Shown in pieces: positions 1-64,000 of a stretch of DNA of 64,000 nucleotides. The stretch lies in contig NZ_LR134378.1 of the NCBI RefSeq assembly GCF_900637555.1, positions 2,676,001 through 2,740,000 on the forward strand, written 5' to 3'. The position numbers and the translations under genes are program-made. The notes beneath the pieces are model-generated. The model saw nothing but the letters and a program-made list of their open reading frames with translations, had not been told where the DNA came from and did no database searches. Positions within the stretch are counted from its first letter, which is position 1; every line of letters starts with the position of its first letter. This DNA is from Lautropia mirabilis. GTDB lineage: Bacteria > Pseudomonadota > Gammaproteobacteria > Burkholderiales > Burkholderiaceae_E.

Positions 1-831
1 GAGCTTGCAGAAGTACATGTCGAAGTCGCGCAGGAACGCATCCAGCCCGTACACGTCCGACAGCGCAATGCCCAGGTCGCCGCGGTACTCGCGCGCCCAG
101 GTCTCGAAGGCAAAGATCTGCGAATCACGCAGCCGCGGCCCCAACGCCTGGCAGGCCTGCAGGTACTCGTGCGCCATCGTGCCCAGCGGCCGCAGCCCGT
201 AGCGCATCGCCAGCATCACGTTCGACGTGCCAGTCAGCACATCGCCCAGCCGTTCCTTGCAGACCTGCAGCACCTCCTCCTGCCAGCGCGCCGAGAAGCG
301 CCGGCGCGTGCCGTAGTCGGCAATGCGGATGCCCTCCATCTCCGGATCGTCCACGATGGTGGCAATCTTCTCGTCCAGCCGCCGGCGTCCCTCGTCGTAG
401 TCCGGGTTGGGTGCCAGCCGTCGGAAATACAGCTCGTTGACGATGGCCAGCACCGGGATCTCGAAGAGGATGGTGTGCAGCCACGGCCCCTTGATGACGA
501 TATCGATCTCGCCGTTGCCCTGCGGCGCCGGTGCAACCGAGATGTACTTGCGATTCATCTGGAAAAGACCGAGAAAGTCGATGAAATCGCTCTTGAGGAA
601 GCGGAACTGCCGCAGGTAGTCCAGCTCCTCGTCGGTGAAGCGCAGCGAGCACAGCGCCTCGATCTCGCGCTGGATGTCGTCGATGAGCGGCACCAGGTCC
701 ACGCCCTCGTTGCGGCACTTGAAGCGGTACTCCACCTGTGCCCCGGGGAAGTGATGCAGCACCACCTGCATCATCGTGAACTTGTACAGGTCAGTATCGA
801 GTAAAGAGGCAATGATCATCGACTTTTCCAT
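1..831 (-). CDS. pncB: Nicotinate phosphoribosyltransferase, 3' end outside window
   Basis: PncB makes nicotinate mononucleotide from nicotinate, PRPP and ATP in the NAD salvage pathway, in the cytoplasm. Reading down from the ATG at 829-831, the protein starts [20 protein letters not shown] and continues with the conserved segments [43 protein letters not shown], the GTSNVMLA segment and [15 protein letters not shown], all typical of the family. The frame stays open to base 1, so 277 N-terminal residues are visible and about a third of the protein is missing. It is divergent from fdxA, with 79 bp between the two starts. No other assignment is likely. Confidence 0.93.
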
Positions 832-910
832 GAATTCAGGATCGCCAGACCGGCATGCAAGAGGATAAAATACTGCCCTCTTCTATCATCTTCATACCTG
901 TCACGCTGCA
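832..910 (+). promoter_or_regulatory. Divergent pncB/fdxA intergenic region with a probable fdxA promoter
   Basis: The 79-bp gap between the divergent starts holds a -10-like TAAAAT at 866-871, about 40 bp before the fdxA ATG. No clear -35 box or operator is visible. It must contain the promoters of both genes; the exact elements are inferred. Confidence 0.35.
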
Positions 911-1234
911 ATGGCCCACATCGTGCTCGATAATTGCATCCGCTGCAAATACACCGACTGCGTCGATGTATGCCCGGTGGACTGCTTCCGGGAAGGTCCC
1001 AACATGCTCGTCATCGATCCCGATGAGTGTATCGACTGTGCCGTCTGCGTGCCGGAATGCCCCGCGGAAGCCATTGTCGCCGAGGAAGACGTGCCTGGCG
1101 ATCAGGAAAACTTCATCGCCATCAACGCCGAGAAGGCGCCCAACTGGCCGGCCATCACCCGCAGCAAGTCGCCGCTTGAAGACGCCGACGACTGGAACGG
1201 CACCCCCAACAAGCTGCAGTACCTGGAAGGCTGA
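911..1234 (+). CDS. fdxA: Ferredoxin FdxA, 7Fe-8S type
   Basis: This 107-residue low-potential ferredoxin carries one [3Fe-4S] and one [4Fe-4S] cluster and shuttles electrons in the cytoplasm. The cysteine pattern matches Azotobacter-type ferredoxin I: C9, C17 and C50 as the 3Fe ligands and C21, C40, C43 and C46 as the 4Fe ligands, with an extra free C25. The length and the C-terminal tail (residues 60-107, ending in KLQYLEG) are normal for proteobacterial FdxA. It stands alone between divergent pncB and a GC-rich hairpin at 1242-1260. The physiological partner is not visible. Confidence 0.95.
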
Positions 1235-1241
1235 CCCTGTC

Positions 1242-1260
1242 GGCGGGCATTACGCCCGCC
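1242..1260 (+). terminator. Hairpin after fdxA
   Basis: A 7-bp perfect stem (GGCGGGC, loop ATTAC, GCCCGCC) starts 7 bp after the fdxA stop codon. Only a weak T-rich run follows, so termination is probable but not certain. Confidence 0.5.
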
Positions 1261-1460
1261 CCTGCTTTCCTGTCCCGAATGGCCATCCGGCCGACGCTCT
1301 TTCGCCTCCTCCCATCCTATCAATATATCTGAGATTGGGTAGGACTCTCATTCAGAATGACCCCTAGGGATATTGCTGGCACCCAGGCAAGGGAAAGTCG
1401 TGTTTTTTGCAACACACGGTCTGTCAAGGATTGTCCACCCATGATCACTACAATCGGACC

Positions 1461-2207
1461 ATGGCCCCATCCCTTCAGCCGATGACCGCCGTGGCCCTGG
1501 TCGATGCCATCGACCGGCTGCTGCCCCAGACCCAGTGCCGGCGCTGCGGCTACGACGACTGCCATGCCTATGCCGGCGCCATCGCCCGCGGCGAGGCCGC
1601 CATCGATCGCTGCCCGCCGGGCGCCGACGCCACCATCCAGGCCCTGGCCAGGCTGCTCGACCAGCCGGTCGTGCCGCTGGCGGCAGACCTGGAGCCCATG
1701 CCCGTGCGGCATGTGGTCCGCATCGACCCCCTGCACTGCATCGGCTGTACCAAGTGCATCCTGGCCTGTCCGGTCGACGCCATCGTGGGCGCCCCGCGTT
1801 TTCAGCACCAGGTGCTGACCGACCGCTGCACCGGCTGCGAACTGTGCCTGCCGCCCTGCCCCACCGACTGCATTTCCCTGGTGCCACTGGCCAGCCCCTG
1901 GCAGGCATCCGATGCCCGGCTCGGCCGCCAGCACCACCAGCGCCGTGACCAGCGGCTGAAGGGCACACATGCCACCAGCCCGCGTTCCGCAGAAGATGTC
2001 TCCGCCGGGAACGGCAGCGCCGACATCACCACCGGCCATGCCGCCCCTCGGGCAGAATCCCCCACGACCGGACCGGCAGCACCCGGAACCGCAGACACCC
2101 TGCTCCGCGACCCCAACGTCGCCCTGGTCGACACCGACGAGAAGGCCCGCCGCCTGGCCGCCATCCGTGCCCGCATCCGGATGCCCCGCCCACGACCCAC
2201 TGCATGA
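1461..2207 (+). CDS. rsxB: Orphan RnfB/RsxB-type iron-sulfur protein
   Basis: This 248-residue protein resembles the RnfB/RsxB subunit of Rnf electron-transport complexes. An Fes-type 4Fe-4S motif uses C26, C29, C34 and C51 (CRRCGYDDCHAYA). Two bacterial ferredoxin motifs follow at C93-C103 (CIGCTKCILACP) and C123-C133 (CTGCELCLPPCP). It lacks the N-terminal membrane helix of complete RnfB, and no other rnf gene is in the window. Residues after about 145 are a low-complexity tail. I chose the ATG at 1461 because the upstream part of the frame has no family similarity. The stop overlaps nth by 4 bp (ATGA), which suggests translational coupling. A role in supplying electrons or clusters to iron-sulfur enzymes is inference. 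Confidence 0.85.
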   Translation: MAPSLQPMTAVALVDAIDRLLPQTQCRRCGYDDCHAYAGAIARGEAAIDRCPPGADATIQALARLLDQPVVPLAADLEPMPVRHVVRIDPLHCIGCTKCILACPVDAIVGAPRFQHQVLTDRCTGCELCLPPCPTDCISLVPLASPWQASDARLGRQHHQRRDQRLKGTHATSPRSAEDVSAGNGSADITTGHAAPRAESPTTGPAAPGTADTLLRDPNVALVDTDEKARRLAAIRARIRMPRPRPTA

Positions 2208-2884
2208 GCCCCGCAAACCGCCAGGAGATGTTCCGGCGTCTGGCCGCCGCCAATCCCGATCCCCAGTCCGAACTGGAATACGGCAGCCCCTATCAGCTGC
2301 TGGCCGCCGTGCTGCTCTCGGCCCAGGCCACCGACAAGAGCGTCAACATCGTCACCCGACGGCTCTTTCCGCTGGCCCCCACCCCGCAGGCCATGGTCGA
2401 GCTGGGGCTGGAGAACATCACCGAAGCCATCCGCACCATCGGGCTCTTCCGCAACAAGGCGAAGAACCTGCTGGCCATGAGCCAGATCCTCATCGACCAG
2501 CATGGCGGCGAAGTGCCCGATGACCGCGCCGCCCTCGAAGCCCTGCCTGGCGTCGGCCGCAAGACCGCCAACGTCGTCCTGAACGTTGCCTTCGGCCACC
2601 CCACCATCGCCGTGGACACCCACATCTTCCGGGTCTCCAACCGCACCGGCCTGGCCCCGGGCAAGAATGTCGAGGAAGTGGAGCAGAAGCTGCTGAAAGT
2701 CGTGCCCAGGGATTACCGCCAGAACGCCCATCACTGGCTCATCCTGCACGGCCGCTACATCTGCAAGGCGCGCACGCCCGAGTGCTGGCGCTGCCCCATC
2801 ACGGACCTCTGCCCCTACCAGCCCAAGACCCTGCCCCCACCCCGCAAGTCGGCGCTGGACCGGGCGCCACGCTCCAAGGCATGA
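2204..2884 (+). CDS. nth: Endonuclease III
   Basis: A bifunctional DNA glycosylase/AP lyase that removes oxidised pyrimidines in base-excision repair. The helix-hairpin-helix motif LPGVGRKTANVV (114-125) contains the catalytic Lys120, and Asp138 lies in VDTHIFRV. The C-terminal [4Fe-4S] loop has C187, C194, C197 and C203 with the classic C-x6-C-x2-C-x5-C spacing. These positions equal those of the E. coli enzyme. At 226 residues it is slightly longer than usual because of a basic tail after the cluster. It overlaps the rsxB-like gene by 4 bp and is probably co-transcribed with it. Confidence 0.96.
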   Translation: MSPANRQEMFRRLAAANPDPQSELEYGSPYQLLAAVLLSAQATDKSVNIVTRRLFPLAPTPQAMVELGLENITEAIRTIGLFRNKAKNLLAMSQILIDQHGGEVPDDRAALEALPGVGRKTANVVLNVAFGHPTIAVDTHIFRVSNRTGLAPGKNVEEVEQKLLKVVPRDYRQNAHHWLILHGRYICKARTPECWRCPITDLCPYQPKTLPPPRKSALDRAPRSKA

Positions 2885-3041
2885 ACCATCAGGGCACGGG
2901 ACGACAGGGGATGAAGCACCGGCGCGCCCTGCCCACGCTGGCCCCCTGTCCGCACCATGCCCCACCCTCCCGCCCTGCGCCTGCCGTAACCGCCCCATAA
3001 CCTCCCTGACGCAACGCCTGACCGGCCCTTCCCCTACGCCC

Positions 3042-3557
3042 ATGCTCTTCAATCCCTCCGTCGCCGACGTGCGCCGCTACTTCTGCAACGTCTGGAAGAA
3101 ACACCAGCAAGGCACCCCGCTGGAGCCCCTGGAGATGGTCGCCCTGCAATGGATCGGCCAGCACCCTGAATATCACGACGAGCTGGCTGACCTGGATCGG
3201 GCGCTGGAAGCCGACTACAGCCCCGAAGCCGGCCGCAGCAACCCCTTCCTGCACCTGTCGCTGCACCTGGCCATCAGCGAGCAGCGCGGCATCGACCAGC
3301 CCCGCGGCATCCGCCAGGCCATGGACGTGCTGGAGGCGAAGCTGGGCAGTGCCCACGACGCCGCCCACGTCGTGCAGGAATGTCTGGTCGAGGCCCTGTG
3401 GCAATCACAGCGGCACGGCCGCCCGCTGGATGGCAACGCCTACGTGAATGCCGTGCGCCAGAAAGCCGGCCTGCCCCCCATGCCACCGGACTACTCCGCC
3501 GGCCCGGGCGGATACGGCGGCGGCACGGGCGCCGGCGGCAACATCATCACCCGCTGA
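3042..3557 (+). CDS. DUF1841 family protein
   Basis: A 171-residue protein beginning MLFNPSVADVRRYFCNVWKK, the signature start of the DUF1841 family found in beta- and gammaproteobacteria. The body (about 1-145) is alpha-helical, with the conserved HPEYH and NPFLHLSLHLAI segments. The last 25 residues are a Gly-rich tail (GPGGYGGGTGAGG). Members have no established function. It lies on the same strand 157 bp after nth and could share its transcript. Confidence 0.85.
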   Translation: MLFNPSVADVRRYFCNVWKKHQQGTPLEPLEMVALQWIGQHPEYHDELADLDRALEADYSPEAGRSNPFLHLSLHLAISEQRGIDQPRGIRQAMDVLEAKLGSAHDAAHVVQECLVEALWQSQRHGRPLDGNAYVNAVRQKAGLPPMPPDYSAGPGGYGGGTGAGGNIITR

Positions 3558-3719
3558 GCGCCACCGCAACCGCCGATCGACGGCCCAGGCGCCAGGATGC
3601 CTCGCCTGCCCGTCAGAATGCGCTTCAAGTCAGAGTTCCTTCCTTTATCCCCCAACAAAACCCTTCGGGCCGGATTGATCCGCCCCATCATGCCGGCTGT
3701 CAGCCCGGCCCTTCACATC

Positions 3720-4982
3720 ATGACCAAGAAACACATCACCTTCCAGAATGCCAGCGGCCAGGAACTGGCGGGCATCCTGGATCTGCCCGACAACCCCTGC
3801 GCCTTCGCCCTCTTCGCCCACTGCTTCACCTGCGGCAAGGACGTCAAGGCTGCTGCCCGCATCAGCCGCGCCCTGCAGGCACGCGGCGTGGCCGTGATGC
3901 GCTTCGACTTCACCGGCCTGGGCGCCAGTGAGGGCGACTTCGCCGACAGCAACTTCACCTCCAACGTCACCGACCTGCTGGCCGCCGCCGACTTCCTGCG
4001 GCGCGAATACCAGGCGCCGGCCCTGCTGATCGGCCACAGCCTGGGCGGTGCTGCCGTGCTGGCCGCGGCCCAGGGCATTCCCGAAGCCCGTGCCGTCACC
4101 ACCATCGCTGCACCGGCCGAGCCCAGCCACGTCCTGCGGCAGTTCCGCAAGGACCTGGATGCCATCCGCGCGCACGGCGAATCTGCCGTCTCGCTGGCCG
4201 GCCGCCAGTTCACCATCAAGCGCCAGTTCCTGGAAGACGTGGCCGGCCAGGACCAGGCCAGCCGCATCGCCCGACTGGGCAAGGCCCTGCTGGTCTTTCA
4301 CTCACCGCAAGACGCCACGGTCGCCATCGAACAGGCCCAGAAAATCTACGAAGCCGCCCGCCACCCCAAGAGCTTCATCTCGCTGGACGGCGCCGACCAC
4401 CTGCTCTCGCGCGCCGAAGACGCCGAATACGTCGCCAGCTGCATCGTCGCCTGGGCATCGCGCTACCTGGACCCTGCCGTCCAGTCCAGCAGCCCCGAAC
4501 CCAAGGTCCCGGCCGTTCCCGTCAAACCCGACCTGGCCCCCGGCCATGTCCTTGTCACCGAACTGAACCACCAGTTCCTGCGTGGCCTGCAGGCCGGTCG
4601 CCATACCCTGGTGGCCGACGAACCCGAAGCCATGGGCGGCACCAACCTGGGTCCCGATCCCTACACGCTGCTGCTCTCGGCCCTGGGCACCTGCACCTCC
4701 ATGACCATCCGCATGTACGCCAACCGCAAGGGCCTGCAGCTGGATGACGTGAAGGTGGAGCTGCACCATCGACGCATCACCCGGCCCGCAGCCCCGCAGG
4801 CATCGGGGGCGCCGAACGGCGCAGCCGCCGATGAGGTTGTCGACATCCTTGAGCGGGAGATCACCCTGACCGGCAACCTCACCGACGCAGAGCGCCAGCG
4901 CGTGCTGGAGATCGCCGATCGCTGCCCCGTGCACAGGACACTCACCGGCCACATCGAGATCAACACCCGATCGAAAGCCTGA
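3720..4982 (+). CDS. Alpha/beta hydrolase-OsmC fusion protein
   Basis: This 420-residue protein joins two enzyme folds. Residues 1 to about 265 form an alpha/beta hydrolase with the nucleophile elbow GHSLGG (Ser107), an acidic residue in SPQDATV and a histidine in GADHLL, giving a complete Ser-Asp-His set. Residues from about 285 form an OsmC/Ohr domain with its two redox cysteines in LGTCTSM and DRCPVHRTL, expected to reduce organic or acyl peroxides. This bifunctional architecture is known in proteobacteria. I chose the ATG at 3720 (MTKKHITF) over the upstream start at 3597 because family similarity begins there. The physiological substrate is unknown. Confidence 0.88.
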   Translation: MTKKHITFQNASGQELAGILDLPDNPCAFALFAHCFTCGKDVKAAARISRALQARGVAVMRFDFTGLGASEGDFADSNFTSNVTDLLAAADFLRREYQAPALLIGHSLGGAAVLAAAQGIPEARAVTTIAAPAEPSHVLRQFRKDLDAIRAHGESAVSLAGRQFTIKRQFLEDVAGQDQASRIARLGKALLVFHSPQDATVAIEQAQKIYEAARHPKSFISLDGADHLLSRAEDAEYVASCIVAWASRYLDPAVQSSSPEPKVPAVPVKPDLAPGHVLVTELNHQFLRGLQAGRHTLVADEPEAMGGTNLGPDPYTLLLSALGTCTSMTIRMYANRKGLQLDDVKVELHHRRITRPAAPQASGAPNGAAADEVVDILEREITLTGNLTDAERQRVLEIADRCPVHRTLTGHIEINTRSKA

Positions 4983-5035
4983 AGGCAGCACCCGGGACAC
5001 TGCCGGGCCCCTCGCCCGGCAGCCCGCCGCCTGCC

Positions 5036-5521
5036 TCACCCTTCCGTCGCCACGCTCACCGGCTGGGCCTCCAGCGCCTGCAGCCCGGCCGGCGAAATGG
5101 CCACCAGAAAGCCACGCTTGCCGCCGTTGATGTAGATCACCGGCAGATCCAGGATCGTGCGCTCCACATACACCGGCAGCCGCGTCTTCGTGCCGAACGG
5201 GCTCGTGCCTCCCACCAGATAGCCCGTCCACTTGTTGGCCTGCTTCGGGTCCGCCGGCTCGATGTGCTTCATGCCCAGCTCGCGCGCCAGGTTGCGCGTG
5301 GAAATCTGGCGATCGCCGTGCATCAGCACGATCAGCCCCTTCTTCTGCTCGTTCTCCAGCACGATGGTCTTGATGACCTGATGCTCGGGCACCCCCAGAC
5401 TCTCGGCCGAATGCGCCGTGCCGCCATGCTCCACATACGGATACAGATGCGGCTCGAAATCGATATGGTGCTCGCGCAGGAAACGCACCGCCGTCGTCAC
5501 CGGATAGTCTGGCTTGCTCAT
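5036..5521 (-). CDS. ybaK: YbaK/EbsC family Cys-tRNA(Pro) deacylase
   Basis: A 161-residue trans-editing protein that hydrolyses misacylated Cys-tRNA(Pro). Family hallmarks are TAVRFLREHHIDFE near the N-terminus, the substrate-pocket lysine in VIKTIVL and the glycine loop YLVGGTSPFGTK. The ATG at 5521 (MSKPDYPVT) fits known family starts; the upstream part of the frame is unlike anything in the family. It is convergent with the hydrolase-OsmC gene, 53 bp away. Confidence 0.92.
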   Translation of the reverse strand: MSKPDYPVTTAVRFLREHHIDFEPHLYPYVEHGGTAHSAESLGVPEHQVIKTIVLENEQKKGLIVLMHGDRQISTRNLARELGMKHIEPADPKQANKWTGYLVGGTSPFGTKTRLPVYVERTILDLPVIYINGGKRGFLVAISPAGLQALEAQPVSVATEG

Positions 5522-5638
5522 GCTCTCGGGTCGCAGATCGCGCCGGCCCCTGCCGGCCCACGCCTGCCGTGAACCTCCCGGACACAGTGTAGCCGGCATC
5601 CGGCCCCCCCACCGGGCCTCATGACCCCTCGCCCGCCA

Positions 5639-5677
5639 GGGATCCTCTGAACGGCCCTTGCGGCCGTCGCATCTCCG
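5639..5677 (+). repeat. Solitary end of a dispersed inverted-repeat element
   Basis: GGGATCCTCTGAAC at 5639-5652, a 7-nt spacer, then GCGGCCGTCGCATC from 5660 reproduce the left end of the 160-bp element at 56033-56192 (spacer 8 nt there). The opposite end is not found nearby, so this is a fragment or solo end. It lies just upstream of the tandem lipoprotein pair. Confidence 0.65.
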
Positions 5678-5701
5678 GAAAGCGATCAAGAAACACTTAC
5701 G

Positions 5702-5745
5702 ACCAAAACGTAAGAATTTTTAGCCAATGTTAGATTTGTCGACGC
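5702..5745 (+). promoter_or_regulatory. Upstream box shared by the two lipoprotein genes, copy 1
   Basis: An AT-rich stretch containing AAACGTAAGAATTTTTAG and ending in GTCGACGCTC is closely matched at 7860-7900, upstream of the second lipoprotein gene (AAATGTAAGAACTTTCAC and GTCGACACTC). Both lie about 70-110 bp before their start codons, so the promoter or operator was duplicated with the gene. The bound factor is unknown. Confidence 0.6.
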
Positions 5746-5815
5746 TCATTGTGTCGATATTCATAATGCTCTGCAAAACACGATCCCCACGGAGACATTT
5801 CATGAGGAAGAACCC

Positions 5816-7660
5816 ATGAGCATCAACACTCGCCACGCCCTGCATCCCCTGGCCCTGGCCGTGACCCTGGCGCTGGCCGCCTGCGGCGGCAACCAGGACA
5901 CACCCCAGACCAGCGCCCCCGGTCCGCAGACCAAGGCCGATACCGGCCTGCCGGCCACCACGCTGGACACCGCCGACACGCCGGAAGCTGCCCGGACATC
6001 CGCTTCGGGTCGTGCCACCAAGGCCGTGGCCACCGCCGACACCCCGCCCCTCTCGGAAAACCGGAAGATGCTGCGAGGCGACGTGCTGATCCAGGCGCTG
6101 CTGTCGCGCACGGCACGCCTTGACGCCCAGAACAACCCGCAGACCGCCTGGCTGTCACCCGAGACCTACACCTGGGGCTCCCTGGGCGCGGGTCAACAAG
6201 GCAGCAACCCGTCTGTTGTCCCCGTGGTGCTGGCCAACCAGGACATCCGTCCCACCGACGCGAACACCGCCGCCCTGGGTCGTCACTACTATCAGTTCGA
6301 GATCAGTCAGGGGCCCCGCCGGCTCATCAATGATCCATTGATGCTGAACATCGCCAGCCAGACACTGCGCTTCGGCCTGTCTGCCGCGGGCCTGCCCAAT
6401 GGCGGCACCGGTGCGGCCCAGGCCGCCGCTGGCGCGCTGGAGATCGGCACCCAGGCTCAGGCCGAGCGAACCCCTTCAAGCGCTGATCAGGATCAGTACG
6501 CCCCCCCCACCACCACCCGGGAAACTCTGGTCGCCAAGACGGTCACGACGATTCAACCCAACGAAGTCTACGACCTGGACAAATGGAAGCATGAATGGGA
6601 AAGCTCCGATCCGGCCGCCTCCTCCCAGGCATCGGTCTTCGCGCAACCTGGTGAGAACGCCAACCAGTTTTCCACCTGCGCCCAGTTCAAGCCGAAATAC
6701 ACCGAATTCGAGACCCTGTGTGATGTCTGGGAAGTGCCTGCCGGCTGGAAGGCTGGTCAGCCCCTCAAGCACGTGACCCAGACATTCAGCAGGAAGCTGC
6801 ACTTCGAGATAGGCGGCAGCTACGGCGAACGGAGCTGGAGCAACCGCAAGGCCCCGCAATACATCAACGCAGAGAGCCTGAAGACCACGACCGAGGCCGT
6901 GAATGACCGGGGCGTGAGCGGTGCGGTGCTGGCCGCCATGCTGGATGCCTTCACCCCCCGTGCCAAGGGCATGCAGCGCCTGCCGGCCTACGCCACAGCC
7001 AGCCTCGCTCCCTACAAACGGCCTGCCTCCAGTCTGGATCCGCAGCGTGTCTCGTTCCACCACGACAGCCGGGCCACCACCTATGCTGACGGCAGTGCCG
7101 ACACGGCCACCTATTCGCCGGCCACCGGTAGCTACCTGTACGTGTTCAGCACCGGCGCATGGCTGAGCGAACAGGTACCCAACACACGCTCCCGGGACTA
7201 CCCGCAGAACACGCTGGCCATTCATGTGAACGCCAACGCCCAGGGCCTGACGCTGCCCCGCTGGTCCGGCCTGAACGTCCGCGGCCGCAACTGGGAACTG
7301 AAGGCCACGCAGGTCTACGAGGGTGAACAGCTCAGCGGCGACCGTTCAGCCCTGACCATTGCCGCCAACAAGCAGATCATGTTCGGCATTCCCGTCCAGT
7401 CCTGGTACGACGAAAAGAACAATCCCTATGCCCAGGTACAGCTGATCATCCAGCAGAGCCAGCCCAACCCGCGCACCGTGGACATGTGCTGGTACGTATC
7501 CGTGTTCCTGAGCGAATTTGGCCGGTACTGCACCACATGGACGGTGCCCGAAGGCTGGACACCGGGCCAGCCCCTGCTTCCGCAGGGCTACCACGCCGAA
7601 ACCGACAGGCCCAGTGACAATGGCGTCCCGACCTGGAGCACCCAGGCCAAGGGCCAGTGA
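5816..7660 (+). CDS. Large predicted lipoprotein with internal C-C-W repeat, copy 1
   Basis: A 614-residue predicted lipoprotein of unknown function. A signal peptide (1-22) ends in a lipobox (ALAAC, lipidated Cys23), followed by a Thr/Ala-rich linker to about residue 75. Two copies of a cysteine-hairpin motif are visible: C288-x13-C302 followed by DVWEVPAGWKAGQPL, and C558-x13-C572 followed by TTWTVPEGWTPGQPL. The shared W-x-VPxGWxxGQPL core suggests an internally duplicated, disulfide-stabilised domain. GAGGAAG at 5804-5810 supports the ATG at 5816. The neighbour at 7973 is a paralogue over most of its length. Outer-membrane or surface location is inferred from the lipobox; export and binding roles are unknown. 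Confidence 0.85.
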   Translation: MSINTRHALHPLALAVTLALAACGGNQDTPQTSAPGPQTKADTGLPATTLDTADTPEAARTSASGRATKAVATADTPPLSENRKMLRGDVLIQALLSRTARLDAQNNPQTAWLSPETYTWGSLGAGQQGSNPSVVPVVLANQDIRPTDANTAALGRHYYQFEISQGPRRLINDPLMLNIASQTLRFGLSAAGLPNGGTGAAQAAAGALEIGTQAQAERTPSSADQDQYAPPTTTRETLVAKTVTTIQPNEVYDLDKWKHEWESSDPAASSQASVFAQPGENANQFSTCAQFKPKYTEFETLCDVWEVPAGWKAGQPLKHVTQTFSRKLHFEIGGSYGERSWSNRKAPQYINAESLKTTTEAVNDRGVSGAVLAAMLDAFTPRAKGMQRLPAYATASLAPYKRPASSLDPQRVSFHHDSRATTYADGSADTATYSPATGSYLYVFSTGAWLSEQVPNTRSRDYPQNTLAIHVNANAQGLTLPRWSGLNVRGRNWELKATQVYEGEQLSGDRSALTIAANKQIMFGIPVQSWYDEKNNPYAQVQLIIQQSQPNPRTVDMCWYVSVFLSEFGRYCTTWTVPEGWTPGQPLLPQGYHAETDRPSDNGVPTWSTQAKGQ

Positions 7661-7754
7661 GCCATGATGGGGTTTCATCAGCCCCGTTGACACCGGGTCT
7701 GCCCACGTGAAGCCACAGCCGGGCGAAAGCCTGGCTGCACGGCCCATACGTTCC

Positions 7755-7785
7755 GAGGGGTTCCCTGAAATTCAGGGAACCCCTC
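7755..7785 (+). terminator. 15-bp near-perfect inverted repeat after lipoprotein copy 1
   Basis: GAGGGGTTCCCTGAA, one central A, then TTCAGGGAACCCCTC form a strong hairpin about 95 bp after the stop. No T-run follows. It could be a terminator, an mRNA 3' stabiliser or a binding site for a dimeric protein. Confidence 0.5.
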
Positions 7786-7859
7786 TGTCCATCCAGATGC
7801 TGCTGGCCCGTTAAATTCCCGAATGGGACAATGATTCGCAACCTATATAAATTCGACGC

Positions 7860-7905
7860 AAATGTAAGAACTTTCACGCGCTATTAAATCGGTCGACACT
7901 CCGCA
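7860..7905 (+). promoter_or_regulatory. Upstream box shared by the two lipoprotein genes, copy 2
   Basis: This stretch matches the region at 5702-5745 (see there), with the same order AAAnGTAAGAAnTTT and then GTCGACnCTC. In both copies a cACGGAGACnAT segment lies closer to the start codon. Confidence 0.6.
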
Positions 7906-7972
7906 GACTGCTCTCCATACTGACCACAGAACAAGAAGAACACTTCACGGAGACCATCACGCGGAGAGACTC

Positions 7973-9766
7973 ATGCACGTCGACAAACGCACAGCCCTGC
8001 ATCCTCTGACCCTGGCCATCACGCTGGCACTAGCCGCCTGCGGCGGCGGCCAGGATACCCCCCGTACCGATGCTGGCGGCCCGCAGACCAAGGCCGCCAC
8101 CGATCTGACCGTCACGACACAGGATTCCTCGGCGACGCCCCATGCCACTGCATCCGGACGCACCACCAAGGAAGCCGTCACGCCCGACACACCGCCCATC
8201 GCGAACAGAAAGATCCGTGGGGACGTGCTGATTCAGGCGTTGCTGTCGCAGACCAGCCATCAGGACGCCCAGGGGCGTGATCTGACCGCGTGGCTACCGC
8301 CCAATCACTACTACACCTCGGGCAGCGGCACGGAGCCCCCGAAATACGAGAGATTCTCGGGCCCTGTCATGCTGAGCCGAGAAGACATCGTGCCAGCCGA
8401 TGGCACCGAAGCAGGCTTGGGCTCTCCCTACACTTATCGGATCGATGATTCCGTGGGCCCCACGCGCAACCCGGCAGGCGCGCGTACAACCTCCGTGGAT
8501 GCACACACCATCCGCCTGGGGCTATCTGCCCCGGGGCTGCCCAATCGTGGGGCATCTGCTACCCAGGCCGTCCCCCTCAAGCTCGACATCGCGGCACAGG
8601 TGATTGTGACCCTGGCGGGAAAAGAGTACACATTGCGGAGCGCCAACGGCCAGACCATCCAGTCCGATCAGACCTACGACATCGGGGCCGAACACTACTG
8701 GAGCAACGGCACCTCGTACCCCTCGGCAAAACTCTACTCCGCTTCCGCGGGCAAGTCAGGGTTCCGCATCTGCATTGACGTGGATAGCGTCGCAACGGAA
8801 TACGGCATTCTTCATACCCGATGCAACGAGTGGGAAGTTCCAGAAGGGTGGAAACCCGGCCAGCCTCTGGTATACAAGGCGCTGACCTACGAAAACCGCT
8901 ACACCAGCTATCAGTGGGATACCGCCACCACATGGAACTGGAACAATCTCAATGAGCCCCGGTACGTTCCCACCGAAAGCCTGAAGACTGCCACCCAGGC
9001 CGTGAATCAGTACGGCATCAGCGGTGCCCAGCTGGCCGCCATGTTCGATTCCACCAACGATCGGAACCGCGACATGATGAAGCACATGCTGGCCGACTAC
9101 GCCGATGCAGTCCGCAGCAGCGATGCCCCGCAGCGCATTTCCCTCACGCACCAGAGCACGGGCGCAGCCTATGCCGATGGCGGAAAGGACAACTATACCC
9201 CGTTCGTCGATGGCTATTCGCCTGCCATCGGCAACTACCAGTACACCTTTGCCACCGGCAGCTATCAGGACCCGCAGAACCCCCGCGTCCCTCACGAGGA
9301 CTATCCGCAGGTGGGGCTGGCCATGCAGGTGAACCATGACCTGAGCAAAGGCTTCACGCTGCCCAACCAGCTGAGCCTGGACTTCCATGGCATTGACCGG
9401 AACAGCAAGCAGGCCTACGAGCTGTACAAGGAAACACCACTGCAGGGCACCAGCGCACGAACCTTCACCGACAATCAGTTGATCCCGTTCGGCAGCACCC
9501 TGCAGTCATGGGCAACCCCGAACGATGAGGCCAGCAAGAAGAAAGCCTCGGTCTGGCTGACGCTGGAGCAGTCCCAATGGCACGCCAACGATGTGGACCT
9601 GTGCTGGCACGTCAACGCGAAAGACGAGAAGGACAACACCGTGGCAGCTCACAAGTACTGCACCACCTGGCTTGCAAAAAATGACTGGGACCCGAACAAG
9701 TTCGGATCCGGTCGCGTCAGCGGCTATGGTGCCGAAGGCAGAGCCATGAGGTGGCGAACGAAATGA
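7973..9766 (+). CDS. Large predicted lipoprotein with internal C-C-W repeat, copy 2
   Basis: A 597-residue paralogue of the preceding gene. The N-termini are nearly the same (signal peptide to Cys23 in ALAACGGGQDTP), and blocks such as RGDVLIQALLSQT, the QAVNQYGISGAQLAAMFD segment and the DYPQ segment are shared. The first hairpin is kept, with a longer spacing of 17 between cysteines, followed by NEWEVPEGWKPGQPL. The C-terminal copy (C-W-H-V to Y-C-T-T-W, spacing 19) has lost most of the GWxxGQPL core. GGAGAGA before the ATG at 7973 fits a ribosome binding site. Function is unknown; divergence between the copies suggests different ligands rather than a recent exact duplication. Confidence 0.85.
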   Translation: MHVDKRTALHPLTLAITLALAACGGGQDTPRTDAGGPQTKAATDLTVTTQDSSATPHATASGRTTKEAVTPDTPPIANRKIRGDVLIQALLSQTSHQDAQGRDLTAWLPPNHYYTSGSGTEPPKYERFSGPVMLSREDIVPADGTEAGLGSPYTYRIDDSVGPTRNPAGARTTSVDAHTIRLGLSAPGLPNRGASATQAVPLKLDIAAQVIVTLAGKEYTLRSANGQTIQSDQTYDIGAEHYWSNGTSYPSAKLYSASAGKSGFRICIDVDSVATEYGILHTRCNEWEVPEGWKPGQPLVYKALTYENRYTSYQWDTATTWNWNNLNEPRYVPTESLKTATQAVNQYGISGAQLAAMFDSTNDRNRDMMKHMLADYADAVRSSDAPQRISLTHQSTGAAYADGGKDNYTPFVDGYSPAIGNYQYTFATGSYQDPQNPRVPHEDYPQVGLAMQVNHDLSKGFTLPNQLSLDFHGIDRNSKQAYELYKETPLQGTSARTFTDNQLIPFGSTLQSWATPNDEASKKKASVWLTLEQSQWHANDVDLCWHVNAKDEKDNTVAAHKYCTTWLAKNDWDPNKFGSGRVSGYGAEGRAMRWRTK

Positions 9767-9769
9767 CGC

Positions 9770-10423
9770 TCAGGGCGTCGCATGCTCCGGATGGGAGGGC
9801 CCGTATAGCAGCCCTCCCCGGTCGCCACGACTGAAGAGCAGCGCATCGGCGGCGCCGGCCATCTCGTAACCACTGTCGTTGATGGCATCAAGAATCTGGT
9901 CGACCGCCGCTGAAACCATTGCCGTCAGGGTATCGTCGTTGGCATGGCCGGACTCCAAATGGCTGCTGGCGCGCCCTTCCCAGAGCGTCCTGCCATTCTT
10001 CAGGTCCACCAGCTTGCCTTTCACCGTCACCGTGGTCACACTTTTGACCACCTGGTAGCTGGCGCCGTATTCTTCCACGTGCAGATACATCACTGCATCA
10101 GCACCGAAGATCTCGCGCAGCTTGCGGATGGGCGCCTGCTGGATATCGTGTCCGTTGGTAAGCCCGTTCTGGCGGAACATCTCGTCCACCAGCGCCACCG
10201 GAAAGACATAATAGCCACGCTCGGCCAGCGGCACCGTGGCCTGCGCCAGCACACTGCTCTCGGCACGAATGTCCGTTGAATCACTGGTGGGCATCACCAC
10301 CAGGATTGAACGCGGATCACTCTGCTTCAGTGCCGAATAATCGTAGCCTTTCGGACGATGGTTCGCACAGCCCGCCAGCACCAGGGCCGACAGGGCCACG
10401 GCCAGCACCGATGACTTCATCAT
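9770..10423 (-). CDS. DUF799 lipoprotein (GNA1162 family)
   Basis: A 217-residue predicted lipoprotein. The signal peptide ends in the lipobox LVLAGC (Cys19). The body matches the DUF799 family, which includes the Neisseria antigen GNA1162, with ILVVMPTSDSTDIRA, the EMFRQNGL segment and ADAVMYLHVEEYG. These proteins have a fold related to TolB N-terminal and CsgG-like domains. It is the last gene of a three-gene cassette and its start overlaps the stop of the DUF4810 gene by 4 bp. The cassette is thought to form an envelope complex; its function is not established. Confidence 0.87.
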   Translation of the reverse strand: MMKSSVLAVALSALVLAGCANHRPKGYDYSALKQSDPRSILVVMPTSDSTDIRAESSVLAQATVPLAERGYYVFPVALVDEMFRQNGLTNGHDIQQAPIRKLREIFGADAVMYLHVEEYGASYQVVKSVTTVTVKGKLVDLKNGRTLWEGRASSHLESGHANDDTLTAMVSAAVDQILDAINDSGYEMAGAADALLFSRGDRGGLLYGPSHPEHATP

Positions 10424-10839
10424 CTTGCGTGCCCTCCTGCAGCGTTGTCCTTCCCGGATGTCATGTCATGACCATCCTGCGGCTTGCTGGCTGCCATCCG
10501 CCGACCCTGCAGCCGCGTCATGAAGGTGGCGGATTCCGGATACAGCGCCTGCTCCTCGGCGAACTCGGCCTTTGCCTCATCATCCCGCCCCTGGCGGGAC
10601 AGCACCAGGCCCAGCTGGCCATGAACCCCCGGCCCCACCTTCTTCTGTCGGGTCGCTGCATCGCTGATGATCTTTCGCAGTGCCTGCTCCTGCCCAGCCC
10701 AGTCATCGGTGCCGTCATACCAGGCGTGAATCGTGTCCGGATAGTTGCCCCAGTGATACAGCGTCTGCGGCCAGCTGGCACACGCTGCCAGCCATAACGG
10801 CAGCACCACCAGCGTCAGCCGGCCAATGCCCTGATCCAT
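10420..10839 (-). CDS. DUF4810 lipoprotein
   Basis: A 139-residue predicted lipoprotein with the lipobox LWLAACA (Cys20) and the DUF4810 signature LYHWGNYPDTIHAWYDG. The rest is helical and resembles a tetratricopeptide segment (HGQLGLVLSRQGRDDEAKAEF). It lies between the CsgG-like gene (10 bp gap) and the DUF799 gene (4 bp overlap), so the three are surely one operon. Confidence 0.87.
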   Translation of the reverse strand: MDQGIGRLTLVVLPLWLAACASWPQTLYHWGNYPDTIHAWYDGTDDWAGQEQALRKIISDAATRQKKVGPGVHGQLGLVLSRQGRDDEAKAEFAEEQALYPESATFMTRLQGRRMAASKPQDGHDMTSGKDNAAGGHAR

Positions 10840-10849
10840 GCCCTGCCCC

Positions 10850-11521
10850 TCAGTTGGCCAGCGTCCAGTGCCCGGACTCGATGGCCGACACCAGATTGTT
10901 CACGGCCTCACGAATGGCCAGATCCAGCACCTTGCCGTTGAGCGTGGCGTCATAGCCCGCCGTGCCGCCAAAGCCCAGCACCTCGCGATTGGACAGCTCG
11001 TATTCACCCGCCCCCTGCGTGGAATACACCACCTCGGACGAATTCACATCCACCACATTCAGCGTCACCTTGGCATAGGCCACCTGCTTCTTGCCACGAC
11101 CCAGAATGCCGAAGAGCTGATGATCACCCACATTCTTGCGGCCGAACTCGGTCACATCACCCGAAATCAGATACGTGGCGCCCTTCAGGTTCTGCGCCCG
11201 GCCGGAGATCTTCGCTTCCTGCGCCGCCTCGCTCATGTTGGTGCGATCCAGCACATTGAACCGCCCCGTCTGCTGCAGGTGTGCCACCAGGATGGTACGC
11301 GACAGATTCCCCAGCCGGTCCTCGCCGTCCTGAAAGATCCCATTCTGGAAGCTGGACTTGTTGTCGAACTTGCCGACCGAGATGGGAGCCTTCTGACCCT
11401 GGTACGCCGTACCGTGGCTGGTCACCTTCGGGCTTTCCACCACGTGGGAACTTTCGGTGACACAGCCGGCCATGGCCAGCACCGCCGCGCAGAGAATGGC
11501 GGGAAGGATAGCTTTCTTCAT
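10850..11521 (-). CDS. CsgG/HfaB family lipoprotein
   Basis: A 223-residue predicted lipoprotein starting MKKAILPAILCAAVL, with the lipobox AMAGC (Cys20). It resembles the CsgG/HfaB family: FDNKSSFQNGIF, LSRTILVAHLQQTGRFNVLDR and TYLISGDVTEFG are characteristic. Curli CsgG is a nonameric outer-membrane secretion pore, but here there are no curli genes, and the CsgG-DUF4810-DUF799 set is a separate conserved module. I chose the ATG at 11521 because the signal peptide begins there. It is the first gene of the operon. Confidence 0.87.
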   Translation of the reverse strand: MKKAILPAILCAAVLAMAGCVTESSHVVESPKVTSHGTAYQGQKAPISVGKFDNKSSFQNGIFQDGEDRLGNLSRTILVAHLQQTGRFNVLDRTNMSEAAQEAKISGRAQNLKGATYLISGDVTEFGRKNVGDHQLFGILGRGKKQVAYAKVTLNVVDVNSSEVVYSTQGAGEYELSNREVLGFGGTAGYDATLNGKVLDLAIREAVNNLVSAIESGHWTLAN

Positions 11522-11658
11522 GGATGCAGGAAAGGAAAGAAGCGATGACGTCATGCCAGCCGGAGCTGACTTTTCCTGCATTTTCGCGCCAGATGGGGAG
11601 CGAAGCGGGCAAAAGCCCACTCCCCTGGATGGAATGGATGCAACGGTTGATCGGCACG

Positions 11659-11678
11659 CTTAGCCAGACTAGACTAAG
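11659..11678 (+). promoter_or_regulatory. Possible operator of the Phd/PIN toxin-antitoxin operon
   Basis: Arms CTTAG (11659-11663) and CTAAG (11674-11678) frame a 20-bp imperfect palindrome 29 bp before the antitoxin start. Phd/YefM antitoxins repress their own promoters through such sites, but this one is weak. Confidence 0.3.
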
Positions 11679-11706
11679 ACCATTAACGATACCCGGAATC
11701 CCTCCC

Positions 11707-11955
11707 ATGACCATGGTCAACATGCTGGAAGCCAAGTCCTCTCTGTCTCGCCTGGTACAGGCCGTCGAGAGCGGACACGAACCCGAAATCGTCATATCCC
11801 GCAACGGCCGCCCTGCAGCCAAGCTTGTTCCCATCACCCATGGCAGCAGCGAGAAGCGCATTGGCGTTGCCAAAGGGCTCTTCAGGATCCCTGACAACAT
11901 CGATGCCCAGAACGCCGAGATCGAAGCCCTCTTCCAGGGGGACAGAGAATCTTGA
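11707..11955 (+). CDS. Phd/YefM family antitoxin
   Basis: An 82-residue antitoxin. Residues 1-50 (MVNMLEAKSSLSRLVQAVES, then VISRNGRPAAKLVPI) match the Phd/YefM DNA-binding fold; the C-terminal part (GLFRIPDNIDAQNAEIEALF) is the usual toxin-neutralising tail found with PIN partners. I chose the ATG at 11707 from family length. Its TGA stop overlaps the TTG start of the toxin. It probably represses its own operon. Confidence 0.9.
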   Translation: MTMVNMLEAKSSLSRLVQAVESGHEPEIVISRNGRPAAKLVPITHGSSEKRIGVAKGLFRIPDNIDAQNAEIEALFQGDRES

Positions 11956-12338
11956 ATATTCTGCTGGACACTCACATCGCGCTTTGGGCCATTGACGACA
12001 GCCCGAGGCTCCCTGCACAGGCCCGAGAGCTGATCGCGAACCCAAAGCATGCGATATGGACAAGTGTCGCCAGCCTGTGGGAAATCGCCATCAAGCACAG
12101 TAGAAACAGTGACGACATGCCCATCGGTTCAGCCGACGCGCTGAAGTATTTCCAGCTATCGGGCTACAGGATTCTTCCCATCCAGGCGGAGCATAGCCTG
12201 ATGGTGGAGACGCTGCCCCACCACCACAAGGATCCGTTCGATCGCATTCTGATCGCACAGGCATTGGCTGAACCCATGCGTCTCCTCACGCATGATGCGC
12301 TGGTGGCAAAATACAGCGACAGTTTCATACGGGTATGA
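11952..12338 (+). CDS. PIN-domain toxin (VapC-like ribonuclease)
   Basis: A 128-residue PIN-domain RNase expected to cleave RNA when not held by the antitoxin. The acidic catalytic set is visible: Asp6 in LLDTHIALW, Glu44 in SLWEIAIK, Asp94/Asp97 in KDPFDRILIAQA and Asp115 in LLTHDA. The start codon is TTG at 11952, overlapping the antitoxin stop as TTGA, a coupling that keeps toxin output below antitoxin output. Family, length and gene order match Phd-PIN modules. Confidence 0.9.
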   Translation: MNILLDTHIALWAIDDSPRLPAQARELIANPKHAIWTSVASLWEIAIKHSRNSDDMPIGSADALKYFQLSGYRILPIQAEHSLMVETLPHHHKDPFDRILIAQALAEPMRLLTHDALVAKYSDSFIRV

Positions 12339-12469
12339 CGATCGACGTCAGGACATGGCTCATGGCAGACTGACCTGAACAGAATGTCCCGACAGACCCA
12401 TATGACCAGGCACTGATCGGTCCCAGCCGGTGCGCCGGCCGGGAGTCTCCCCATCACCCCCCGTGGCAA

Positions 12470-13756
12470 TCACGCCACCGCAGCCAGGCTCTTCTCGGCC
12501 AGTGCCACGGTCTGATCGATGTCCTCGTCGGTATGGGCCGACGACAGGAAGAAGGCCTCCACCGGCGAAGGCGGCAGGTAGACACCGCCTTCCAGCATCA
12601 GGTGATAGAAGCGCTTGTACTGCTCCAGGTTCTGGTCGGTGGCTTCCTCGAAGTACACGGGCGGCGTGGCACGGAAGTACATGCCGCCCAGACCGCCCAG
12701 GGCACGGGCGCAGAACGCCACGCCGGTCTTCTTCGCCGCCGCATTCAGACCATCCACCAGGCGCGTCATCCGGCGGTTCAGTTCGTCGTGGAAGCCGGGA
12801 CGGGAGATCAGGTCGATGGTGGCAATGCCGGCTGCCATGGCGATGGGGTTGCCCGACAGCGTGCCGGCCTGGTAGACATTACCCAGCGGCGCGAAGCGCT
12901 CCATGATGCGGGCCGGGCCGGCCACGGCACCCACGGGCATGCCGCCGCCGATGACCTTGCCGAAGGTGGACAGGTCCGGCGTGATGCCGCACCAGCCCTG
13001 CGCACCCGTCAGCGTCACCCGAAAGCCCGACATCACCTCATCGAAGATCAGCACGGCGCCGTACTGGGTGCACAGCTCGCGCAGCCCTTCCAGGAAGCCG
13101 GGCTGCGGCACCATCAGGTTCATGTTGCCGGGGATGGGCTCGACGATCAGGCAGGCCACGTCATCCGGGTACTGCTCGAACAGGCGGCGAACGCTGTCCA
13201 GATCGTTGTAGCGGGCGATGAGCGTGTGCTTGACCACGTCCTCGGGCACGCCGGCCGAGCTGGGGTTGCCGAAGGCCAGCGCACCGCTGCCCGCCTTCAC
13301 CAGCAGGCTGTCGGCCGTACCGTGGTAGCAGCCCTCGAACTTGATGATGCGGTTGCGGCCCGTGTAGCCCCGCGCCAGCCGCAGCGCCGACATCGTGGAT
13401 TCCGTGCCGGAACTGGTAAAGCGCACCCGCTCGACGTGCGGGAACATGTCGCAGATTCTCTGCGCCAGCTCGGTCTCGCGCACATTGGGCGCACCGAACG
13501 ACAGACCATCGGCCACGGCCGCCTGCACGGCCTTCAGCACCTCGGGGTGCGAGTGGCCAACAATGGCCGGCCCCCACGAGCCCACGTAATCGATGTAGGC
13601 CTTGCCCTCCACGTCCCACATGCGGGCGCCCTCGGCCCGCTGGATGAAGCGCGGCGTGCCGCCCACGGCCCGAAAGGCCCGCACGGCCGAGTTGACGCCC
13701 CCCACCAGCACCTGGCTGGCACGGTCGAATTCCTGTTGGTTGGTTGCTTGGCTCAT
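12470..13756 (-). CDS. hemL: Glutamate-1-semialdehyde 2,1-aminomutase
   Basis: HemL converts glutamate-1-semialdehyde to 5-aminolevulinate for tetrapyrrole synthesis, using PLP or PMP. The 428-residue protein has the full class-III aminotransferase fold, with VNSAVRAFRAVGG at the start, FTSSGTESTMSALRLAR for cofactor contacts, LIFDEVMSGFR and the PLP lysine in STFGKVIGGGMPVGA. The ATG at 13756 (MSQATNQQEFDRA) fits family length. It is flanked by two unrelated toxin-antitoxin modules, Phd/PIN on the 3' side and HicAB on the 5' side. Confidence 0.96.
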   Translation of the reverse strand: MSQATNQQEFDRASQVLVGGVNSAVRAFRAVGGTPRFIQRAEGARMWDVEGKAYIDYVGSWGPAIVGHSHPEVLKAVQAAVADGLSFGAPNVRETELAQRICDMFPHVERVRFTSSGTESTMSALRLARGYTGRNRIIKFEGCYHGTADSLLVKAGSGALAFGNPSSAGVPEDVVKHTLIARYNDLDSVRRLFEQYPDDVACLIVEPIPGNMNLMVPQPGFLEGLRELCTQYGAVLIFDEVMSGFRVTLTGAQGWCGITPDLSTFGKVIGGGMPVGAVAGPARIMERFAPLGNVYQAGTLSGNPIAMAAGIATIDLISRPGFHDELNRRMTRLVDGLNAAAKKTGVAFCARALGGLGGMYFRATPPVYFEEATDQNLEQYKRFYHLMLEGGVYLPPSPVEAFFLSSAHTDEDIDQTVALAEKSLAAVA

Positions 13757-14018
13757 GGCAATTCCTGACAGCCGGCCCCACGTCCGGCGATGGCAATTTC
13801 TGAGAGGACCCCAAGCATGGCCGCCTGAAGCCGAGAATGCCCTGATTGTGCGACCAACGGGCGTGCTGCGCAAAACGCGTGCCGTATTCAGCAGCCACAC
13901 TGCCTGCGGGCAGGAAGGTCAGCCCCATGATCCACCCGAAAGTCCGGACACCTCCGGTCGGAGGCGCGATCACGGAACCCCCGCCTATCCGGCATCCGGT
14001 TGCCCGCTGCATGACCAC

Positions 14019-14036
14019 GTGTGTATCATTACACAC
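14019..14036 (+). promoter_or_regulatory. HicAB operator palindrome
   Basis: GTGTGTA (14019-14025), a TCAT spacer and TACACAC (14030-14036) form a perfect 7-bp inverted repeat ending 18 bp before the hicA start. HicB-type antitoxins with ribbon-helix-helix domains bind such palindromes to repress their operon. The assignment rests on position and symmetry. Confidence 0.65.
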
Positions 14037-14054
14037 ACCAATAACACCACCACC

Positions 14055-14237
14055 ATGGGCAGCAAGGAACTCATCAAACTGATCGAAGCCCACGGCTGGC
14101 ATCTGGTTGCTACCCGTGGCAGCCATCGACAGTACAAGCACCCCACCCTTCCCGGGCGCGTGACCATTCCTCACCCCAACAAGGATCTTCCGCGCGGAAC
14201 GGTTCAGAGCATTCTCAAGCAGGCAGGTCTCAAGTAA
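14055..14237 (+). CDS. hicA: HicA mRNA interferase toxin
   Basis: A 60-residue HicA toxin of the double-stranded RNA-binding-like fold that cleaves mRNA. The family core is complete: SKELIKLIEAHGWHLVATRG, the catalytic histidine His24 in GSHRQYKHP, and the C-terminal VTIPHPNKDLPRGTVQSILKQ. The ATG at 14055 gives the usual length; the longer open frame upstream is not similar to the family. hicB follows 20 bp downstream. Confidence 0.93.
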   Translation: MGSKELIKLIEAHGWHLVATRGSHRQYKHPTLPGRVTIPHPNKDLPRGTVQSILKQAGLK

Positions 14238-14257
14238 CCATCACGGAACCGGACACC

Positions 14258-14677
14258 ATGCTCATTCCTGTAGCCATTCACAAGGACACGGACTCACTTT
14301 ACGGGGTGACCGTACCGGACATTCCGGGCTGCTTCTCGGCCGGCGAGACCATCGAGGAAGCGCTGTCCAACACGCGAGAAGCCATCGTCTTCCATCTGGA
14401 AGGGATGCTGGAAGACGGCGAGGCCGTCACGGTTTCCACGCGCCAGATCGAGGAACTGGCACAGGAAGCGGACTATGCCGGTGCCACCTGGGCGCTGATC
14501 GATGTCGATCTGCAACGGCTGTCGCTGAAGCAGACGCGGTTCAATGTGAGCTGGCCCGAGTACCTGCTGGCCCGCATTGATGCCTATGCAGAGGCTCACC
14601 ACGAGACCCGCTCCGGCCTGCTGGCCAAGGCAGCCGAGCGATACCTGTCCGAGCAGCGGGCTCATGAAACGAATTGA
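14258..14677 (+). CDS. hicB: HicB antitoxin
   Basis: A 139-residue antitoxin. The N-terminal partial RNase-H fold is typical (YGVTVPDIPGCFSAGET, EALSNTREAI). A C-terminal ribbon-helix-helix segment (about 97-137, with RFNVSWPEYLLARIDAYAE) should bind the operator upstream of hicA. The gene order toxin then antitoxin is normal for HicAB. A strong inverted repeat overlaps its stop. Confidence 0.92.
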   Translation: MLIPVAIHKDTDSLYGVTVPDIPGCFSAGETIEEALSNTREAIVFHLEGMLEDGEAVTVSTRQIEELAQEADYAGATWALIDVDLQRLSLKQTRFNVSWPEYLLARIDAYAEAHHETRSGLLAKAAERYLSEQRAHETN

Positions 14678-14710
14678 CCTCAATCAGACGCCTGGTCCGA
14701 TTGAGGTCAA
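14674..14710 (+). terminator. 12-bp perfect hairpin between hicB and dnaJ
   Basis: TTGACCTCAATC (14674-14685) pairs with GATTGAGGTCAA (14699-14710) across a 13-nt loop. It includes the hicB stop and lies between the convergent hicB and dnaJ genes, so it can serve both transcripts. No long T-run is present. Confidence 0.6.
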
Positions 14711-14744
14711 CTCGATATCCTTCAGAAACTTCCCATGACCTGCG

Positions 14745-15875
14745 TTACTGGAAGAACTCCTTCAACCGGTCCTTCCAGCTGCGGGTCTGCGGGCTGTGCT
14801 TGGCGTCCGACAGGCTCTGGTCCAGCTCGCGCAGCATCTGCTTCTGCTTGTCGGTCAGGCGCACGGGCACTTCCACCGTGATGTGGGCGTAGAGGTCGCC
14901 CGGCATCTGGGCACGGATGCCCTTGATGCCCTTGCCCCGCAGGCGGAAGACCTTGCCGGGCTGCACGCCTTCCGGTAGTTCGATCTCGGCGCTGCCACCC
15001 AGGGTGGGTACCTGGATGGTGCCGCCCAGTGCGGCGGTAACCATGCTGATGGGCACTTCACAGTGCAGGTCGTCGCCGTCACGCTTGAAGACCGAATGCT
15101 CCTTGATGCGGATCTCGACGTACAGGTCGCCGGCCGGGCCGCCGTTGGTACCCGGCTCGCCGTTGCCGGCCGAGCGGATGCGCATGCCGTCGTCAATGCC
15201 GGCGGGCACCTTGACCTGCAGCGTCTTGGTCTTCTTGATGCGGCCCGCGCCGTCACAGGCCTCGCACGGATCCTTCACGACCTTACCGCTGCCGTGGCAG
15301 GTGGGACAGGTCTGCTGCACCGAGAAGAAGCCCTGCTGCATGCGCACCTGGCCCTGGCCGTGACAGGTGCCACAGGTCTGGGGCTTGGTACCGGCCTTGG
15401 CGCCGGTCCCCTTGCAGGTGGTGCAGTTTTCCCACGAGGGAATGCGGATCTCGGTCTCGTAGCCGTTGGCGGCCTGCTCCAGCGTGATCTCCATGGCGTA
15501 GCGCAGGTCGGCACCACGGAAGACCTGATTGGCCCCGCCGCGACTGCCGCCGCCACCGAAGATGTCGCCGAAGATGTCGCCGAAGGCCTCGGCAAAGCCA
15601 CCGAAGCCCCCCGCGCCGGCACCGGGGCCACCGCCCATGCCACCCATGCCGTCAACGCCGGCGTGGCCGTAGCGGTCGTAGGCGTCGCGCTTACTGCGGT
15701 CGCCCAGCACGTCGTAGGCCTCGCCCACTTCCTTGAACTTGTCTTCGGCCTGCTTGTCACCCGGGTTGCGGTCCGGGTGATATTTCATGGCCATCTTGCG
15801 ATAGGCCTTCTTGATTTCTTCGTCGGTGGCGTTCTTGCCCACCCCCAGCACAGAGTAATAGTCGCGTTTGGCCAT
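14745..15875 (-). CDS. dnaJ: Chaperone DnaJ
   Basis: A type-I DnaJ of 376 residues that delivers clients to DnaK and stimulates its ATPase. The J domain (1-70) has HPD at 33-35. A Gly/Phe-rich linker (about 76-115) follows, then a zinc-binding region with four CxxCxGxG-type repeats ([32 protein letters not shown]), then the two C-terminal substrate-binding domains. It lies downstream of dnaK in the same direction with a 190-bp gap containing a hairpin, the usual dnaK-dnaJ arrangement. Confidence 0.97.
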
Positions 15876-15938
15876 GGCTGACAGGCGTTGGCGAAAGGCC
15901 CCTCAGGCACCTTTCGGAAATGTCGGGATTCAAAGCAA

Positions 15939-15960
15939 GATACCCGGCGGACCGGGTATC
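15939..15960 (-). terminator. Hairpin between dnaK and dnaJ
   Basis: GATACCCGG, a 4-nt loop and CCGGGTATC form a 9-bp perfect stem in the dnaK-dnaJ gap. No T-run follows. It may cause partial termination or protect the upstream mRNA from decay, which would explain unequal DnaK and DnaJ levels. Confidence 0.5.
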
Positions 15961-16065
15961 GGGATAGGGGCCATGCGGGCAGGCGCTTCGTGAAGCCGCC
16001 CTGCCCGTCATGGCCAGCCGGGGCTGCCGGCGTGTCCGGCGGCAGGCCACCGGACTGTACCGCGA

Positions 16066-18021
<1,956 letters not shown>

Positions 18022-18128
18022 GTTTGTTCTTCCTCAGGTATTCGGGGGAGCCGGTGGCAGGTGTGCGGCCGGGCCGCACGGCGTCTGCAGACTGGCTCCC
18101 GCAGTGGTTTGTTTCAGCGATGATCCGC

Positions 18129-18155
18129 AATTGGGGGTGGTACGGAGGCTTTCAA
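18129..18155 (-). promoter_or_regulatory. Sigma-32-type heat-shock promoter of dnaK
   Basis: Reading the minus strand, CCCTTGAAA (-35; TTGAAA at plus positions 18150-18155) is followed after about 13 nt by CCCCAATT (-10; plus 18129-18136). This matches the sigma-32 consensus cTTGAAA-N11-14-CCCCATnT, and it sits about 110 bp before the dnaK start. No CIRCE repeat for HrcA was seen here. Confidence 0.7.
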
Positions 18156-18250
18156 GGGGTCAAGTGAAAAATTTCATGAACTGACCTTTCCCGGCAGAAG
18201 ACAGCCGGGCGGACGGCGCCCACCCTGCCCCTTGCGCCCCGTCAGCGGGC

Positions 18251-19072
18251 TCAGCCCTGGCTGACCACCACCATGGCCGGGCGCAGCACCCGATCGTTGA
18301 TCAGATAGCCTTTCTGCAGTACGGCCGCCACGTGGTTGGCCGCCACCTCCGGGTTGGGCTGCATGGAAATGGCCTGCTGGGTGTTGGGGTCGAAGCGCTG
18401 GCCCAGCGGGTCGACGACCTGGACCTTGTTGCGCTCCAGCGCCTGCTGCAGCTGGCGCAGCGTGGCCTGCACACCCTCGCGGATGCTGTCGACCGACGGG
18501 GTCTCGACGGTGAGCGCCATTTCCAGGCTGTCGCAGACCGGCAGCAGCGACTCGGCAAAGCCCTCGATGGCGAACTTGCGCGCCTTGTCCAGCTCTTCCT
18601 TGCTGCGGCGGCGGACGTTTTCCGTCTCGGCACTGGCGCGCACGAAGTGCTCGTGGTTCTCGCCGGCCTTCTGCTCGGCCTCGGCCAGCTGGGCCTTCAG
18701 GGCCTCGATCTCGGCCTGCAGGGCGGCCACGACGGCGTCGTCCTGTCCGGCCTCGGCATGCAGGGGGGCTTCCTGGCCAGCGGTCTGCCAGCCTTCCTGG
18801 CCCTGCGGGGCCGCCTGGCCAGGTTGGGCACCCTGCGGCTGGCCATGGGCGGCCTGCTGACCCTGGCTCGGCTGTGCGGCGTGCTGCCCCTGCTGCTGCC
18901 AGCTCTGGCCGGCGTCGTAGTAGGGCTCGTCGGCATGCCCATGCCGCTGGCCGGCCCGCGGGTAGTCACGCGGATCGTTGGCGAACATCGGCCGCTCCCC
19001 CCCGTAGCCATGCTGCGACTGCGGATGCTGACCGGGGTGATGCGAATCGCCGTGCTTTCTGAAATCCTTCAT
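18251..19072 (-). CDS. grpE: Nucleotide exchange factor GrpE with long N-terminal extension
   Basis: GrpE releases ADP from DnaK. The 273-residue protein has the normal coiled coil plus beta-wing (about 125-273: EAEQKAGENHEHFVRASAET, NVRRRSKEELDKARKFAIEG, GQRFDPNTQQAISMQ). The first ~115 residues are an unusual Gln/His/Ala-rich region, so the protein is longer than the usual 180-200 residues. I chose the ATG at 19072 (MKDFRKHGDSHHPGQ); an internal start such as the Met at MFANDP cannot be excluded. Confidence 0.92.
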   Translation of the reverse strand: MKDFRKHGDSHHPGQHPQSQHGYGGERPMFANDPRDYPRAGQRHGHADEPYYDAGQSWQQQGQHAAQPSQGQQAAHGQPQGAQPGQAAPQGQEGWQTAGQEAPLHAEAGQDDAVVAALQAEIEALKAQLAEAEQKAGENHEHFVRASAETENVRRRSKEELDKARKFAIEGFAESLLPVCDSLEMALTVETPSVDSIREGVQATLRQLQQALERNKVQVVDPLGQRFDPNTQQAISMQPNPEVAANHVAAVLQKGYLINDRVLRPAMVVVSQG

Positions 19073-19179
19073 GGCTTGGAATACCCCATTATCTTGAAAA
19101 GTCTGTCGAATCCGGCGACAGCGCAGCTGCCGCCCACCCCGGTGGCGGACATGGTTGCCTCCCCCCGCGGGCATGAACA

Positions 19180-19199
19180 TCACCCCTACATAGGGGTGA
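19180..19199 (-). promoter_or_regulatory. Palindrome upstream of grpE with a sigma-32-like -10
   Basis: CACCCCTA, CA, TAGGGGTG is an 8+2+8 perfect palindrome about 110 bp before the grpE start. On the minus strand it includes CCCCTATGTA, close to the sigma-32 -10 consensus, with TTGTGAA about 11 nt upstream as a weak -35. It could be a heat-shock promoter, an operator, or both. Confidence 0.4.
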
Positions 19200-19498
19200 A
19201 ACAAGGATTCACAACCCGGATTTGACCACATCCCTGCCCAGGCGGCACGAACGGTCTGCCCCAGAGGACGGAAGATCCGCGCCAGGAGCGCGATACGGGC
19301 CAGTCCCGTCATGCCGGCCCCCTCTGGAAACGCCACTGTGGCGCACACGTCCATGGCATGGGCAGACCCCGCCATGGGTTGCCAACATGGTCCACAATAA
19401 GTCTCTGGCACCCGGTACCTGTCCAGACGCCGGGCGCCGCCGGGCAGCGCGCGACCCATGGTGCCGCCCATCCCTCAACCATTCACAGGAGAAACCGC

Positions 19499-19978
19499 AT
19501 GAGTCTGATGTCCTTCATGAAGGAAGCCGGCGAGAAGCTGTTTGGCGGCGGCACGGCCCAGGCCGCCACCCCGGCCAGCAACCCCGATGCGGCCAACCAG
19601 GCGGCGGCCGATGCGATCGTCACCTACATCCGCGCCCAGAACCTGGACGCCGAGAACCTGAGCGTGAAGTTCGATGGTGCCAGCAGCGCCGTCACGGTCT
19701 CGGGTCAGGCTTCCGACCAGGAAACCAAGGAAAAGATCCTGCTGTGCTGCGGCAACGTGGCCGGCGTGGAGCAGGTCAACGACGAGCTGACGGTGGCCAC
19801 GTCCGCCCCCGAGGCCCGCTACTACACCGTGGTCAAGGGCGACACGCTCTCGAAGATCGCCAAGGAGTACTACGGCAACGCCAACCTGTACAACAAGATC
19901 TTCGAGGCCAACCGGCCCATGCTGTCGCACCCCGACAAGATCTACCCGGGACAGAAGCTGCGCATTCCGCCGCAGTGA
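19499..19978 (+). CDS. kbp: BON-LysM protein, Kbp/YgaU type
   Basis: A 159-residue soluble protein without a signal peptide. Residues 1-16 (MSLMSFMKEAGEKLFG) match the start of Kbp/YgaU. A BON domain (about 38-102) follows, then a LysM domain (108-157, YYTVVKGDTLSKIAKEYYG to YPGQKLRIP). E. coli Kbp is a cytoplasmic potassium-binding protein; the same role here is inferred from architecture. AGGAGA just before the ATG at 19499 is a good ribosome binding site. A strong terminator follows at 20074. Confidence 0.9.
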   Translation: MSLMSFMKEAGEKLFGGGTAQAATPASNPDAANQAAADAIVTYIRAQNLDAENLSVKFDGASSAVTVSGQASDQETKEKILLCCGNVAGVEQVNDELTVATSAPEARYYTVVKGDTLSKIAKEYYGNANLYNKIFEANRPMLSHPDKIYPGQKLRIPPQ

Positions 19979-20073
19979 TCCTGATGGCGGCGGCCATGCC
20001 CCGCTGGCGACAGATCCGGCCTCCGGGCCTGTCGCAGGCGGCGTCCTGATACGCCGCCCCGGATCGCCCCATG

Positions 20074-20105
20074 AAAAGGCCACGCTTTCGCGTGGCCTTT
20101 TTTTA
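20074..20105 (+). terminator. Rho-independent terminator of the BON-LysM gene
   Basis: AAAAGGCCACGC, loop TTTC and GCGTGGCCTTTT form a 12-bp stem with a long T-run, about 95 bp after the stop codon. Confidence 0.92.
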
Positions 20106-20607
20106 CGGCATCCGGATCTGGCCCCCCGGACAAACCATTTTCCACCGCTATTCCAGACAAACGCCCTTATATCCCGGGCGATATGGCAATAATCTGACGC
20201 CCTATCCATGATCACACGAGTCCCGAGAAGCCGTGATGCAACGCACGCCTTCACTCCCGGCCCGGAGACCCCTAGGGATTACCCCAAACCCATTCAGCCC
20301 TCCTTCTCCACATTTACCACCTGATTTAATTCCAAATCAAATCTTATCCCTGCCATCCGGCTCCACAAGCCGATTCATGCGTATTTTGACGCAGGGAACC
20401 CTTGTTTTCTGCAGCGCATCATCAAACACTGGGGATTACCCATCCCAAAACCCGCACCTGCATTTTCAGCCCGGTTTCCTGTGCTACGTTTTTGACATGC
20501 GCCCGTCCTGGCTCGTGCGTTCGACAGACCTGCCCGCGCCAGAATCATCGCTTCATTTCATGCGGTGATCGGTCAGTCCAATATTCATTCGATATAAGAA
20601 TCACGAT
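20106..20607 (+). other. 502-bp gene-free region before the APC permease
   Basis: No credible gene is visible, and base composition is less GC-rich than around it. It holds GACCCCTAGGGATT at 20267-20280, a near-copy of a motif upstream of the rsxB-like gene (1359-1371). The last 30 bp are AT-rich (CATTCGATATAAGAATCACG), with GATATAAG as a possible -10. I recognise no riboswitch or tRNA. Confidence 0.5.
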
Positions 20608-22173
20608 ATGAAAGAGACCACGAACGCCCCCAACTACAGCTGCTCAGGCAAGCAGAAAAACACCGAGAAGCTCCAGGCCTCCCTGAAGACCCGTCATCTC
20701 ACGATGATGTCGATTGCCGGCGTGATCGGTGCAGCGCTGTTCGTGGGCTCGGGCAAGATCATCTACACCACGGGACCTGCCGTGGTGCTGGCCTACCTGG
20801 CCGGCGGCATCGTGGTCATGCTCATCATGCGCATGCTGGGCGAGATGGCCACCTCCTCGCCCGATACCGGCTCGTTCTCCACCTACGCCGACAAGGCCAT
20901 CGGTCGCTGGGCCGGCTTCACCATCGGCTGGCTGTACTGGTGGTTCTGGGCCCTGCTGATGGCCTGGGAAGCCTATGTGGCCGGGATGATCCTGAACATC
21001 TGGTTCCCCGACATCTCGGTCAACGTGTTCACCCTGGTGGCCACATTCCTGCTGATCAGCATCAACTTCATGAACGTGCGCAACTACGGCGAATTCGAGT
21101 TCTGGTTCGCGCTGATCAAGGTCACGGCCATCGTCTGCTTCATCATCATCTGCCTGCTGGCAGTCCTCAACATCTGGCAGGGTGGCACGGTACATGGCAT
21201 CGCCAATCTCACGGCCCATGGCGGCTTCATGCCCAACGGCTGGTCGTCGGTCATCGTGGCCATGCTGGGGGTGATGTTTGCCTTCCTGGGCGCCGAGATC
21301 GTCACCATTGCGGCCTCGGAATCGGCCAACCCGGCCGACCAGATCGTCAAGGCCACCAACTCGGTGGTCTGGCGGATCTGCCTCTTCTACATCGGCTCGA
21401 TCTTCCTGATCGTCTGCCTGGTGCCCTGGAACGACCCGCATCTGGGCGAGTCCGGCTACGGCTCCTATCGCCGCACCCTGGAACTGCTGGGCGTGCCCGG
21501 TGCCCAGTACCTGATGAACTTCGTGGTGCTCACCTCGGTCAGCAGCTGCCTGATCTCGGCCCACTACACCGCCTCGCGCATGCTGTTCTCGCTGGCCAAG
21601 CGCGGTGACGCCCACCCCATCTTCAAGCAGACCTCCACCCGCGGCATCCCCGTGTACTCGGTCATCGCCTCGTGCTCCATTGCCGTGTTCATCTCGGTGC
21701 TGAACTTCTTCGAGTCGCTGCGCCCGAAGGACATCCTGGACCTGCTGATGAACACCACAGGCATGATCGCCATGCTGGTCTACCTGGTCATTGCCTTCTC
21801 GCAGCTGAAGATGCGCCGCAAGCTGGAGGCCGAAGGCCGTGAGATCCGCCTGAAGATGTGGCTATTCCCCTGGCTCACCTATGGCGTCATCGCTTTCATC
21901 ATCGGCTCGCTCATCGTCATGATGTTCATCGACGAGTACCGTCACATGGTGCTGGCCACGGCCGTGGCCGCCATCCTGGTGATGCTGGGCGGCTTCGTGG
22001 TGCATGCCCGCGAGAACGCCAGGGCACGTGCCGAACAGAAGGCCCGACAGGCCACCACAGCCCCTCACAGCAACCTGCGCGACCGAGAGTCCACACGTGG
22101 CAGCCGTCAGCGCTACAGCCGTCTGGGTGGCGCCACCAACGGCGTGCGCAACCGGCTGGAGGCCGAGTCCTGA
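20608..22173 (+). CDS. Amino acid permease, GABA-permease-like (APC family)
   Basis: A 521-residue inner-membrane transporter with about 12 hydrophobic segments. The N-terminal segment LKTRHLTMMSIAGVIGAALFVGSG and the downstream GPAVVLAYLAGGIVVMLIMRMLGEMA are diagnostic of the amino-acid permease group that includes GabP, AnsP and ProY. GabP-like proteins are the closest by sequence feel, but the substrate cannot be fixed. The last ~50 residues are a basic, hydrophilic cytoplasmic tail. The gene stands alone and is followed by a strong terminator. Confidence 0.88.
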   Translation: MKETTNAPNYSCSGKQKNTEKLQASLKTRHLTMMSIAGVIGAALFVGSGKIIYTTGPAVVLAYLAGGIVVMLIMRMLGEMATSSPDTGSFSTYADKAIGRWAGFTIGWLYWWFWALLMAWEAYVAGMILNIWFPDISVNVFTLVATFLLISINFMNVRNYGEFEFWFALIKVTAIVCFIIICLLAVLNIWQGGTVHGIANLTAHGGFMPNGWSSVIVAMLGVMFAFLGAEIVTIAASESANPADQIVKATNSVVWRICLFYIGSIFLIVCLVPWNDPHLGESGYGSYRRTLELLGVPGAQYLMNFVVLTSVSSCLISAHYTASRMLFSLAKRGDAHPIFKQTSTRGIPVYSVIASCSIAVFISVLNFFESLRPKDILDLLMNTTGMIAMLVYLVIAFSQLKMRRKLEAEGREIRLKMWLFPWLTYGVIAFIIGSLIVMMFIDEYRHMVLATAVAAILVMLGGFVVHARENARARAEQKARQATTAPHSNLRDRESTRGSRQRYSRLGGATNGVRNRLEAES

Positions 22174-22239
22174 AACCCGCTGCAGGCGAAGGCATCGATA
22201 TATCCCGTCTTCGCCGGCCGCTCCCCCTGCAGGAAAGGC

Positions 22240-22275
22240 AAAGCCCCCGCATCCTTCATGGACCGGGGGCTTTTT
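22240..22275 (+). terminator. Rho-independent terminator of the permease
   Basis: AAAGCCCCCG (22240-22249) pairs with CGGGGGCTTT and runs into TTTTT, 66 bp after the stop codon. Confidence 0.9.
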
Positions 22276-22355
22276 CATGGGTAGTCGAAGCAGGACAGGC
22301 TGTGGGCTTCGTTCAATCGTCCCTGCTTCTGCGTCCCGCCGCCGGGTGCCCTGCT

Positions 22356-23045
22356 TCAGGACAGGAACAGCTTCAGCGCAAAGGCCAGCAGCAGCACGCC
22401 CATGATGCGCTCGAACCAGTGACCATAGGCCAGGAAGCGCTGTCGCACGGCCTGCTGCGAGAAGAGCAGTGACACCACCACGAACCAGGCCGCCGTGGCT
22501 GCGCACATCCAGAGCCCATAGAGACCCTGCACCCACAACGGCGTGGCCGGGCTGACCACGGTGGTGAACACGGCCAGAAAGAACAGTGTGGCCTTGGGAT
22601 TGGTGGCGTTGGTCATGAAGCCCACCCAGAAGGCGCGGCGGGCGGATGGTTCAGGCATCGGGACTGACGCGGCCTCCGGCATCATCCCCGCGGGCGCATC
22701 TCCCACCGGAGCGCCCTGCGTCGGCCCCTGCACGGCCACATCCTGCGGCGTCGGAGGCGCACTGCGCACGAAACGGATGCCCAGCCACAGCAGGTAGGCC
22801 GCACCGGCCCAGCGGGCGGCCGTCATCGCCCACGGTGTGGCACGCAGCAACGCGCTGATGCCCACCAGCGTGTAGAGCACATGGATCGAGATGCCGGCCC
22901 CGATGCCCAGCGCCGTCCAGATGCCGACCCGACGCCCATGCCGCACGCTCTGGCGGATCGCCACCGCAAAATCCGGCCCCGGCGAAATGACCGCCAGGAA
23001 GTGGATGAGGACGATGCCCAGGAATTCCGATCCGTATTGCGTCAC
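22356..23045 (-). CDS. LysE/RhtB family amino acid exporter
   Basis: A 229-residue inner-membrane exporter with six hydrophobic segments. The start VTQYGSEFLGIVLIHFLAVI followed by SPGPDFAVAIRQSVRHG is the LysE/RhtB signature. A hydrophilic Pro/Ala-rich loop (about 95-130) separates the two halves. The start is GTG at 23045, overlapping the stop of the small upstream ORF as GTGA; the TTG at 23048 is one codon earlier. It probably exports an amino acid such as threonine, homoserine or lysine. It is transcribed after hemH and the small ORF. Confidence 0.9.
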   Translation of the reverse strand: MTQYGSEFLGIVLIHFLAVISPGPDFAVAIRQSVRHGRRVGIWTALGIGAGISIHVLYTLVGISALLRATPWAMTAARWAGAAYLLWLGIRFVRSAPPTPQDVAVQGPTQGAPVGDAPAGMMPEAASVPMPEPSARRAFWVGFMTNATNPKATLFFLAVFTTVVSPATPLWVQGLYGLWMCAATAAWFVVVSLLFSQQAVRQRFLAYGHWFERIMGVLLLAFALKLFLS

Positions 23046-23218
23046 CAATCGCGCTCCTCACACAAGGCCTCATCGATCTCGGCACGCGACCGGTTCTCAA
23101 GACTTTTCTGCGCAAGCAGCCAGTCCACCGCCGTCAGCCCGGGCTGTTCCGGACGCTGCTGCTGCCGTTGGTGCCCTTCAGACTCTTCAGACGACGGAAT
23201 CACAGATCGGTCAGCCAC
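23042..23218 (-). CDS. Small hypothetical ORF between hemH and lysE
   Basis: A 58-residue ORF (VADRSVIPSSEESEGHQRQQ and on to EIDEALCEERDW) starting at a GTG 11 bp after the hemH stop. GAGGGG stands before the GTG as a possible ribosome binding site. Its TGA overlaps the GTG of the LysE gene, the layout expected of a translated gene in a tight operon. The first half is Gln/Glu-rich and probably disordered; the second half (AVDWLLAQKSLENRSRAEIDE) looks helical. I recognise no family. It could instead be a leader that sets LysE translation. Confidence 0.5.
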   Translation of the reverse strand: MADRSVIPSSEESEGHQRQQQRPEQPGLTAVDWLLAQKSLENRSRAEIDEALCEERDW

Positions 23219-23229
23219 TGGACAGCCCC

Positions 23230-24267
23230 TCACCCCTTGCGCCGCCCCTGCTCCGCCTCCAGCGTCTTCCACCCCGCCAGCTCGTTGCCCACGATGTCGG
23301 CCAGGGCGTGGATCCACAGCGGAGCGTCGTTGAGGCAATGGATGTAGCGGAAGCGCTTGCCGCCGGCGCCCACGAAGGCGTTGTGCACCTCCATGTCGAT
23401 CTCTTCCAGCGTCTCGATGCAGTCGGACACGAACCCCGGGCACACCACGTCCACGGTCTTGACGCCCTTCCTGGCCAGTGCCTCCACGGTGGGCTGGGTG
23501 TAGGGCTTGACCCATTCCGCGCGGCCGAAGCGCGACTGGAAGGTCACCAGCCAGTCCTCCTTGGCCAGCCCCAGGGCGGCGGCGATGAGGGCGGCGCTTT
23601 CTTGGCACTGCTTCACGTAGGGGTCGCCCTGATCCACGCAGCTCTGTGGCAGGCCGTGGAAACTGAAGATGAGCTTCTCGGGCTTGCCGGCCTCGGACTG
23701 GCGCCAGGAGTGGCGGATGCTCTCGGCCACGGCAGCAATGTAGCCAGGGTCGTCGTGAAAGCTCTGCAGGAAGCGCAGCGCCGGAATGCTGCGCCACTTC
23801 AGGAACTCGCGGGCGATCACATCGAACACGGTGCCGCTGGTGGCGGCCGAGTACTGCGGGTACATCGGCAGCACGACGATGCGCGAGAAACCCCGGTCAC
23901 GCAGGTCGCGCAGGGCGTCGGCCATCGACGGGTTGCCATAGCGCATGGCCCAGACCACCTCCACCTGCCGGCCCCGCTTGTTCAGCTCATCCTGCAGCGC
24001 CTCGGCCACCAGCTTCGTGTTGACCAGCAGCGGGGAACCGGCCTTGGTCCAGATGGAGCGGTACTTCTCGGCCGACTCCTTGGGTCGGCGGGTCAGCACC
24101 ACGGAGTACAGGATGGGCCACCAGATGAGGGGCGACTGCTCGACAACCCGCCGGTCGGAGAGGAACTCACGCAGGTAGCGGCGCACCTCCGGCACCTCCG
24201 GCTTGTCGGGCGTGCCCAGCTGGACCAGCAGGATGGCGGCGCGGGAGGGTGGGACGGTATCGTTCAT
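23230..24267 (-). CDS. hemH: Ferrochelatase
   Basis: HemH inserts ferrous iron into protoporphyrin IX, the last step of protoheme synthesis. The 345-residue protein shows the family segments AILLVQLGTPDKPEVPEVRRYLREFLSD (start), VVLPMYPQYSAATSGTVFD, the iron-site histidine in FSFHGLPQS and the conserved VVCPGFVSDCIETLEEI. The ATG at 24267 fits family starts. It begins a likely operon with the small ORF and the LysE gene, and hemL lies about 10 kb away, not linked. Confidence 0.96.
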   Translation of the reverse strand: MNDTVPPSRAAILLVQLGTPDKPEVPEVRRYLREFLSDRRVVEQSPLIWWPILYSVVLTRRPKESAEKYRSIWTKAGSPLLVNTKLVAEALQDELNKRGRQVEVVWAMRYGNPSMADALRDLRDRGFSRIVVLPMYPQYSAATSGTVFDVIAREFLKWRSIPALRFLQSFHDDPGYIAAVAESIRHSWRQSEAGKPEKLIFSFHGLPQSCVDQGDPYVKQCQESAALIAAALGLAKEDWLVTFQSRFGRAEWVKPYTQPTVEALARKGVKTVDVVCPGFVSDCIETLEEIDMEVHNAFVGAGGKRFRYIHCLNDAPLWIHALADIVGNELAGWKTLEAEQGRRKG

Positions 24268-24416
24268 GGCAGGCGTCGGTCATGTGGACAACGGGGTCCA
24301 TCGTCAGTGATCAGCGCTGATTGTAGGGGCTGGCTGACCATGCCGTTTCAGGCGTTGCACGGGGCACGACAGCAGGCCACGACAGCGGACCACGCTCGAG
24401 GGCCATGACGCCCTGC

Positions 24417-25436
24417 TCACTCCCGCCCTGCATCCAGCGCCGACGACACCAGGCGCGCCGTGATGTCCACCATGGGGATCATCCGCTGGTAGGCCATGCG
24501 GGTGGGGCCGATGACGCCCAGGGTGCCCACCACCTTGCCGTCGGCCTTGTAGGGCGCAATGACGATGGACAGTTCCTCCATCGGCACCAGCTCGGACTCC
24601 CCACCAATATAGATCTGCACGCCGCTGGCGCGGGCCGAGGCATCCATCAGCTGCAGCAGGTCGGTGCGCTGCTCGAAGAGGCTGAAGAGCTGCTTCAGGC
24701 GCGCCATATCGTCGGCAAAGTCAGGAATGCCGACAAAGTTGCTGCTGCCGGCGATGAGCATCTTGTCGCTGTCGTCTTCCACGGCCTCGCGACCGGCATC
24801 GATGGCGCGCTGCATCAGGGCGCTGATGTCGCGGCGCAGCTCGGCCAGCTCGGTGCCCAGGCGACGCCTGATCTCGTCGAAGCCGATGCCGGCGTAATGG
24901 GCATTGATGTAGTTGGCCGCTTCGTTGAGGGTGGATGGCGTGTAGTCGCGGTCAAGCTGCAGCATGCGGTTGTGCACATCCCCCTCGGGCGACACAAGAA
25001 TGAGCAGCACGCGTCGGGCCGAGAGCCGCAGGAACTCGATGTGCCGGAAGGTGCCACCGCGGCGCTGGGTGGAGACCACGCCGGCAAAGGACGAAAGCTC
25101 CGAGAGCAGCCCCGCGGCCTTGGCCAGGACCTGGCGGGGCTCCTGGGCCACCAGGGCCCCCTGCATCTGGCTGGCCTCACCGGCTTCCAGAGGCTGGACG
25201 GTGAGCAGCGAGTCGACAAACAGCCGGTAGCCACGCGGAGTGGGCACACGACCACTGGACGTGTGGCGATGGGCAATCAGGCCATGCTCTTCCAGATTGG
25301 CCATGACGTTGCGGATGGTGGCCGGCGACAGGTCCAGGCGCGAGTACTGCGACAGCGTGCGCGAGCCCACGGGCTGGCCGTCGACGATGTAGTGTTCGAT
25401 GAGGGACTTGAGCAGGATTCGGGCGCGTTCATCCAT
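24417..25436 (-). CDS. hrcA: Heat-inducible transcription repressor HrcA
   Basis: HrcA represses class-I heat-shock genes by binding CIRCE repeats. The 339-residue protein has the winged-helix start [20 protein letters not shown] with [20 protein letters not shown] and [18 protein letters not shown], then a GAF-like domain ending in [17 protein letters not shown]. The ATG at 25436 matches family starts. It is divergent from nadK. No CIRCE site was found in this window, so its targets (probably groESL) lie elsewhere; grpE and dnaK here seem to depend on sigma-32. Confidence 0.95.
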
Positions 25437-25512
25437 TCGGCTTACCCGGGATGACCCGGCAGGAGTCAATGACCATGACGCAATTATCCGGAATTATGGT
25501 TCAATCCGCCGC

Positions 25513-26382
25513 ATGACTGCCCCTTTCAAGACCATCGCGCTGTTCGGTCGCCCGCAATCCGACGGGCTGCGTGAGCGCATCCTCGAGGAAATTGCCGACT
25601 GGCTGACCCAGCGCGGTATCACGGTGCTGACCGAGATCAGCCGCAACATGCGACTGGTGCAGTCACTGGGGCGCCGGGCAGATTTAGCCGTGGTGGTGGG
25701 GGGCGACGGCACCATGCTGGGGGTGGCCCGCGCGCTGGCCCCGCTGAAGGTGCCCATCGTCGGCATCAACCGCGGGCGGCTGGGCTTCATCACCGACATT
25801 CCGATGTCGGACTGGCAGAAGGGGCTGGACGAGATCCTGAACGGCCACTACGAGATCGAGGAACGGTCACTGCTCGAAGCGCACATCTGGCGGGACGGCA
25901 AGGCGCTCTTTCACGCCCGGGCGCTCAATGATGTGGTGATCAGCCGCAGCTCGCACACCGGGCTGATCGAGATCGAGGTGAGCGTCAACGGGCTTTACAT
26001 GTACAGCCCGCGCGCCGACGGCCTGATCGTGGCCACGCCCACGGGCTCCACCGCCTACGCGCTGTCGGTGGGCGGGCCGCTGATGCACCCGTCGCTGCAC
26101 GGCTTCGTGCTGGCGCCGGTGGCGCCACAGTCACTGTCGGCACGCCCCATCATCCTGCCCGACCAGTGCGAGGTGGAACTGACCATCCGCCACGGACGGA
26201 ACGCCCGGCTCAACTGCGACATGCAGTCCTTTGCATCCCTGCAGCTGGGCGACCGGGTGGTGCTGCACCGTTCGGCCGACTCCAGCCGCTTCCTGCATCC
26301 GCCCGGCTACAGCTACTACGCCACGCTGCGCACCAAGCTCAACTGGCACGAGATCCCGGGGCTGGAGCCGCGGCGGGGCTGA
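25513..26382 (+). CDS. nadK: NAD kinase
   Basis: NadK makes NADP from NAD and ATP or polyphosphate. The 289-residue protein has the GGDG motif (VVVGGDGTMLG), the NxxR loop GINRGRLGFITDI, the conserved ALNDVVISR and the Gly-rich SPRADGLIVATPTGSTAYA. The ATG at 25513 is chosen from family starts (MTAPFKTIALFGRPQSDGLR). The hrcA-nadK-recN neighbourhood is conserved in Burkholderiales. Confidence 0.97.
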   Translation: MTAPFKTIALFGRPQSDGLRERILEEIADWLTQRGITVLTEISRNMRLVQSLGRRADLAVVVGGDGTMLGVARALAPLKVPIVGINRGRLGFITDIPMSDWQKGLDEILNGHYEIEERSLLEAHIWRDGKALFHARALNDVVISRSSHTGLIEIEVSVNGLYMYSPRADGLIVATPTGSTAYALSVGGPLMHPSLHGFVLAPVAPQSLSARPIILPDQCEVELTIRHGRNARLNCDMQSFASLQLGDRVVLHRSADSSRFLHPPGYSYYATLRTKLNWHEIPGLEPRRG

Positions 26383-26436
26383 CGGTTTCATACGAAGTTC
26401 ATACGAAGCGCTTTCCAGGACGAGAGGCTTTCCATC

Positions 26437-28092
26437 ATGCTGCAATGGTTGCGACTCAGGGATTTCGTGATCGTCGAATCGGCCGAGATCGAATTCGGGC
26501 CGGGCTTCACGGTGCTGACCGGCGAGACCGGGGCCGGCAAGTCCATCCTGCTGGATGCGATGGGCCTGGTGCTGGGCGGGCGCGGTGACGCGACGCTGGT
26601 GCGCGAGGGGGCCGAGCGGGCCGACATCTCGGCGCTCTTCGGCATTGACGACACACTGGCCGCCTGGCTGGCCGAACACGACCTGGCCGGCGATCCGGGC
26701 CAGCTGCTGCTGCGCCGCATCGTCGAGAAGGACGGCCGATCTCGCGCACAGATCAATGGCCACCCCAGCACCATTGCCCGGCTGCGTGAGCTGGGCGAGC
26801 AGCTGGTGGACATCCATGGCCAGCATGAATCGCAGCACCTGCTGCGCCCCGGCGCCCAGCGCGAGCTGCTGGACCGGCTGGCCGGGCAGGAACGACTGCT
26901 GGCCGACCTGGCCCAGGGCTGGCAGCGTTGGCAGCAGGCGGCCAAGGCGCTGGAGACGGCGCGCAGCGGCTCACGCGAGGAAGCCATCCGCATCGAGCGG
27001 CTGCAATGGGAGATCGACGAGCTGACGCAGCTTCGGCTGGCGCCGGGCGAATGGGAGGCCCTGTCGGCCGAGCAGCAGCGGCTGGCACATGCCCACGACC
27101 TGCTGGCCGGAGCGGATGCACTGGCCAATGCACTGGAGCGCGACGAGGACGCCATTGCCGGCCGCCTGGGCAGCCTGCAGGGGCGCCTGCGCGCCCTGGC
27201 CGAGATCGACCCTGCCCTGAAGAACGCTGCCGAGCTGGTGGATTCTGCCGTCATCCAGATCGACGAGGCTGCCAGCGAGCTGGCCGCCTACGCCGACCGG
27301 GTGGACCTGGATCCGGAACGCTTTGCCGAGGTGGAGCAGCGGGTGGCGGCGCTCTTCAACACCGCCCGCAAGCTGCGCCTGCAGCCGCAGGACCTGGCCT
27401 CGCACCTGGAGGGCCTGCAGGCCGAACTGGAACAGCTGGGCGCGGCGGTCGACATCGAGAAGCTGGAAGCCGCCAGCGCAGAGGCCGAAGCCACCTACCG
27501 CAAGCTGGCCGAGAAGGTGTCGGCAGCCCGCAAGAAGACGGCTGCGCGCCTGGCCGGCGAAGTGACCGAGCAGATCGAACGCCTGGGCATGCCGGGCACC
27601 CGACTGCTGATTGCCTGCACACCGGCCGCGCCCGGCCCGTCAGGCATCGACGCGGTGGAATTCCAGATCGCCGCCCACGAGGGCGCCACGCCCCGCCCCA
27701 TCGCCCGTGTGGCCTCGGGCGGCGAGCTTTCCCGCATCGGGCTGGCCATTGCAGTGCTGGCGGCGCGCTCCGCTCCGGTGTCGATCCTGATCTTCGACGA
27801 GGCCGACACCGGTGTGGGCGGCGCGGTGGCGGCCGTCATCGGCGAGCTGATGCAGCGGTTGGCGGCCGAGTCACAGGTCCTGTGCGTGACGCACCTGCCG
27901 CAGGTGGCAGCACGCGCCGACCATCACCTGAAGGTGCTGAAGACGCGCTCGACGAACTCGGTATCCAGCCGTGTGGAACGGCTGGACGAGGCCGCACGAC
28001 AGGAAGAGATCGCCCGGATGCTGGGTGGCAAGAAGATCACCGGCACGACCCGGGCCCATGCGGCCGAACTGCTGGAGGCCAGCCGGCGCTGA
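26437..28092 (+). CDS. recN: DNA repair protein RecN
   Basis: An SMC-like ATPase of 551 residues acting in double-strand break repair. The Walker A motif TGETGAGKSILLDAM lies at about 27-41, a coiled-coil arm fills the middle (about 150-370), and the signature SGGELSRIGLAI and Walker B ILIFDEADTGVGG are near the C-terminus. Start and length are standard. It lies 54 bp after nadK. The stop is directly abutted by the convergent stop of the outer-membrane factor gene. Confidence 0.96.
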   Translation: MLQWLRLRDFVIVESAEIEFGPGFTVLTGETGAGKSILLDAMGLVLGGRGDATLVREGAERADISALFGIDDTLAAWLAEHDLAGDPGQLLLRRIVEKDGRSRAQINGHPSTIARLRELGEQLVDIHGQHESQHLLRPGAQRELLDRLAGQERLLADLAQGWQRWQQAAKALETARSGSREEAIRIERLQWEIDELTQLRLAPGEWEALSAEQQRLAHAHDLLAGADALANALERDEDAIAGRLGSLQGRLRALAEIDPALKNAAELVDSAVIQIDEAASELAAYADRVDLDPERFAEVEQRVAALFNTARKLRLQPQDLASHLEGLQAELEQLGAAVDIEKLEAASAEAEATYRKLAEKVSAARKKTAARLAGEVTEQIERLGMPGTRLLIACTPAAPGPSGIDAVEFQIAAHEGATPRPIARVASGGELSRIGLAIAVLAARSAPVSILIFDEADTGVGGAVAAVIGELMQRLAAESQVLCVTHLPQVAARADHHLKVLKTRSTNSVSSRVERLDEAARQEEIARMLGGKKITGTTRAHAAELLEASRR

Positions 28093-29832
28093 TCACGGCA
28101 GCTGCCAGGATCCCCCCACGGCCGCCAGCAGGGTGATGTAGTTGTTCAGCCGGTCAGCCTGCACCGACAGCAGCTGGCTCTGCGCGTTGAGGCTCGTGCT
28201 CTCGGCAGAGGCCAGCTCGGCGTAGCTCACCACGCCGCCCTGGTAGCGGTTGCGCACCACACGCTCGGCTTCCTGCGCCAGCGACACCAGACGCTGCTGA
28301 TCGGTTTCCTGGTTGGCCAGCGTGCGGCGCGACAGCAGGCCGTCCTCGATCTCCTGCAGGGCGGTGAGCACCTGCAGGCGGTAAGCCGCCACCTTCTCGT
28401 CATAGGCGGCTTCCTGGGTCTTCAGGGCGGCATTGCGGGTACCACCGTCGAACAGGGTCTGGGCCAGCTGGGCGCCGACCGACCAGGAACGCAACGGCGA
28501 TGACAGCAGATTGGCGACCGTGGCCGAGCTGAGGGTGCCGGTGGTGCTGAATGTCAGGTCAGGCAGCCAGGCGCCGCGGGCCACGCCCACGTCAGCATTG
28601 GCAGCCGCCACCTGGCGTTCGGCCACGCGCACGTCGGGGCGACGACGCAGCAAGTCGATGGAGAGCGTCTCGGGAATGGCGGGCACGGCCGGCAACATGA
28701 CGGGCGGCGCCGAGGCATCCTTGCCGCCCGGCACCGTGTTGGCCATGGCGGTGGGCGCCAGATCGGCCGCGCTCAGGGACGAGGGCGGCAGGCCCAGCAG
28801 CACGGCAATGGCGTGGCGTTCGGCGTCACGGCTGCGTTCCAGGGCATGGCGCTGGGTGACGACCGACTGCAGGCTGGTCTCGGCCTGCACCACGTCGGCC
28901 CGTGTCACCAGACCGGCCTGGTACTGATTGCGGGTGAGCTGCAGCGAACGTTCCGAAGTCGCTTCGGAGCGGGCCTGCAGGATGAGCTGCGCCTCAGCGA
29001 GGCGCATGCGCCAGTAGGCCTGGATGAGACTGACCTGGGCCTGAAGCTCGGCAGCGCGGCGGTTGGCCTCGGCCGCCTGCACGGCGGCACGGCCCGATTC
29101 GACCTGGGCCGAAACCTTGCCCCACAGGTCCGGAGCCCAGCTGATGGTGGTGCCGGCCTGAACGTTGTTGGTGGCACCCTTGCCGTTGCCCCCAAGCTGG
29201 GACAGCGTGTCCTGATCCAGTCCCAGGGCGCTGAGCGCACCGGCATTGCCGCCGGAACTGCTGCGCCCCGTGATGCTGCCCTTGCTGCCCGATCGGCCCC
29301 CCTGGACGTTGACGCCGACCTGCGGCAGGCGGGCTGCCCCCGCCCCCGACAGTGTGGCCTGGGCCTGGCGCAGCCGGGCCTCGGCCTGCACCATCGAGAG
29401 GTTTCCGGACTGCAGGCGCTGCAGCAGATCCTTCAGGACCGGATCCTGGAAGGCAGCGCCATCAATCAGGCTGACGACGGCAATGCGGTCATCGGGCGGG
29501 CGGCCGGCATCACCCCCCGTGCCACCGGACGGCCCTCCCGCTGCGCTGGGATCCGTGCCCCGGGACGCAGCCTTGTCGGCAGTCCCCGTCTTCTGACCAA
29601 CGGCACCGTTCTGGCCGGCCTGCGACTGGTTCGCGGCTGCCTCACGTTCCGTACTGGACGCCAGATGCCAGCCACTGTTCTGCTCCAGCGGTGCTTCCAG
29701 CGCCGAGGCAGGCACCTTGTAGGGCGTCATCACGCTGCAACCGGCCAGCGCCAGCAGCAGGCTGGTCGCCAGCGTGGTGCGGCGAAAGAGGGTCGTCACG
29801 GTCATCGGGGTCCGAGCGGTCATGTCAGGCAT
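28093..29832 (-). CDS. Outer-membrane factor lipoprotein, OprM/NodT family
   Basis: A TolC-like outer-membrane channel subunit of about 580 residues. The signal peptide ends in a lipobox (LALAGC), followed by VMTPYKVP as in OprM-like proteins. Two repeats of the OMF helical-barrel fold follow (SLIQAYWRMRLAEAQL, LRRRPDVRVAERQVAAANAD). A Gly/Ser/Ala-rich insertion of about 55 residues follows the first segment, and a second Gly-rich insertion (SKGSITGRSSSGGNAG) occurs later, both unusual for the family. The start is uncertain (29832, 29823 or 29805). It lies downstream of the RND operon and is likely its exit duct, with a BASS transporter gene in between. Confidence 0.88.
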   Translation of the reverse strand: MPDMTARTPMTVTTLFRRTTLATSLLLALAGCSVMTPYKVPASALEAPLEQNSGWHLASSTEREAAANQSQAGQNGAVGQKTGTADKAASRGTDPSAAGGPSGGTGGDAGRPPDDRIAVVSLIDGAAFQDPVLKDLLQRLQSGNLSMVQAEARLRQAQATLSGAGAARLPQVGVNVQGGRSGSKGSITGRSSSGGNAGALSALGLDQDTLSQLGGNGKGATNNVQAGTTISWAPDLWGKVSAQVESGRAAVQAAEANRRAAELQAQVSLIQAYWRMRLAEAQLILQARSEATSERSLQLTRNQYQAGLVTRADVVQAETSLQSVVTQRHALERSRDAERHAIAVLLGLPPSSLSAADLAPTAMANTVPGGKDASAPPVMLPAVPAIPETLSIDLLRRRPDVRVAERQVAAANADVGVARGAWLPDLTFSTTGTLSSATVANLLSSPLRSWSVGAQLAQTLFDGGTRNAALKTQEAAYDEKVAAYRLQVLTALQEIEDGLLSRRTLANQETDQQRLVSLAQEAERVVRNRYQGGVVSYAELASAESTSLNAQSQLLSVQADRLNNYITLLAAVGGSWQLP

Positions 29833-29960
29833 GAAAGCAAGCCAGGGAAGGTGGAGAAAGGGGGAAGCACGGGTGCCGCCCCAGTTTACGACGCCAGCCA
29901 TGGTCCGGGTGCGGTTGTGGCGGATATTCCCCCTTTTTTGCAGCGGGGAATCGCCTGCCG

Positions 29961-30020
29961 GACCGTCCGACAGCAGGTCAGACCGTCCGACCGCGCATCA
30001 GACCGTCCGGAAGCCGCAGG
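29961..30020. repeat. Three 20-bp tandem repeats starting GACCGTCCG
   Basis: GACCGTCCGA starts at 29961 and 29981, and GACCGTCCGG at 30001, with an exact 20-bp period. The second halves diverge (CAGCAGGTCA, CCGCGCATCA, AAGCCGCAGG). They lie in the gap between the BASS transporter stop and the OMF start. Function is unknown; iteron-like binding sites for a regulator of the OMF gene are possible. Confidence 0.6.
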
Positions 30021-30104
30021 GCTGACCGATGCGATGCCGGACCGGCCGGAACCGTGTCAGGACGACCGGCCTTTCCAGCGTGAAAGCCCAGTCGTGAAGC
30101 CCGG

Positions 30105-31076
30105 TCAGGCGCCCTTCCCGCCCGCTTCTTCCGTGCCCTCGTTGCCGTTGGGGCGGCTGGCAAACCACGTGGCCAGGATGGGGCCCGAGACGTTGTGCCA
30201 GAAGCTGAAGACGGCGCTGGGCACGGCGACGATGGGCGCGCTGGCAAAGTGCAGGCCGGCCAGCGTGGCACCCAGGCCGGAGTTCTGCATGCCGACCTCG
30301 ATGGCGATGGCCTTGCCATCGTAGAACGGCAGCCGGAACAGACGCGCCGCCAGCAGCCCGCCCAGGTAGCCCAGGCCGTTGTGCAGCACCACCACGCCGA
30401 AGATCAGCAGGCCCGAATCGATGATGCGGTCCTTGCTGCCGGCCACCACGGCACCGACGATCAGCACGATGGCGATGACCGAGATGAGCGGCATGGTCTC
30501 GGCCACATGGTCGATGCGATGGCCCAGGATGGCCTTGATGATGAGACCCACGATGATGGGCAGCAGCACCACCTGCACGACCGACAGGAACATGCCCGAG
30601 GCATCCACCTGCAGCCACTGCGAGGCGAACAGCCAGAACACCAGCGGGGTGAGCAGCGGCGCCAGCAGCGTGGCCACCGTGGTGCAGGCCACCGACAGCG
30701 CCGTGTTGCCCCGGGCCAGATAGGTCATGACGTTGGACGCGGTGCCCCCGGGGCAGGCCCCCACCAGAATGACGCCGACAGCCAGATCGGGCGGCAGGTC
30801 AAAGACCTTGCACAGCCCCCAGGCCAGCGCGGGCATGATGAGGAACTGGGCGCACACGCCCACCAGCACGGCTTTCGGGTAGCGCAGCACGCCGGTGAAG
30901 TCCTTCACCGACAGCGTGAGGCCCATGCCCAGCATGACGGCGGCCAGCAGGTAGGGAATCCAGCTGCGCAGACCCAGGAACAGGTTCGGAAACACGAAAC
31001 CCAGGGCGCCGAACAGCAGCACCCACAGGGCGAAGGTCTTGTTGGTGAAACGGACGATTCTCAGCAGGGTGTCCAT
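30105..31076 (-). CDS. Bile acid:sodium symporter family (BASS) transporter
   Basis: A 323-residue inner-membrane protein with nine or ten hydrophobic segments. The BASS signatures are present: GACPGGTASNVMTYLARGN and IEVGMQNSGLGATLA, the sodium-site motifs of the ASBT fold. PanS-type homologues move pantothenate or ketopantoate; the substrate here is not determinable. It sits 54 bp after the RND permease and before the OMF gene on the same strand, so it may have been inserted into an efflux operon or share its transcript. Confidence 0.88.
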   Translation of the reverse strand: MDTLLRIVRFTNKTFALWVLLFGALGFVFPNLFLGLRSWIPYLLAAVMLGMGLTLSVKDFTGVLRYPKAVLVGVCAQFLIMPALAWGLCKVFDLPPDLAVGVILVGACPGGTASNVMTYLARGNTALSVACTTVATLLAPLLTPLVFWLFASQWLQVDASGMFLSVVQVVLLPIIVGLIIKAILGHRIDHVAETMPLISVIAIVLIVGAVVAGSKDRIIDSGLLIFGVVVLHNGLGYLGGLLAARLFRLPFYDGKAIAIEVGMQNSGLGATLAGLHFASAPIVAVPSAVFSFWHNVSGPILATWFASRPNGNEGTEEAGGKGA

Positions 31077-31130
31077 GCGGGCAGTGCTCCGGCAGCGAAG
31101 GATTCGGGGAAGGAGAAAATGGAAGCGATT

Positions 31131-34100
31131 CTAGCCCCGGCCCCGCCGCAGCCGCTGCTGCAACCGCTCCAGCAGCAGGTACAGCGCCGGTGTGGTGTAG
31201 AGGGTGATGAGCTGGCTGACGGCCAGGCCGCCGATGATGACAAGACCCATCGGGCGGCGCAGCTCGCCGCCGTCGCCCAGACCCATGGCCAGCGGAATGG
31301 CGCCGGCCAGTGCCGCCACGTTGGTCATCAGGATCGGGCGCAGGCGCTGGCCGGCGGCCTGCAGGATGGCCACCTGCGGGGCCAGTCCTTCGTGGAGCTG
31401 CTTCTTCAGCGCCACGTCGATCATCAGGATGCCGTTCTTCATCACCACGCCGATGAGCAGGAAGAGCCCCAGCAGCGCGATGAGGCTGAACGGCGTGTTG
31501 CTGGCCCACAGCGCCAGCAGTGCCCCCACGCCGGCCGAGGGAATGGTGGAGAGCACGGTGATCGGATGCAGCAGGTTCTCGTACAGGATGCCCAGCACCA
31601 GGTAGACGGCCAGCACCACCCCCAGGATCAGCCAGCCCTGGCCGTCGGCCTTGACCAGTGACTTGGGCCGACCATCGTCGCCGTCGATGTCGGCAATGAC
31701 GGTGACCGGCATGCGCTCGGCGTCGATCACCTTACGCACGGCCTCCAGGGCTGCAGTGTCGGTCACATCGGCTGCCACCGAGAAGCTGATGGTGGAGGCC
31801 GAGAACTGGTCCACATGGCGCTCGCGGTCCTGCACCATGCCGAAGTGCCAGCGGGCCACCTCGGCCAGCGCCACCGACTTGCCCTCGCTGGTGATGATCT
31901 GCACGCGATCCAGCGCCAGCGGGTTCTCGGTGAAGCGCTCGGAGACCTCCATCACCACCCGGTACTGGTTGCGGTCCTGGTACAGCGTGGCCACCTGGCG
32001 CTGCGCGAACGAATTGCTGAGCGCCGCCGAGATGTCGGTCAGCTGCACGCCCAGTCGGCTGGCCGTGTTGCGGTCGATGTCCAGCACGATCTGGCGGGTG
32101 TCCTCACCCAGGCTGTAGCGGACGTTCTCCAGCTCGGGGCGCTTCGACAGCGCCACGCCCAGCCGCTGGTTCCAGGTTCGCAGCAGATCCCGGTCGCCGG
32201 ACTTCAGCACGATCACGTGATCGGCGTCGTCCCCGAACTTCGGGGGCGACAGCTGCAGGTCCTGCTCCACACGACCGAAGAACATGGTGCCCGCCATCTG
32301 CGGTGCGTTGCGGCGCAGGCGGTCGATGACCTGGCGCGCCGACACCTTGCGTTCAGCCAGCGGCTTGAGGGTGATGACCAGGCGGGCGTTGGTGAGACCG
32401 CCATTGCCACCGCTGATGCCAGCCACATCCTGCACAGCCGGATCGGACAGGATCCAGCGACGGTAGCGCTCGATGCGCGGCTGCATGATCTGGAAGGAGA
32501 AACCGTCATCCCCCCGGATGAAGGCGCCAATCACGCCCGTGTCCTGCTCGGGCAGATCCGAGCGTGGCAGGTTGGCAAACAGCCAGACACTGGCAGCGAT
32601 CAATCCCACCAGGGCCACAACCCCATACCAGGCATAGCGCAGCATCCAGGCCAGCGACTGCTCATAGGCTGCCTGCAGATGATGGAAATAGCTGGCATGA
32701 AGCCCTAGCAGGCGCCGATGCCATGGGGCGCGGGCCACTTCGGCGTCATCCTGCAAGGACACCGATCCCGGCATCCCCTGCCCTGCATCGTGGGTCACAT
32801 CCGGCATGCCCCCCGGCAAAGCGGCAGCCTGTGCTGCGCCATGCTCGGCTGCCTTTTGCCGTCTTTCCCGCGGCAGCCCATGCGCGCACAGCGCGGGCGT
32901 CAGGCTGATGGACACGACCAGCGAGATGACGATGGCCGCCGCCAGCGTGAGCGAGAACTCGCGGAACAGCCGCTCGATGATGCCGCCCATGAACAGCACG
33001 GCCACGAACACCACCACCAGCGCCACGTTCAGCGCCAGCAGCGTGAAGCTCACCTCGCCCGCGCCGCGCATCGCAGCCCGATAAGGCGACAGCCCCCGCT
33101 CGGTGTGGCGGGTGATGTTCTCCAGCACGACGATGGCGTCATCGACCACCAGGCCAGCCGCCACCACCAGCGCCATGATGCTGAGGTTGTTGAGCGAGAA
33201 GCCCGCCAGCCAGATGACGGCAAAGGTGCCGATCAGCGAGACCGGAATCACCGCCACCGGAATGAGCGCGGTGCGCAGCCGTGCCACGAAGAGCCACACC
33301 ACCGCCGCCACGATCAGGCACGAGAACACCAGCGTCCACTGGGCCTCGGCCAGACTGCCGCGGATGCCCAGCGAACGGTCCATCACCACGGTGAGGCTGG
33401 CCTGCGGCGGCAGGATGGCCTGCAGCTGCGGCAGCGTGGCCTTGATGGCATCGATGGTGGCCACCACGTTGGCATCGGGCTGACGGGTGACGAGCGCAAT
33501 GATGGCGGGCTGATGGTTGTGGAAACCGCTGCTGTAGCGGTTCTCCACCGAATCGCTCACCTCGGCCACGTCCGAGAGCCGCACGGCCTGGCCGTTCTTC
33601 CAGCGCAGCACCAGGTCCGAGAAGTCGGCCGCATTCTTCAGCTTGTGGCCGGTGGCCACCAGCCAGCGGTTGCCTTCATCCTCCAGAAAACCCTCGGGCG
33701 CCTCGGCGCTGGCGGCCACCACCACCTGGCGTGCATCCTCCAGCGACATGCCCAGGGCAGCCAGCGCGCTGGGCTCGAAGCGGATGCGCACGGCTGGCAG
33801 CGATGCGCCGCCCAGCGAGACCTCGCCCACCCCCTGCACGCGCGAGATCTTCTGCAGCACGATGTTGTCGGCCAGGTCGTAGAGCTGGCTGGGCGGGAGT
33901 GTGGCCGACGACAGCGCCAGCGCCAGGATGGGCGACGTGGAGGAATTGAGCTTGCGGAAGGTGGGCCGGCCGGGCATGCCGGGCGGCAGCTGGTCGATGA
34001 CGCCGTTGATGGCCGCCTGCACCTCGCGCGAGGCCTCGTTCAGGTCACGGTCGATGTCGAAGAAGAGCCGCACCTCGGTGGTGCCGGTGCTGCTGGACGA

Positions 34101-34343
34101 CGAGATGGACGACAGCCCCGCAATGGCGCCCAGCGCCCGTTCCAGCGGCCCGGCCACGGTCGCCGCCATGCTGGTGGGGCTGGCCCCGGGCAGGCTGGCC
34201 GAGACCACCACCATCGGCGTGTCGATCTGCGGCAGCGGCGCCACCGGCAGCTGTCGCCACGCCAGCCAGCCGGCCAGCAGGATGGCCAGCGCCAGCATGG
34301 TGCTGCCGATGGGTCGGCGGATGAAGGGACGGGACAGATTCAT
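31131..34343 (-). CDS. mdtC: RND efflux permease, MdtC-like
   Basis: A 1070-residue HAE1-family RND pump subunit (MNLSRPFIRRPIGSTMLALA). It has two large periplasmic loops and 12 membrane segments, with the proton-relay Asp pair in GLVVDDAIVVLENI and the C-terminal PLAMGLGDGGELRRPMG. The cytoplasmic loop after the first six helices (LTPALCAHGLPRERRQKAAE and on) is about 40 residues longer than in MdtC, which accounts for the extra length. Together with the neighbouring 1026-residue pump and the adaptor it matches MdtABC/MuxABC heteromultimeric exporters of drugs and bile salts. Confidence 0.93.
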   Translation of the reverse strand: MNLSRPFIRRPIGSTMLALAILLAGWLAWRQLPVAPLPQIDTPMVVVSASLPGASPTSMAATVAGPLERALGAIAGLSSISSSSSTGTTEVRLFFDIDRDLNEASREVQAAINGVIDQLPPGMPGRPTFRKLNSSTSPILALALSSATLPPSQLYDLADNIVLQKISRVQGVGEVSLGGASLPAVRIRFEPSALAALGMSLEDARQVVVAASAEAPEGFLEDEGNRWLVATGHKLKNAADFSDLVLRWKNGQAVRLSDVAEVSDSVENRYSSGFHNHQPAIIALVTRQPDANVVATIDAIKATLPQLQAILPPQASLTVVMDRSLGIRGSLAEAQWTLVFSCLIVAAVVWLFVARLRTALIPVAVIPVSLIGTFAVIWLAGFSLNNLSIMALVVAAGLVVDDAIVVLENITRHTERGLSPYRAAMRGAGEVSFTLLALNVALVVVFVAVLFMGGIIERLFREFSLTLAAAIVISLVVSISLTPALCAHGLPRERRQKAAEHGAAQAAALPGGMPDVTHDAGQGMPGSVSLQDDAEVARAPWHRRLLGLHASYFHHLQAAYEQSLAWMLRYAWYGVVALVGLIAASVWLFANLPRSDLPEQDTGVIGAFIRGDDGFSFQIMQPRIERYRRWILSDPAVQDVAGISGGNGGLTNARLVITLKPLAERKVSARQVIDRLRRNAPQMAGTMFFGRVEQDLQLSPPKFGDDADHVIVLKSGDRDLLRTWNQRLGVALSKRPELENVRYSLGEDTRQIVLDIDRNTASRLGVQLTDISAALSNSFAQRQVATLYQDRNQYRVVMEVSERFTENPLALDRVQIITSEGKSVALAEVARWHFGMVQDRERHVDQFSASTISFSVAADVTDTAALEAVRKVIDAERMPVTVIADIDGDDGRPKSLVKADGQGWLILGVVLAVYLVLGILYENLLHPITVLSTIPSAGVGALLALWASNTPFSLIALLGLFLLIGVVMKNGILMIDVALKKQLHEGLAPQVAILQAAGQRLRPILMTNVAALAGAIPLAMGLGDGGELRRPMGLVIIGGLAVSQLITLYTTPALYLLLERLQQRLRRGRG

Positions 34344-34405
34344 CGGCGTCGGGCAATCACGGCAGGGACAGGCTTATGGGTGGCAGGTCAGCGGGAAGGA
34401 CGGCT

Positions 34406-37400
34406 TCATCGGCCTCGGCGCTGCGCGATCCGCTCGAAGAACAGGTAGATGACGGGCGTGGTGTAGAGCGTGAGCACCTGGCTGACCAGCAGCCCTCCCA
34501 CCATCACCAGACCCAGCGGCTGGCGCAGTTCGGCGCCCGATCCGCTGGCCAGCATCAGCGGCAGCGCGCCCAGCAGCGCGGCCAGCGTGGTCATCAGGAT
34601 GGGCCGGAAACGCAGGATGGCAGCGCGGTGGATGGCGGCTCGCGCCGACAGCCGTTCATGACGCTCGGCCTCCAGCGCGAAGTCCACCATCATGATGCCG
34701 TTCTTCTTCACCAGACCGATGAGCAGCACGATGCCGATGACGGCCACCATGTCCAGCGCCCGGCCGCTGACGAGCAGCGCCAGCAGCGCCCCCACCGTGG
34801 CCGAGGGCAGCGTGGACAGGATGGTGATGGGGTGAATGGCGCTCTCGTACAGGATGCCCAGCACCAGGTACATCACCACCACGGCGGCCAGCACCAGCCA
34901 CAGCGTGTTCGACAGCGATGCCCGGAACGCCTCGGCGGCCCCCAGGAAGCGGCTCTCGATGGACAGCGGCCAGCCCAGCTGCTGCTGCACCTCTTCCACG
35001 GCCGCCACCGCATCCCCCAGCGAATGGCCGTTGCCGAGGTTGAAGGACAGCGTGGCCGCCGGGAACTGCGACTGATGGTTCACCACCACCGGCGCCTTGC
35101 GATTGCTCCAGTGCGCCAGAGCGGAAAGCGCCACCGGCGTGCCGTCGGACGCCGCCACGAACACATGGTCCAGCGCCGCCATGCCCTGGGCCCGTGCCGG
35201 ATCCTGCTCCAGCACCACGCGGTACTGGTTGGACTGCGTGAAGAGCGTGGCAATCTGCCGCTGCGCGAAGGCATTCTGCAGGGCCGCAGTGATGGTCTGC
35301 ACCTGCACACCCAGGCGAGCGGCGGCAGTGCGATCGATCTCCACGTAGGCCTGCCAGCCGTCGTTCTGCAGATCGCTGCCGATGTCGGCCAGCTCGGGCC
35401 GTTGGGCCAGCGCGGCCTGCAGGCGCGGCACCCACTCGGCCAGCAGTTCCGTGTCGGGGGTGCTCAGCGTCATCTGGTACTGGGCGCGGCTGATGCGGTC
35501 CTCAATGGAGAGTTCCTGCACCGGCTGGAACCAGACGCCCATGCTCCGGCGCTCGGCCTCGGGCCGTTCGGCCATCCGGCGGCGCAGCCGGTCGATGATG
35601 GCCAGCACGTCGTCAGCACGGTCCTCGTGCGACTTCAGGTTCAGCAGCATCCGGCCCGTGTTGAGCGCGGTGTTGCTGCCGTCCACGCCGATGAATGACG
35701 ACAGGCTGGCCACGTCCGGATCCTCCAGCAGCTGGCGGGCCACCGCCTCCTGCTGCTTCTTCATGGCCTCGAACGAGATCGTGCCGGGCGCCTGCGTCAC
35801 CACCTGGATGACGCCACTGTCCTGCACCGGGAAGAAGCCCTTGGGCACCAGCAGGTACAGCCAGACCGTCAGCCCCAGCGTGGCCAGCATCACCAGCAGC
35901 ATCAGCCCCTGGTGATCCAGCACGCGGTCCAGACTGCGGCCGTAGGCGGCGATCAGCCGATCCAGCAGCGCGGGACGCGCCGACGGCCCTGCTCCACCGT
36001 GTCCTGTCTCGCCCTTCAGCATCCGCGCCGACATCATGGGCGTGAGGGTGAGCGACACCAGCAGCGAGATGCCGATGGCCACCGCCAGCGTGACGGCGAA
36101 TTCATGAAAGAGCCGTCCCACCACGTCGCCCATGAAGAGCAGCGGAATCAGGACAGCCACCAGCGAGACGGTGAGCGACACCAGCGTGAAGCCGATCTCC
36201 TTCGCGCCGTCCAGGGCGGCCTGCAGCGCCGGCTTGCCCTGCTCCCGATGGCGGGCGATGTTCTCCATCATCACGATGGCGTCATCGACCACGAAGCCGG
36301 TGGCGATGGTGAGCGCCATCAGGCTGAGGTTGTTGAGCGAATAATCAGCCAGGTACATGGCGGCAAAGGTGGCCACCAGCGAGATGGGCACCACCACGGC
36401 CGGAATCAGCGTCATGCGCACCGAGCGCAGGAACACGAGCGTCACCAGCACCACCAGCCCCACGGCCAGCACCAGCTCGACCTGCACGTCGCGCACCGAG
36501 CTGCGGATGCTCTCGGTACGGTCGGTGAGAATGCGCACGTCCACGCTGGCCGGCAGCGTGGCCGTCAGCCGCGGCAGCAGCGCACGCACCCGGTCGGCCA
36601 CCTCGATGACGTTGGCATCGGGCTGGCGCTGCACGCTGATCAGGATGGCCCGCTCGGCGTCGGCCCAGGCCGCCAGAAAGCGGTCCTCGGGCCCCTGCAC
36701 CACGGTGGCCACATCGCGCACGCGCAGCGGCACGCCGTTCTTCCAGGTCACCACCAGGTCCTCGTACTGGGCCACCGTGGTCAGCTGGTCGTTGGCGTCC
36801 AGCGTGGTGCTGCGCACCGGGCCGTCGAAGCTGCCCTTGGGCAGATTGGCATTGGCCGAGGCAATCACCTTCTGCACGTCGGCCAGCGTGAGCCCGGCGG
36901 CCTTCAGCGCGGCGGAATCGGCCTGCACGCGGATGGCCGGGCGCTGGCCACCGGCCAGGCTCACCTGACCCACGCCCTGCACCTGCGCCAGCTTCTGCGC
37001 CATGCGGGTGTCCACCAGGTCGTGGATCTGCGGCAGCGGCAGGGTCTTCGAGCTGACCGCCAGCGTCAGGATCGGCGTGTCGGCCGGATTGACCTTGCGA
37101 TAGCGCGGCGGTGCTGGCATGCCGTCGGGCAGCAGGCTCTCGGCATTGTCCAGCGCCGACTGCACGTCCTGCTCGGCCACGCCCAGGTCGCTGTCCAGCG
37201 CAAACTGCAGCGTGATGACCGAGACGCCGGCGCCGCTGGCCGAGGACATCTGCTTGAGGCCGGAAATCTGGCCCAGGTAGCGCTCCAGCGGCGCGGTGAT
37301 CATCCGCGCCACCGTGTCGGGACTGGCACCCGGCAGCGTGGCCTGCACCTGGATGACCGGATAGTCGACCTGCGGCAGCGCCGCCACCGGCAGCAGCCGC

Positions 37401-37486
37401 CAGGCCAGCATGCCGGCCACCAGCAGCGCCACCATCAGCAGCGACGTGGCGATGGGCCGCAGGATGAAGGGACGGGAGAAATTCAT
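34406..37486 (-). CDS. mdtB: RND efflux permease, MdtB-like
   Basis: A 1026-residue RND pump subunit starting MNFSRPFILRPIATSLLMVA. Features are the periplasmic porter segments (QVDYPVIQVQATLPGASPDT), the Asp pair in TGFVVDDAIVMMENIARHRE and the C-terminal LPLMLASGSGAELRQPLG. Normal family length. It begins 8 bp after the adaptor gene and ends 62 bp before the MdtC-like gene. Paired RND subunits in one operon are the hallmark of MdtBC/MuxBC pumps. Confidence 0.93.
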   Translation of the reverse strand: MNFSRPFILRPIATSLLMVALLVAGMLAWRLLPVAALPQVDYPVIQVQATLPGASPDTVARMITAPLERYLGQISGLKQMSSASGAGVSVITLQFALDSDLGVAEQDVQSALDNAESLLPDGMPAPPRYRKVNPADTPILTLAVSSKTLPLPQIHDLVDTRMAQKLAQVQGVGQVSLAGGQRPAIRVQADSAALKAAGLTLADVQKVIASANANLPKGSFDGPVRSTTLDANDQLTTVAQYEDLVVTWKNGVPLRVRDVATVVQGPEDRFLAAWADAERAILISVQRQPDANVIEVADRVRALLPRLTATLPASVDVRILTDRTESIRSSVRDVQVELVLAVGLVVLVTLVFLRSVRMTLIPAVVVPISLVATFAAMYLADYSLNNLSLMALTIATGFVVDDAIVMMENIARHREQGKPALQAALDGAKEIGFTLVSLTVSLVAVLIPLLFMGDVVGRLFHEFAVTLAVAIGISLLVSLTLTPMMSARMLKGETGHGGAGPSARPALLDRLIAAYGRSLDRVLDHQGLMLLVMLATLGLTVWLYLLVPKGFFPVQDSGVIQVVTQAPGTISFEAMKKQQEAVARQLLEDPDVASLSSFIGVDGSNTALNTGRMLLNLKSHEDRADDVLAIIDRLRRRMAERPEAERRSMGVWFQPVQELSIEDRISRAQYQMTLSTPDTELLAEWVPRLQAALAQRPELADIGSDLQNDGWQAYVEIDRTAAARLGVQVQTITAALQNAFAQRQIATLFTQSNQYRVVLEQDPARAQGMAALDHVFVAASDGTPVALSALAHWSNRKAPVVVNHQSQFPAATLSFNLGNGHSLGDAVAAVEEVQQQLGWPLSIESRFLGAAEAFRASLSNTLWLVLAAVVVMYLVLGILYESAIHPITILSTLPSATVGALLALLVSGRALDMVAVIGIVLLIGLVKKNGIMMVDFALEAERHERLSARAAIHRAAILRFRPILMTTLAALLGALPLMLASGSGAELRQPLGLVMVGGLLVSQVLTLYTTPVIYLFFERIAQRRGR

Positions 37487-37494
37487 GACAGCGC

Positions 37495-38769
37495 TCAGGG
37501 TCCGGGCGGCGGGCCACCGGCCGGGCCTTCACCCGGCCCCGGGGCCAGCAGGGCATCTGCATCGCCTTCGGTGGCGGCCACGATCTTCACGGCGCTGCCG
37601 TTGCGCAGCCGGTCCATGCCTTCCAGCACCACCCGCTCGCCAGCGGTCAGCCCCTCGACGATCTGCACCCGATCGGCCGTGGTGGCGCCCAGCTTCACGA
37701 CCTGCACATGGGCCTTGTCATCACGCACCACATAGACATAGTTGCCCTGGGTGCCGAACTGCACCGCATCCACCGGCACGCTGACGGCCCTGGGCAGCGT
37801 CTGCAGCGTGAGGCGGATGTTCACGAACTGGTTGGGAAAGAGCGTCTCACCCGGGTTGTCGAAGCGCGCCCGAACCCGCAGCGATCCGGTTGTGGTGTCG
37901 ATCTGGTTGTCCAGCGTGGTGAGGCGGCCACTGGCCAGCCGACCCTGCTCGCTGCGGTCCCAGGCCTCAACCGCCAGACCGTTGCCGGCAGCAGTGGCCA
38001 TCGCGTCGCGCAGCGCCGTCAGCTGCACCTCCGGCACGCCGAAGATCACCGAGATGGGATCGGTCTGCACGATGCTGACCAGCCCGTCCGTGGTGGAAGG
38101 GCCGATCATGGCGCCAACGTTGGCCTTCAGAAGCCCCAGCCGGCCGGCCACCGGCGCGTGGATCTTCGTGTAACCCAGCTGCACGCGGGCGTTGTCCACC
38201 TTGGCCTGATCGGTGGTCGAACGTGCCTGCAGCTGCCGCACCAGCGCCCGCTGGGTCTCCAGCTGCTGGCGGGACACCGAATCCTGCCGATAGAGCCGCT
38301 CGTAGCGCGCCAGATCGGAACGGGCATTCTTCAGCTCGGCCTGGTTCTGCGCCTGGGTGCCCCGCGCCTCGTCCAGGCTGGCCTGCAGCGCGCGCGGATC
38401 CAGCTCGGCCAGCAGCTGGCCGGCCTGCACGTGCGCACCTTCCTGGAAATGCACGCGCAGCAGCCGCCCTTCCACCTGCGGCACCACGGTGACGGTGTTG
38501 TAGGGGGTGACGTTGCCCACGGCGCGGATCACCACCGGGAAGGCGCCCTGCTCGGCACTCACCACGCTGACGGTGACGGGTGACATGCCGCCGTGACCGC
38601 CCGGCCCGCCGGCACCCGGCGGCGGCGGCATGCCCGTCGGCGCAGCAGTGCCATGGGAAGCGGGCTTCAGAACCCAGAACCAGAGGCCGGCACCCACGGC
38701 CAGCAGCACCAGGGCCGTGACCACCAGCGTGGTACGGCGCCCGGACGCCTTGTGAGACGATAAGGACAT
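37495..38769 (-). CDS. mdtA: Membrane fusion protein, MdtA-like
   Basis: A 424-residue periplasmic adaptor (HlyD/AcrA type) anchored by an N-terminal hydrophobic segment (about 13-33). The lipoyl/hairpin core is clear: VVPQVEGRLLRVHFQEGAHV before the hairpin, IHAPVAGRLGLLKANVGAMI after it, then VRARFDNPGETLFPNQFVNI and a C-terminal MP domain. The low-complexity Gly/Pro tail (GPGEGPAGGPPPGP) is not conserved. It is the first gene of the RND operon. I chose the ATG at 38769. Confidence 0.92.
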   Translation of the reverse strand: MSLSSHKASGRRTTLVVTALVLLAVGAGLWFWVLKPASHGTAAPTGMPPPPGAGGPGGHGGMSPVTVSVVSAEQGAFPVVIRAVGNVTPYNTVTVVPQVEGRLLRVHFQEGAHVQAGQLLAELDPRALQASLDEARGTQAQNQAELKNARSDLARYERLYRQDSVSRQQLETQRALVRQLQARSTTDQAKVDNARVQLGYTKIHAPVAGRLGLLKANVGAMIGPSTTDGLVSIVQTDPISVIFGVPEVQLTALRDAMATAAGNGLAVEAWDRSEQGRLASGRLTTLDNQIDTTTGSLRVRARFDNPGETLFPNQFVNIRLTLQTLPRAVSVPVDAVQFGTQGNYVYVVRDDKAHVQVVKLGATTADRVQIVEGLTAGERVVLEGMDRLRNGSAVKIVAATEGDADALLAPGPGEGPAGGPPPGP

Positions 38770-39059
38770 GAAGGCGGGAACAGCAGGGAGAAGGAAGCCC
38801 TTATCATACGGGGATGCCTGCACCGGCCGGCCCCTGGCAGCCCGAACTTTGCAGGAACTTTACATAGCGCCGACGGCCGGCGTGCCCAGAAGGCGACAGA
38901 CGGCCTGGCCAGTGTCGCACCGCCCCCGTGCCTTCCCGGCGCCCGCCTCATGCCCGCCGGCCCGCCCTGCGGTGCCAGCCATGGCATCATTGCCGGTTCA
39001 GGCCCGGACCGCGACATGCCGCCGGCACCCTCCGCACAACCCAAGAGCCCATCCCTCTG

Positions 39060-39482
39060 ATGCCCATCCGTCTTTCCCGCATCCCCGGCACGCTGTTGCT
39101 GCTGGCCGCGGCCGCCACGCTGGCCGGCTGCGCCAGCGACCGCTCGCGCAGCGGCTTTCTGGAACCCTATCGCTTTGCCATTCCGCAGGGCAACTACATC
39201 AACCAGCAGATGCTGGACGAGGTTCACACCGGCATGGCGCCTGATGAGGTGCGGCTGCGCATCGGCACCCCGCTGCTGGCCGACGTGTTCCACCCCAACC
39301 GCTGGGAATACGTCTTCCGCTTCCAGTATCCGAACGGCGATTCCGAGCTGCGCCGCGTGACGGTGTTCTTTGCCGACGGCCGCGTCAGCGACATCAAGCA
39401 TGACCGCCTGCCCGAGCGCGACGACCCGAACGATCCGGCCCTGCCCGGCTACCAACCCACCGAAAGGCACGTGAATTCATGA
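39060..39482 (+). CDS. bamE: Outer-membrane assembly lipoprotein BamE
   Basis: A 140-residue lipoprotein of the BAM complex that inserts beta-barrel proteins. The signal peptide ends in TLAGCAS (lipidated Cys23). The SmpA/OmlA fold is visible in [20 protein letters not shown], the [15 protein letters not shown] turn and [12 protein letters not shown]. The ATG at 39060 gives a clean signal peptide. Its TGA overlaps the dapB ATG by 4 bp, a gene pair seen in many betaproteobacteria. It is divergent from the RND operon across a 290-bp gap. Confidence 0.95.
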
Positions 39483-40291
39483 AGATTGCCATCACTGGCG
39501 CCTCCGGCCGCATGGGGCGCATGCTGATCGAGGCCGTCCTGGCCGCCCCCGACATGGAACTGGCTTCCGCGCTGGACCGCAGCGACAGCCCGGCGCTGGG
39601 CACCGATGCCGGCGCCTTCATGGGGGTCAAGACGGGCGTGACCATCACTGACCACACTGACGCGGCCCTGGCCGGCTGCCAGGTGCTGATCGACTTCACC
39701 CGCCCCGAAGCCAGCATGGTCTACCTGGACGCCTGCCGGCAGCATGGCGTGAAGATGGTCATCGGCACCACCGGCTTCTCGGCCGAAGAGCGCGCCCGCA
39801 TCCAGCAGGCTGCACAGGACATCGCCATCGTGCAAGCCGCCAACATGAGCCCGGGCGTCAATGCCGCCATCCGGCTCATCGAGCTGGCCACGCAGATGTT
39901 GACCGACACCGACATCGAGGTCATCGAGGCCCACCACCGCCACAAGGTGGATGCCCCCTCGGGCACGGCACTCGCCATCGGCGAGGCCATCGCCGCGCAG
40001 CTGGGCAAGCCGCTGGCCGAAATCGGCGTCTTCACCCGCGAGGGCCACACCGGCCCGCGCCAGCCCGGCAGCATCGGCTTTTCCACCATCCGCGGCGGTG
40101 ACATCGTGGGCGACCACACGGTGCTCTTTGCCGGCAACGGCGAGCAGATCGAGATCCGCCACCGCGCCACCAGCCGCGCCCACTACGCCGACGGCAGCCT
40201 GCGCGCCTGCCGCTTCCTGGCCGACAAGGCCCATGGCCTGTACGACATGCGGGCCGTGCTGGGGCTTTCCAGCGGCAAGCAATCGGCCTGA
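39479..40291 (+). CDS. dapB: 4-hydroxy-tetrahydrodipicolinate reductase
   Basis: DapB catalyses the NAD(P)H-dependent second committed step of lysine and diaminopimelate synthesis. The 270-residue protein has the Rossmann motif [16 protein letters not shown], the [12 protein letters not shown] and [12 protein letters not shown] segments, the catalytic His-His-Lys region [16 protein letters not shown] and the [11 protein letters not shown] loop. It overlaps bamE by 4 bp, and a strong hairpin ends the operon. Confidence 0.97.
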
Positions 40292-40297
40292 TCCGAT

Positions 40298-40319
40298 CCG
40301 GCCGCCTTCAGGCGGCCGG
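40298..40319. terminator. Hairpin between convergent dapB and the DsbD-like gene
   Basis: CCGGCCGCC, loop TTCA and GGCGGCCGG form a 9-bp GC-rich stem in the 37-bp gap, placed to terminate both converging transcripts. No T-run is present. Confidence 0.65.
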
Positions 40320-40328
40320 GATCATCGC

Positions 40329-43007
40329 CTACTTCGCTGCGCCGATGGCCTTGAGCACGGTATCCACCGTCAGCAGCTCGGGCAGCTGCACGGGCGCGGC
40401 CTTCGGATCGCGGCCGTCATAGAACAGGTAGAGCGGCACGCTGTTGCGGCCAAAGCGGGCCAGCTCGGCCGAGATGGCCGGATCGCGGCGCGTCCAGTCG
40501 GCCTTGAGCAGCAGCACGTTGCGGTCGCGGAAGGCGGCCTGCACCTCGTCGCGGTTCAGCGCCACCTTCTCGTTGACCTGGCAGCTCAGGCACCAGGCGG
40601 CCGAGAAGTCCACGAAGACCGGCACGCCCGCAGCACGAGCTGCAGCCTGGCGCTCGGGCGACCACGGCTGCCAGCCCCGGCAGGATGCCGGCAGGCGGCC
40701 ATCCGCTTCCGGCTTGCACGACGGCGGCAGCATGGACACCGGGCCGTTGGTCGCGGCATTGCCCGACACCGGTGCGGCCTGCGTCTGGGCAGCCTCGGCC
40801 ACCACCGGCAGCCGGCTCACCAGCACGCCGCAGGCCACCAGCGACAGCAGTGCAGTGATGATCCAGGCCGGCGTGCTGCGCGCACTGCGCGGCCGCAGCT
40901 CGAACTGCCAGCGACCGTAGATCCAGCAGCTGAAGGACAGGAAGATGGCGGCCAGCAGCAACAGCAGCACGCCCTCGGCGTCGGACTGCAGCGCCAGCAC
41001 CCAGACCAGCCAGGCCGCGGTGATGAACATCGGGAAGGCCAGCAGCTGCTTGAAGGTCTGCAGCCAGGCCCCGGGGCGCGGCAGCATCGCCAGCAGACGC
41101 TCGCTGCTGGCCAGCACCAGATACGGCAGCGCCATGCCCACGCCGATGGTGGCAAACACCACCAGCACCAGCAGCGGCGAGCTGCTGAGCGTGAAGCCCA
41201 CCGCGCCGCCCATGAAGGGTGCCGTGCAGGGCGTGGCCACCACCACCGCCATCACGCCCGTCATGAAGCTGCCCCAGTAGCCCTGATGGCTGCCCTGCCC
41301 GGCTGCACCCAGCTGCGTGAGCCGCGTACCGGCCTCGAACACGCCGAACAGGTTGAGACCGATGACCACGAAGAGCAGCGCCAGCACCGCCACGAAGACC
41401 GGCGACTGCAGCTGGAAGCCCCAGCCGGCCGCCTGGCCCAGCGCCCGCAGCCCCAGCAGGATGGCCGCCAGCACCAGGAAGCTGACCACCACACCCAGGC
41501 CGAACACCATGGCATGGCGACGCGCCTGAGCCGGCTTGCCGGCCGCCGCCTCGGTGAAGGAAAGGATCTTGAGCCCGATGACCGGGAACACGCAGGGCAT
41601 CAGATTGAGAATGAGGCCGCCGATGAACGCCCCCAGAATGGCGCCAGCCAGTGCCAGCCACTCACCCTGCCCATGCGTGCCCGTCAGCGCGCCAAGCGTG
41701 TTCTGTGCCTGATCGACGGCCTGCTCGGCCTGGGCACCCAGGCTGCTGCCATCCTGTCCTGCTTGGGCGACGGGCGCAGCACCGTCGCTGCCTGCCGCTC
41801 CCGCAGCGCCGTTCGATGCCCCTGCCGCAGCAGCATCAGCGCCCTGCCCGTTGGCACCGGACGCCATGGCGCCGGCCGCCGGCATGTCCTGTCCGCCCTG
41901 CACCGGCGCACCGCCCAGCTGCAACTGTCCCAGCAGCCCGCCCTTCTTGCCGCCATTGCCCTGGGCAGCGCCGGGCTCGGTCAGGTCCACCTTAATCGGT
42001 TCATCGATGGCCACGGTACGAGCCGCCACCGGCACCACCGTCTGGCGCTGCAGGCTCACTTCCACCGGCTGCCCGCCGTCGATGACGACGATACCCCCTT
42101 CCTTTTCCCAGCCCGGATCGGCCGTGCGCACGCCCTGCTCATCCAGCTCCAGCGCCAGGCCATAGCGGCCTTCCTCGCCCGAGATCTCGATGAGCTTCTG
42201 CGCCGCCACGGGTTTGACCACCCCGCTGAAGTACGGAAGGAACAGCGCCGAGCGCGGTGCCTTGCCCTGCGTGACGGCATCCGGCAGCACCACCACCGCC
42301 TGACCACCGCGCTGCCACCAGCCCACGGCCGCCGGTTCCTGGTCGGGCACCGGCGCACTGCGACGTGCGGCCTCGAAACTGGCCGTCTCGGCCCGGTCGG
42401 GCTCGGTCACGCCGCCCACCGGCACATCCAGCTGCAATGCAGCCTCGCCGGGAATGCAGACTTCCTTGCAGATCAGCCATTCGGCCTTGACCCGGAAGCG
42501 CGCCTGACGGCCCTTGAAGCTGTCCGGCAGCGTCACGTCACGATAGATGAGGGCCTCGCCCTCGTAGCCATAGTTGGCCAGCGGCCCGATGGCCAGCCGC
42601 TCGGGCGCCGGCCAGCGGATGTCGGAATACTGCGTGTCGGCCGGCCCCTCGATCTCGAAGCGAGTGGGATAGCCCGTGTCGCCCGGATTGCGCCAGTAGG
42701 TATGCCAGTGCGGATCGTGTCGCAGGCGCATGCCGATGCGGAAGGTCTCACCCGGCATCACCTGGCGGGAGTCCGAGACCAGCTCCACCTCCAGCGAACC
42801 CACGCGCTGCGGGCCAGCCTTCCAGCCCAGGGAAGCATCGGCCTGCGCATCGCCAGCCCCGGAGGCCTGCGCCGCCCCCTGCGCGCCTGCGCCTTGTGCA
42901 GCATCGACCGCCACGGCGGGCGAGGTTGCCGCAAACAGCGCGGAACCCAGCAGGAGGGAGGACAGCAAAGTCTGCCAGCGAGAGCGGGACGACACGTTGT
43001 GCATCAT
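40329..43007 (-). CDS. DsbD/ScsB-like protein-disulfide reductase
   Basis: An 892-residue membrane protein that should carry reducing power from cytoplasmic thioredoxin to the periplasm. A signal peptide (to about 33) precedes a DsbD-alpha/DsbC-like domain with CKEVCIPGEA. A long Ala/Gly/Gln-rich linker of about 100 residues follows, then eight membrane helices with the CcdA cysteines in LMPCVFPVIGLKIL and TPCTAPFMGG. The C-terminal thioredoxin domain has WCLSC. The large N-terminal domain fits ScsB-type reductases better than classic DsbD. The ATG pair at 43007/43004 gives the signal peptide. Confidence 0.9.
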   Translation of the reverse strand: MMHNVSSRSRWQTLLSSLLLGSALFAATSPAVAVDAAQGAGAQGAAQASGAGDAQADASLGWKAGPQRVGSLEVELVSDSRQVMPGETFRIGMRLRHDPHWHTYWRNPGDTGYPTRFEIEGPADTQYSDIRWPAPERLAIGPLANYGYEGEALIYRDVTLPDSFKGRQARFRVKAEWLICKEVCIPGEAALQLDVPVGGVTEPDRAETASFEAARRSAPVPDQEPAAVGWWQRGGQAVVVLPDAVTQGKAPRSALFLPYFSGVVKPVAAQKLIEISGEEGRYGLALELDEQGVRTADPGWEKEGGIVVIDGGQPVEVSLQRQTVVPVAARTVAIDEPIKVDLTEPGAAQGNGGKKGGLLGQLQLGGAPVQGGQDMPAAGAMASGANGQGADAAAAGASNGAAGAAGSDGAAPVAQAGQDGSSLGAQAEQAVDQAQNTLGALTGTHGQGEWLALAGAILGAFIGGLILNLMPCVFPVIGLKILSFTEAAAGKPAQARRHAMVFGLGVVVSFLVLAAILLGLRALGQAAGWGFQLQSPVFVAVLALLFVVIGLNLFGVFEAGTRLTQLGAAGQGSHQGYWGSFMTGVMAVVVATPCTAPFMGGAVGFTLSSSPLLVLVVFATIGVGMALPYLVLASSERLLAMLPRPGAWLQTFKQLLAFPMFITAAWLVWVLALQSDAEGVLLLLLAAIFLSFSCWIYGRWQFELRPRSARSTPAWIITALLSLVACGVLVSRLPVVAEAAQTQAAPVSGNAATNGPVSMLPPSCKPEADGRLPASCRGWQPWSPERQAAARAAGVPVFVDFSAAWCLSCQVNEKVALNRDEVQAAFRDRNVLLLKADWTRRDPAISAELARFGRNSVPLYLFYDGRDPKAAPVQLPELLTVDTVLKAIGAAK

Positions 43008-43415
43008 CTTGCCTTGAAATAGGAGAACGACGGTTGAGGGGAACTGCAGAGCCACGGCAGCCGACGGCCCATGAAAGGCTCAGATGGCTCCGCATGCCGG
43101 CACACCTTCGCCGACAGAGCACGAGCCCCGGCCCAGACCTTTCAGGAACCTTCGATGGCAAAGGCAGGCTTCTGCCTTTGCCATGATATACCCCAACGTG
43201 GTCGTTACAACCCCACCTGGCATTACAGGGGCATGTCATGGACAACGCATCGCTCCATTCCGGCGCCGACAGCGGCCGCAGATGGTGCCATGACACACGC
43301 CCGGTACCCGATCAACGGACGCCAGCGGGCGGCGCGTGGCAAAATCGGGTACAGCCATTCCCCGGGGTGTCGCTTCGCTTGACCCCCCTGTCACAAATCC
43401 CTACTATCCCGCGGC
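43008..43415 (+). other. 408-bp gap with a strong hairpin at 43155-43184
   Basis: No gene is visible. ATGGCAAAGGCAG (43155-43167), loop GCTT and CTGCCTTTGCCAT (43172-43184) form a 13-bp perfect stem without a T-run. It may regulate either the DsbD-like gene (leftward) or the zapB-like gene (rightward), or be a terminator or small-RNA element. The remainder must hold both promoters. Confidence 0.5.
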
Positions 43416-43625
43416 ATGGAAACCGATCTCCAGCTATTGGGCGAGCGCGTCCGGCGCCTGCTTGAAATCACCCGCCAGCTCTCTGACGAAAACCAGCTGC
43501 TGCGCGGCCGCCTGGGTGAAGCCGCCATGAGCCAGGCCGACATGCAGCAACGTCTGGCCGAAGCCCGTGCCCGCGTGGAATCCGCCCTGGCGCGGCTGCC
43601 GCTGCCGCAGACCGACAAAGACTGA
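43416..43625 (+). CDS. Small coiled-coil protein, ZapB-like (TIGR02449 type)
   Basis: A 69-residue protein that is almost entirely coiled coil (LGERVRRLLEITRQLSDENQ, then the AAMSQADMQQRLAEARARVE stretch). The TIGR02449 family sits directly before zapA in many beta- and gammaproteobacteria. It resembles ZapB, which bridges ZapA-FtsZ and the nucleoid terminus, but its own role is not proven. zapA follows after 17 bp. Confidence 0.8.
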   Translation: METDLQLLGERVRRLLEITRQLSDENQLLRGRLGEAAMSQADMQQRLAEARARVESALARLPLPQTDKD

Positions 43626-43642
43626 AAGCCCCAGGAGCTGCC

Positions 43643-43951
43643 ATGGCCATGGAACAGATCGAGGTCAAGATCCTTGACCGCACCTTCAAGCTGCAGGTTC
43701 CCCCCAACGAGAAGCCGCGGCTGATGAACGCCGTGCGCATCGTCGACCAGAAGATGCGCGAGATCCGTGACGCCAGCCTGGCCCACGGCGTCGAGCGCAT
43801 CGCCGTCAACGCCGCCCTGCAGATCACCTACGAATTCCTGGGCCAGCCGGTCGACTCCGGCGCCGCCACCGTCGAACAGGTGCAGACCCTGGTCACCCAG
43901 CTCAACAACGAACTGGACGACGGCATCCGCCGCTTCGAGGGCGTTCGCTGA
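43643..43951 (+). CDS. zapA: Cell division protein ZapA
   Basis: A 102-residue protein that crosslinks FtsZ filaments at midcell. It begins MAMEQIEVKILDRTFKLQVP, followed by RLMNAVRIVDQKMREIRD, and has a C-terminal coiled coil (VEQVQTLVTQLNNELDDGI). Position before 6S RNA is the conserved zapA-ssrS order of proteobacteria. Confidence 0.93.
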   Translation: MAMEQIEVKILDRTFKLQVPPNEKPRLMNAVRIVDQKMREIRDASLAHGVERIAVNAALQITYEFLGQPVDSGAATVEQVQTLVTQLNNELDDGIRRFEGVR

Positions 43952-44013
43952 AACAGCGAAACCACACTGGCCGGCCACTCATCGGCGGCCGCGAAAGAGA
44001 CAACCGGCAGAAC

Positions 44014-44044
44014 TTGCCCCCTTCGACAGACAAGCGCGTATAAT
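44014..44044 (+). promoter_or_regulatory. Probable promoter of 6S RNA
   Basis: A consensus -10, TATAAT (44039-44044), lies 7 bp before the predicted 5' end. TTGCCC at 44014-44019 is a plausible -35, with a long spacing of 19 bp. Confidence 0.65.
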
Positions 44045-44050
44045 TAGTCC

Positions 44051-44233
44051 AACCCTGCAGTGTTCGTTCAGGCCATATATTCCTTGAACCAATGCGATGC
44101 ATGAGGTGAAGAGAAAACAGTGTGCCACTGTTGCGATCGTCCCTCGTCGGATGAACCTGATGTGGCTGCTCTCTTTGCCGACCTGAACTGAATCAACGGT
44201 TCAGGATGCCGGCCAACCGGCACAGGCGGGGTT
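44051..44233 (+). ncRNA. ssrS: 6S RNA
   Basis: 6S RNA binds the sigma-70 holoenzyme by mimicking an open promoter. The predicted 183-nt RNA starts AACCCTGCAGTGTTCGT and ends GCGGGGTT, whose ends pair as the closing stem. TGTTCG near the 5' end, CCTTGAACC and the 3' GGTTCAGG / GGCGGGG segments are in the order seen in proteobacterial 6S RNAs. Location right after zapA, a consensus -10 just upstream and a terminator just downstream all agree. Exact ends are estimated from base pairing. Confidence 0.85.
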
Positions 44234-44244
44234 ACCCCATTCCA

Positions 44245-44274
44245 CGAAAGGCCCGGCATGTCCGGGCCTTTCTG
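44245..44274 (+). terminator. Terminator after 6S RNA
   Basis: GAAAGGCCCGG, loop CATG and CCGGGCCTTTC form an 11-bp stem just after the 6S RNA, with a short T-run. Confidence 0.8.
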
Positions 44275-44386
44275 CATTTCGGGCCTCACAAACGACAGGC
44301 GCCCCGTTGCGGGCGGATCTTCCGCCCGATCATGATCAGGGTGCCAGCCCGTCGCAGGCTATCTGCCAGTCAGGGCCATGTGCCGG

Positions 44387-45175
44387 TCAGTCCGCCTTGC
44401 GCCCTGCCCGCCACATCAGCCAGGCACCGGCCAGCAGCATCGGCAGCGTCAGCGCCTGGCCAGCCGTCAGCGGCCCCCAGAAACCATCGTCGGGCTCGCG
44501 CACGTATTCCACCAGGAAGCGGCACAGGCCGTAGCCCACCAGGAAGAGCCCGCTGACTGCCCCCGTGGGCCGCGGCCGGCGCGAATACCACCACAGCACC
44601 ACGAACAGCAGCAGCCCCTCGGCCGCCAGCTCGTAGAGCTGCGACGGATGACGCGGCAACGCCGAACCCGACTGCGGAAACACCATGCCCCAGGGCACGT
44701 CAGTGACGCGTCCCCACAGCTCGCCGTTGATGTAGTTGCCCAGCCGGCCGGCTGCCAGCCCCAGCGGCACCAGCGGCGCCACAAAATCCATCAGGTCCAG
44801 CCAGCGCACGCCACGTCGGTGGGCAAACAGTGCGCATGAAAGCAGCACGCCCACCAGGCCACCGTGAAAGGCCATGCCGCCTTCCCAGACATAGAAAATG
44901 TGCAGCGGGTGCGCCAGGTAGTACGACAGCCCGTAGAACAGCACGTGTCCCAGGCGCCCGCCGATGACCGCACCCAGCACGCCGTAGAACATCAGGTCCT
45001 CGACATCCTTGCCGGTGAAGCCATGAAGCGGCTGGCCCGGCTGACGCTGCGCGATGCGCCAGCGCCCCAGCAGCACGAACTGCGTGAAGGCCACCAGGTA
45101 CATCAGCCCGTACCAGCGTATGGCCAGGGGGCCTATGTGCAAGGCGACGGGATCGAACTGAGGATGGACGAGCAT
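44387..45175 (-). CDS. lgt: Prolipoprotein diacylglyceryl transferase
   Basis: Lgt attaches diacylglycerol to the lipobox cysteine of prolipoproteins, the first step of lipoprotein maturation. The 262-residue polytopic protein has the essential HGGL region ([13 protein letters not shown]), the signature [14 protein letters not shown] and a C-terminal [11 protein letters not shown] chose the ATG at 45175 ([20 protein letters not shown]), the standard family start, over an upstream TTG. It serves the several lipoproteins coded in this window. Confidence 0.96.
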
Positions 45176-45341
45176 GGAAGAAAGAGCGTCGGACGGAATG
45201 GACAAGCGGCCATTCTTACATGCTTTTCAAGGGGGGATTCCGTCAGGATGCGTCCTGCACACACTTCAGCCACCCCACGCCGCAACGCGGCCGCCGCACC
45301 GATGCGGCCCGGCCGCCGGAAGATGCCCAGCCCGAAAACGC

Positions 45342-45587
45342 TCAGGAACGGCGGGCCTGCTGATCGAAGGTCTGCGCCACGCGCTCGCGGGCACGCTTCT
45401 CGTAAGCGGCCATCTCCAGCTGGCGCTTGTCACGGCCGAACATCCGCTCGAAGAACTCGAACCACAGGAAGGCCACGCCCAGCGGTGCCAGAATCCACAA
45501 CCAGCTCCAGTTCGAGACCGGATCGACCTCCAGCCACTTCAGCAGCACCAGCAGCGCGCCACCCCAGACCATCCACATAGACGACAC
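45342..45587 (-). CDS. Small Trp-rich protein (TIGR04438 type)
   Basis: An 81-residue protein with two adjacent hydrophobic stretches rich in tryptophan (MWMVWGGALLVLLKWLEV, NWSWLWILAPLGVAFLWFEF), then a charged C-terminal helix (MFGRDKRQLEMAAYEKRA). This is the layout of the TIGR04438 family, almost confined to Burkholderiales. It is probably an inner-membrane protein; no function is known. Confidence 0.82.
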   Translation of the reverse strand: MSSMWMVWGGALLVLLKWLEVDPVSNWSWLWILAPLGVAFLWFEFFERMFGRDKRQLEMAAYEKRARERVAQTFDQQARRS

Positions 45588-46040
45588 CCCATCGCGTCAA
45601 ACGACCGTTTCCGTTGTGCCCGTCCATGTCGCGTCGGGCCCGAAGCCCGGGCAGCAGCGTCGCAGGCCGCGAACCGGCCCGGGCGGTGGACAGCATAGGC
45701 AGCCGGCGATGACGGAACAGTCCCCACAGGCTGGCCGGTTGCCGACGGCTGCACGGACGGTGTCCCTTGCCCTGACGCAGGGGCAGCGTGGCCGTGTGCC
45801 TCGTTCACGATATATCGTGCGATGGCGGGTTGACCCCGTGACCGCGGCAAAAGCTCGCCATTCGGATCAGGCTGCCCGCTGGATCAGCTCACCCAGCAAG
45901 ACCCGAGCGCCCGCGGAACAGTCCACGCCCCATTCCGAATACGCACAGGGAAAGCCCGGGCACCCCGCCTTCGTTCCCGGCCATCCGGCCACCCATCGGC
46001 CCCGCACACCCGCATGACGCAAACGCGCAACACATCGGGG
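45588..46040. other. Gene-free stretch with a 14-bp palindrome at 45806-45819
   Basis: No credible coding sequence is seen. CACGATATATCGTG at 45806-45819 is a perfect palindrome with an AT-rich centre in GC-rich surroundings, like the site of a dimeric regulator or an extended -10. The region probably holds the promoter of the transcript that ends at 46148. Confidence 0.45.
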
Positions 46041-46150
46041 CCGATCGCTGGAGAATGTCGTTGTTCAGCCGCAACGGTGACTTCCTCAGTCACCGGCTGA
46101 ATTCCTCCCTGGTTGGTTTTTTGCCCGGACTTCGGTCCGGGCTTTTTTAT
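46040..46150 (+). ncRNA. Candidate small RNA with bulged hairpin and terminator
   Basis: On the plus strand a bulged hairpin (TTCAGCC 46064-46070 with GGCTGAA 46095-46101; inner GGTGACT 46076-46082 with AGTCACC 46088-46094) is followed by a rho-independent terminator at 46123-46148. No plus-strand gene lies in the preceding 2 kb, so the terminator must end a non-coding transcript. The 5' end near 46040 is a guess; no promoter could be fixed. I do not recognise the RNA family. Confidence 0.5.
46123..46148 (+). terminator. Strong rho-independent terminator, plus strand
   Basis: GCCCGGAC, a TTCG tetraloop and GTCCGGGC are followed by six T residues. On the minus strand the hairpin is followed by A residues, so it does not terminate the msrAB transcript. 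Confidence 0.92.
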
Positions 46151-46213
46151 GGCGGCGTGATCCCTTCAATGGGGCAGCCGGATGCCTTCACCGACCGCCC
46201 CGTCACGCCCTGA

Positions 46214-47911
46214 TCACTTCACGGCATCGACCAGGTTGCCGTAGCCCTCTTCGGCCATCTTCTCCAGCGGGATGAAGCGCAGGCTGGCACCGTTGATGCA
46301 GTAGCGCAGACCACCCTTGTCGCGCGGGCCGTCGGGGAACACGTGTCCCAGGTGCGAATCGGCGGCCTGGCTGCGCACCTCGACGCGCCGCATGTTGTAG
46401 CTGAGGTCCTCGTGCTCGGTGACGGCCGACGGCTGGATGGGCCGCGTGAAGCTGGGCCAGCCGCAGCCGGAATCGAACTTGTCCTTCGAGCTGAAGAGCG
46501 GCTGGCCGCTCACCACGTCCACGTAGATGCCGGGTGCAAACAGGTGGTCATACTCGTGCGTGAAGGCGCGCTCGGTGCCGCTTTGCTGCGTGACGCGGTA
46601 CTGCTCGGCGCTCAGGCGCTGCTTCAGCTCAGCATCGGAAGCCTTGCGGTAGCTGGCCACATCAAAGCCCCTGCCCACGGCGGCGGCTGCCGGCGGATTG
46701 CCCGCCGGCTTGCCCGGCAGCGGCTCGTCAGCCTTGCGCACGTCGATATGGCAGTAGCCGTTGGGGTTCTTGGCCAGATAGTCCTGGTGATATTCCTCGG
46801 CCTCGTAGAAGTTCTGCAGCGGCAGGTTCTCCACCACCAGCGGGCGGCTGTACTTCTGCTGCAGCGCATCCAGCGCCTGCTGGATGGTGGCCTTATCAGC
46901 CGCATCCGTGTAGTAGACGCCCGTGCGGTACTGTGCACCGCGGTCATTGCCCTGCTTGTTCAGGCTGGTGGGATCAATGATGCGGAAGTAGTACTGCAGG
47001 ATGTCGGCCAGGCTCAGGCGGTCGGCGTCATAGGTCACCTTCACCGTCTCGGCATGGCCCGCGCCACGGATCACGTCCTCGTAGCTGGGGTTCTGCGTGC
47101 GCCCGTTGGCATAGCCCGATACGGCATCCACCACGCCCGGGATGCGCTGGAAATAGGCTTCCACGCCCCAGAAGCAGCCGCCGGCCAGATAGATGGTCTT
47201 GGTATTCATGACTTTCGATGATTTTTGCGAATCCGGTTGATAGAAGGAGGCACGCTCGGCCTGTGCCAGCCGTGCCAGATCGGCCTCGGGGTCCTCGATG
47301 AGGGCCAGCGCCTGTGCTTCGGACAGGCGCCCGCGCACCACCCGCGCCACGCCGCCATCGGCATCCAGCAGCACCCACGAAGGATACACCCGCACGCCCA
47401 GCTGCCGCGCCAGCAGGCCGCCCACATCCAGCAGCACCGGCATGGCCGGATAGTCCAGCCCGCCATACCACGTCACGAAGTCGGCCTGCGGCTTCTCGTG
47501 CAGGAAGCCGGGCGAGGCCAGTGTGACCAGATTCACCGCCGACGAGAAGCGTTCATCGGTGGCCCAGGCATTGGTGTCGGCCAGTTCCGACAGACACAGC
47601 GGGCACCAGCTGGCCCAGAACTTCACCAGCGTGGGCCGGCCAGGCTTGATGTAGGTGGTGGCCGGCTTGTCGGCCACGTCCTTCAGCTTCTGCAGATAGG
47701 CCAGCGGCAAGCCCACCGGCTGCTCGGGAGCACCATCGGAGGCTTGCGCCGCACCTGCCGCGCCACCGCCCTGCGCCGTCGCGGCCTTGTCCGCCGACGC
47801 CGGCGGCGTGCCGTGCGATGGCGAAGCACCGCTGTAGAAGGACCAGAACATCACGGCCAGCAGGACCAGCAGCAGCAGGTTCCTGGGCGTGAGCAGTCGT
47901 CTCATGATCAT
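46214..47911 (-). CDS. msrAB: Thioredoxin-MsrA-MsrB fusion, PilB/MsrAB type
   Basis: A 565-residue envelope protein that repairs oxidised methionine. A signal anchor (about 13-32) is followed by a thioredoxin-like domain with WASWCPLC (about 90-97), an MsrA domain starting near 234 with the active-site [10 protein letters not shown], and an MsrB domain with CGWPSFTRP and the catalytic [11 protein letters not shown] near the end. The three-domain order matches Neisseria PilB, in which the thioredoxin-like domain recycles the two reductases using electrons from a DsbD-type protein; a DsbD-like gene is 3 kb away. Periplasmic or membrane-bound location is inferred. Confidence 0.94.
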
Positions 47912-48129
47912 TTCCTCACTGGGAAAGGCCCGAGCGGCGCCTTGCGGCTGCCGTGCGCAGGTCCTTTCCTGAAGCGGGGCCGCCCCCGTGGCGGCCCGAT
48001 ATGCACTTCGTCGTTTCGACTGCCGGCCAGATTACAGGAAATCGACCAAGACAGCAGTCCGTGAGGAAATTCGGGGGTCAGGCCGCCCGGACCACCCAGG
48101 CCCGGACAGCGGCCCTTGCGGGCAACGGA

Positions 48130-49188
48130 TCAGGCCGCCGCCTGCCGGTCGGCCTCCGACGTGAAGGCGTCGGCGTAGAAATCGGCCCCATCCAGCCCGC
48201 ACTGCGCCACGAAGTCGCGTCGTGCCGATTCCACCATCACCGGCACGCCACAGGCATAGACCTCGTGCCCCGACATGTCGGGCAGATCGGCCATCACGGC
48301 CAGGTGCACGAAACCGGTACGCCCCGTCCAGCCATCCTCGAGCTTCGCATCCGACAGCACCGGCACATACTGGAAGTCGGCCAGATCCTTTTCCCACTGG
48401 CGGCACAGCGCGTCGTGGTAGAGGTCGGCCGGACGCCGTCCGCCCCAGTACAGCCGCACCGGCCGCCGGAAGCGGCCGGCCGCCTGCAGCGCCGTGATCC
48501 GCTCCACAATGGCCTTGATGGGCGCAAAGCCCGTGCCGCTGGCCAGCAGCACCACCGCCTTGTCACTGTCCTCGCGCAGGAAGAAGGTGCCGAACGGCCC
48601 CTCCAGCCGGAAGATCTCGCGCTCCTTCAGTGGCGGCCGCGAGCCCACCCCGAACACCCGGTCGGTGAAATGCCCGCCCGGCAGGTGGCGGATGTGCAGC
48701 TCCACGTCCTCCATCGTGCCGGGCGCCGTGGCCATGGAATAGCTGCGCCGCACGCCGTCGGGGAAGATCAGATCCACGTACTGGCCGGCCAGATACTCCA
48801 GTCGCTCGGAAAACGGCAGCTGCAGCCGGATACAGCGCACGTCCGGTGCCAGCGCCTCGATGGAGCGCACCCGACAGGGCAGCTTGCGCACCGGGATGTC
48901 GCTGGCCCCGTCCACCACCGCCGCCTCGATGGTGAGGTCCGACGTGGGCGTGGCCGTGCACAGCAGCGCATAGCCCCGCGTCATCTCTTCCGACGACAGC
49001 GCCGACGGCAGGTGCTTGCCCTGCTCTACACTACCGTCCGTCACCAGCGACTTGCACGCCCCACAGGCGCCGTCCTTGCAGCCATAGGGCAGCACGATGC
49101 CCTGGTCCAGTGCGGCTTCCAGCACCGTGGTGCCAATGTCCACCTTGAACTGGCGGCCACTGGGCGAGATCGTCACGTTGTAAGTCAT
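48130..49188 (-). CDS. 2Fe-2S ferredoxin-NAD(P)H reductase
   Basis: A 352-residue flavoprotein electron-transfer component. The N-terminal 2Fe-2S domain has the plant-type pattern C-x4-C-x2-C (YGCKDGACGACKS) with the fourth cysteine in ALLCTATP. An FAD domain (RSYSMATAPG) and an NAD(P) domain (LLASGTGFAPIKAIVE) follow. In Burkholderiales such proteins are often called CDP-6-deoxy-delta-3,4-glucoseen reductase, but no deoxysugar genes are near, so the natural oxygenase or reductase partner is unknown. It is divergent from the epimerase-like gene. Confidence 0.9.
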   Translation of the reverse strand: MTYNVTISPSGRQFKVDIGTTVLEAALDQGIVLPYGCKDGACGACKSLVTDGSVEQGKHLPSALSSEEMTRGYALLCTATPTSDLTIEAAVVDGASDIPVRKLPCRVRSIEALAPDVRCIRLQLPFSERLEYLAGQYVDLIFPDGVRRSYSMATAPGTMEDVELHIRHLPGGHFTDRVFGVGSRPPLKEREIFRLEGPFGTFFLREDSDKAVVLLASGTGFAPIKAIVERITALQAAGRFRRPVRLYWGGRRPADLYHDALCRQWEKDLADFQYVPVLSDAKLEDGWTGRTGFVHLAVMADLPDMSGHEVYACGVPVMVESARRDFVAQCGLDGADFYADAFTSEADRQAAA

Positions 49189-49214
49189 GTCAGTTCCCCC
49201 GTAAGGATTGGCGC

Positions 49215-50381
49215 ATGATCAAGAAGAAAGGCCAAACCCCGCATTATCGCCCAGTTCCCCGGCGTTTCCGCCGTCAACGATTGTTGATCATCGGCTGCGG
49301 CGACATCGGCCAGCGCGTGGTGCAGCAGCTGCACCACGGCTGGCAGGTCATCGGCGTGGCACGCAGCGACGAGACCCTGCAGAAGATCCGCGCAGCGGGC
49401 GCCATGGCCATGCAGGCTGATGACGCCCACCGCCTGGCCCGCTGGGCCACCCACATCCTGCACGCCGCCCCGCCCGCCAGCCGCGACGGCGAAGTGACCG
49501 ACCGGCTGACACGAGGCTGGCTGCAGGCGCTGACCCGGGCGCGTGGCCAGCGCGCCAGCAAAGCTTCCCGCCCGGGCCGCGCCCACCGTCTGGGCGCCCG
49601 GTCGATGGGAACATTGCTTGCCGTGCCCGCCCCCGCCACCCAGGCCCGGAGCCGGAGCCAGCACCAGCACGCCCCAGCCCCACGCCTTGTCTACCTGTCC
49701 ACCACCGGCGTCTACGGCGACCGGGGCGGCGCCTTCACCCGCGAGTCCGACACGCTGCAGCCGCTGACCGACCGCGCCCGCCGCCGGGTGGATGCCGAGC
49801 GGCAGGTGCGCTTTGGCATCCATTGCCCTGACGGTTCCAACGCGGGCAGCCGTCGCGCTGATGCCCCCCACGCCGACAGTACGCGCTCGGACGGCGCCCA
49901 CCGGGACAGTGCCCGCCTCTCTGGGCCGCGCCACCATCACCTTCAGCAGCCGCCGCTGCCCGCCCTGGTTCTGCGCGTGCCCGGCATCTACGCCGCCGAC
50001 CGCCTGCCTGTGGAGCGCCTGCGCCAGCAGGTGCCGGCCTTGGTGCCGGCCGACGACGTGATCACCAACCACATCCACGCCGACGACCTGGCCCGCATTG
50101 CCCGCACCGCCCTGCTGCGCGGCCCGCGCCAGCGCGTCATCAACGCCGTGGACGACAGCCAGATGACCCTGGGCGACTACCTGGACCAGGTGGCCGACCG
50201 CCTGGGCCTGCCCCGCCCCCCGCGCCACTCGCGCGCCGAACTGGCCCGGACCCTGTCCGAAGCGCGGATGAGCTTCATGCGCGAATCCCGCCGGCTGGAC
50301 ACCCGCCGCCTGAAGCGCGAGCTGCGCGTGCGGCTGCAGTGGCCAACCGTGGCGGAGTTTCTCGCCAGAGCGCCTCTCTGA
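49215..50381 (+). CDS. NAD-dependent epimerase/dehydratase-like protein
   Basis: A 388-residue protein of the extended SDR type resembling YeeZ-like proteins. The Rossmann motif is LLIIGCGDIGQRVVQQL (about 23-39), YLSTTGVYGDRGG marks the catalytic strand, and VLRVPGIYAADRLP with HIHADDLARIA are the substrate-domain signatures. Two Arg/Ala/His-rich low-complexity insertions (about 110-155 and 198-245) break up the fold. The usual YxxxK catalytic motif is not clear, so catalysis is uncertain. Start at 49215 (MIKKKGQTPHY) is followed by a basic leader. Confidence 0.82.
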   Translation: MIKKKGQTPHYRPVPRRFRRQRLLIIGCGDIGQRVVQQLHHGWQVIGVARSDETLQKIRAAGAMAMQADDAHRLARWATHILHAAPPASRDGEVTDRLTRGWLQALTRARGQRASKASRPGRAHRLGARSMGTLLAVPAPATQARSRSQHQHAPAPRLVYLSTTGVYGDRGGAFTRESDTLQPLTDRARRRVDAERQVRFGIHCPDGSNAGSRRADAPHADSTRSDGAHRDSARLSGPRHHHLQQPPLPALVLRVPGIYAADRLPVERLRQQVPALVPADDVITNHIHADDLARIARTALLRGPRQRVINAVDDSQMTLGDYLDQVADRLGLPRPPRHSRAELARTLSEARMSFMRESRRLDTRRLKRELRVRLQWPTVAEFLARAPL

Positions 50382-50513
50382 GGCCCATCCGTCACCCGGA
50401 AACGCCCATTCACCCTGCCACTGTCTCGCCCCAGCCGCACGCTGGCAGGCCCGCATTCGACAGACTTGCCAAACAGCCCCGGTTTCGGGTTAGAATCGCA
50501 GGCTCAACACCAA

Positions 50514-50589
50514 GCCGGTGTAGCTCAGTTGGTAGAGCAGCGCATTCGTAATGCGAAGGTCGGGAGTTCGACTCTCTTCACCGGCACCA
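50514..50589 (+). tRNA. tRNA-Thr (anticodon CGT)
   Basis: A 76-nt cloverleaf with acceptor GCCGGTG/CACCGGC, D stem GCTC/GAGC, anticodon loop TTCGTAA with anticodon CGT at 50547-50549, T loop TTCGACT and encoded CCA. The first anticodon-stem pair is a G-A mismatch. The anticodon reads the threonine codon ACG. TAGAAT at 50491-50496 is a likely -10. Confidence 0.95.
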
Positions 50590-50597
50590 AATTCCAG

Positions 50598-50628
50598 AAG
50601 GCCACCCTCGCGGTGGCCTTTTGCTTTT
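50598..50628 (+). terminator. Terminator after tRNA-Thr
   Basis: AAGGCCACC (50598-50606) pairs with GGTGGCCTT (50612-50620) and runs into TTGCTTTT, starting 9 bp after the tRNA. Confidence 0.85.
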
Positions 50629-50960
50629 CCGGCGCCACGTCTACCTTGCCAGGCCCTCTGCTGCCAGTCACGCAGGCGCACTGCGGCGCATGAGCGGCAA
50701 GGGATGCGGCCTCCTCCTCTGCCCTGAATCCATGGCACGGCTTGAAACAGGGCTGAGGCCCGAGTGCCCCGCCACTTCGCAAGCCTGAAGCCACCATGCG
50801 GTTTCCAACGGCGAGGCTCCGCGTACCCGCCACATCCCGGACCATGGACCCGCCACATTGCTTGAGGCGAGCGGCTCCGCACGCCTTTCCTCCCCCAGGT
50901 CCATCTGCCTTCGGGAACCTGACCGCCACAACCTACCGTCGCCAGGCACTCCATTATCAA
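50629..50960. other. Gene-free region between tRNA-Thr and the ubiU regulatory region
   Basis: About 330 bp of GC-rich DNA with overlapping open frames in several directions but no recognisable protein, RNA or repeat. I see nothing in it that I can name. Confidence 0.4.
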
Positions 50961-51069
50961 ATCAATCACAACTTAATATTCGCAACGGCCATCCATTCAC
51001 AACATATCAATCACACCTTAATATTCAAACCCACCCCACCATAACATCACGATCAATCACAACTCAACT
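50961..51069. repeat. Three direct repeats upstream of ubiU
   Basis: ATCAATCACAACTTAATATT at 50961-50980, ATCAATCACACCTTAATATT at 51006-51025 and the partial ATCAATCACAACT at 51052-51064 are spaced 45 and 46 bp apart. They sit in an abruptly AT-rich block 145-250 bp before ubiU. The regular spacing suggests binding sites for a transcription factor. Confidence 0.7.
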
Positions 51070-51122
51070 TCCCTATCGATCATCAGTTAATAAATGAGAT
51101 TTCCGCATATAACTCCCTCCAT

Positions 51123-51136
51123 TTGATCCGGATCAA
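51123..51136 (+). promoter_or_regulatory. FNR/ANR box upstream of ubiU
   Basis: TTGATCCGGATCAA is a perfect FNR-type palindrome (TTGAT-N4-ATCAA), 76 bp before the ubiU start. FNR-type activation of ubiUVT under anoxia fits the role of these genes in oxygen-independent ubiquinone synthesis. Confidence 0.88.
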
Positions 51137-51212
51137 CGGCCATGCCTTGAGCCGAAAATCCTCCTGCACTATGATCGACAGGCTTTCACCGTCGAAATTA
51201 CAGGGAGAGATA

Positions 51213-52220
51213 ATGCGAAGGATTCCGGAACTGGTATGCCCTGCGGGCAACCTGCCTGCCCTGAAGACGGCGGTGGACAATGGCGCAGACACGGTCTACA
51301 TGGGGCTGAAGGACGCCACCAACGCGCGCAATTTCCCGGGGCTCAATTTCGACATGAAATCCGCCCAGGAAGGCGTGGCCTATGCCCATGCGCGCGGTCG
51401 CCAGGTGCTCATGGCCATCAACACCTTTGCGCAGGCAGGTGAAGTGAAGCGCTGGCATGCTGCGGTCGATACCGCCGTGCTGCTGGGCGCCGACGCCATC
51501 ATCGTGGCGGATCCGGCCATCATGGCCTATGCCCGTGATCGCCACCCTGACCTGCGGCTGCACATGTCGGTACAGGGGTCGGCCACCAATTACGAGGCCA
51601 TCAACCTCATGAAGGAGCTGTTCGGCATCCGTCGCGCCGTGCTGCCCCGCGTGCTCACCCTCAGCCAGGTCAAGCACGTCATCGAAAACACCGACGTGGA
51701 AATCGAGGTGTTCGGCTTTGGCAGCCTGTGCGTGATGGTGGAAGGCCGCTGCATCCTGTCCAGCTACGCCACGGGCGAATCGCCCAACATGCAAGGCGTG
51801 TGCTCGCCCGCCAAGGCCGTGCGGTGGGAACAGCTGCCCGACCGCATGGACGTGCGGCTCAACCACGTCCTCATTGACCGCTACAACCCGCAGGAACCGG
51901 CTGGCTACCCCACGCTGTGCAAGGGCCGCTTCGAGGTGAACGACGCCACGTATTACGCGCTGGAAGAGCCCACCAGCCTGAACGTGCTGGAAATGCTGCC
52001 GGATCTCATCGGCATCGGCGTGGCCGCCATCAAGGTGGAGGGCCGCCAGCGCAGCCCCACCTACACCGCCCAGGTCACCCACACCCTACGCAAGGCGCTG
52101 GATGCTGCCGCGGCCGACCCGTCGCACTTCCGAGTCGATCCGATCTGGAACAAAACCCTGGGCAAGGTATCCGAAGGACACCAGACCACCCTGGGCGCCT
52201 ACAACCGGCCGTGGAAATGA
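51213..52220 (+). CDS. ubiU: O2-independent ubiquinone biosynthesis protein UbiU
   Basis: A 335-residue U32-peptidase-family protein. With UbiV it carries out the hydroxylations of ubiquinone synthesis without oxygen, using prephenate as oxygen donor. The U32 start ELVCPAGNLPALKTAVDNGA is typical. The [4Fe-4S] cysteines are visible in GSLCVMVEGRC, MQGVC and PTLCKGRF. AGGGAGAG at 51202-51209 precedes the ATG at 51213; the longer upstream frame runs through the FNR box and is not coding. ubiV begins 13 bp downstream. Confidence 0.94.
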   Translation: MRRIPELVCPAGNLPALKTAVDNGADTVYMGLKDATNARNFPGLNFDMKSAQEGVAYAHARGRQVLMAINTFAQAGEVKRWHAAVDTAVLLGADAIIVADPAIMAYARDRHPDLRLHMSVQGSATNYEAINLMKELFGIRRAVLPRVLTLSQVKHVIENTDVEIEVFGFGSLCVMVEGRCILSSYATGESPNMQGVCSPAKAVRWEQLPDRMDVRLNHVLIDRYNPQEPAGYPTLCKGRFEVNDATYYALEEPTSLNVLEMLPDLIGIGVAAIKVEGRQRSPTYTAQVTHTLRKALDAAAADPSHFRVDPIWNKTLGKVSEGHQTTLGAYNRPWK

Positions 52221-52233
52221 GGAGACAGGCACG

Positions 52234-53172
52234 ATGAGCGAACCGATTCAATCCCGGAACCCGATCCGGCTGTCGCTGGGTCCCATCCAGTTCTTCTGGC
52301 AGAAGGAAACGCTGCTGGAGTTCTATGTCTCCATGCTGGATGCCCCGGTGGACACCATCTATCTGGGTGAAGTCGTGTGCTCACGCCGCCAGAAGATGCG
52401 CTTTGCCGACTGGTATGGCCTGGCCGAGAACCTGGCCGACAGCGGCAAGGAAGTCATCCTGTCGTCGCAGGTGCTGCTGGAAAGCGAGACCGACCTGCGG
52501 CGGCTGCGCAAGATCACCGGACAGGACCGCTTCAAGGTCGAGGCCAACGACATGGGCGCGGTACGGCTGGCCCGCGAGCACGATATCCCCTTCGTGGCCG
52601 GCGCCAGTCTCAACATCTACAACGAGACCACGCTGGGCGTGTTCCGCCAGCTGGGCGCGTTCCGCTGGGTGCCCCCCACCGAACTCAGCCACGACAAGCT
52701 GGCCACCATCCTGGCGGCCACCGAAGGCATCGAGACCGAACTGTTCGGCTGGGGCCGCATGCCGTTGGCCTACTCGTCACGCTGCTTCACCGCCCGCCAC
52801 TACAACCTCAATAAGGACCACTGCGAATTCCGCTGCCTGGACCATGAGGACGGCCTGGTGCTGAAGACCCGGGAAGGCAAGCCGTTCCTCACCATCAACG
52901 GCATCCAGACCATGTCCTACGGCAGCCAGACCCTGCTGCCGCACCACCAGGAACTGCAGGCCATGGGCGTGAGCCTGCTGCGGCTCTCGCCCCAGCTGCA
53001 CGACATGCCCGAGATCATCCGCCTGCACCGCGACGTGCTGGACGGCAAGGCCACCTGGGCCGACGTGCAGCCCGAACTCACCCGCCTGGCCGTGGGCACC
53101 CCTGTGGACGGCTACTGGCGCGGACTGCCCGGCATCGAGGCCCTGAAGGAGGAAAGCCATGCCCTTGCCTGA
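52234..53172 (+). CDS. ubiV: O2-independent ubiquinone biosynthesis protein UbiV
   Basis: A 312-residue U32-family partner of UbiU, forming a heterodimer in which each subunit has a [4Fe-4S] cluster. Characteristic segments are LSLGPIQFFWQKETLLEFY, YLGEVVCSRRQKMR, the KVEANDMGAVRLA segment and the cysteine-containing SSRCFTARHY followed by CEFRC. Start ATG at 52234 follows AGGAGA at 52219-52224. The end overlaps ubiT by 14 bp. Confidence 0.94.
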   Translation: MSEPIQSRNPIRLSLGPIQFFWQKETLLEFYVSMLDAPVDTIYLGEVVCSRRQKMRFADWYGLAENLADSGKEVILSSQVLLESETDLRRLRKITGQDRFKVEANDMGAVRLAREHDIPFVAGASLNIYNETTLGVFRQLGAFRWVPPTELSHDKLATILAATEGIETELFGWGRMPLAYSSRCFTARHYNLNKDHCEFRCLDHEDGLVLKTREGKPFLTINGIQTMSYGSQTLLPHHQELQAMGVSLLRLSPQLHDMPEIIRLHRDVLDGKATWADVQPELTRLAVGTPVDGYWRGLPGIEALKEESHALA

Positions 53173-53599
53173 AATCATCGCCCCCGCCTGGGTGAGCCGC
53201 ATCGTGGCCCACCTGCCCGGCCGGCCGCCGCGCCTTGCCTTGGTGCTGGCGCTGAACACCATGCTGAAGAAAGGCCTGCTGCCCGCCGACATGAGCCTCT
53301 TTGCCGGCCGGAAGTTCGAGATCGACGTGCTGGACGCCGGCATCAAGGTGCGCTTTGGCGCCGACGACCAGAAGTTCCTGGACCAGGACTATGAAGGCGC
53401 CCCCGACCTGCGACTGGCCGCCAACGGCATCGACTTCCTGCGCATGATGATGCGCGAGGAAGACCCCGACACCCTCTTCTTCAACCGCAAGCTGCGCATC
53501 GAGGGTGACACCGAACTGGGGCTCATCACCAAGAACCTGCTGGACAGCGTGGACTGGCCGTTCAGCCAGTGGCTGCTGAAACGGGGCATGTCGGCGTGA
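53159..53599 (+). CDS. ubiT: Ubiquinone biosynthesis accessory factor UbiT
   Basis: A 146-residue SCP2-domain protein, the anaerobic counterpart of UbiJ, thought to bind the hydrophobic ubiquinone intermediates. The SCP2 core GRKFEIDVLDAGIKVRFG and the ending GDTELGLITKNLLDSVDWPF are clear. It overlaps ubiV by 14 bp, which completes the FNR-boxed ubiU-ubiV-ubiT operon. Confidence 0.92.
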   Translation: MPLPEIIAPAWVSRIVAHLPGRPPRLALVLALNTMLKKGLLPADMSLFAGRKFEIDVLDAGIKVRFGADDQKFLDQDYEGAPDLRLAANGIDFLRMMMREEDPDTLFFNRKLRIEGDTELGLITKNLLDSVDWPFSQWLLKRGMSA

Positions 53600-53616
53600 G
53601 CTGAATGAAGATAGAC

Positions 53617-53642
53617 GTAATGTAAACGAGAATTGCACTTAT
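53617..53642 (+). promoter_or_regulatory. Weak Fur-box-like sequence before the TonB receptor
   Basis: GTAATGTAAACGAGAATTGC, about 75-100 bp before the receptor start, is AT-rich and partly matches the Fur hexamer consensus. The match is weak; it is proposed mainly because such receptors are usually iron-regulated. Confidence 0.3.
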
Positions 53643-53716
53643 ACTTGGGCGCTGACACATTGTGCAGTCCATGCGGGCTGCCCTTGGCCATTCCACCCCG
53701 TTCCGACGCCCAAGAC

Positions 53717-55753
53717 ATGAAACTCCGTTCACACTGCGTCTCTCTCGGCCTGAAGGCCGTGCCGCTGGCGCTCATCAGCACCTTTGCGCACGCCCAGTCC
53801 GCCGCCCCCACCGAAACCCAGCTCCAGACCATCTACGCCATCGAAAAGGCGGCCTCCTCCACCGAGAAGGTCAACTTCAAGGCGCTGGAAGAAAGCACCG
53901 CCAATGAAATGAAGGAAGTGCTCTCGGCCGAGCCTTCCATCAACTTCGGCGGCGGCAACGGCACCTCGCAGTGGGTCACCATTCGCGGCATGGGTCAGGA
54001 CCAGATCGACATCAAGGTCGACAACACCTATTCCGACACGCAGATGTTCCACCATAACGGCCGCTTCCTGCTGGATCCGGCCCTCATCAAGGACATCGAA
54101 GTGCAGAAAGGCACCGGCTCGGCCTCGGCCGGCATTGGTGCCACCAGCGGCGCCATCGTGGCCCGCACCGCCTCGGCCAAGGACCTGCTGCGTCCCGGCC
54201 AGACCCTGGGCTTCAAGGTCAACGGCGGCTTCAGCAGCAACAAGGGCCGCGGTGCCGGCGTGGCCGCCTATGGCCAGTTCGGCGCACTGGATGCCCTCGT
54301 CAACGCCAACTGGACGAAGGAAGAGAACTACAAGTCCGGCGGCAGCGCCAAGCGCGAAGTGCAGAACAGCGCCCTGGGGCAGCGTGGCCTGCTGGCCAAG
54401 TTCGGCTATGCGCTGGACGAGCAGAACCGCATCGAACTGAGCCACCGCCAGGAAAAGACCCACGGCGTGCGCGCCCTGCGCGAAGAGTTCGACTTCTCGC
54501 AGGACAACAACGAGGCCAACAACGCCCCGCGCTACCGCATCTACACCCAGGACACCACCCGACTGGCCTACACCGGTCGCGGCCTGGGCCCGGTGGACAA
54601 GATCGAGACCGATGTCTACCGGATGAGCGCCGAAATGAAGAACTTCCCGCGAGCCGGCTCCGGTACCCTGCTGCTTGGCGCCAGTGAAGTGGAAACCCAG
54701 GGCGCCAACATCAACCTGGACAGCTACCTGTTCAACGAGCACATCCTGAAATACGGCGTGAACCTGCGCCGTCAGGAAGCCAAGCCCGGCTCCCGCCTGT
54801 CCACCAACGGCACGGCCGTCGACACCGTCAACGAGCGCAAGACCGACTACGGCGTCTATGCCGAAGGCATCTGGAACCTGCACCCCGTCACCCTCACCAC
54901 CGGCCTGCGCTACGACCACTTCAAGATGCGCACCTCCGGCCGCAGCGAAGTCTCCGACGGACAGATCAACCCCAGCATTGCCGCCATCTATGACCTGAAC
55001 GAACAGGTGTCGTTCAACGCCGGCCTGTCCTACGCCACCCGCAGCCCGCGCCTGTACGAAGCCATGCTGGCCGGCGGTCGCCGCGTCATTGCCGACAACA
55101 ACCTGGAAGCCGAACGCGCCCGCACCCTGGAAGCCGGCGTCACCTACACGCCCTCCCAGGCCCTGCGCCTGGCCGCCACCGTGTTCCACCAGAACACCAG
55201 GAACCACCAGGACTACCAGTGCATCAACGCGGCCGGCACCCCCTGCCAGGGTCGCCAGGCTGCCTCGTACTATCGCCTCTTCAACAGCGGCACGCTGAAG
55301 AACCACGGCTACGAACTGAGCGCCGCCTACGCCTTCGGCCACTGGACCACCCGCGCCGGCGTGGCCTACAGCAAGCCCAAGCTGGACGGCGAAGTGGCCG
55401 ACTCGACCAGCACCGCCATCCCCATCGGCCGTACCTGGACCACCGGCCTGGCCTACCAGCTGGAGAACCCAAACGTGGAAGTGGGCTGGCGCGGCCGCTT
55501 CGTGCAGAGCGCCGGCTACATCCCCAGCTCGCGCGGCTCATCCGCCACGCCCGAACTGGTTCGCCGCAGCGGCTACGGCGTCAACGACCTGTACGCCAAC
55601 TGGAAACCCTTCGGCACCGACGACCTGAACGTCAACTTCGCGGTCAACAACCTGTTCAACAAGTACTACAAGAGCCACAGCCAGCGCTCCGGCGTCTCCA
55701 GCCTGCCGGAACCCGGACGTGATGTCCGGCTGAATGTCAGCTATCGGTTCTGA
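53717..55753 (+). CDS. TonB-dependent outer-membrane receptor
   Basis: A 678-residue outer-membrane receptor. A signal peptide (to about 29, ending in FAHAQS) precedes a plug domain (about 50-165, with VTIRGMGQDQIDIKVDNT and VQKGTGSASAGIGATSG) and a 22-strand barrel ending in the insertion signal RLNVSYRF. SYATRSPRLYEAM and NNLEAERARTLEAGV correspond to the FRAP and NPNL regions of heme and siderophore receptors. The HH pair in MFHHNG and HQDYQC with nearby cysteines would suit heme binding, but the ligand is not proven. I chose the ATG at 53717 from the signal peptide. No TonB or ABC genes are adjacent. Confidence 0.9.
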   Translation: MKLRSHCVSLGLKAVPLALISTFAHAQSAAPTETQLQTIYAIEKAASSTEKVNFKALEESTANEMKEVLSAEPSINFGGGNGTSQWVTIRGMGQDQIDIKVDNTYSDTQMFHHNGRFLLDPALIKDIEVQKGTGSASAGIGATSGAIVARTASAKDLLRPGQTLGFKVNGGFSSNKGRGAGVAAYGQFGALDALVNANWTKEENYKSGGSAKREVQNSALGQRGLLAKFGYALDEQNRIELSHRQEKTHGVRALREEFDFSQDNNEANNAPRYRIYTQDTTRLAYTGRGLGPVDKIETDVYRMSAEMKNFPRAGSGTLLLGASEVETQGANINLDSYLFNEHILKYGVNLRRQEAKPGSRLSTNGTAVDTVNERKTDYGVYAEGIWNLHPVTLTTGLRYDHFKMRTSGRSEVSDGQINPSIAAIYDLNEQVSFNAGLSYATRSPRLYEAMLAGGRRVIADNNLEAERARTLEAGVTYTPSQALRLAATVFHQNTRNHQDYQCINAAGTPCQGRQAASYYRLFNSGTLKNHGYELSAAYAFGHWTTRAGVAYSKPKLDGEVADSTSTAIPIGRTWTTGLAYQLENPNVEVGWRGRFVQSAGYIPSSRGSSATPELVRRSGYGVNDLYANWKPFGTDDLNVNFAVNNLFNKYYKSHSQRSGVSSLPEPGRDVRLNVSYRF

Positions 55754-55794
55754 GGTGTTGTTCGATAGCTGAATGGATTGTCGTATGACATGAG

Positions 55795-55818
55795 AAAAAG
55801 CCCCTTCGGGGGCTTTTT
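55795..55818 (+). terminator. Terminator of the TonB receptor gene
   Basis: AAAAAGCCCC, loop TTCG and GGGGCTTTTT, a perfect 10-bp stem with a T-run, 42 bp after the stop. A decayed copy recurs at 56759-56785. Confidence 0.93.
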
Positions 55819-55906
55819 CTTTGCACAATCAGCAGGAAGACTCCATGAACCATGGAGATATCGGAACAACGGCTTGCGACCGACATGAACGGACGATGGA
55901 AACGTG

Positions 55907-56606
55907 ATGCCCAGAATAAGCAAAGCTGAGTTGATTGTGGCCATGATGCTGCTGAGCGTTTTGCTGGTCTTGCTGGGCAGTACGCTGGTTCTGAGCCTGT
56001 TCCAGCCCGTGCGCGAAGAAGCCGTGCACTTGGGATCCTCTGAACAAGTCCCCGCGGCCGTCGCATCCCCGTAACGGGCGCATGACTGCGTTACCATTTG
56101 CTGTCAATAGCGCCGCTATTGACAGCAAATGTCGCCTTGTCCTGCATCCCGTTCCGTGGCGCGTCGGTTCGCGGAACTTATTCAGAGGATCCCTTGAGCG
56201 GCAACATCAAATACACCCCGCCAACACGCCCTACCTTTTTCGGACTTGAGCATGACGGTCGGAGTTATTCCGTGAACACCCCCGTTTTCTTGACGAGAAC
56301 GGAAACAGGTTTCTCGACAACCATCACCCCGAAAAGATCATCAGCATTGAAGGCATCCGTCTTTACACACCATTGCATTACAAGGGCACTTTACAGCGCC
56401 TGGTGATAAGAAGGATTGAATTTCTGGAAGACGGGAAACAGCAAGTCGTTGTTGTTCCACCTGAAAAATTTTCCGTGGCATTGAGATATTGGCGAACTGA
56501 GACCTGGCTTGAACGTCTTTTCTGCTATGGCCTGTATCTGACCGCTTGCGGGTGGTTGTATGCGTTTTATCGGAAAGAGAACAGACGGGGGATCAAGAAG
56601 GAATGA
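55907..56606 (+). pseudogene. Membrane-protein gene split by an inverted-repeat element and frameshifted
   Basis: The first part (55907-56032) codes 42 residues with one strong membrane helix (LIVAMMLLSVLLVLLGSTLV). The 160-bp element at 56033-56192 then adds 13 foreign codons and a stop. If the element and one CTTG copy are removed, the frame continues directly from VHL into SGNIKYTPPTRPTFFGLEHD. Near 56262 a probable 1-base loss shifts the frame; the other frame then runs RSELFREHPRFLDENGNRFL to a second membrane segment (LFCYGLYLTACGWLYAFY) and a stop at 56606. The intact protein would have had about 180 residues. A 20-codon ORF at 55845-55907 with a good AGGAAG site precedes it and may be its real start region. 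I recognise no family. Confidence 0.7.
56029..56196. mobile_element. 160-bp MITE-like inverted-repeat element with CTTG target duplication
   Basis: The element (56033-56192) starts GGATCCTCTGAACAAGT and ends with ACTTATTCAGAGGATCC, near-perfect terminal inverted repeats. Its centre is a perfect 18-bp-arm palindrome (CATTTGCTGTCAATAGCG, C, CGCTATTGACAGCAAATG at 56096-56132). CTTG stands directly on both sides (56029-56032 and 56193-56196) as a 4-bp target duplication. No transposase is encoded, so a related insertion sequence elsewhere would have moved it. A 40-bp copy of its left end lies at 5639-5677. Confidence 0.8.
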
Positions 56607-56632
56607 AGCCTTATCCTGCGCCTCTCGGAGGC

Positions 56633-56785
56633 CTGGAGAGCCGCAGCCAGCGATCCGGCGCCTCCGGGCTGACGGAACCGGGATGATGTCCGGAGGAATG
56701 TCAGCTATCGGTTCTTAGGTTTGGGTTGATAGCCTGTCTGGGTTGCAGCTTGAAATGAAGAAAGGCCCCTTGGGGGCCTATCCTT
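56633..56785 (+). pseudogene. Remnant of a second TonB receptor 3' end and its terminator
   Basis: This stretch aligns with 55668-55818. Shared blocks include AGAGCC-CAGCCAGCG, GATGTCCGG, GAATGTCAGCTATCGGTTCT, GATAGC and GCCCCTT-GGGGGC. Small indels break the receptor frame (SQRSGASGLTEPG and then a stop). The copied terminator (56759-56785) has lost its T-run. It shows that a duplicated receptor gene was once here and was mostly deleted. Confidence 0.75.
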
Positions 56786-56936
56786 TTGGGGTGCGCGCGC
56801 GTATGCCAGAAGCAACACCAACACAAAACCAACGAACCTAGCGCAAAATGCTCTTTCACCCCGGCAGAATCACTCATTCCGTCGAGGCCCATATAGAATT
56901 CCACCATCGAGACAACAGGAACACCAGGAGACCCCA

Positions 56937-58667
56937 GTGACAATCGAAAAATGCTTGATGGACATCTGCATCGAACTGACCCCCATCGACGCCAGCGCGC
57001 CGAAGTTCTTCGGGTTCTCAGAATTCCTGACCAGCCTTGCTCTCATGGTCCTGGCCTGGACGACCTCCGATGTTCGGTACCGGTTTCGGATTGATTGCGC
57101 TCCCATACCGCTAAAGGGCATCACATTCTGGGTTGTCGTTATCTTTGGAATGCTAACGCTTCTGACAGACCTCTGGCGCGCCGAACAATGGCTTGTTCCA
57201 ACAAACATCCCCCTGACAACTGGATGGTGGCAGGCGATCATGGGAGGAGCGCTTTTATTTACTTTTTTCTCATGGATATGGTTTGCCTTCATTCATCCGA
57301 AACCATACGGCAGATGGAACGCTGAGCGATTCACACAAGCACTTTACCAAGTCATTCTCAAAGGCTCGAAAGAAGAGCTATCCATAATCGCAGATGAACT
57401 AACAAAATCCATGAAGAGTATTGTCACCCACGCAACCGAAGAAAATAAACAAATAAACCAAGACACCCAAAACCCTCGAAAAGTACAACTCAGCGCAAAT
57501 AAAATACTGGAACTAATGGCTGATAAAATATTTTGCCGAGTAGTCGCCAATACCTCACCCACAACCGCAATAACCCTGTACAATGAAATGAAAAATAATA
57601 ATAAATACAATATAAAGGTTAAAAGTTTCACAAGAAACTTAATTAGCGAAGCTATTAACGAAAAATCATCTTTTATATGCCTAGAAATCAGCGAATATGA
57701 TTCAAAGCCAATGGGGCATAGAAATCCTATTAGTCGCATACTATTTTCTAACTACAAAATGTCGAGCGCAATAGGAACAACCCTCTGCCCGAATATAACA
57801 GATGTCTATAATTGGGATACGGATCAATGGAAGATCTACTTTCGAATCGTCCTGGTCACACTAAATAGCTACAACCCACAAGAACACGGAATCTATTCAG
57901 AGATATTAAAGAACGCACTAGATTATGCAAAACGATCGACAAGAGACTCCTACATTATCAACACAACTCCAGACATATCATACAACAATGATTATGCCAA
58001 GCGCATAATAATGGCCATCAATTTCACCCGAGAATTCATAAAGAAAATAAATGAAAAAGATGTCTATAAAAACATAAAGGTAAAAATAATTCGCGAAGAC
58101 CTTCCGCTTGAAGAGCAGTTAATTGCAAAAGAAAGCATTTACGACCATGTCGCAAGCCTGATGTTTGGCATCGTGATAGACATATCACAAATAACAAACC
58201 CCGCGTGGGAAGAACATATTTCTCACTCATTAATACCCCTCCTCGTGAACCACGATTTTCAAGTCACAGGTATCGAGAAAATCATACAAGCCAAATTTCG
58301 GAGAATGATATATAACGACATTAAGTCAATGGAAAAAACTCCAAATCAGAGAGCAGCCAGGGTAATTCGGCTTGTTTTAAATACAACAGGCTTAGAGACT
58401 ATTAAGAACAAGAGAAAACATGGAAGTTCAATTTTACAGAAAGCAGTTCTCGGATGGTTAAAGCGAAATTATGATTGGGTATATAGAAATAACCGAGAAA
58501 TCGCAAAGATCTGTCTTGGCAAAAACACATTCTACGACAGCATAAACCACAGAATCGTCAGAGGGTACGTTAGCCCCTCCAGAACGGGAAAGGAGTATGT
58601 CCATCTGGACATAGATCCAGCAGAGCCTCCCCTTGCATCTTCATCTCCAACACCAGCCGAGCACTGA
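56937..58667 (+). CDS. AT-rich gene for a 576-aa membrane-anchored protein of unknown function
   Basis: No family recognised. Three hydrophobic segments lie near the N-terminus (about 26-42, 61-79 and 95-117), followed by about 455 mostly hydrophilic residues rich in Ile, Lys and Asn, and a Pro/Ser tail (PAEPPLASSSPTPAEH). A membrane anchor with a large cytoplasmic domain is the simplest reading. AGGAGA at 56925-56930 favours the GTG at 56937 over the ATG at 56955. From about 57300 to 58560 the base and codon use (many AAA, ATA, AAT) is far from that of all neighbours, so the gene was acquired recently. It stands alone between a receptor remnant and an orphan antitoxin. A host-defence or phage-exclusion role is a guess from shape and context. 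Confidence 0.8.
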   Translation: MTIEKCLMDICIELTPIDASAPKFFGFSEFLTSLALMVLAWTTSDVRYRFRIDCAPIPLKGITFWVVVIFGMLTLLTDLWRAEQWLVPTNIPLTTGWWQAIMGGALLFTFFSWIWFAFIHPKPYGRWNAERFTQALYQVILKGSKEELSIIADELTKSMKSIVTHATEENKQINQDTQNPRKVQLSANKILELMADKIFCRVVANTSPTTAITLYNEMKNNNKYNIKVKSFTRNLISEAINEKSSFICLEISEYDSKPMGHRNPISRILFSNYKMSSAIGTTLCPNITDVYNWDTDQWKIYFRIVLVTLNSYNPQEHGIYSEILKNALDYAKRSTRDSYIINTTPDISYNNDYAKRIIMAINFTREFIKKINEKDVYKNIKVKIIREDLPLEEQLIAKESIYDHVASLMFGIVIDISQITNPAWEEHISHSLIPLLVNHDFQVTGIEKIIQAKFRRMIYNDIKSMEKTPNQRAARVIRLVLNTTGLETIKNKRKHGSSILQKAVLGWLKRNYDWVYRNNREIAKICLGKNTFYDSINHRIVRGYVSPSRTGKEYVHLDIDPAEPPLASSSPTPAEH

Positions 58668-58690
58668 CGTATCCCTCCTTCCCTTCACCC

Positions 58691-58912
58691 CTACTGGTCA
58701 TATCGTCGCGGTCGTGAATCAGGGGGATGCAACGATGAAAATCCAGCGGCAGTTGCAGCCCGCTTCTCAGCAAACCGCGCCTCCACCTCCACCGCCGGAA
58801 TCAACCTTCCGGCATTGGCTGAATCCAGCCCGGCCTGAACCTGTCGCCGGAACCAGGCATCGTGTTCGGCAGCCTTCTGCTGCCGAACACGTTCTTGCAT
58901 GTTGGCCATCAC
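58691..58912 (-). CDS. Orphan antitoxin-like protein (StbD/RelB 'stability determinant' type)
   Basis: A 73-residue protein with the pattern RVRQQKAAEHDAWFRRQVQAG then IPAVEVEARFAEKRAA, like small antitoxins paired with RelE/ParE toxins. The last ~20 residues (SSLHPPDSRPRRYDQ) look like an altered tail. The place where the toxin should follow is occupied by the end of the AT-rich gene, so the partner is missing. GC content is like the chromosome. Confidence 0.55.
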   Translation of the reverse strand: MMANMQERVRQQKAAEHDAWFRRQVQAGLDSANAGRLIPAVEVEARFAEKRAATAAGFSSLHPPDSRPRRYDQ

Positions 58913-58937
58913 CCTACCCTGCGGGATGGCATGAACA

Positions 58938-59555
58938 TCACGGCTGCAGCCCCTCCTGGGCGCAGATCTCGCGCACGCCGGGGTCGGCGGCCACGCGTTT
59001 CTGGAACTCGCTCAGGTGGTTCATCTGGCTCAGGTCCACGGACAGGCCGTTGGCCCAGCGCAGGATGACATACAGGTAGATGTCGGCGACGGAGATTTCC
59101 TCGCCGCCCAGCCAGGCGTGGTTGGCCAGCTGGTCGTCGGCCTGTTTCAGCATGCCGGCAATCTGGGCGCGGGCGGCCTGCTGCATGGCGTTCTTGACGG
59201 TCTCGTCCTCGGCCCAGGGCGGGGTGCGGAAGAGCTGGCCGAAGGCCTTGTGGACGTCGGAGTTCAGGAAGGCCAGCCAGCGCCATGCGCGGGCCTTGCC
59301 TTCGATGGTGTCGCTGCCAAGCAGCCGTGCTTCGGGGAAACGCGCGTCCAGGTAGGCCAGGATGGCCACGTTCTGGGACAGCACGAGGTCGCCGTCCACC
59401 AGCAGCGGCACGGCCCCCTGGGGGTTCATGGCCAGGTAGGCGGGTTCCTTGATCTGGGCGTGGGTGACGGCTTCGGCCTCGTAGGGCTGGCCGATCCATT
59501 GCAGGGCGGTGTGGGGCACCATGGAGCAGGCGCCCGGCAGGTAGAAGAGTTTCAT
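58938..59555 (-). CDS. Glutathione S-transferase
   Basis: A 205-residue cytosolic GST. The N-terminal thioredoxin fold (MKLFYLPGACSMVPHTALQW, with Ser/Cys near residue 10) and AVPLLVDGDLVLSQNVAILAYL form the glutathione site. The helical C-terminal domain includes GGEEISVADIYLYVILRW. It resembles bacterial beta-class or related enzymes. The ATG at 59555 is preceded by a GGAG site; an ATG two codons earlier is too close to it. It lies downstream of the pirin gene on the same strand. Confidence 0.92.
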   Translation of the reverse strand: MKLFYLPGACSMVPHTALQWIGQPYEAEAVTHAQIKEPAYLAMNPQGAVPLLVDGDLVLSQNVAILAYLDARFPEARLLGSDTIEGKARAWRWLAFLNSDVHKAFGQLFRTPPWAEDETVKNAMQQAARAQIAGMLKQADDQLANHAWLGGEEISVADIYLYVILRWANGLSVDLSQMNHLSEFQKRVAADPGVREICAQEGLQP

Positions 59556-59571
59556 GGTCATCTCCAGGGAA

Positions 59572-59600
59572 CAGGGCCCACTCCGGCAGGACGGGCCCTG
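59572..59600 (-). terminator. Hairpin between pirin and GST genes
   Basis: CAGGGCCC (59572-59579) pairs with GGGCCCTG (59593-59600). No clear T-run in the direction of transcription, so partial termination at best. Confidence 0.35.
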
Positions 59601-59680
59601 GACAAATATCAATCTATGGCAGCGCTGACATTACCACGTTCCGGAGACGGTCCGGGGGTTGTTGCCCGGACGGCACGTAT

Positions 59681-60685
59681 TCATCGCGGCATGTTGCCGA
59701 AGCGCCCGCTGTTGAAGTCGGCAATGGCCTGACGGATCTCGTCGCGGCTGTTCATCACGAAGGGGCCGTGGCCCACCACCGGTTCGTCGATGGGCTCGCC
59801 GGCCAGCAACAGCACGCGGGCATCGCCGTCCAGCGCCTCCAGCGTCAGGCCACTGCCCTCGCGGGTGAGCGTCACCAGCTGCCCTTCGCCCACGGCATGG
59901 CCGTTGACGCGCACGGTACCGGCCTGCACCAGCAGCAGGGTGGTCCAGCCGGCCGGCTGGGGCAGCTTGGCCTCGGTGCCGGCCGACAGGCGCACGTCCC
60001 AGACATTCATGGGCGTGTGGGTCTGTGCCGGTCCGGTGTGTCCCTCCAGCCTGCCGGCGATGATGCGTGCCTGCCCTGCCCCGCCTGCCAGCCGCACGGA
60101 CGGGATGGTGTCGGCGGTGATGCTCTGATAGCGCGCCGGGGTCATCTTGTCGCGGGCGGGCAGGTTCACCCAGAGCTGCACCATCTGGAAGGGGCCGCCG
60201 CGCCGGCTGTAGGCGTCGGAATGGAACTCTTCGTGGATGATGCCGCCACCGGCGGTCATCCATTGCACGTCACCGGCACCGATCACGCCACCTGCGCCGG
60301 TGGAATCGCGGTGTTCCACTTCGCCGTCGTAGACGATGGTGACGGTCTCGAAGCCCCGGTGCGGGTGGGCGCCCACGCCCCGGCGATGGCCGCTGTTGGG
60401 GGTGAAGGATGTGGGGGCAGCATAGTCCATCAGCAGGAAGGGGCTGCGCTGATCGGCGCCCTGCCCGTAGTCGAACATGCCGTGCACGGGAAAACCGTCG
60501 CCCACCCAGTGGCGCGGGGGCTTGTCGCCGACGTGGATCACGGCCTTGGGGGTGGTGGCGATGTCTGTGGTGGTGGCTCCCGAAGCGGCAGCGTTGCCTG
60601 CGGTAGCGGCGCCACCCGGGGCGGTGGCCAGGCCGGACATGGGGTTCACGGAGGTGTTCGGAGTATGGGAAGTCGTTGCCGTCAT
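59681..60685 (-). CDS. Pirin family protein
   Basis: A 334-residue bicupin protein. The metal-binding residues are in GVGAHPHRGFETVTIVYDGE and EHRDS, followed by GDVQWMTAGGGIIHEEFHS. Some bacterial pirins have quercetin 2,3-dioxygenase activity or bind metabolic enzymes; the role here is unknown. The first ~50 residues are Ala/Thr-rich and not conserved. GGAGG before the ATG at 60685 supports this start. Confidence 0.9.
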   Translation of the reverse strand: MTATTSHTPNTSVNPMSGLATAPGGAATAGNAAASGATTTDIATTPKAVIHVGDKPPRHWVGDGFPVHGMFDYGQGADQRSPFLLMDYAAPTSFTPNSGHRRGVGAHPHRGFETVTIVYDGEVEHRDSTGAGGVIGAGDVQWMTAGGGIIHEEFHSDAYSRRGGPFQMVQLWVNLPARDKMTPARYQSITADTIPSVRLAGGAGQARIIAGRLEGHTGPAQTHTPMNVWDVRLSAGTEAKLPQPAGWTTLLLVQAGTVRVNGHAVGEGQLVTLTREGSGLTLEALDGDARVLLLAGEPIDEPVVGHGPFVMNSRDEIRQAIADFNSGRFGNMPR

Positions 60686-61050
60686 CGTGATGCCCTCCAG
60701 GAGGAGCGTTTGCATGGACCGAATATCGGGGCGAACGATGCTGGGGATAAGAGGGGGTTCACTCACCATACCGTTTCAAGATACGGAACAATGAGACTGC
60801 CCCCAGGGGGCCATGGCTTTCCCCGCGGCTTCTTGCATGCTGCCCCATGCCGCCCTGCCGTCACGACCCGGTCCGATGAGCGAGCTGGCCGGCCCCCACC
60901 TGCGCCCCTTCGCCACGGTCCAGCCCCGGCCGGCAGGCCCTGCGCCCCACCCCGCCATCAGGCCCTTCACCGGCAAAAGAGCACACTCACCAGATGAAGC
61001 CGATGGCGCGTTGATGCAAAATTCGGGTACGACTGAACAGGTACCCGATC
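60686..61050. other. Gene-free divergent region between pirin and permease genes
   Basis: 365 bp with no convincing ORF, RNA or repeat. It must contain the promoters of both divergent genes. CCCCCAGGGGG around 60800-60810 is a small palindrome without known meaning. Confidence 0.4.
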
Positions 61051-62367
61051 ATGGCTTCCCCCGATTCCCAAACTCCCGCCGCCGACACCCCGGTGCGCGC
61101 CTTCCACTGGACGCTGAAGACCCAGGGGGTGATTGCCCCTGATGAGCGCCTGCCCTGGCCCCAGATGGTGGCCATGGGCCTTCAGCACGTGGTGGCCATG
61201 TTTGGCGCCACGGTGCTGGCGCCACTGCTGATGGGCTTTGACCCGAACATCGCCATCCTGATGTCGGGCGTGGGCACGCTGCTGTTCTTCCTGGTGGTGC
61301 GCGGCCGGGTGCCCAGCTACCTGGGCTCCAGCTTTGCGTTCATCAGTGTGGTGATTGCTGCCACCGGCTATGCGGGCGTGGGGCCCAATGGCAACCTGCC
61401 GGTAGCGCTGGGCGGCATCATCGCCTGCGGCGTGGTCTATGTGCTGATCGGGCTGCTGGTCAATGCGGTGGGCACGCGCTGGATCGAGCGGCTGATGCCG
61501 CCGGTGGTGACGGGCGCGGTGGTGGCCGTCATCGGCCTGAACCTGGCGCCGGTGGTGGTCAAGGGCGTGAGCGCCAACGAGTTCGACCGCTGGATGGCGC
61601 TGCTCACGGCGCTGAGCGTGGGCCTGGTGGCGGTGTTCGCCCGCGGTGCCATCCAGAAGCTGCTGATTCTGGTCGGGCTGCTGTCGGCCTATGTGCTGTA
61701 CTGGCTGCTGACCAATGTGCTGGGGCTGGGCACGCCGATCGATTTCGGGCCGGTGGTGCAGGCGCCGTGGATCGGGCTGCCGCGCTTCACGGCACCGGCG
61801 TTTTCCAGTGAAGCGATTCTGCTGATCGCGCCGGTGGCACTGGTGCTGGTGGCCGAGAACCTGGGCCACATCAAGGCCGTGTCGGCGATGACCGGCCGCA
61901 ATCTGGATGCCTCGATCGGCCGGGCCTTCATCGGTGACGGGGTGGCCACCATCGTGTCGGGCGGCATTGGCGGCACGGGCGTGACCACCTATGGCGAGAA
62001 CATCGGCGTGATGGCGGTGACGCGCGTCTACTCGACGCTGGTGTTCGTGATCGCCGCGCTGGCCGCCATCTGCCTGGGCTTTTCGCCGAAGTTCGGGGCG
62101 GCCATCTCGACCATTCCGACGGCGGTGCTAGGCGGGGTATCGATCGTGGTGTTCGGGCTGATCACCATTGCCGGCGCCCGCTTCTGGGTGGAGAACCGGG
62201 TGGATTTCAGCCAGAACGGCAACCTGATCGTGGCGGCGGTGACGATGATTCTGGGCGCCGGCGACTTCACGCTGCAGTTCGGCGATTTCAAGCTGGGCGG
62301 CATCGGCACCGCCACCTTCGGGGCCATCATCCTGAACGCGCTGCTGAACCGCACGCGGGAGCAGTGA
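61051..62367 (+). CDS. Nucleobase:cation symporter-2, uracil/xanthine permease
   Basis: A 438-residue NCS2 transporter of the UraA/RutG kind. The family segments are GLQHVVAMFGATVLAPLLMG, the substrate-site glutamate in LVAENLGHIKAVS and the second one in GGTGVTTYGENIGVMAVTRV. About 14 hydrophobic helices fit the UraA fold. Sequence feel is closest to pyrimidine (RutG) permeases, but xanthine or uric acid cannot be excluded. Start at 61051 (MASPDSQTP). Confidence 0.92.
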   Translation: MASPDSQTPAADTPVRAFHWTLKTQGVIAPDERLPWPQMVAMGLQHVVAMFGATVLAPLLMGFDPNIAILMSGVGTLLFFLVVRGRVPSYLGSSFAFISVVIAATGYAGVGPNGNLPVALGGIIACGVVYVLIGLLVNAVGTRWIERLMPPVVTGAVVAVIGLNLAPVVVKGVSANEFDRWMALLTALSVGLVAVFARGAIQKLLILVGLLSAYVLYWLLTNVLGLGTPIDFGPVVQAPWIGLPRFTAPAFSSEAILLIAPVALVLVAENLGHIKAVSAMTGRNLDASIGRAFIGDGVATIVSGGIGGTGVTTYGENIGVMAVTRVYSTLVFVIAALAAICLGFSPKFGAAISTIPTAVLGGVSIVVFGLITIAGARFWVENRVDFSQNGNLIVAAVTMILGAGDFTLQFGDFKLGGIGTATFGAIILNALLNRTREQ

Positions 62368-62368
62368 G

Positions 62369-62584
62369 ATGAAGCCGGCCCGCCCGCTTTCCCCCGCCAC
62401 TGACGGCCAGGAAGGTCACGGGCCGGCCCGGACCATCGCGCAGGCTTTTGCCCATTATGAGTATCCCGACGTGGCGGACATCACGCTGGACATTCCGCCA
62501 CGCTCGCCAGCCCAACGGCCCCCGGTAGAGCTGGACCCAGACCCTGAGTCACTTACCCCACCAGCATCACCCGAATGTCGTTGA
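62369..62584 (+). CDS. Possible small ORF after the permease
   Basis: A 71-residue frame whose ATG lies one base after the permease stop (TGAGATG), suggesting coupling. The product (QAFAHYEYPDVADITLDIPP core, Pro-rich ends) matches no family I know. It overlaps the 3' end of the convergent glycerate kinase gene by 32 bp, which argues for caution. Confidence 0.35.
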   Translation: MKPARPLSPATDGQEGHGPARTIAQAFAHYEYPDVADITLDIPPRSPAQRPPVELDPDPESLTPPASPECR

Positions 62585-63830
62585 CGTTCGTGCCGGTAGG
62601 GCCGGTCATCACCAGATCACCCAGCGCGGCAAAGAAGCTGTAGCTGTCGTGGGCCCGCAGGAAGGCGCGCGGGTCCAGCTGCCGATCCCGCGCACGCGCC
62701 AGCGTGTCGGGGGTGATGATGGCGCCAGCAGCATCTTCGGTGCCGTCAATGCCGTCACTGTCCGCCGCCAGTGCCCAGACGCCCTTCTGCCCGGCCAGGG
62801 CCAGCGCCATGGCCAGCAGGCTTTCGGTGTTGCGCCCGCCCTTGCCGGCGCCATCCGGCCCGATGGTGACGGTGGCTTCCCCCCCTGACAGCAGCAAGGC
62901 CGGTGCAGCCAGCGGCTGGCCGTAGAGTGCGGTGGAGCGTCCAATGCCAGCCAGCACGGTCCCCATCTGCGCGGCCTCGCCTTCCAGCGCATCGCCCAGG
63001 ATGAGCGGGGTCAGTCCCAGGGTGCGTGCCTCGTCGGCGGCCGCCTTCAGTGCCATCATCGGCGCGGCAATGATCTTCACCTCGGCGCGGGGATGCGGCG
63101 CGGCCGGTGTCATCGGCGTGGCCAGGATGGCCTGCGCGGCGGCGGGAAGTTCCATCCGGTAGCGGGCCACGATGGCCCGGGCCTCTTCGCGTGTGGCCGG
63201 GTCAGCAATGGTGGGGCCGGATGCGATGGCGGCCGGATCGTCGCCCGGCACGTCGGAAACGATGAGGGTGCACAGCCGCGCCGGCAGTGCAGCCTGCGCC
63301 AGCCGCCCGCCCTTGATGGCTGAGAGCTGGCGGCGCAGCACGTTCATCTCGTTGATGGTGGCGCCGCTGGCCAGCAGGATGCGGTTGAGCGCCTGCTTGT
63401 CGGCCAGCGTCATGCCCGGCCCGGGCAGCGTGAGCAGTGACGAGCCACCGCCGGAAATGAGCGCCACTACCAGGTCGTCAGGGCCTAGGCCCTGCACCGC
63501 CTGCAGGATGCGGGTGGAAGCCTGCACGCTGGCCTCGTCCGGCACCGGGTGTGCCGCCTGCAGCACCTCGATGCGGCCGGCCGGCACGGCGTGTCCGTAG
63601 CGGGTCACCACCACGCCCGAGACATCCACGTCCGGCCAGGCGGCATCCACGGCAGCCGCCATGACGGCCGCGCCCTTGCCCGCCCCCACCACCACGCAGC
63701 GCCCGCGCGGCTTCTCGGGCAGATGCCGTCGCACGGCAGCAGCCGGGTCGGCGCTTTTCACGGCAGCATCAAAGATGCGGCGCAGCGCGGCACGCGCGCT
63801 TTCGTCGTTCCAGGTCGTGTTGTTGCTCAT
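62553..63830 (-). CDS. Glycerate kinase, GckA/TtuD (MOFRL) family
   Basis: A 425-residue glycerate 2-kinase; members are sometimes annotated as hydroxypyruvate reductase TtuD. It phosphorylates glycerate to 2-phosphoglycerate in glyoxylate, tartrate or serine-cycle metabolism. The family segments are VVGAGKGAAVMAAAVD, LISGGGSSLLTLP, the IVSDVPGDDPAAIASGPT segment and the C-terminal MOFRL domain with GKGGRNTESLLAMAL and DGIDGTEDAAGA. GAGGAG before the ATG at 63830 sets the start. Confidence 0.92.
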   Translation of the reverse strand: MSNNTTWNDESARAALRRIFDAAVKSADPAAAVRRHLPEKPRGRCVVVGAGKGAAVMAAAVDAAWPDVDVSGVVVTRYGHAVPAGRIEVLQAAHPVPDEASVQASTRILQAVQGLGPDDLVVALISGGGSSLLTLPGPGMTLADKQALNRILLASGATINEMNVLRRQLSAIKGGRLAQAALPARLCTLIVSDVPGDDPAAIASGPTIADPATREEARAIVARYRMELPAAAQAILATPMTPAAPHPRAEVKIIAAPMMALKAAADEARTLGLTPLILGDALEGEAAQMGTVLAGIGRSTALYGQPLAAPALLLSGGEATVTIGPDGAGKGGRNTESLLAMALALAGQKGVWALAADSDGIDGTEDAAGAIITPDTLARARDRQLDPRAFLRAHDSYSFFAALGDLVMTGPTGTNVNDIRVMLVG

Positions 63831-63905
63831 GGCTCCTCGCTCCTTCGGAAACGTTCTTCCACCATTTTGCATCATCACGCCCATGGAGATATTGCTCCAT
63901 TCGCA

Positions 63906-63947
63906 TGAAAAAACCCGGCGCAGGAAAATCCTGCAGCCGGGTTTTTT
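63906..63947 (-). terminator. Rho-independent terminator at the window's end
   Basis: AAAAAACCCGGC-GCAGGA, a short A-rich loop and TCCTGC-GCCGGGTTTTTT form a long stem with T-runs on both strands. It should terminate the leftward gene ending at 63967. Confidence 0.9.
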
Positions 63948-63966
63948 CAGAGGGAAAGCGAGCCGA

Positions 63967-64000
63967 TTACTTGACGGCGATCTTCTCGCAAGCCTCGACG
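63967..64000 (-). CDS. C-terminal end of a leftward gene, truncated by the window
   Basis: The last ten codons read VEACEKIAVK and then TAA at 63967-63969, just upstream of the terminator. Too little is visible to assign a family. Confidence 0.55.
   Translation of the reverse strand, partial: VEACEKIAVK

What the first reader, a model, noticed from the sequence alone, without database searches (positions are those of the whole stretch)
55907..56606. Gene split by a small inverted-repeat element; excising it restores the frame
Seen directly: a 160-bp element with near-perfect terminal repeats, an internal 37-bp palindrome and CTTG on both sides. Removing the element and one CTTG joins VHL to SGNIKY in frame, so the target was a real gene for a protein with a membrane helix near each end. 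A later 1-base shift near 56262 shows decay. The gene family is unknown to me.
Basis: partly seen in the sequence, partly recalled or inferred. Interest (0 to 1): 0.7.

Follow-up and report, generated by a model that had tools for sequence, protein, structure and literature searches.

The report
Miniature jumping element inside a gene
A 160-base stretch that moves by borrowing the enzyme of an ordinary jumping gene has landed in, and broken, a small gene of unknown family in a Lautropia bacterium; the event is ordinary, but the element's folded core turns up inside differently-ended small mobile elements across the order Burkholderiales.

Summary
In detail: a 160-bp palindromic element (56033-56192) with near-perfect terminal repeats, an exact 18+1+18 internal palindrome (56095-56131) and CTTG on both sides splits an open reading frame. 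It is a non-autonomous element (MITE). The genome has eight copies at 94-100% identity, plus diverged, short and single-end relics. Many copies have exact 4-bp target duplications (CTTG, CTAG, TTAA, CCAG, CTGG, CAAG). One copy at a gene's stop codon is absent from six related genomes. The same 19-bp end bounds complete ~1.2-kb IS5-family insertion sequences in other bacteria, so an IS5-group transposase is the likely mover; none was detected in the genus. Closest described relative: MITEPsy1 of Pseudomonas syringae. The target frame is open on both sides, but its pieces have no homologue in Pfam, NCBIfam, plasmids, phages or the genomes searched, so 'a real gene' rests on frame continuity and weak coding signal. 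The later frame change is visible; whether it is decay or a sequencing error is not settled. Unexpected: the element's inner hairpin (CGTTGC, variable palindrome, CGCCTTG) recurs in 57 of 250 Burkholderiales genomes between unrelated terminal repeats, shows strong covariation and has no Rfam match.

The parts
56033..56192 (.). MITE, 160 bp, whole-length imperfect palindrome
56029..56032 (+). left copy of target duplication CTTG
56193..56196 (+). right copy of target duplication CTTG
56032..56049 (+). left terminal inverted repeat GGGATCCTCTGAACAAGT (first G shared with the duplication)
56176..56193 (-). right terminal inverted repeat GGGATCCTCTGAATAAGT
56095..56131 (.). central palindrome, 18+1+18
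   Evidence: compensatory changes in related copies
56066..56160 (+). core hairpin module (CGGGCG..CTGCGTT - palindrome - TCGCCTTGTCCTGCATCCCG), shared with MITEs that have other ends; boundaries approximate
55907..56032 (+). 5' piece of interrupted reading frame, 42 codons, one hydrophobic helix
56197..56291 (+). middle piece of interrupted reading frame (SGNIKY...); its frame stays open to 56406
56256..56606 (+). 3' piece in the other frame (116-aa open frame; P0001 is 56292-56606), hydrophobic helix near its end

Best explanation
[quoted passage not shown] The transposase recognises the ~18-bp ends (GGRNNCKCTGAAYAAGTC) and inserts the element into a YTNR-like 4-bp target, duplicating it; here the target was CTTG inside a reading frame, giving a net gain of 164 bp, a frame change and an early stop. 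Shown: repeat family, ends, duplications, an orthologous site without the element at another copy, and identical ends on full IS5 elements elsewhere. Inferred: that such a transposase moved this copy, that none of it remains in the genus, and that the hit frame was an expressed gene.
For: Eight copies at 94-100% identity in this genome plus further relics. Exact 4-bp duplications at many copies in both orientations: CTTG, CTAG, TTAA, CCAG, CTGG, CAAG. The copy at the stop codon of an acetyltransferase-like gene is absent at the same gene end in six Lautropia relatives. The same 19-bp end GGGATACTCTGAACAAGTC bounds ~1.2-kb elements whose transposase is 53-60% identical to L101's, in Dehalococcoidia, SAR202 and Rhodanobacteraceae genomes. 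L101/L103 hold a full element with ends GGAACCTCTGAACAAGTC and flanks CTAG or TTAG; its transposase is NCBIfam NF033581, IS5 family. IS5-type elements of Burkholderiales have GGAANNYCTGAACAAGTC-like ends next to YTAR. IS5's duplicated target is YTAR in PMC10359306. MITEPsy1 has similar ends and CTAG/YTAA duplications and moves in vivo (PMC3189936).
Against: No IS5-group transposase at E <= 1e-30 in any of nine Lautropia genomes; only one degraded DUF772 relic in this genome. CTTG is not strictly YTAR. A few copies have unequal flanks (L020 CTAG/CCAG, L139 CAAG/CTTG), so some have changed or recombined since insertion. Transposition itself was not observed.
Confidence: 0.9

Rival explanations
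1. The hit frame was never a functional gene: the element landed in an AT-rich, partly open stretch of foreign DNA, and the fit of the two halves is chance plus local composition.
For: No homologue of any piece. The region is 48-55% G+C in a 65% window and lies between two diverged copies of a receptor-gene tail. Coding score of the 3' piece is below zero on the window's own codon usage.
Against: The 5' piece scores positive, and in each piece the proposed frame scores best of all six. A fixed frame of the 3' length stays open in only 0.2% of base-shuffled sequences. A hydrophobic helix lies near each end. Orphan genes in AT-rich islands score poorly on host codon usage anyway.
Confidence: 0.25
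2. The 1-base shift near 56256-56300 is a sequencing or assembly error, so the only lesion is the element.
For: The overlap of the two frames contains short homopolymers (CCCCC, TTTT), a common site of indel error; nothing else in the 3' piece looks decayed.
Against: A gene already broken by an element is expected to decay; no reads or second strain were available.
Confidence: 0.35
3. The element is a structured RNA or DNA regulatory unit kept for function (terminator or processing site) rather than a mobile element.
For: Very stable hairpin; compensatory changes across copies; several copies directly follow a stop codon; its core recurs across Burkholderiales.
Against: Target duplications, presence/absence at an orthologous site, both orientations, and IS5-type ends show mobility. 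Stop-codon placement follows from a YTAR-like target, which contains TAG/TAA. A palindromic transposon may keep complementarity by other routes.
Confidence: 0.1

Closest known systems
MITEPsy1 of Pseudomonas syringae pv. phaseolicola (PMC3189936)
   Same: 18-nt ends GGAAGGTCTGAAAAAGCC / GTATCCTCTGAAAAAGCC close to GGATCCTCTGAACAAGTC; 4-nt duplication of CTAG or YTAA; no coding sequence; attributed to IS5-family ISPsy2; reported to interrupt coding sequences
   Different: 100 bp against 160 bp; a candidate autonomous partner (ISPsy2) is present in its host, whereas none was found in Lautropia; the CGTTGC/CGCCTTG core was not compared
IS5-group insertion sequences of the IS5 family (e.g. L101/L103, L203, L245)
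   Same: same ends and target preference
   Different: about 1.2 kb with a transposase gene; interior unrelated to the MITE
MITEs with stem-loop transcripts in general (QMITE2, Correia/NEMIS; review PMC10969869)
   Same: short, palindromic, multi-copy, intergenic or intragenic
   Different: other ends and other targets (partly from memory)
REP palindromes of the GTAG/CGTC super-families (PMC3733652)
   Same: conserved imperfect hairpins spread through genomes, also as inverted pairs (compare L291, L292)
   Different: 20-40 bp with an unpaired GTAG or CGTC tag; the core here is ~90 nt with invariant CGTTG and CGCCTTG on opposite arms and sits inside longer terminal repeats

Membership tests
MITE | short, non-coding, multi-copy element with terminal inverted repeats | tested here: met
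   160 bp, eight near-identical copies plus relics
MITE | target-site duplication | tested here: met
   CTTG here; exact 4-bp duplications at many other copies, a few unequal
MITE | orthologous site without the element in relatives | tested here: met
   the L020 copy is absent in six Lautropia genomes at the same gene end; not testable for the window copy because the gene is absent from relatives
IS5-family (IS5 group) dependent MITE | ends shared with autonomous IS5 elements | tested here: met
   19-bp end GGGATACTCTGAACAAGTC identical between Lautropia sp. (G007) MITEs and full IS5 elements; the window copy differs from it at one base (A/C)
IS5-family (IS5 group) dependent MITE | YTAR-type 4-bp target | tested here: inconclusive
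   CTAG and TTAA occur, but CTTG is common among the copies and CCAG, CTGG, CAAG also occur
IS5-family (IS5 group) dependent MITE | autonomous partner in the same genome | tested here: not met
   none at E <= 1e-30 in nine Lautropia genomes; so the copies are either relics or moved by a partner since lost. Not strictly required of a MITE.
IS5-family (IS5 group) dependent MITE | mobilised by an IS5-group transposase | not testable with these tools
   needs a transposition assay
REP element (GTAG/CGTC) | 20-40 bp palindrome with unpaired GTAG or CGTC tag | not tested
   no tag scan or RAYT association test was run; by size the 160-bp element does not fit
Known Rfam family | match to a curated covariance model | tested here: not met
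   no match in the window element at gathering score or in 14 loci holding the core at E <= 0.1

The most novel reading that the evidence does not exclude
A structured DNA/RNA module of about 90 nt (invariant CGTTGC and CGCCTTG on the two arms around an exchangeable palindrome) is shared by MITEs of several unrelated end types across Burkholderiales. That would mean a common recognition or tolerance function travels between mobile elements independently of the transposase that moves them.
Probability: 0.5. Interest if true: 0.65.

Novelty: new member of a known kind. Interest (0 to 1): 0.4.

Why it matters
For the finding itself: a new MITE family that places stable hairpins at stop codons and occasionally inside genes of a Lautropia bacterium, and a caution for gene calling in the window. 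More widely, if the core module is real, it is a conserved element found between end sequences of different types, which raises the testable question of what host factor or process selects it.

Tried and rejected
Autonomous partner in Lautropia: PF05598 and transposase searches gave only unrelated transposases or a relic. Homologues of the split gene: Pfam, NCBIfam, plasmids, phages, 200 relatives, 399 order genomes and a close-match scan of about 85,000 species, none. The weak G122 hit (E 0.006) was not pursued. Plasmid and phage copies of the element: none convincing. Rfam: nothing but a tRNA in the window, nothing for the core. Searching papers for the core motif letters returned only unrelated papers. 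Outside Burkholderiales most matches of the simple core pattern look like coding chance: the listed matches are mostly not hairpins, though a few genomes exceed their control (e.g. G599).

Full report
WHAT WAS CHECKED. The window is part of a 3.17-Mb single-contig genome. The described element is present as stated: CTTG 56029-56032, element 56033-56192, CTTG 56193-56196, internal palindrome 56095-56131. Its ends are not expected by chance anywhere in the window. It folds far better than shuffled sequence (z = -10).

THE ELEMENT IS A REPEAT FAMILY. The genome holds eight copies of 162 bp (with the shared flank bases) at 94-100% identity. It also holds a diverged 166-bp copy, 43-bp, 71-bp and 80-bp short forms, a copy cut to one end, and at least two more distant relatives. 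Relatives occur in other Lautropia genomes, with about 65 ends in G007, and in more distant Burkholderiales (G013, G097). Copies lie in both orientations. Many have exact 4-bp duplications: CTTG (the window, L008, L135, L141-L144, L146, L171 and others), CTAG (L023, L027, L009), TTAA (L002), CCAG (L014), CTGG (L015), CAAG (L158). One copy starts at the TAG stop codon of an acetyltransferase-like gene (named from its translated end, not from a database search). Six Lautropia relatives have the same gene end without the element, which shows gain or loss at an orthologous site. Several other copies also abut a stop codon, as expected of a target containing TAG/TAA.

WHAT MOVES IT. No autonomous relative was found in the genus: the transposase search was negative in nine Lautropia genomes at E <= 1e-30, and this genome has only a degraded DUF772 remnant. 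Elsewhere the link is direct. The sequence GGGATACTCTGAACAAGTC, identical to the ends of G007 copies and one base different from the window copy, bounds ~1.2-kb elements with an IS5-family transposase in Dehalococcoidia, SAR202 and Rhodanobacteraceae genomes. L101 and L103 carry a complete element with ends GGAACCTCTGAACAAGTC beside CTAG or TTAG; its transposase is NF033581, IS5 family. IS5-type elements of Burkholderiales show the same end type. IS5 is reported to duplicate YTAR (PMC10359306). The best described relative is MITEPsy1, with GTATCCTCTGAAAAAGCC ends and CTAG/YTAA duplications, which transposes in vivo (PMC3189936). So an IS5-group transposase acting in trans is the best explanation; the act itself is inferred.

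THE INTERRUPTED FRAME. The frame from 55907 runs 42 codons to the left CTTG. The frame that begins after the right CTTG is the one in register with it, and it stays open to 56406. The remaining protein-like sequence, with a second hydrophobic helix, is in another frame open from 56256 to 56606. Thus a 1-base frame change lies between about 56256 and 56300; I did not place it or mend it. Codon-position composition favours the proposed frame in each piece over the other five, weakly in the middle and 3' pieces. The pieces were searched separately. There is no family match, no homologue in plasmids or phages, none convincing in 200 relatives or 399 order genomes, and none by a close-match scan of about 85,000 species. 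The gene is therefore an orphan or an unrecognised remnant. It sits in a low-G+C stretch between two diverged copies (79%) of the 3' end and terminator of the TonB-receptor gene, next to another orphan frame of 41% G+C.

THE CORE MODULE. Across 16 Lautropia copies the whole-length hairpin is kept by compensatory change: 12 pairs and 45 cells, with 0 of 500 shuffles reaching the covariation score. A covariance model of the element, built from Lautropia, G013, G097 and termite-gut Betaproteobacterium copies, matches 57 of 250 Burkholderiales genomes in 35 of 120 genera. Many matches cover only the inner ~92 positions. Read out, they are hairpins of the form GGGCG..CTGCGGCGTTGC - variable palindrome - GCGCCTTGCATCCxTCCCG. 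They lie between ends that do not resemble the IS5-type ends: AGAACCTGTTTAGCATC, AGAACCCATTTCATAAATAGG, AGGCGTCGAGAAACAATAACTTG, AGAGCCTGTTCAATATC, GGACTGTAACAGCC, GTGTCTAATTGCACAAGTC; or they have no such ends. On 22 cores, 20 of 25 predicted pairs have compensatory changes, while CGTTG and CGCCTTG stay nearly invariant. Rfam has no match. Caveats: the 22 were chosen by the model, so the shared motif is partly selected; the shortened calibration makes E-values rough; related sequences inflate pair counts. As a partial control, the plain pattern GCGTTGCN{22,50}GCGCCTTGC is far above its reversed control in some Burkholderiales genomes (G439 40 vs 0, G084 20 vs 0, G115 12 vs 0, G128 14 vs 1) but mostly near control outside the order.

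VERDICT. The finding is real and is explained as a new MITE family of a known kind that hit an orphan reading frame. The frame fit is shown; that the frame was a functional gene, and that the shift is decay, are not. The core module shared between differently-ended elements is the part worth following up.

Noticed in passing
window ~56066-56160; L291, L266, L267, L268, L270, L271, L277: A hairpin core with invariant CGTTGC and CGCCTTG arms recurs in many Burkholderiales genomes inside MITEs with different terminal repeats, and as inverted pairs; no Rfam match.
   Followed up: partly
window 55671-55822 and 56637-56786: 150-bp direct repeat (79% identity): the tail and terminator of the TonB-receptor gene 53633-55753 recur downstream of the split gene, perhaps the remnant of a second receptor gene.
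   Followed up: partly
window 56937-58667: 576-aa open frame of 41% G+C in a 65% G+C window, without Pfam or NCBIfam match; a probable acquired orphan.
   Followed up: no
L020, L039, L023, L002, L016 and others: Several copies of the element abut a stop codon (TAG/TAA) that is part of the duplicated target, so insertion leaves the protein intact and puts a stable hairpin right after the gene.
   Followed up: partly
L021 1501-1543, L139 1309-1352, L160 335-378: 43-44-bp forms that are almost only two terminal repeats back to back; L160 has CTTG on both sides, the flanks of the other two are unequal.
   Followed up: no
L291, L292 (G093): Two core hairpins head to head, 17 bp apart, between longer inverted ends (CTCGTAAATGAATAACTTG...): a larger composite element, repeated in the genome.
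   Followed up: no
L196, L248 (Luteimonas sp. XNQY3): The same IS5-type ends enclose a different interior repeat (CGTCATTCCCGCGAA...GCGGGAATCCA).
   Followed up: no
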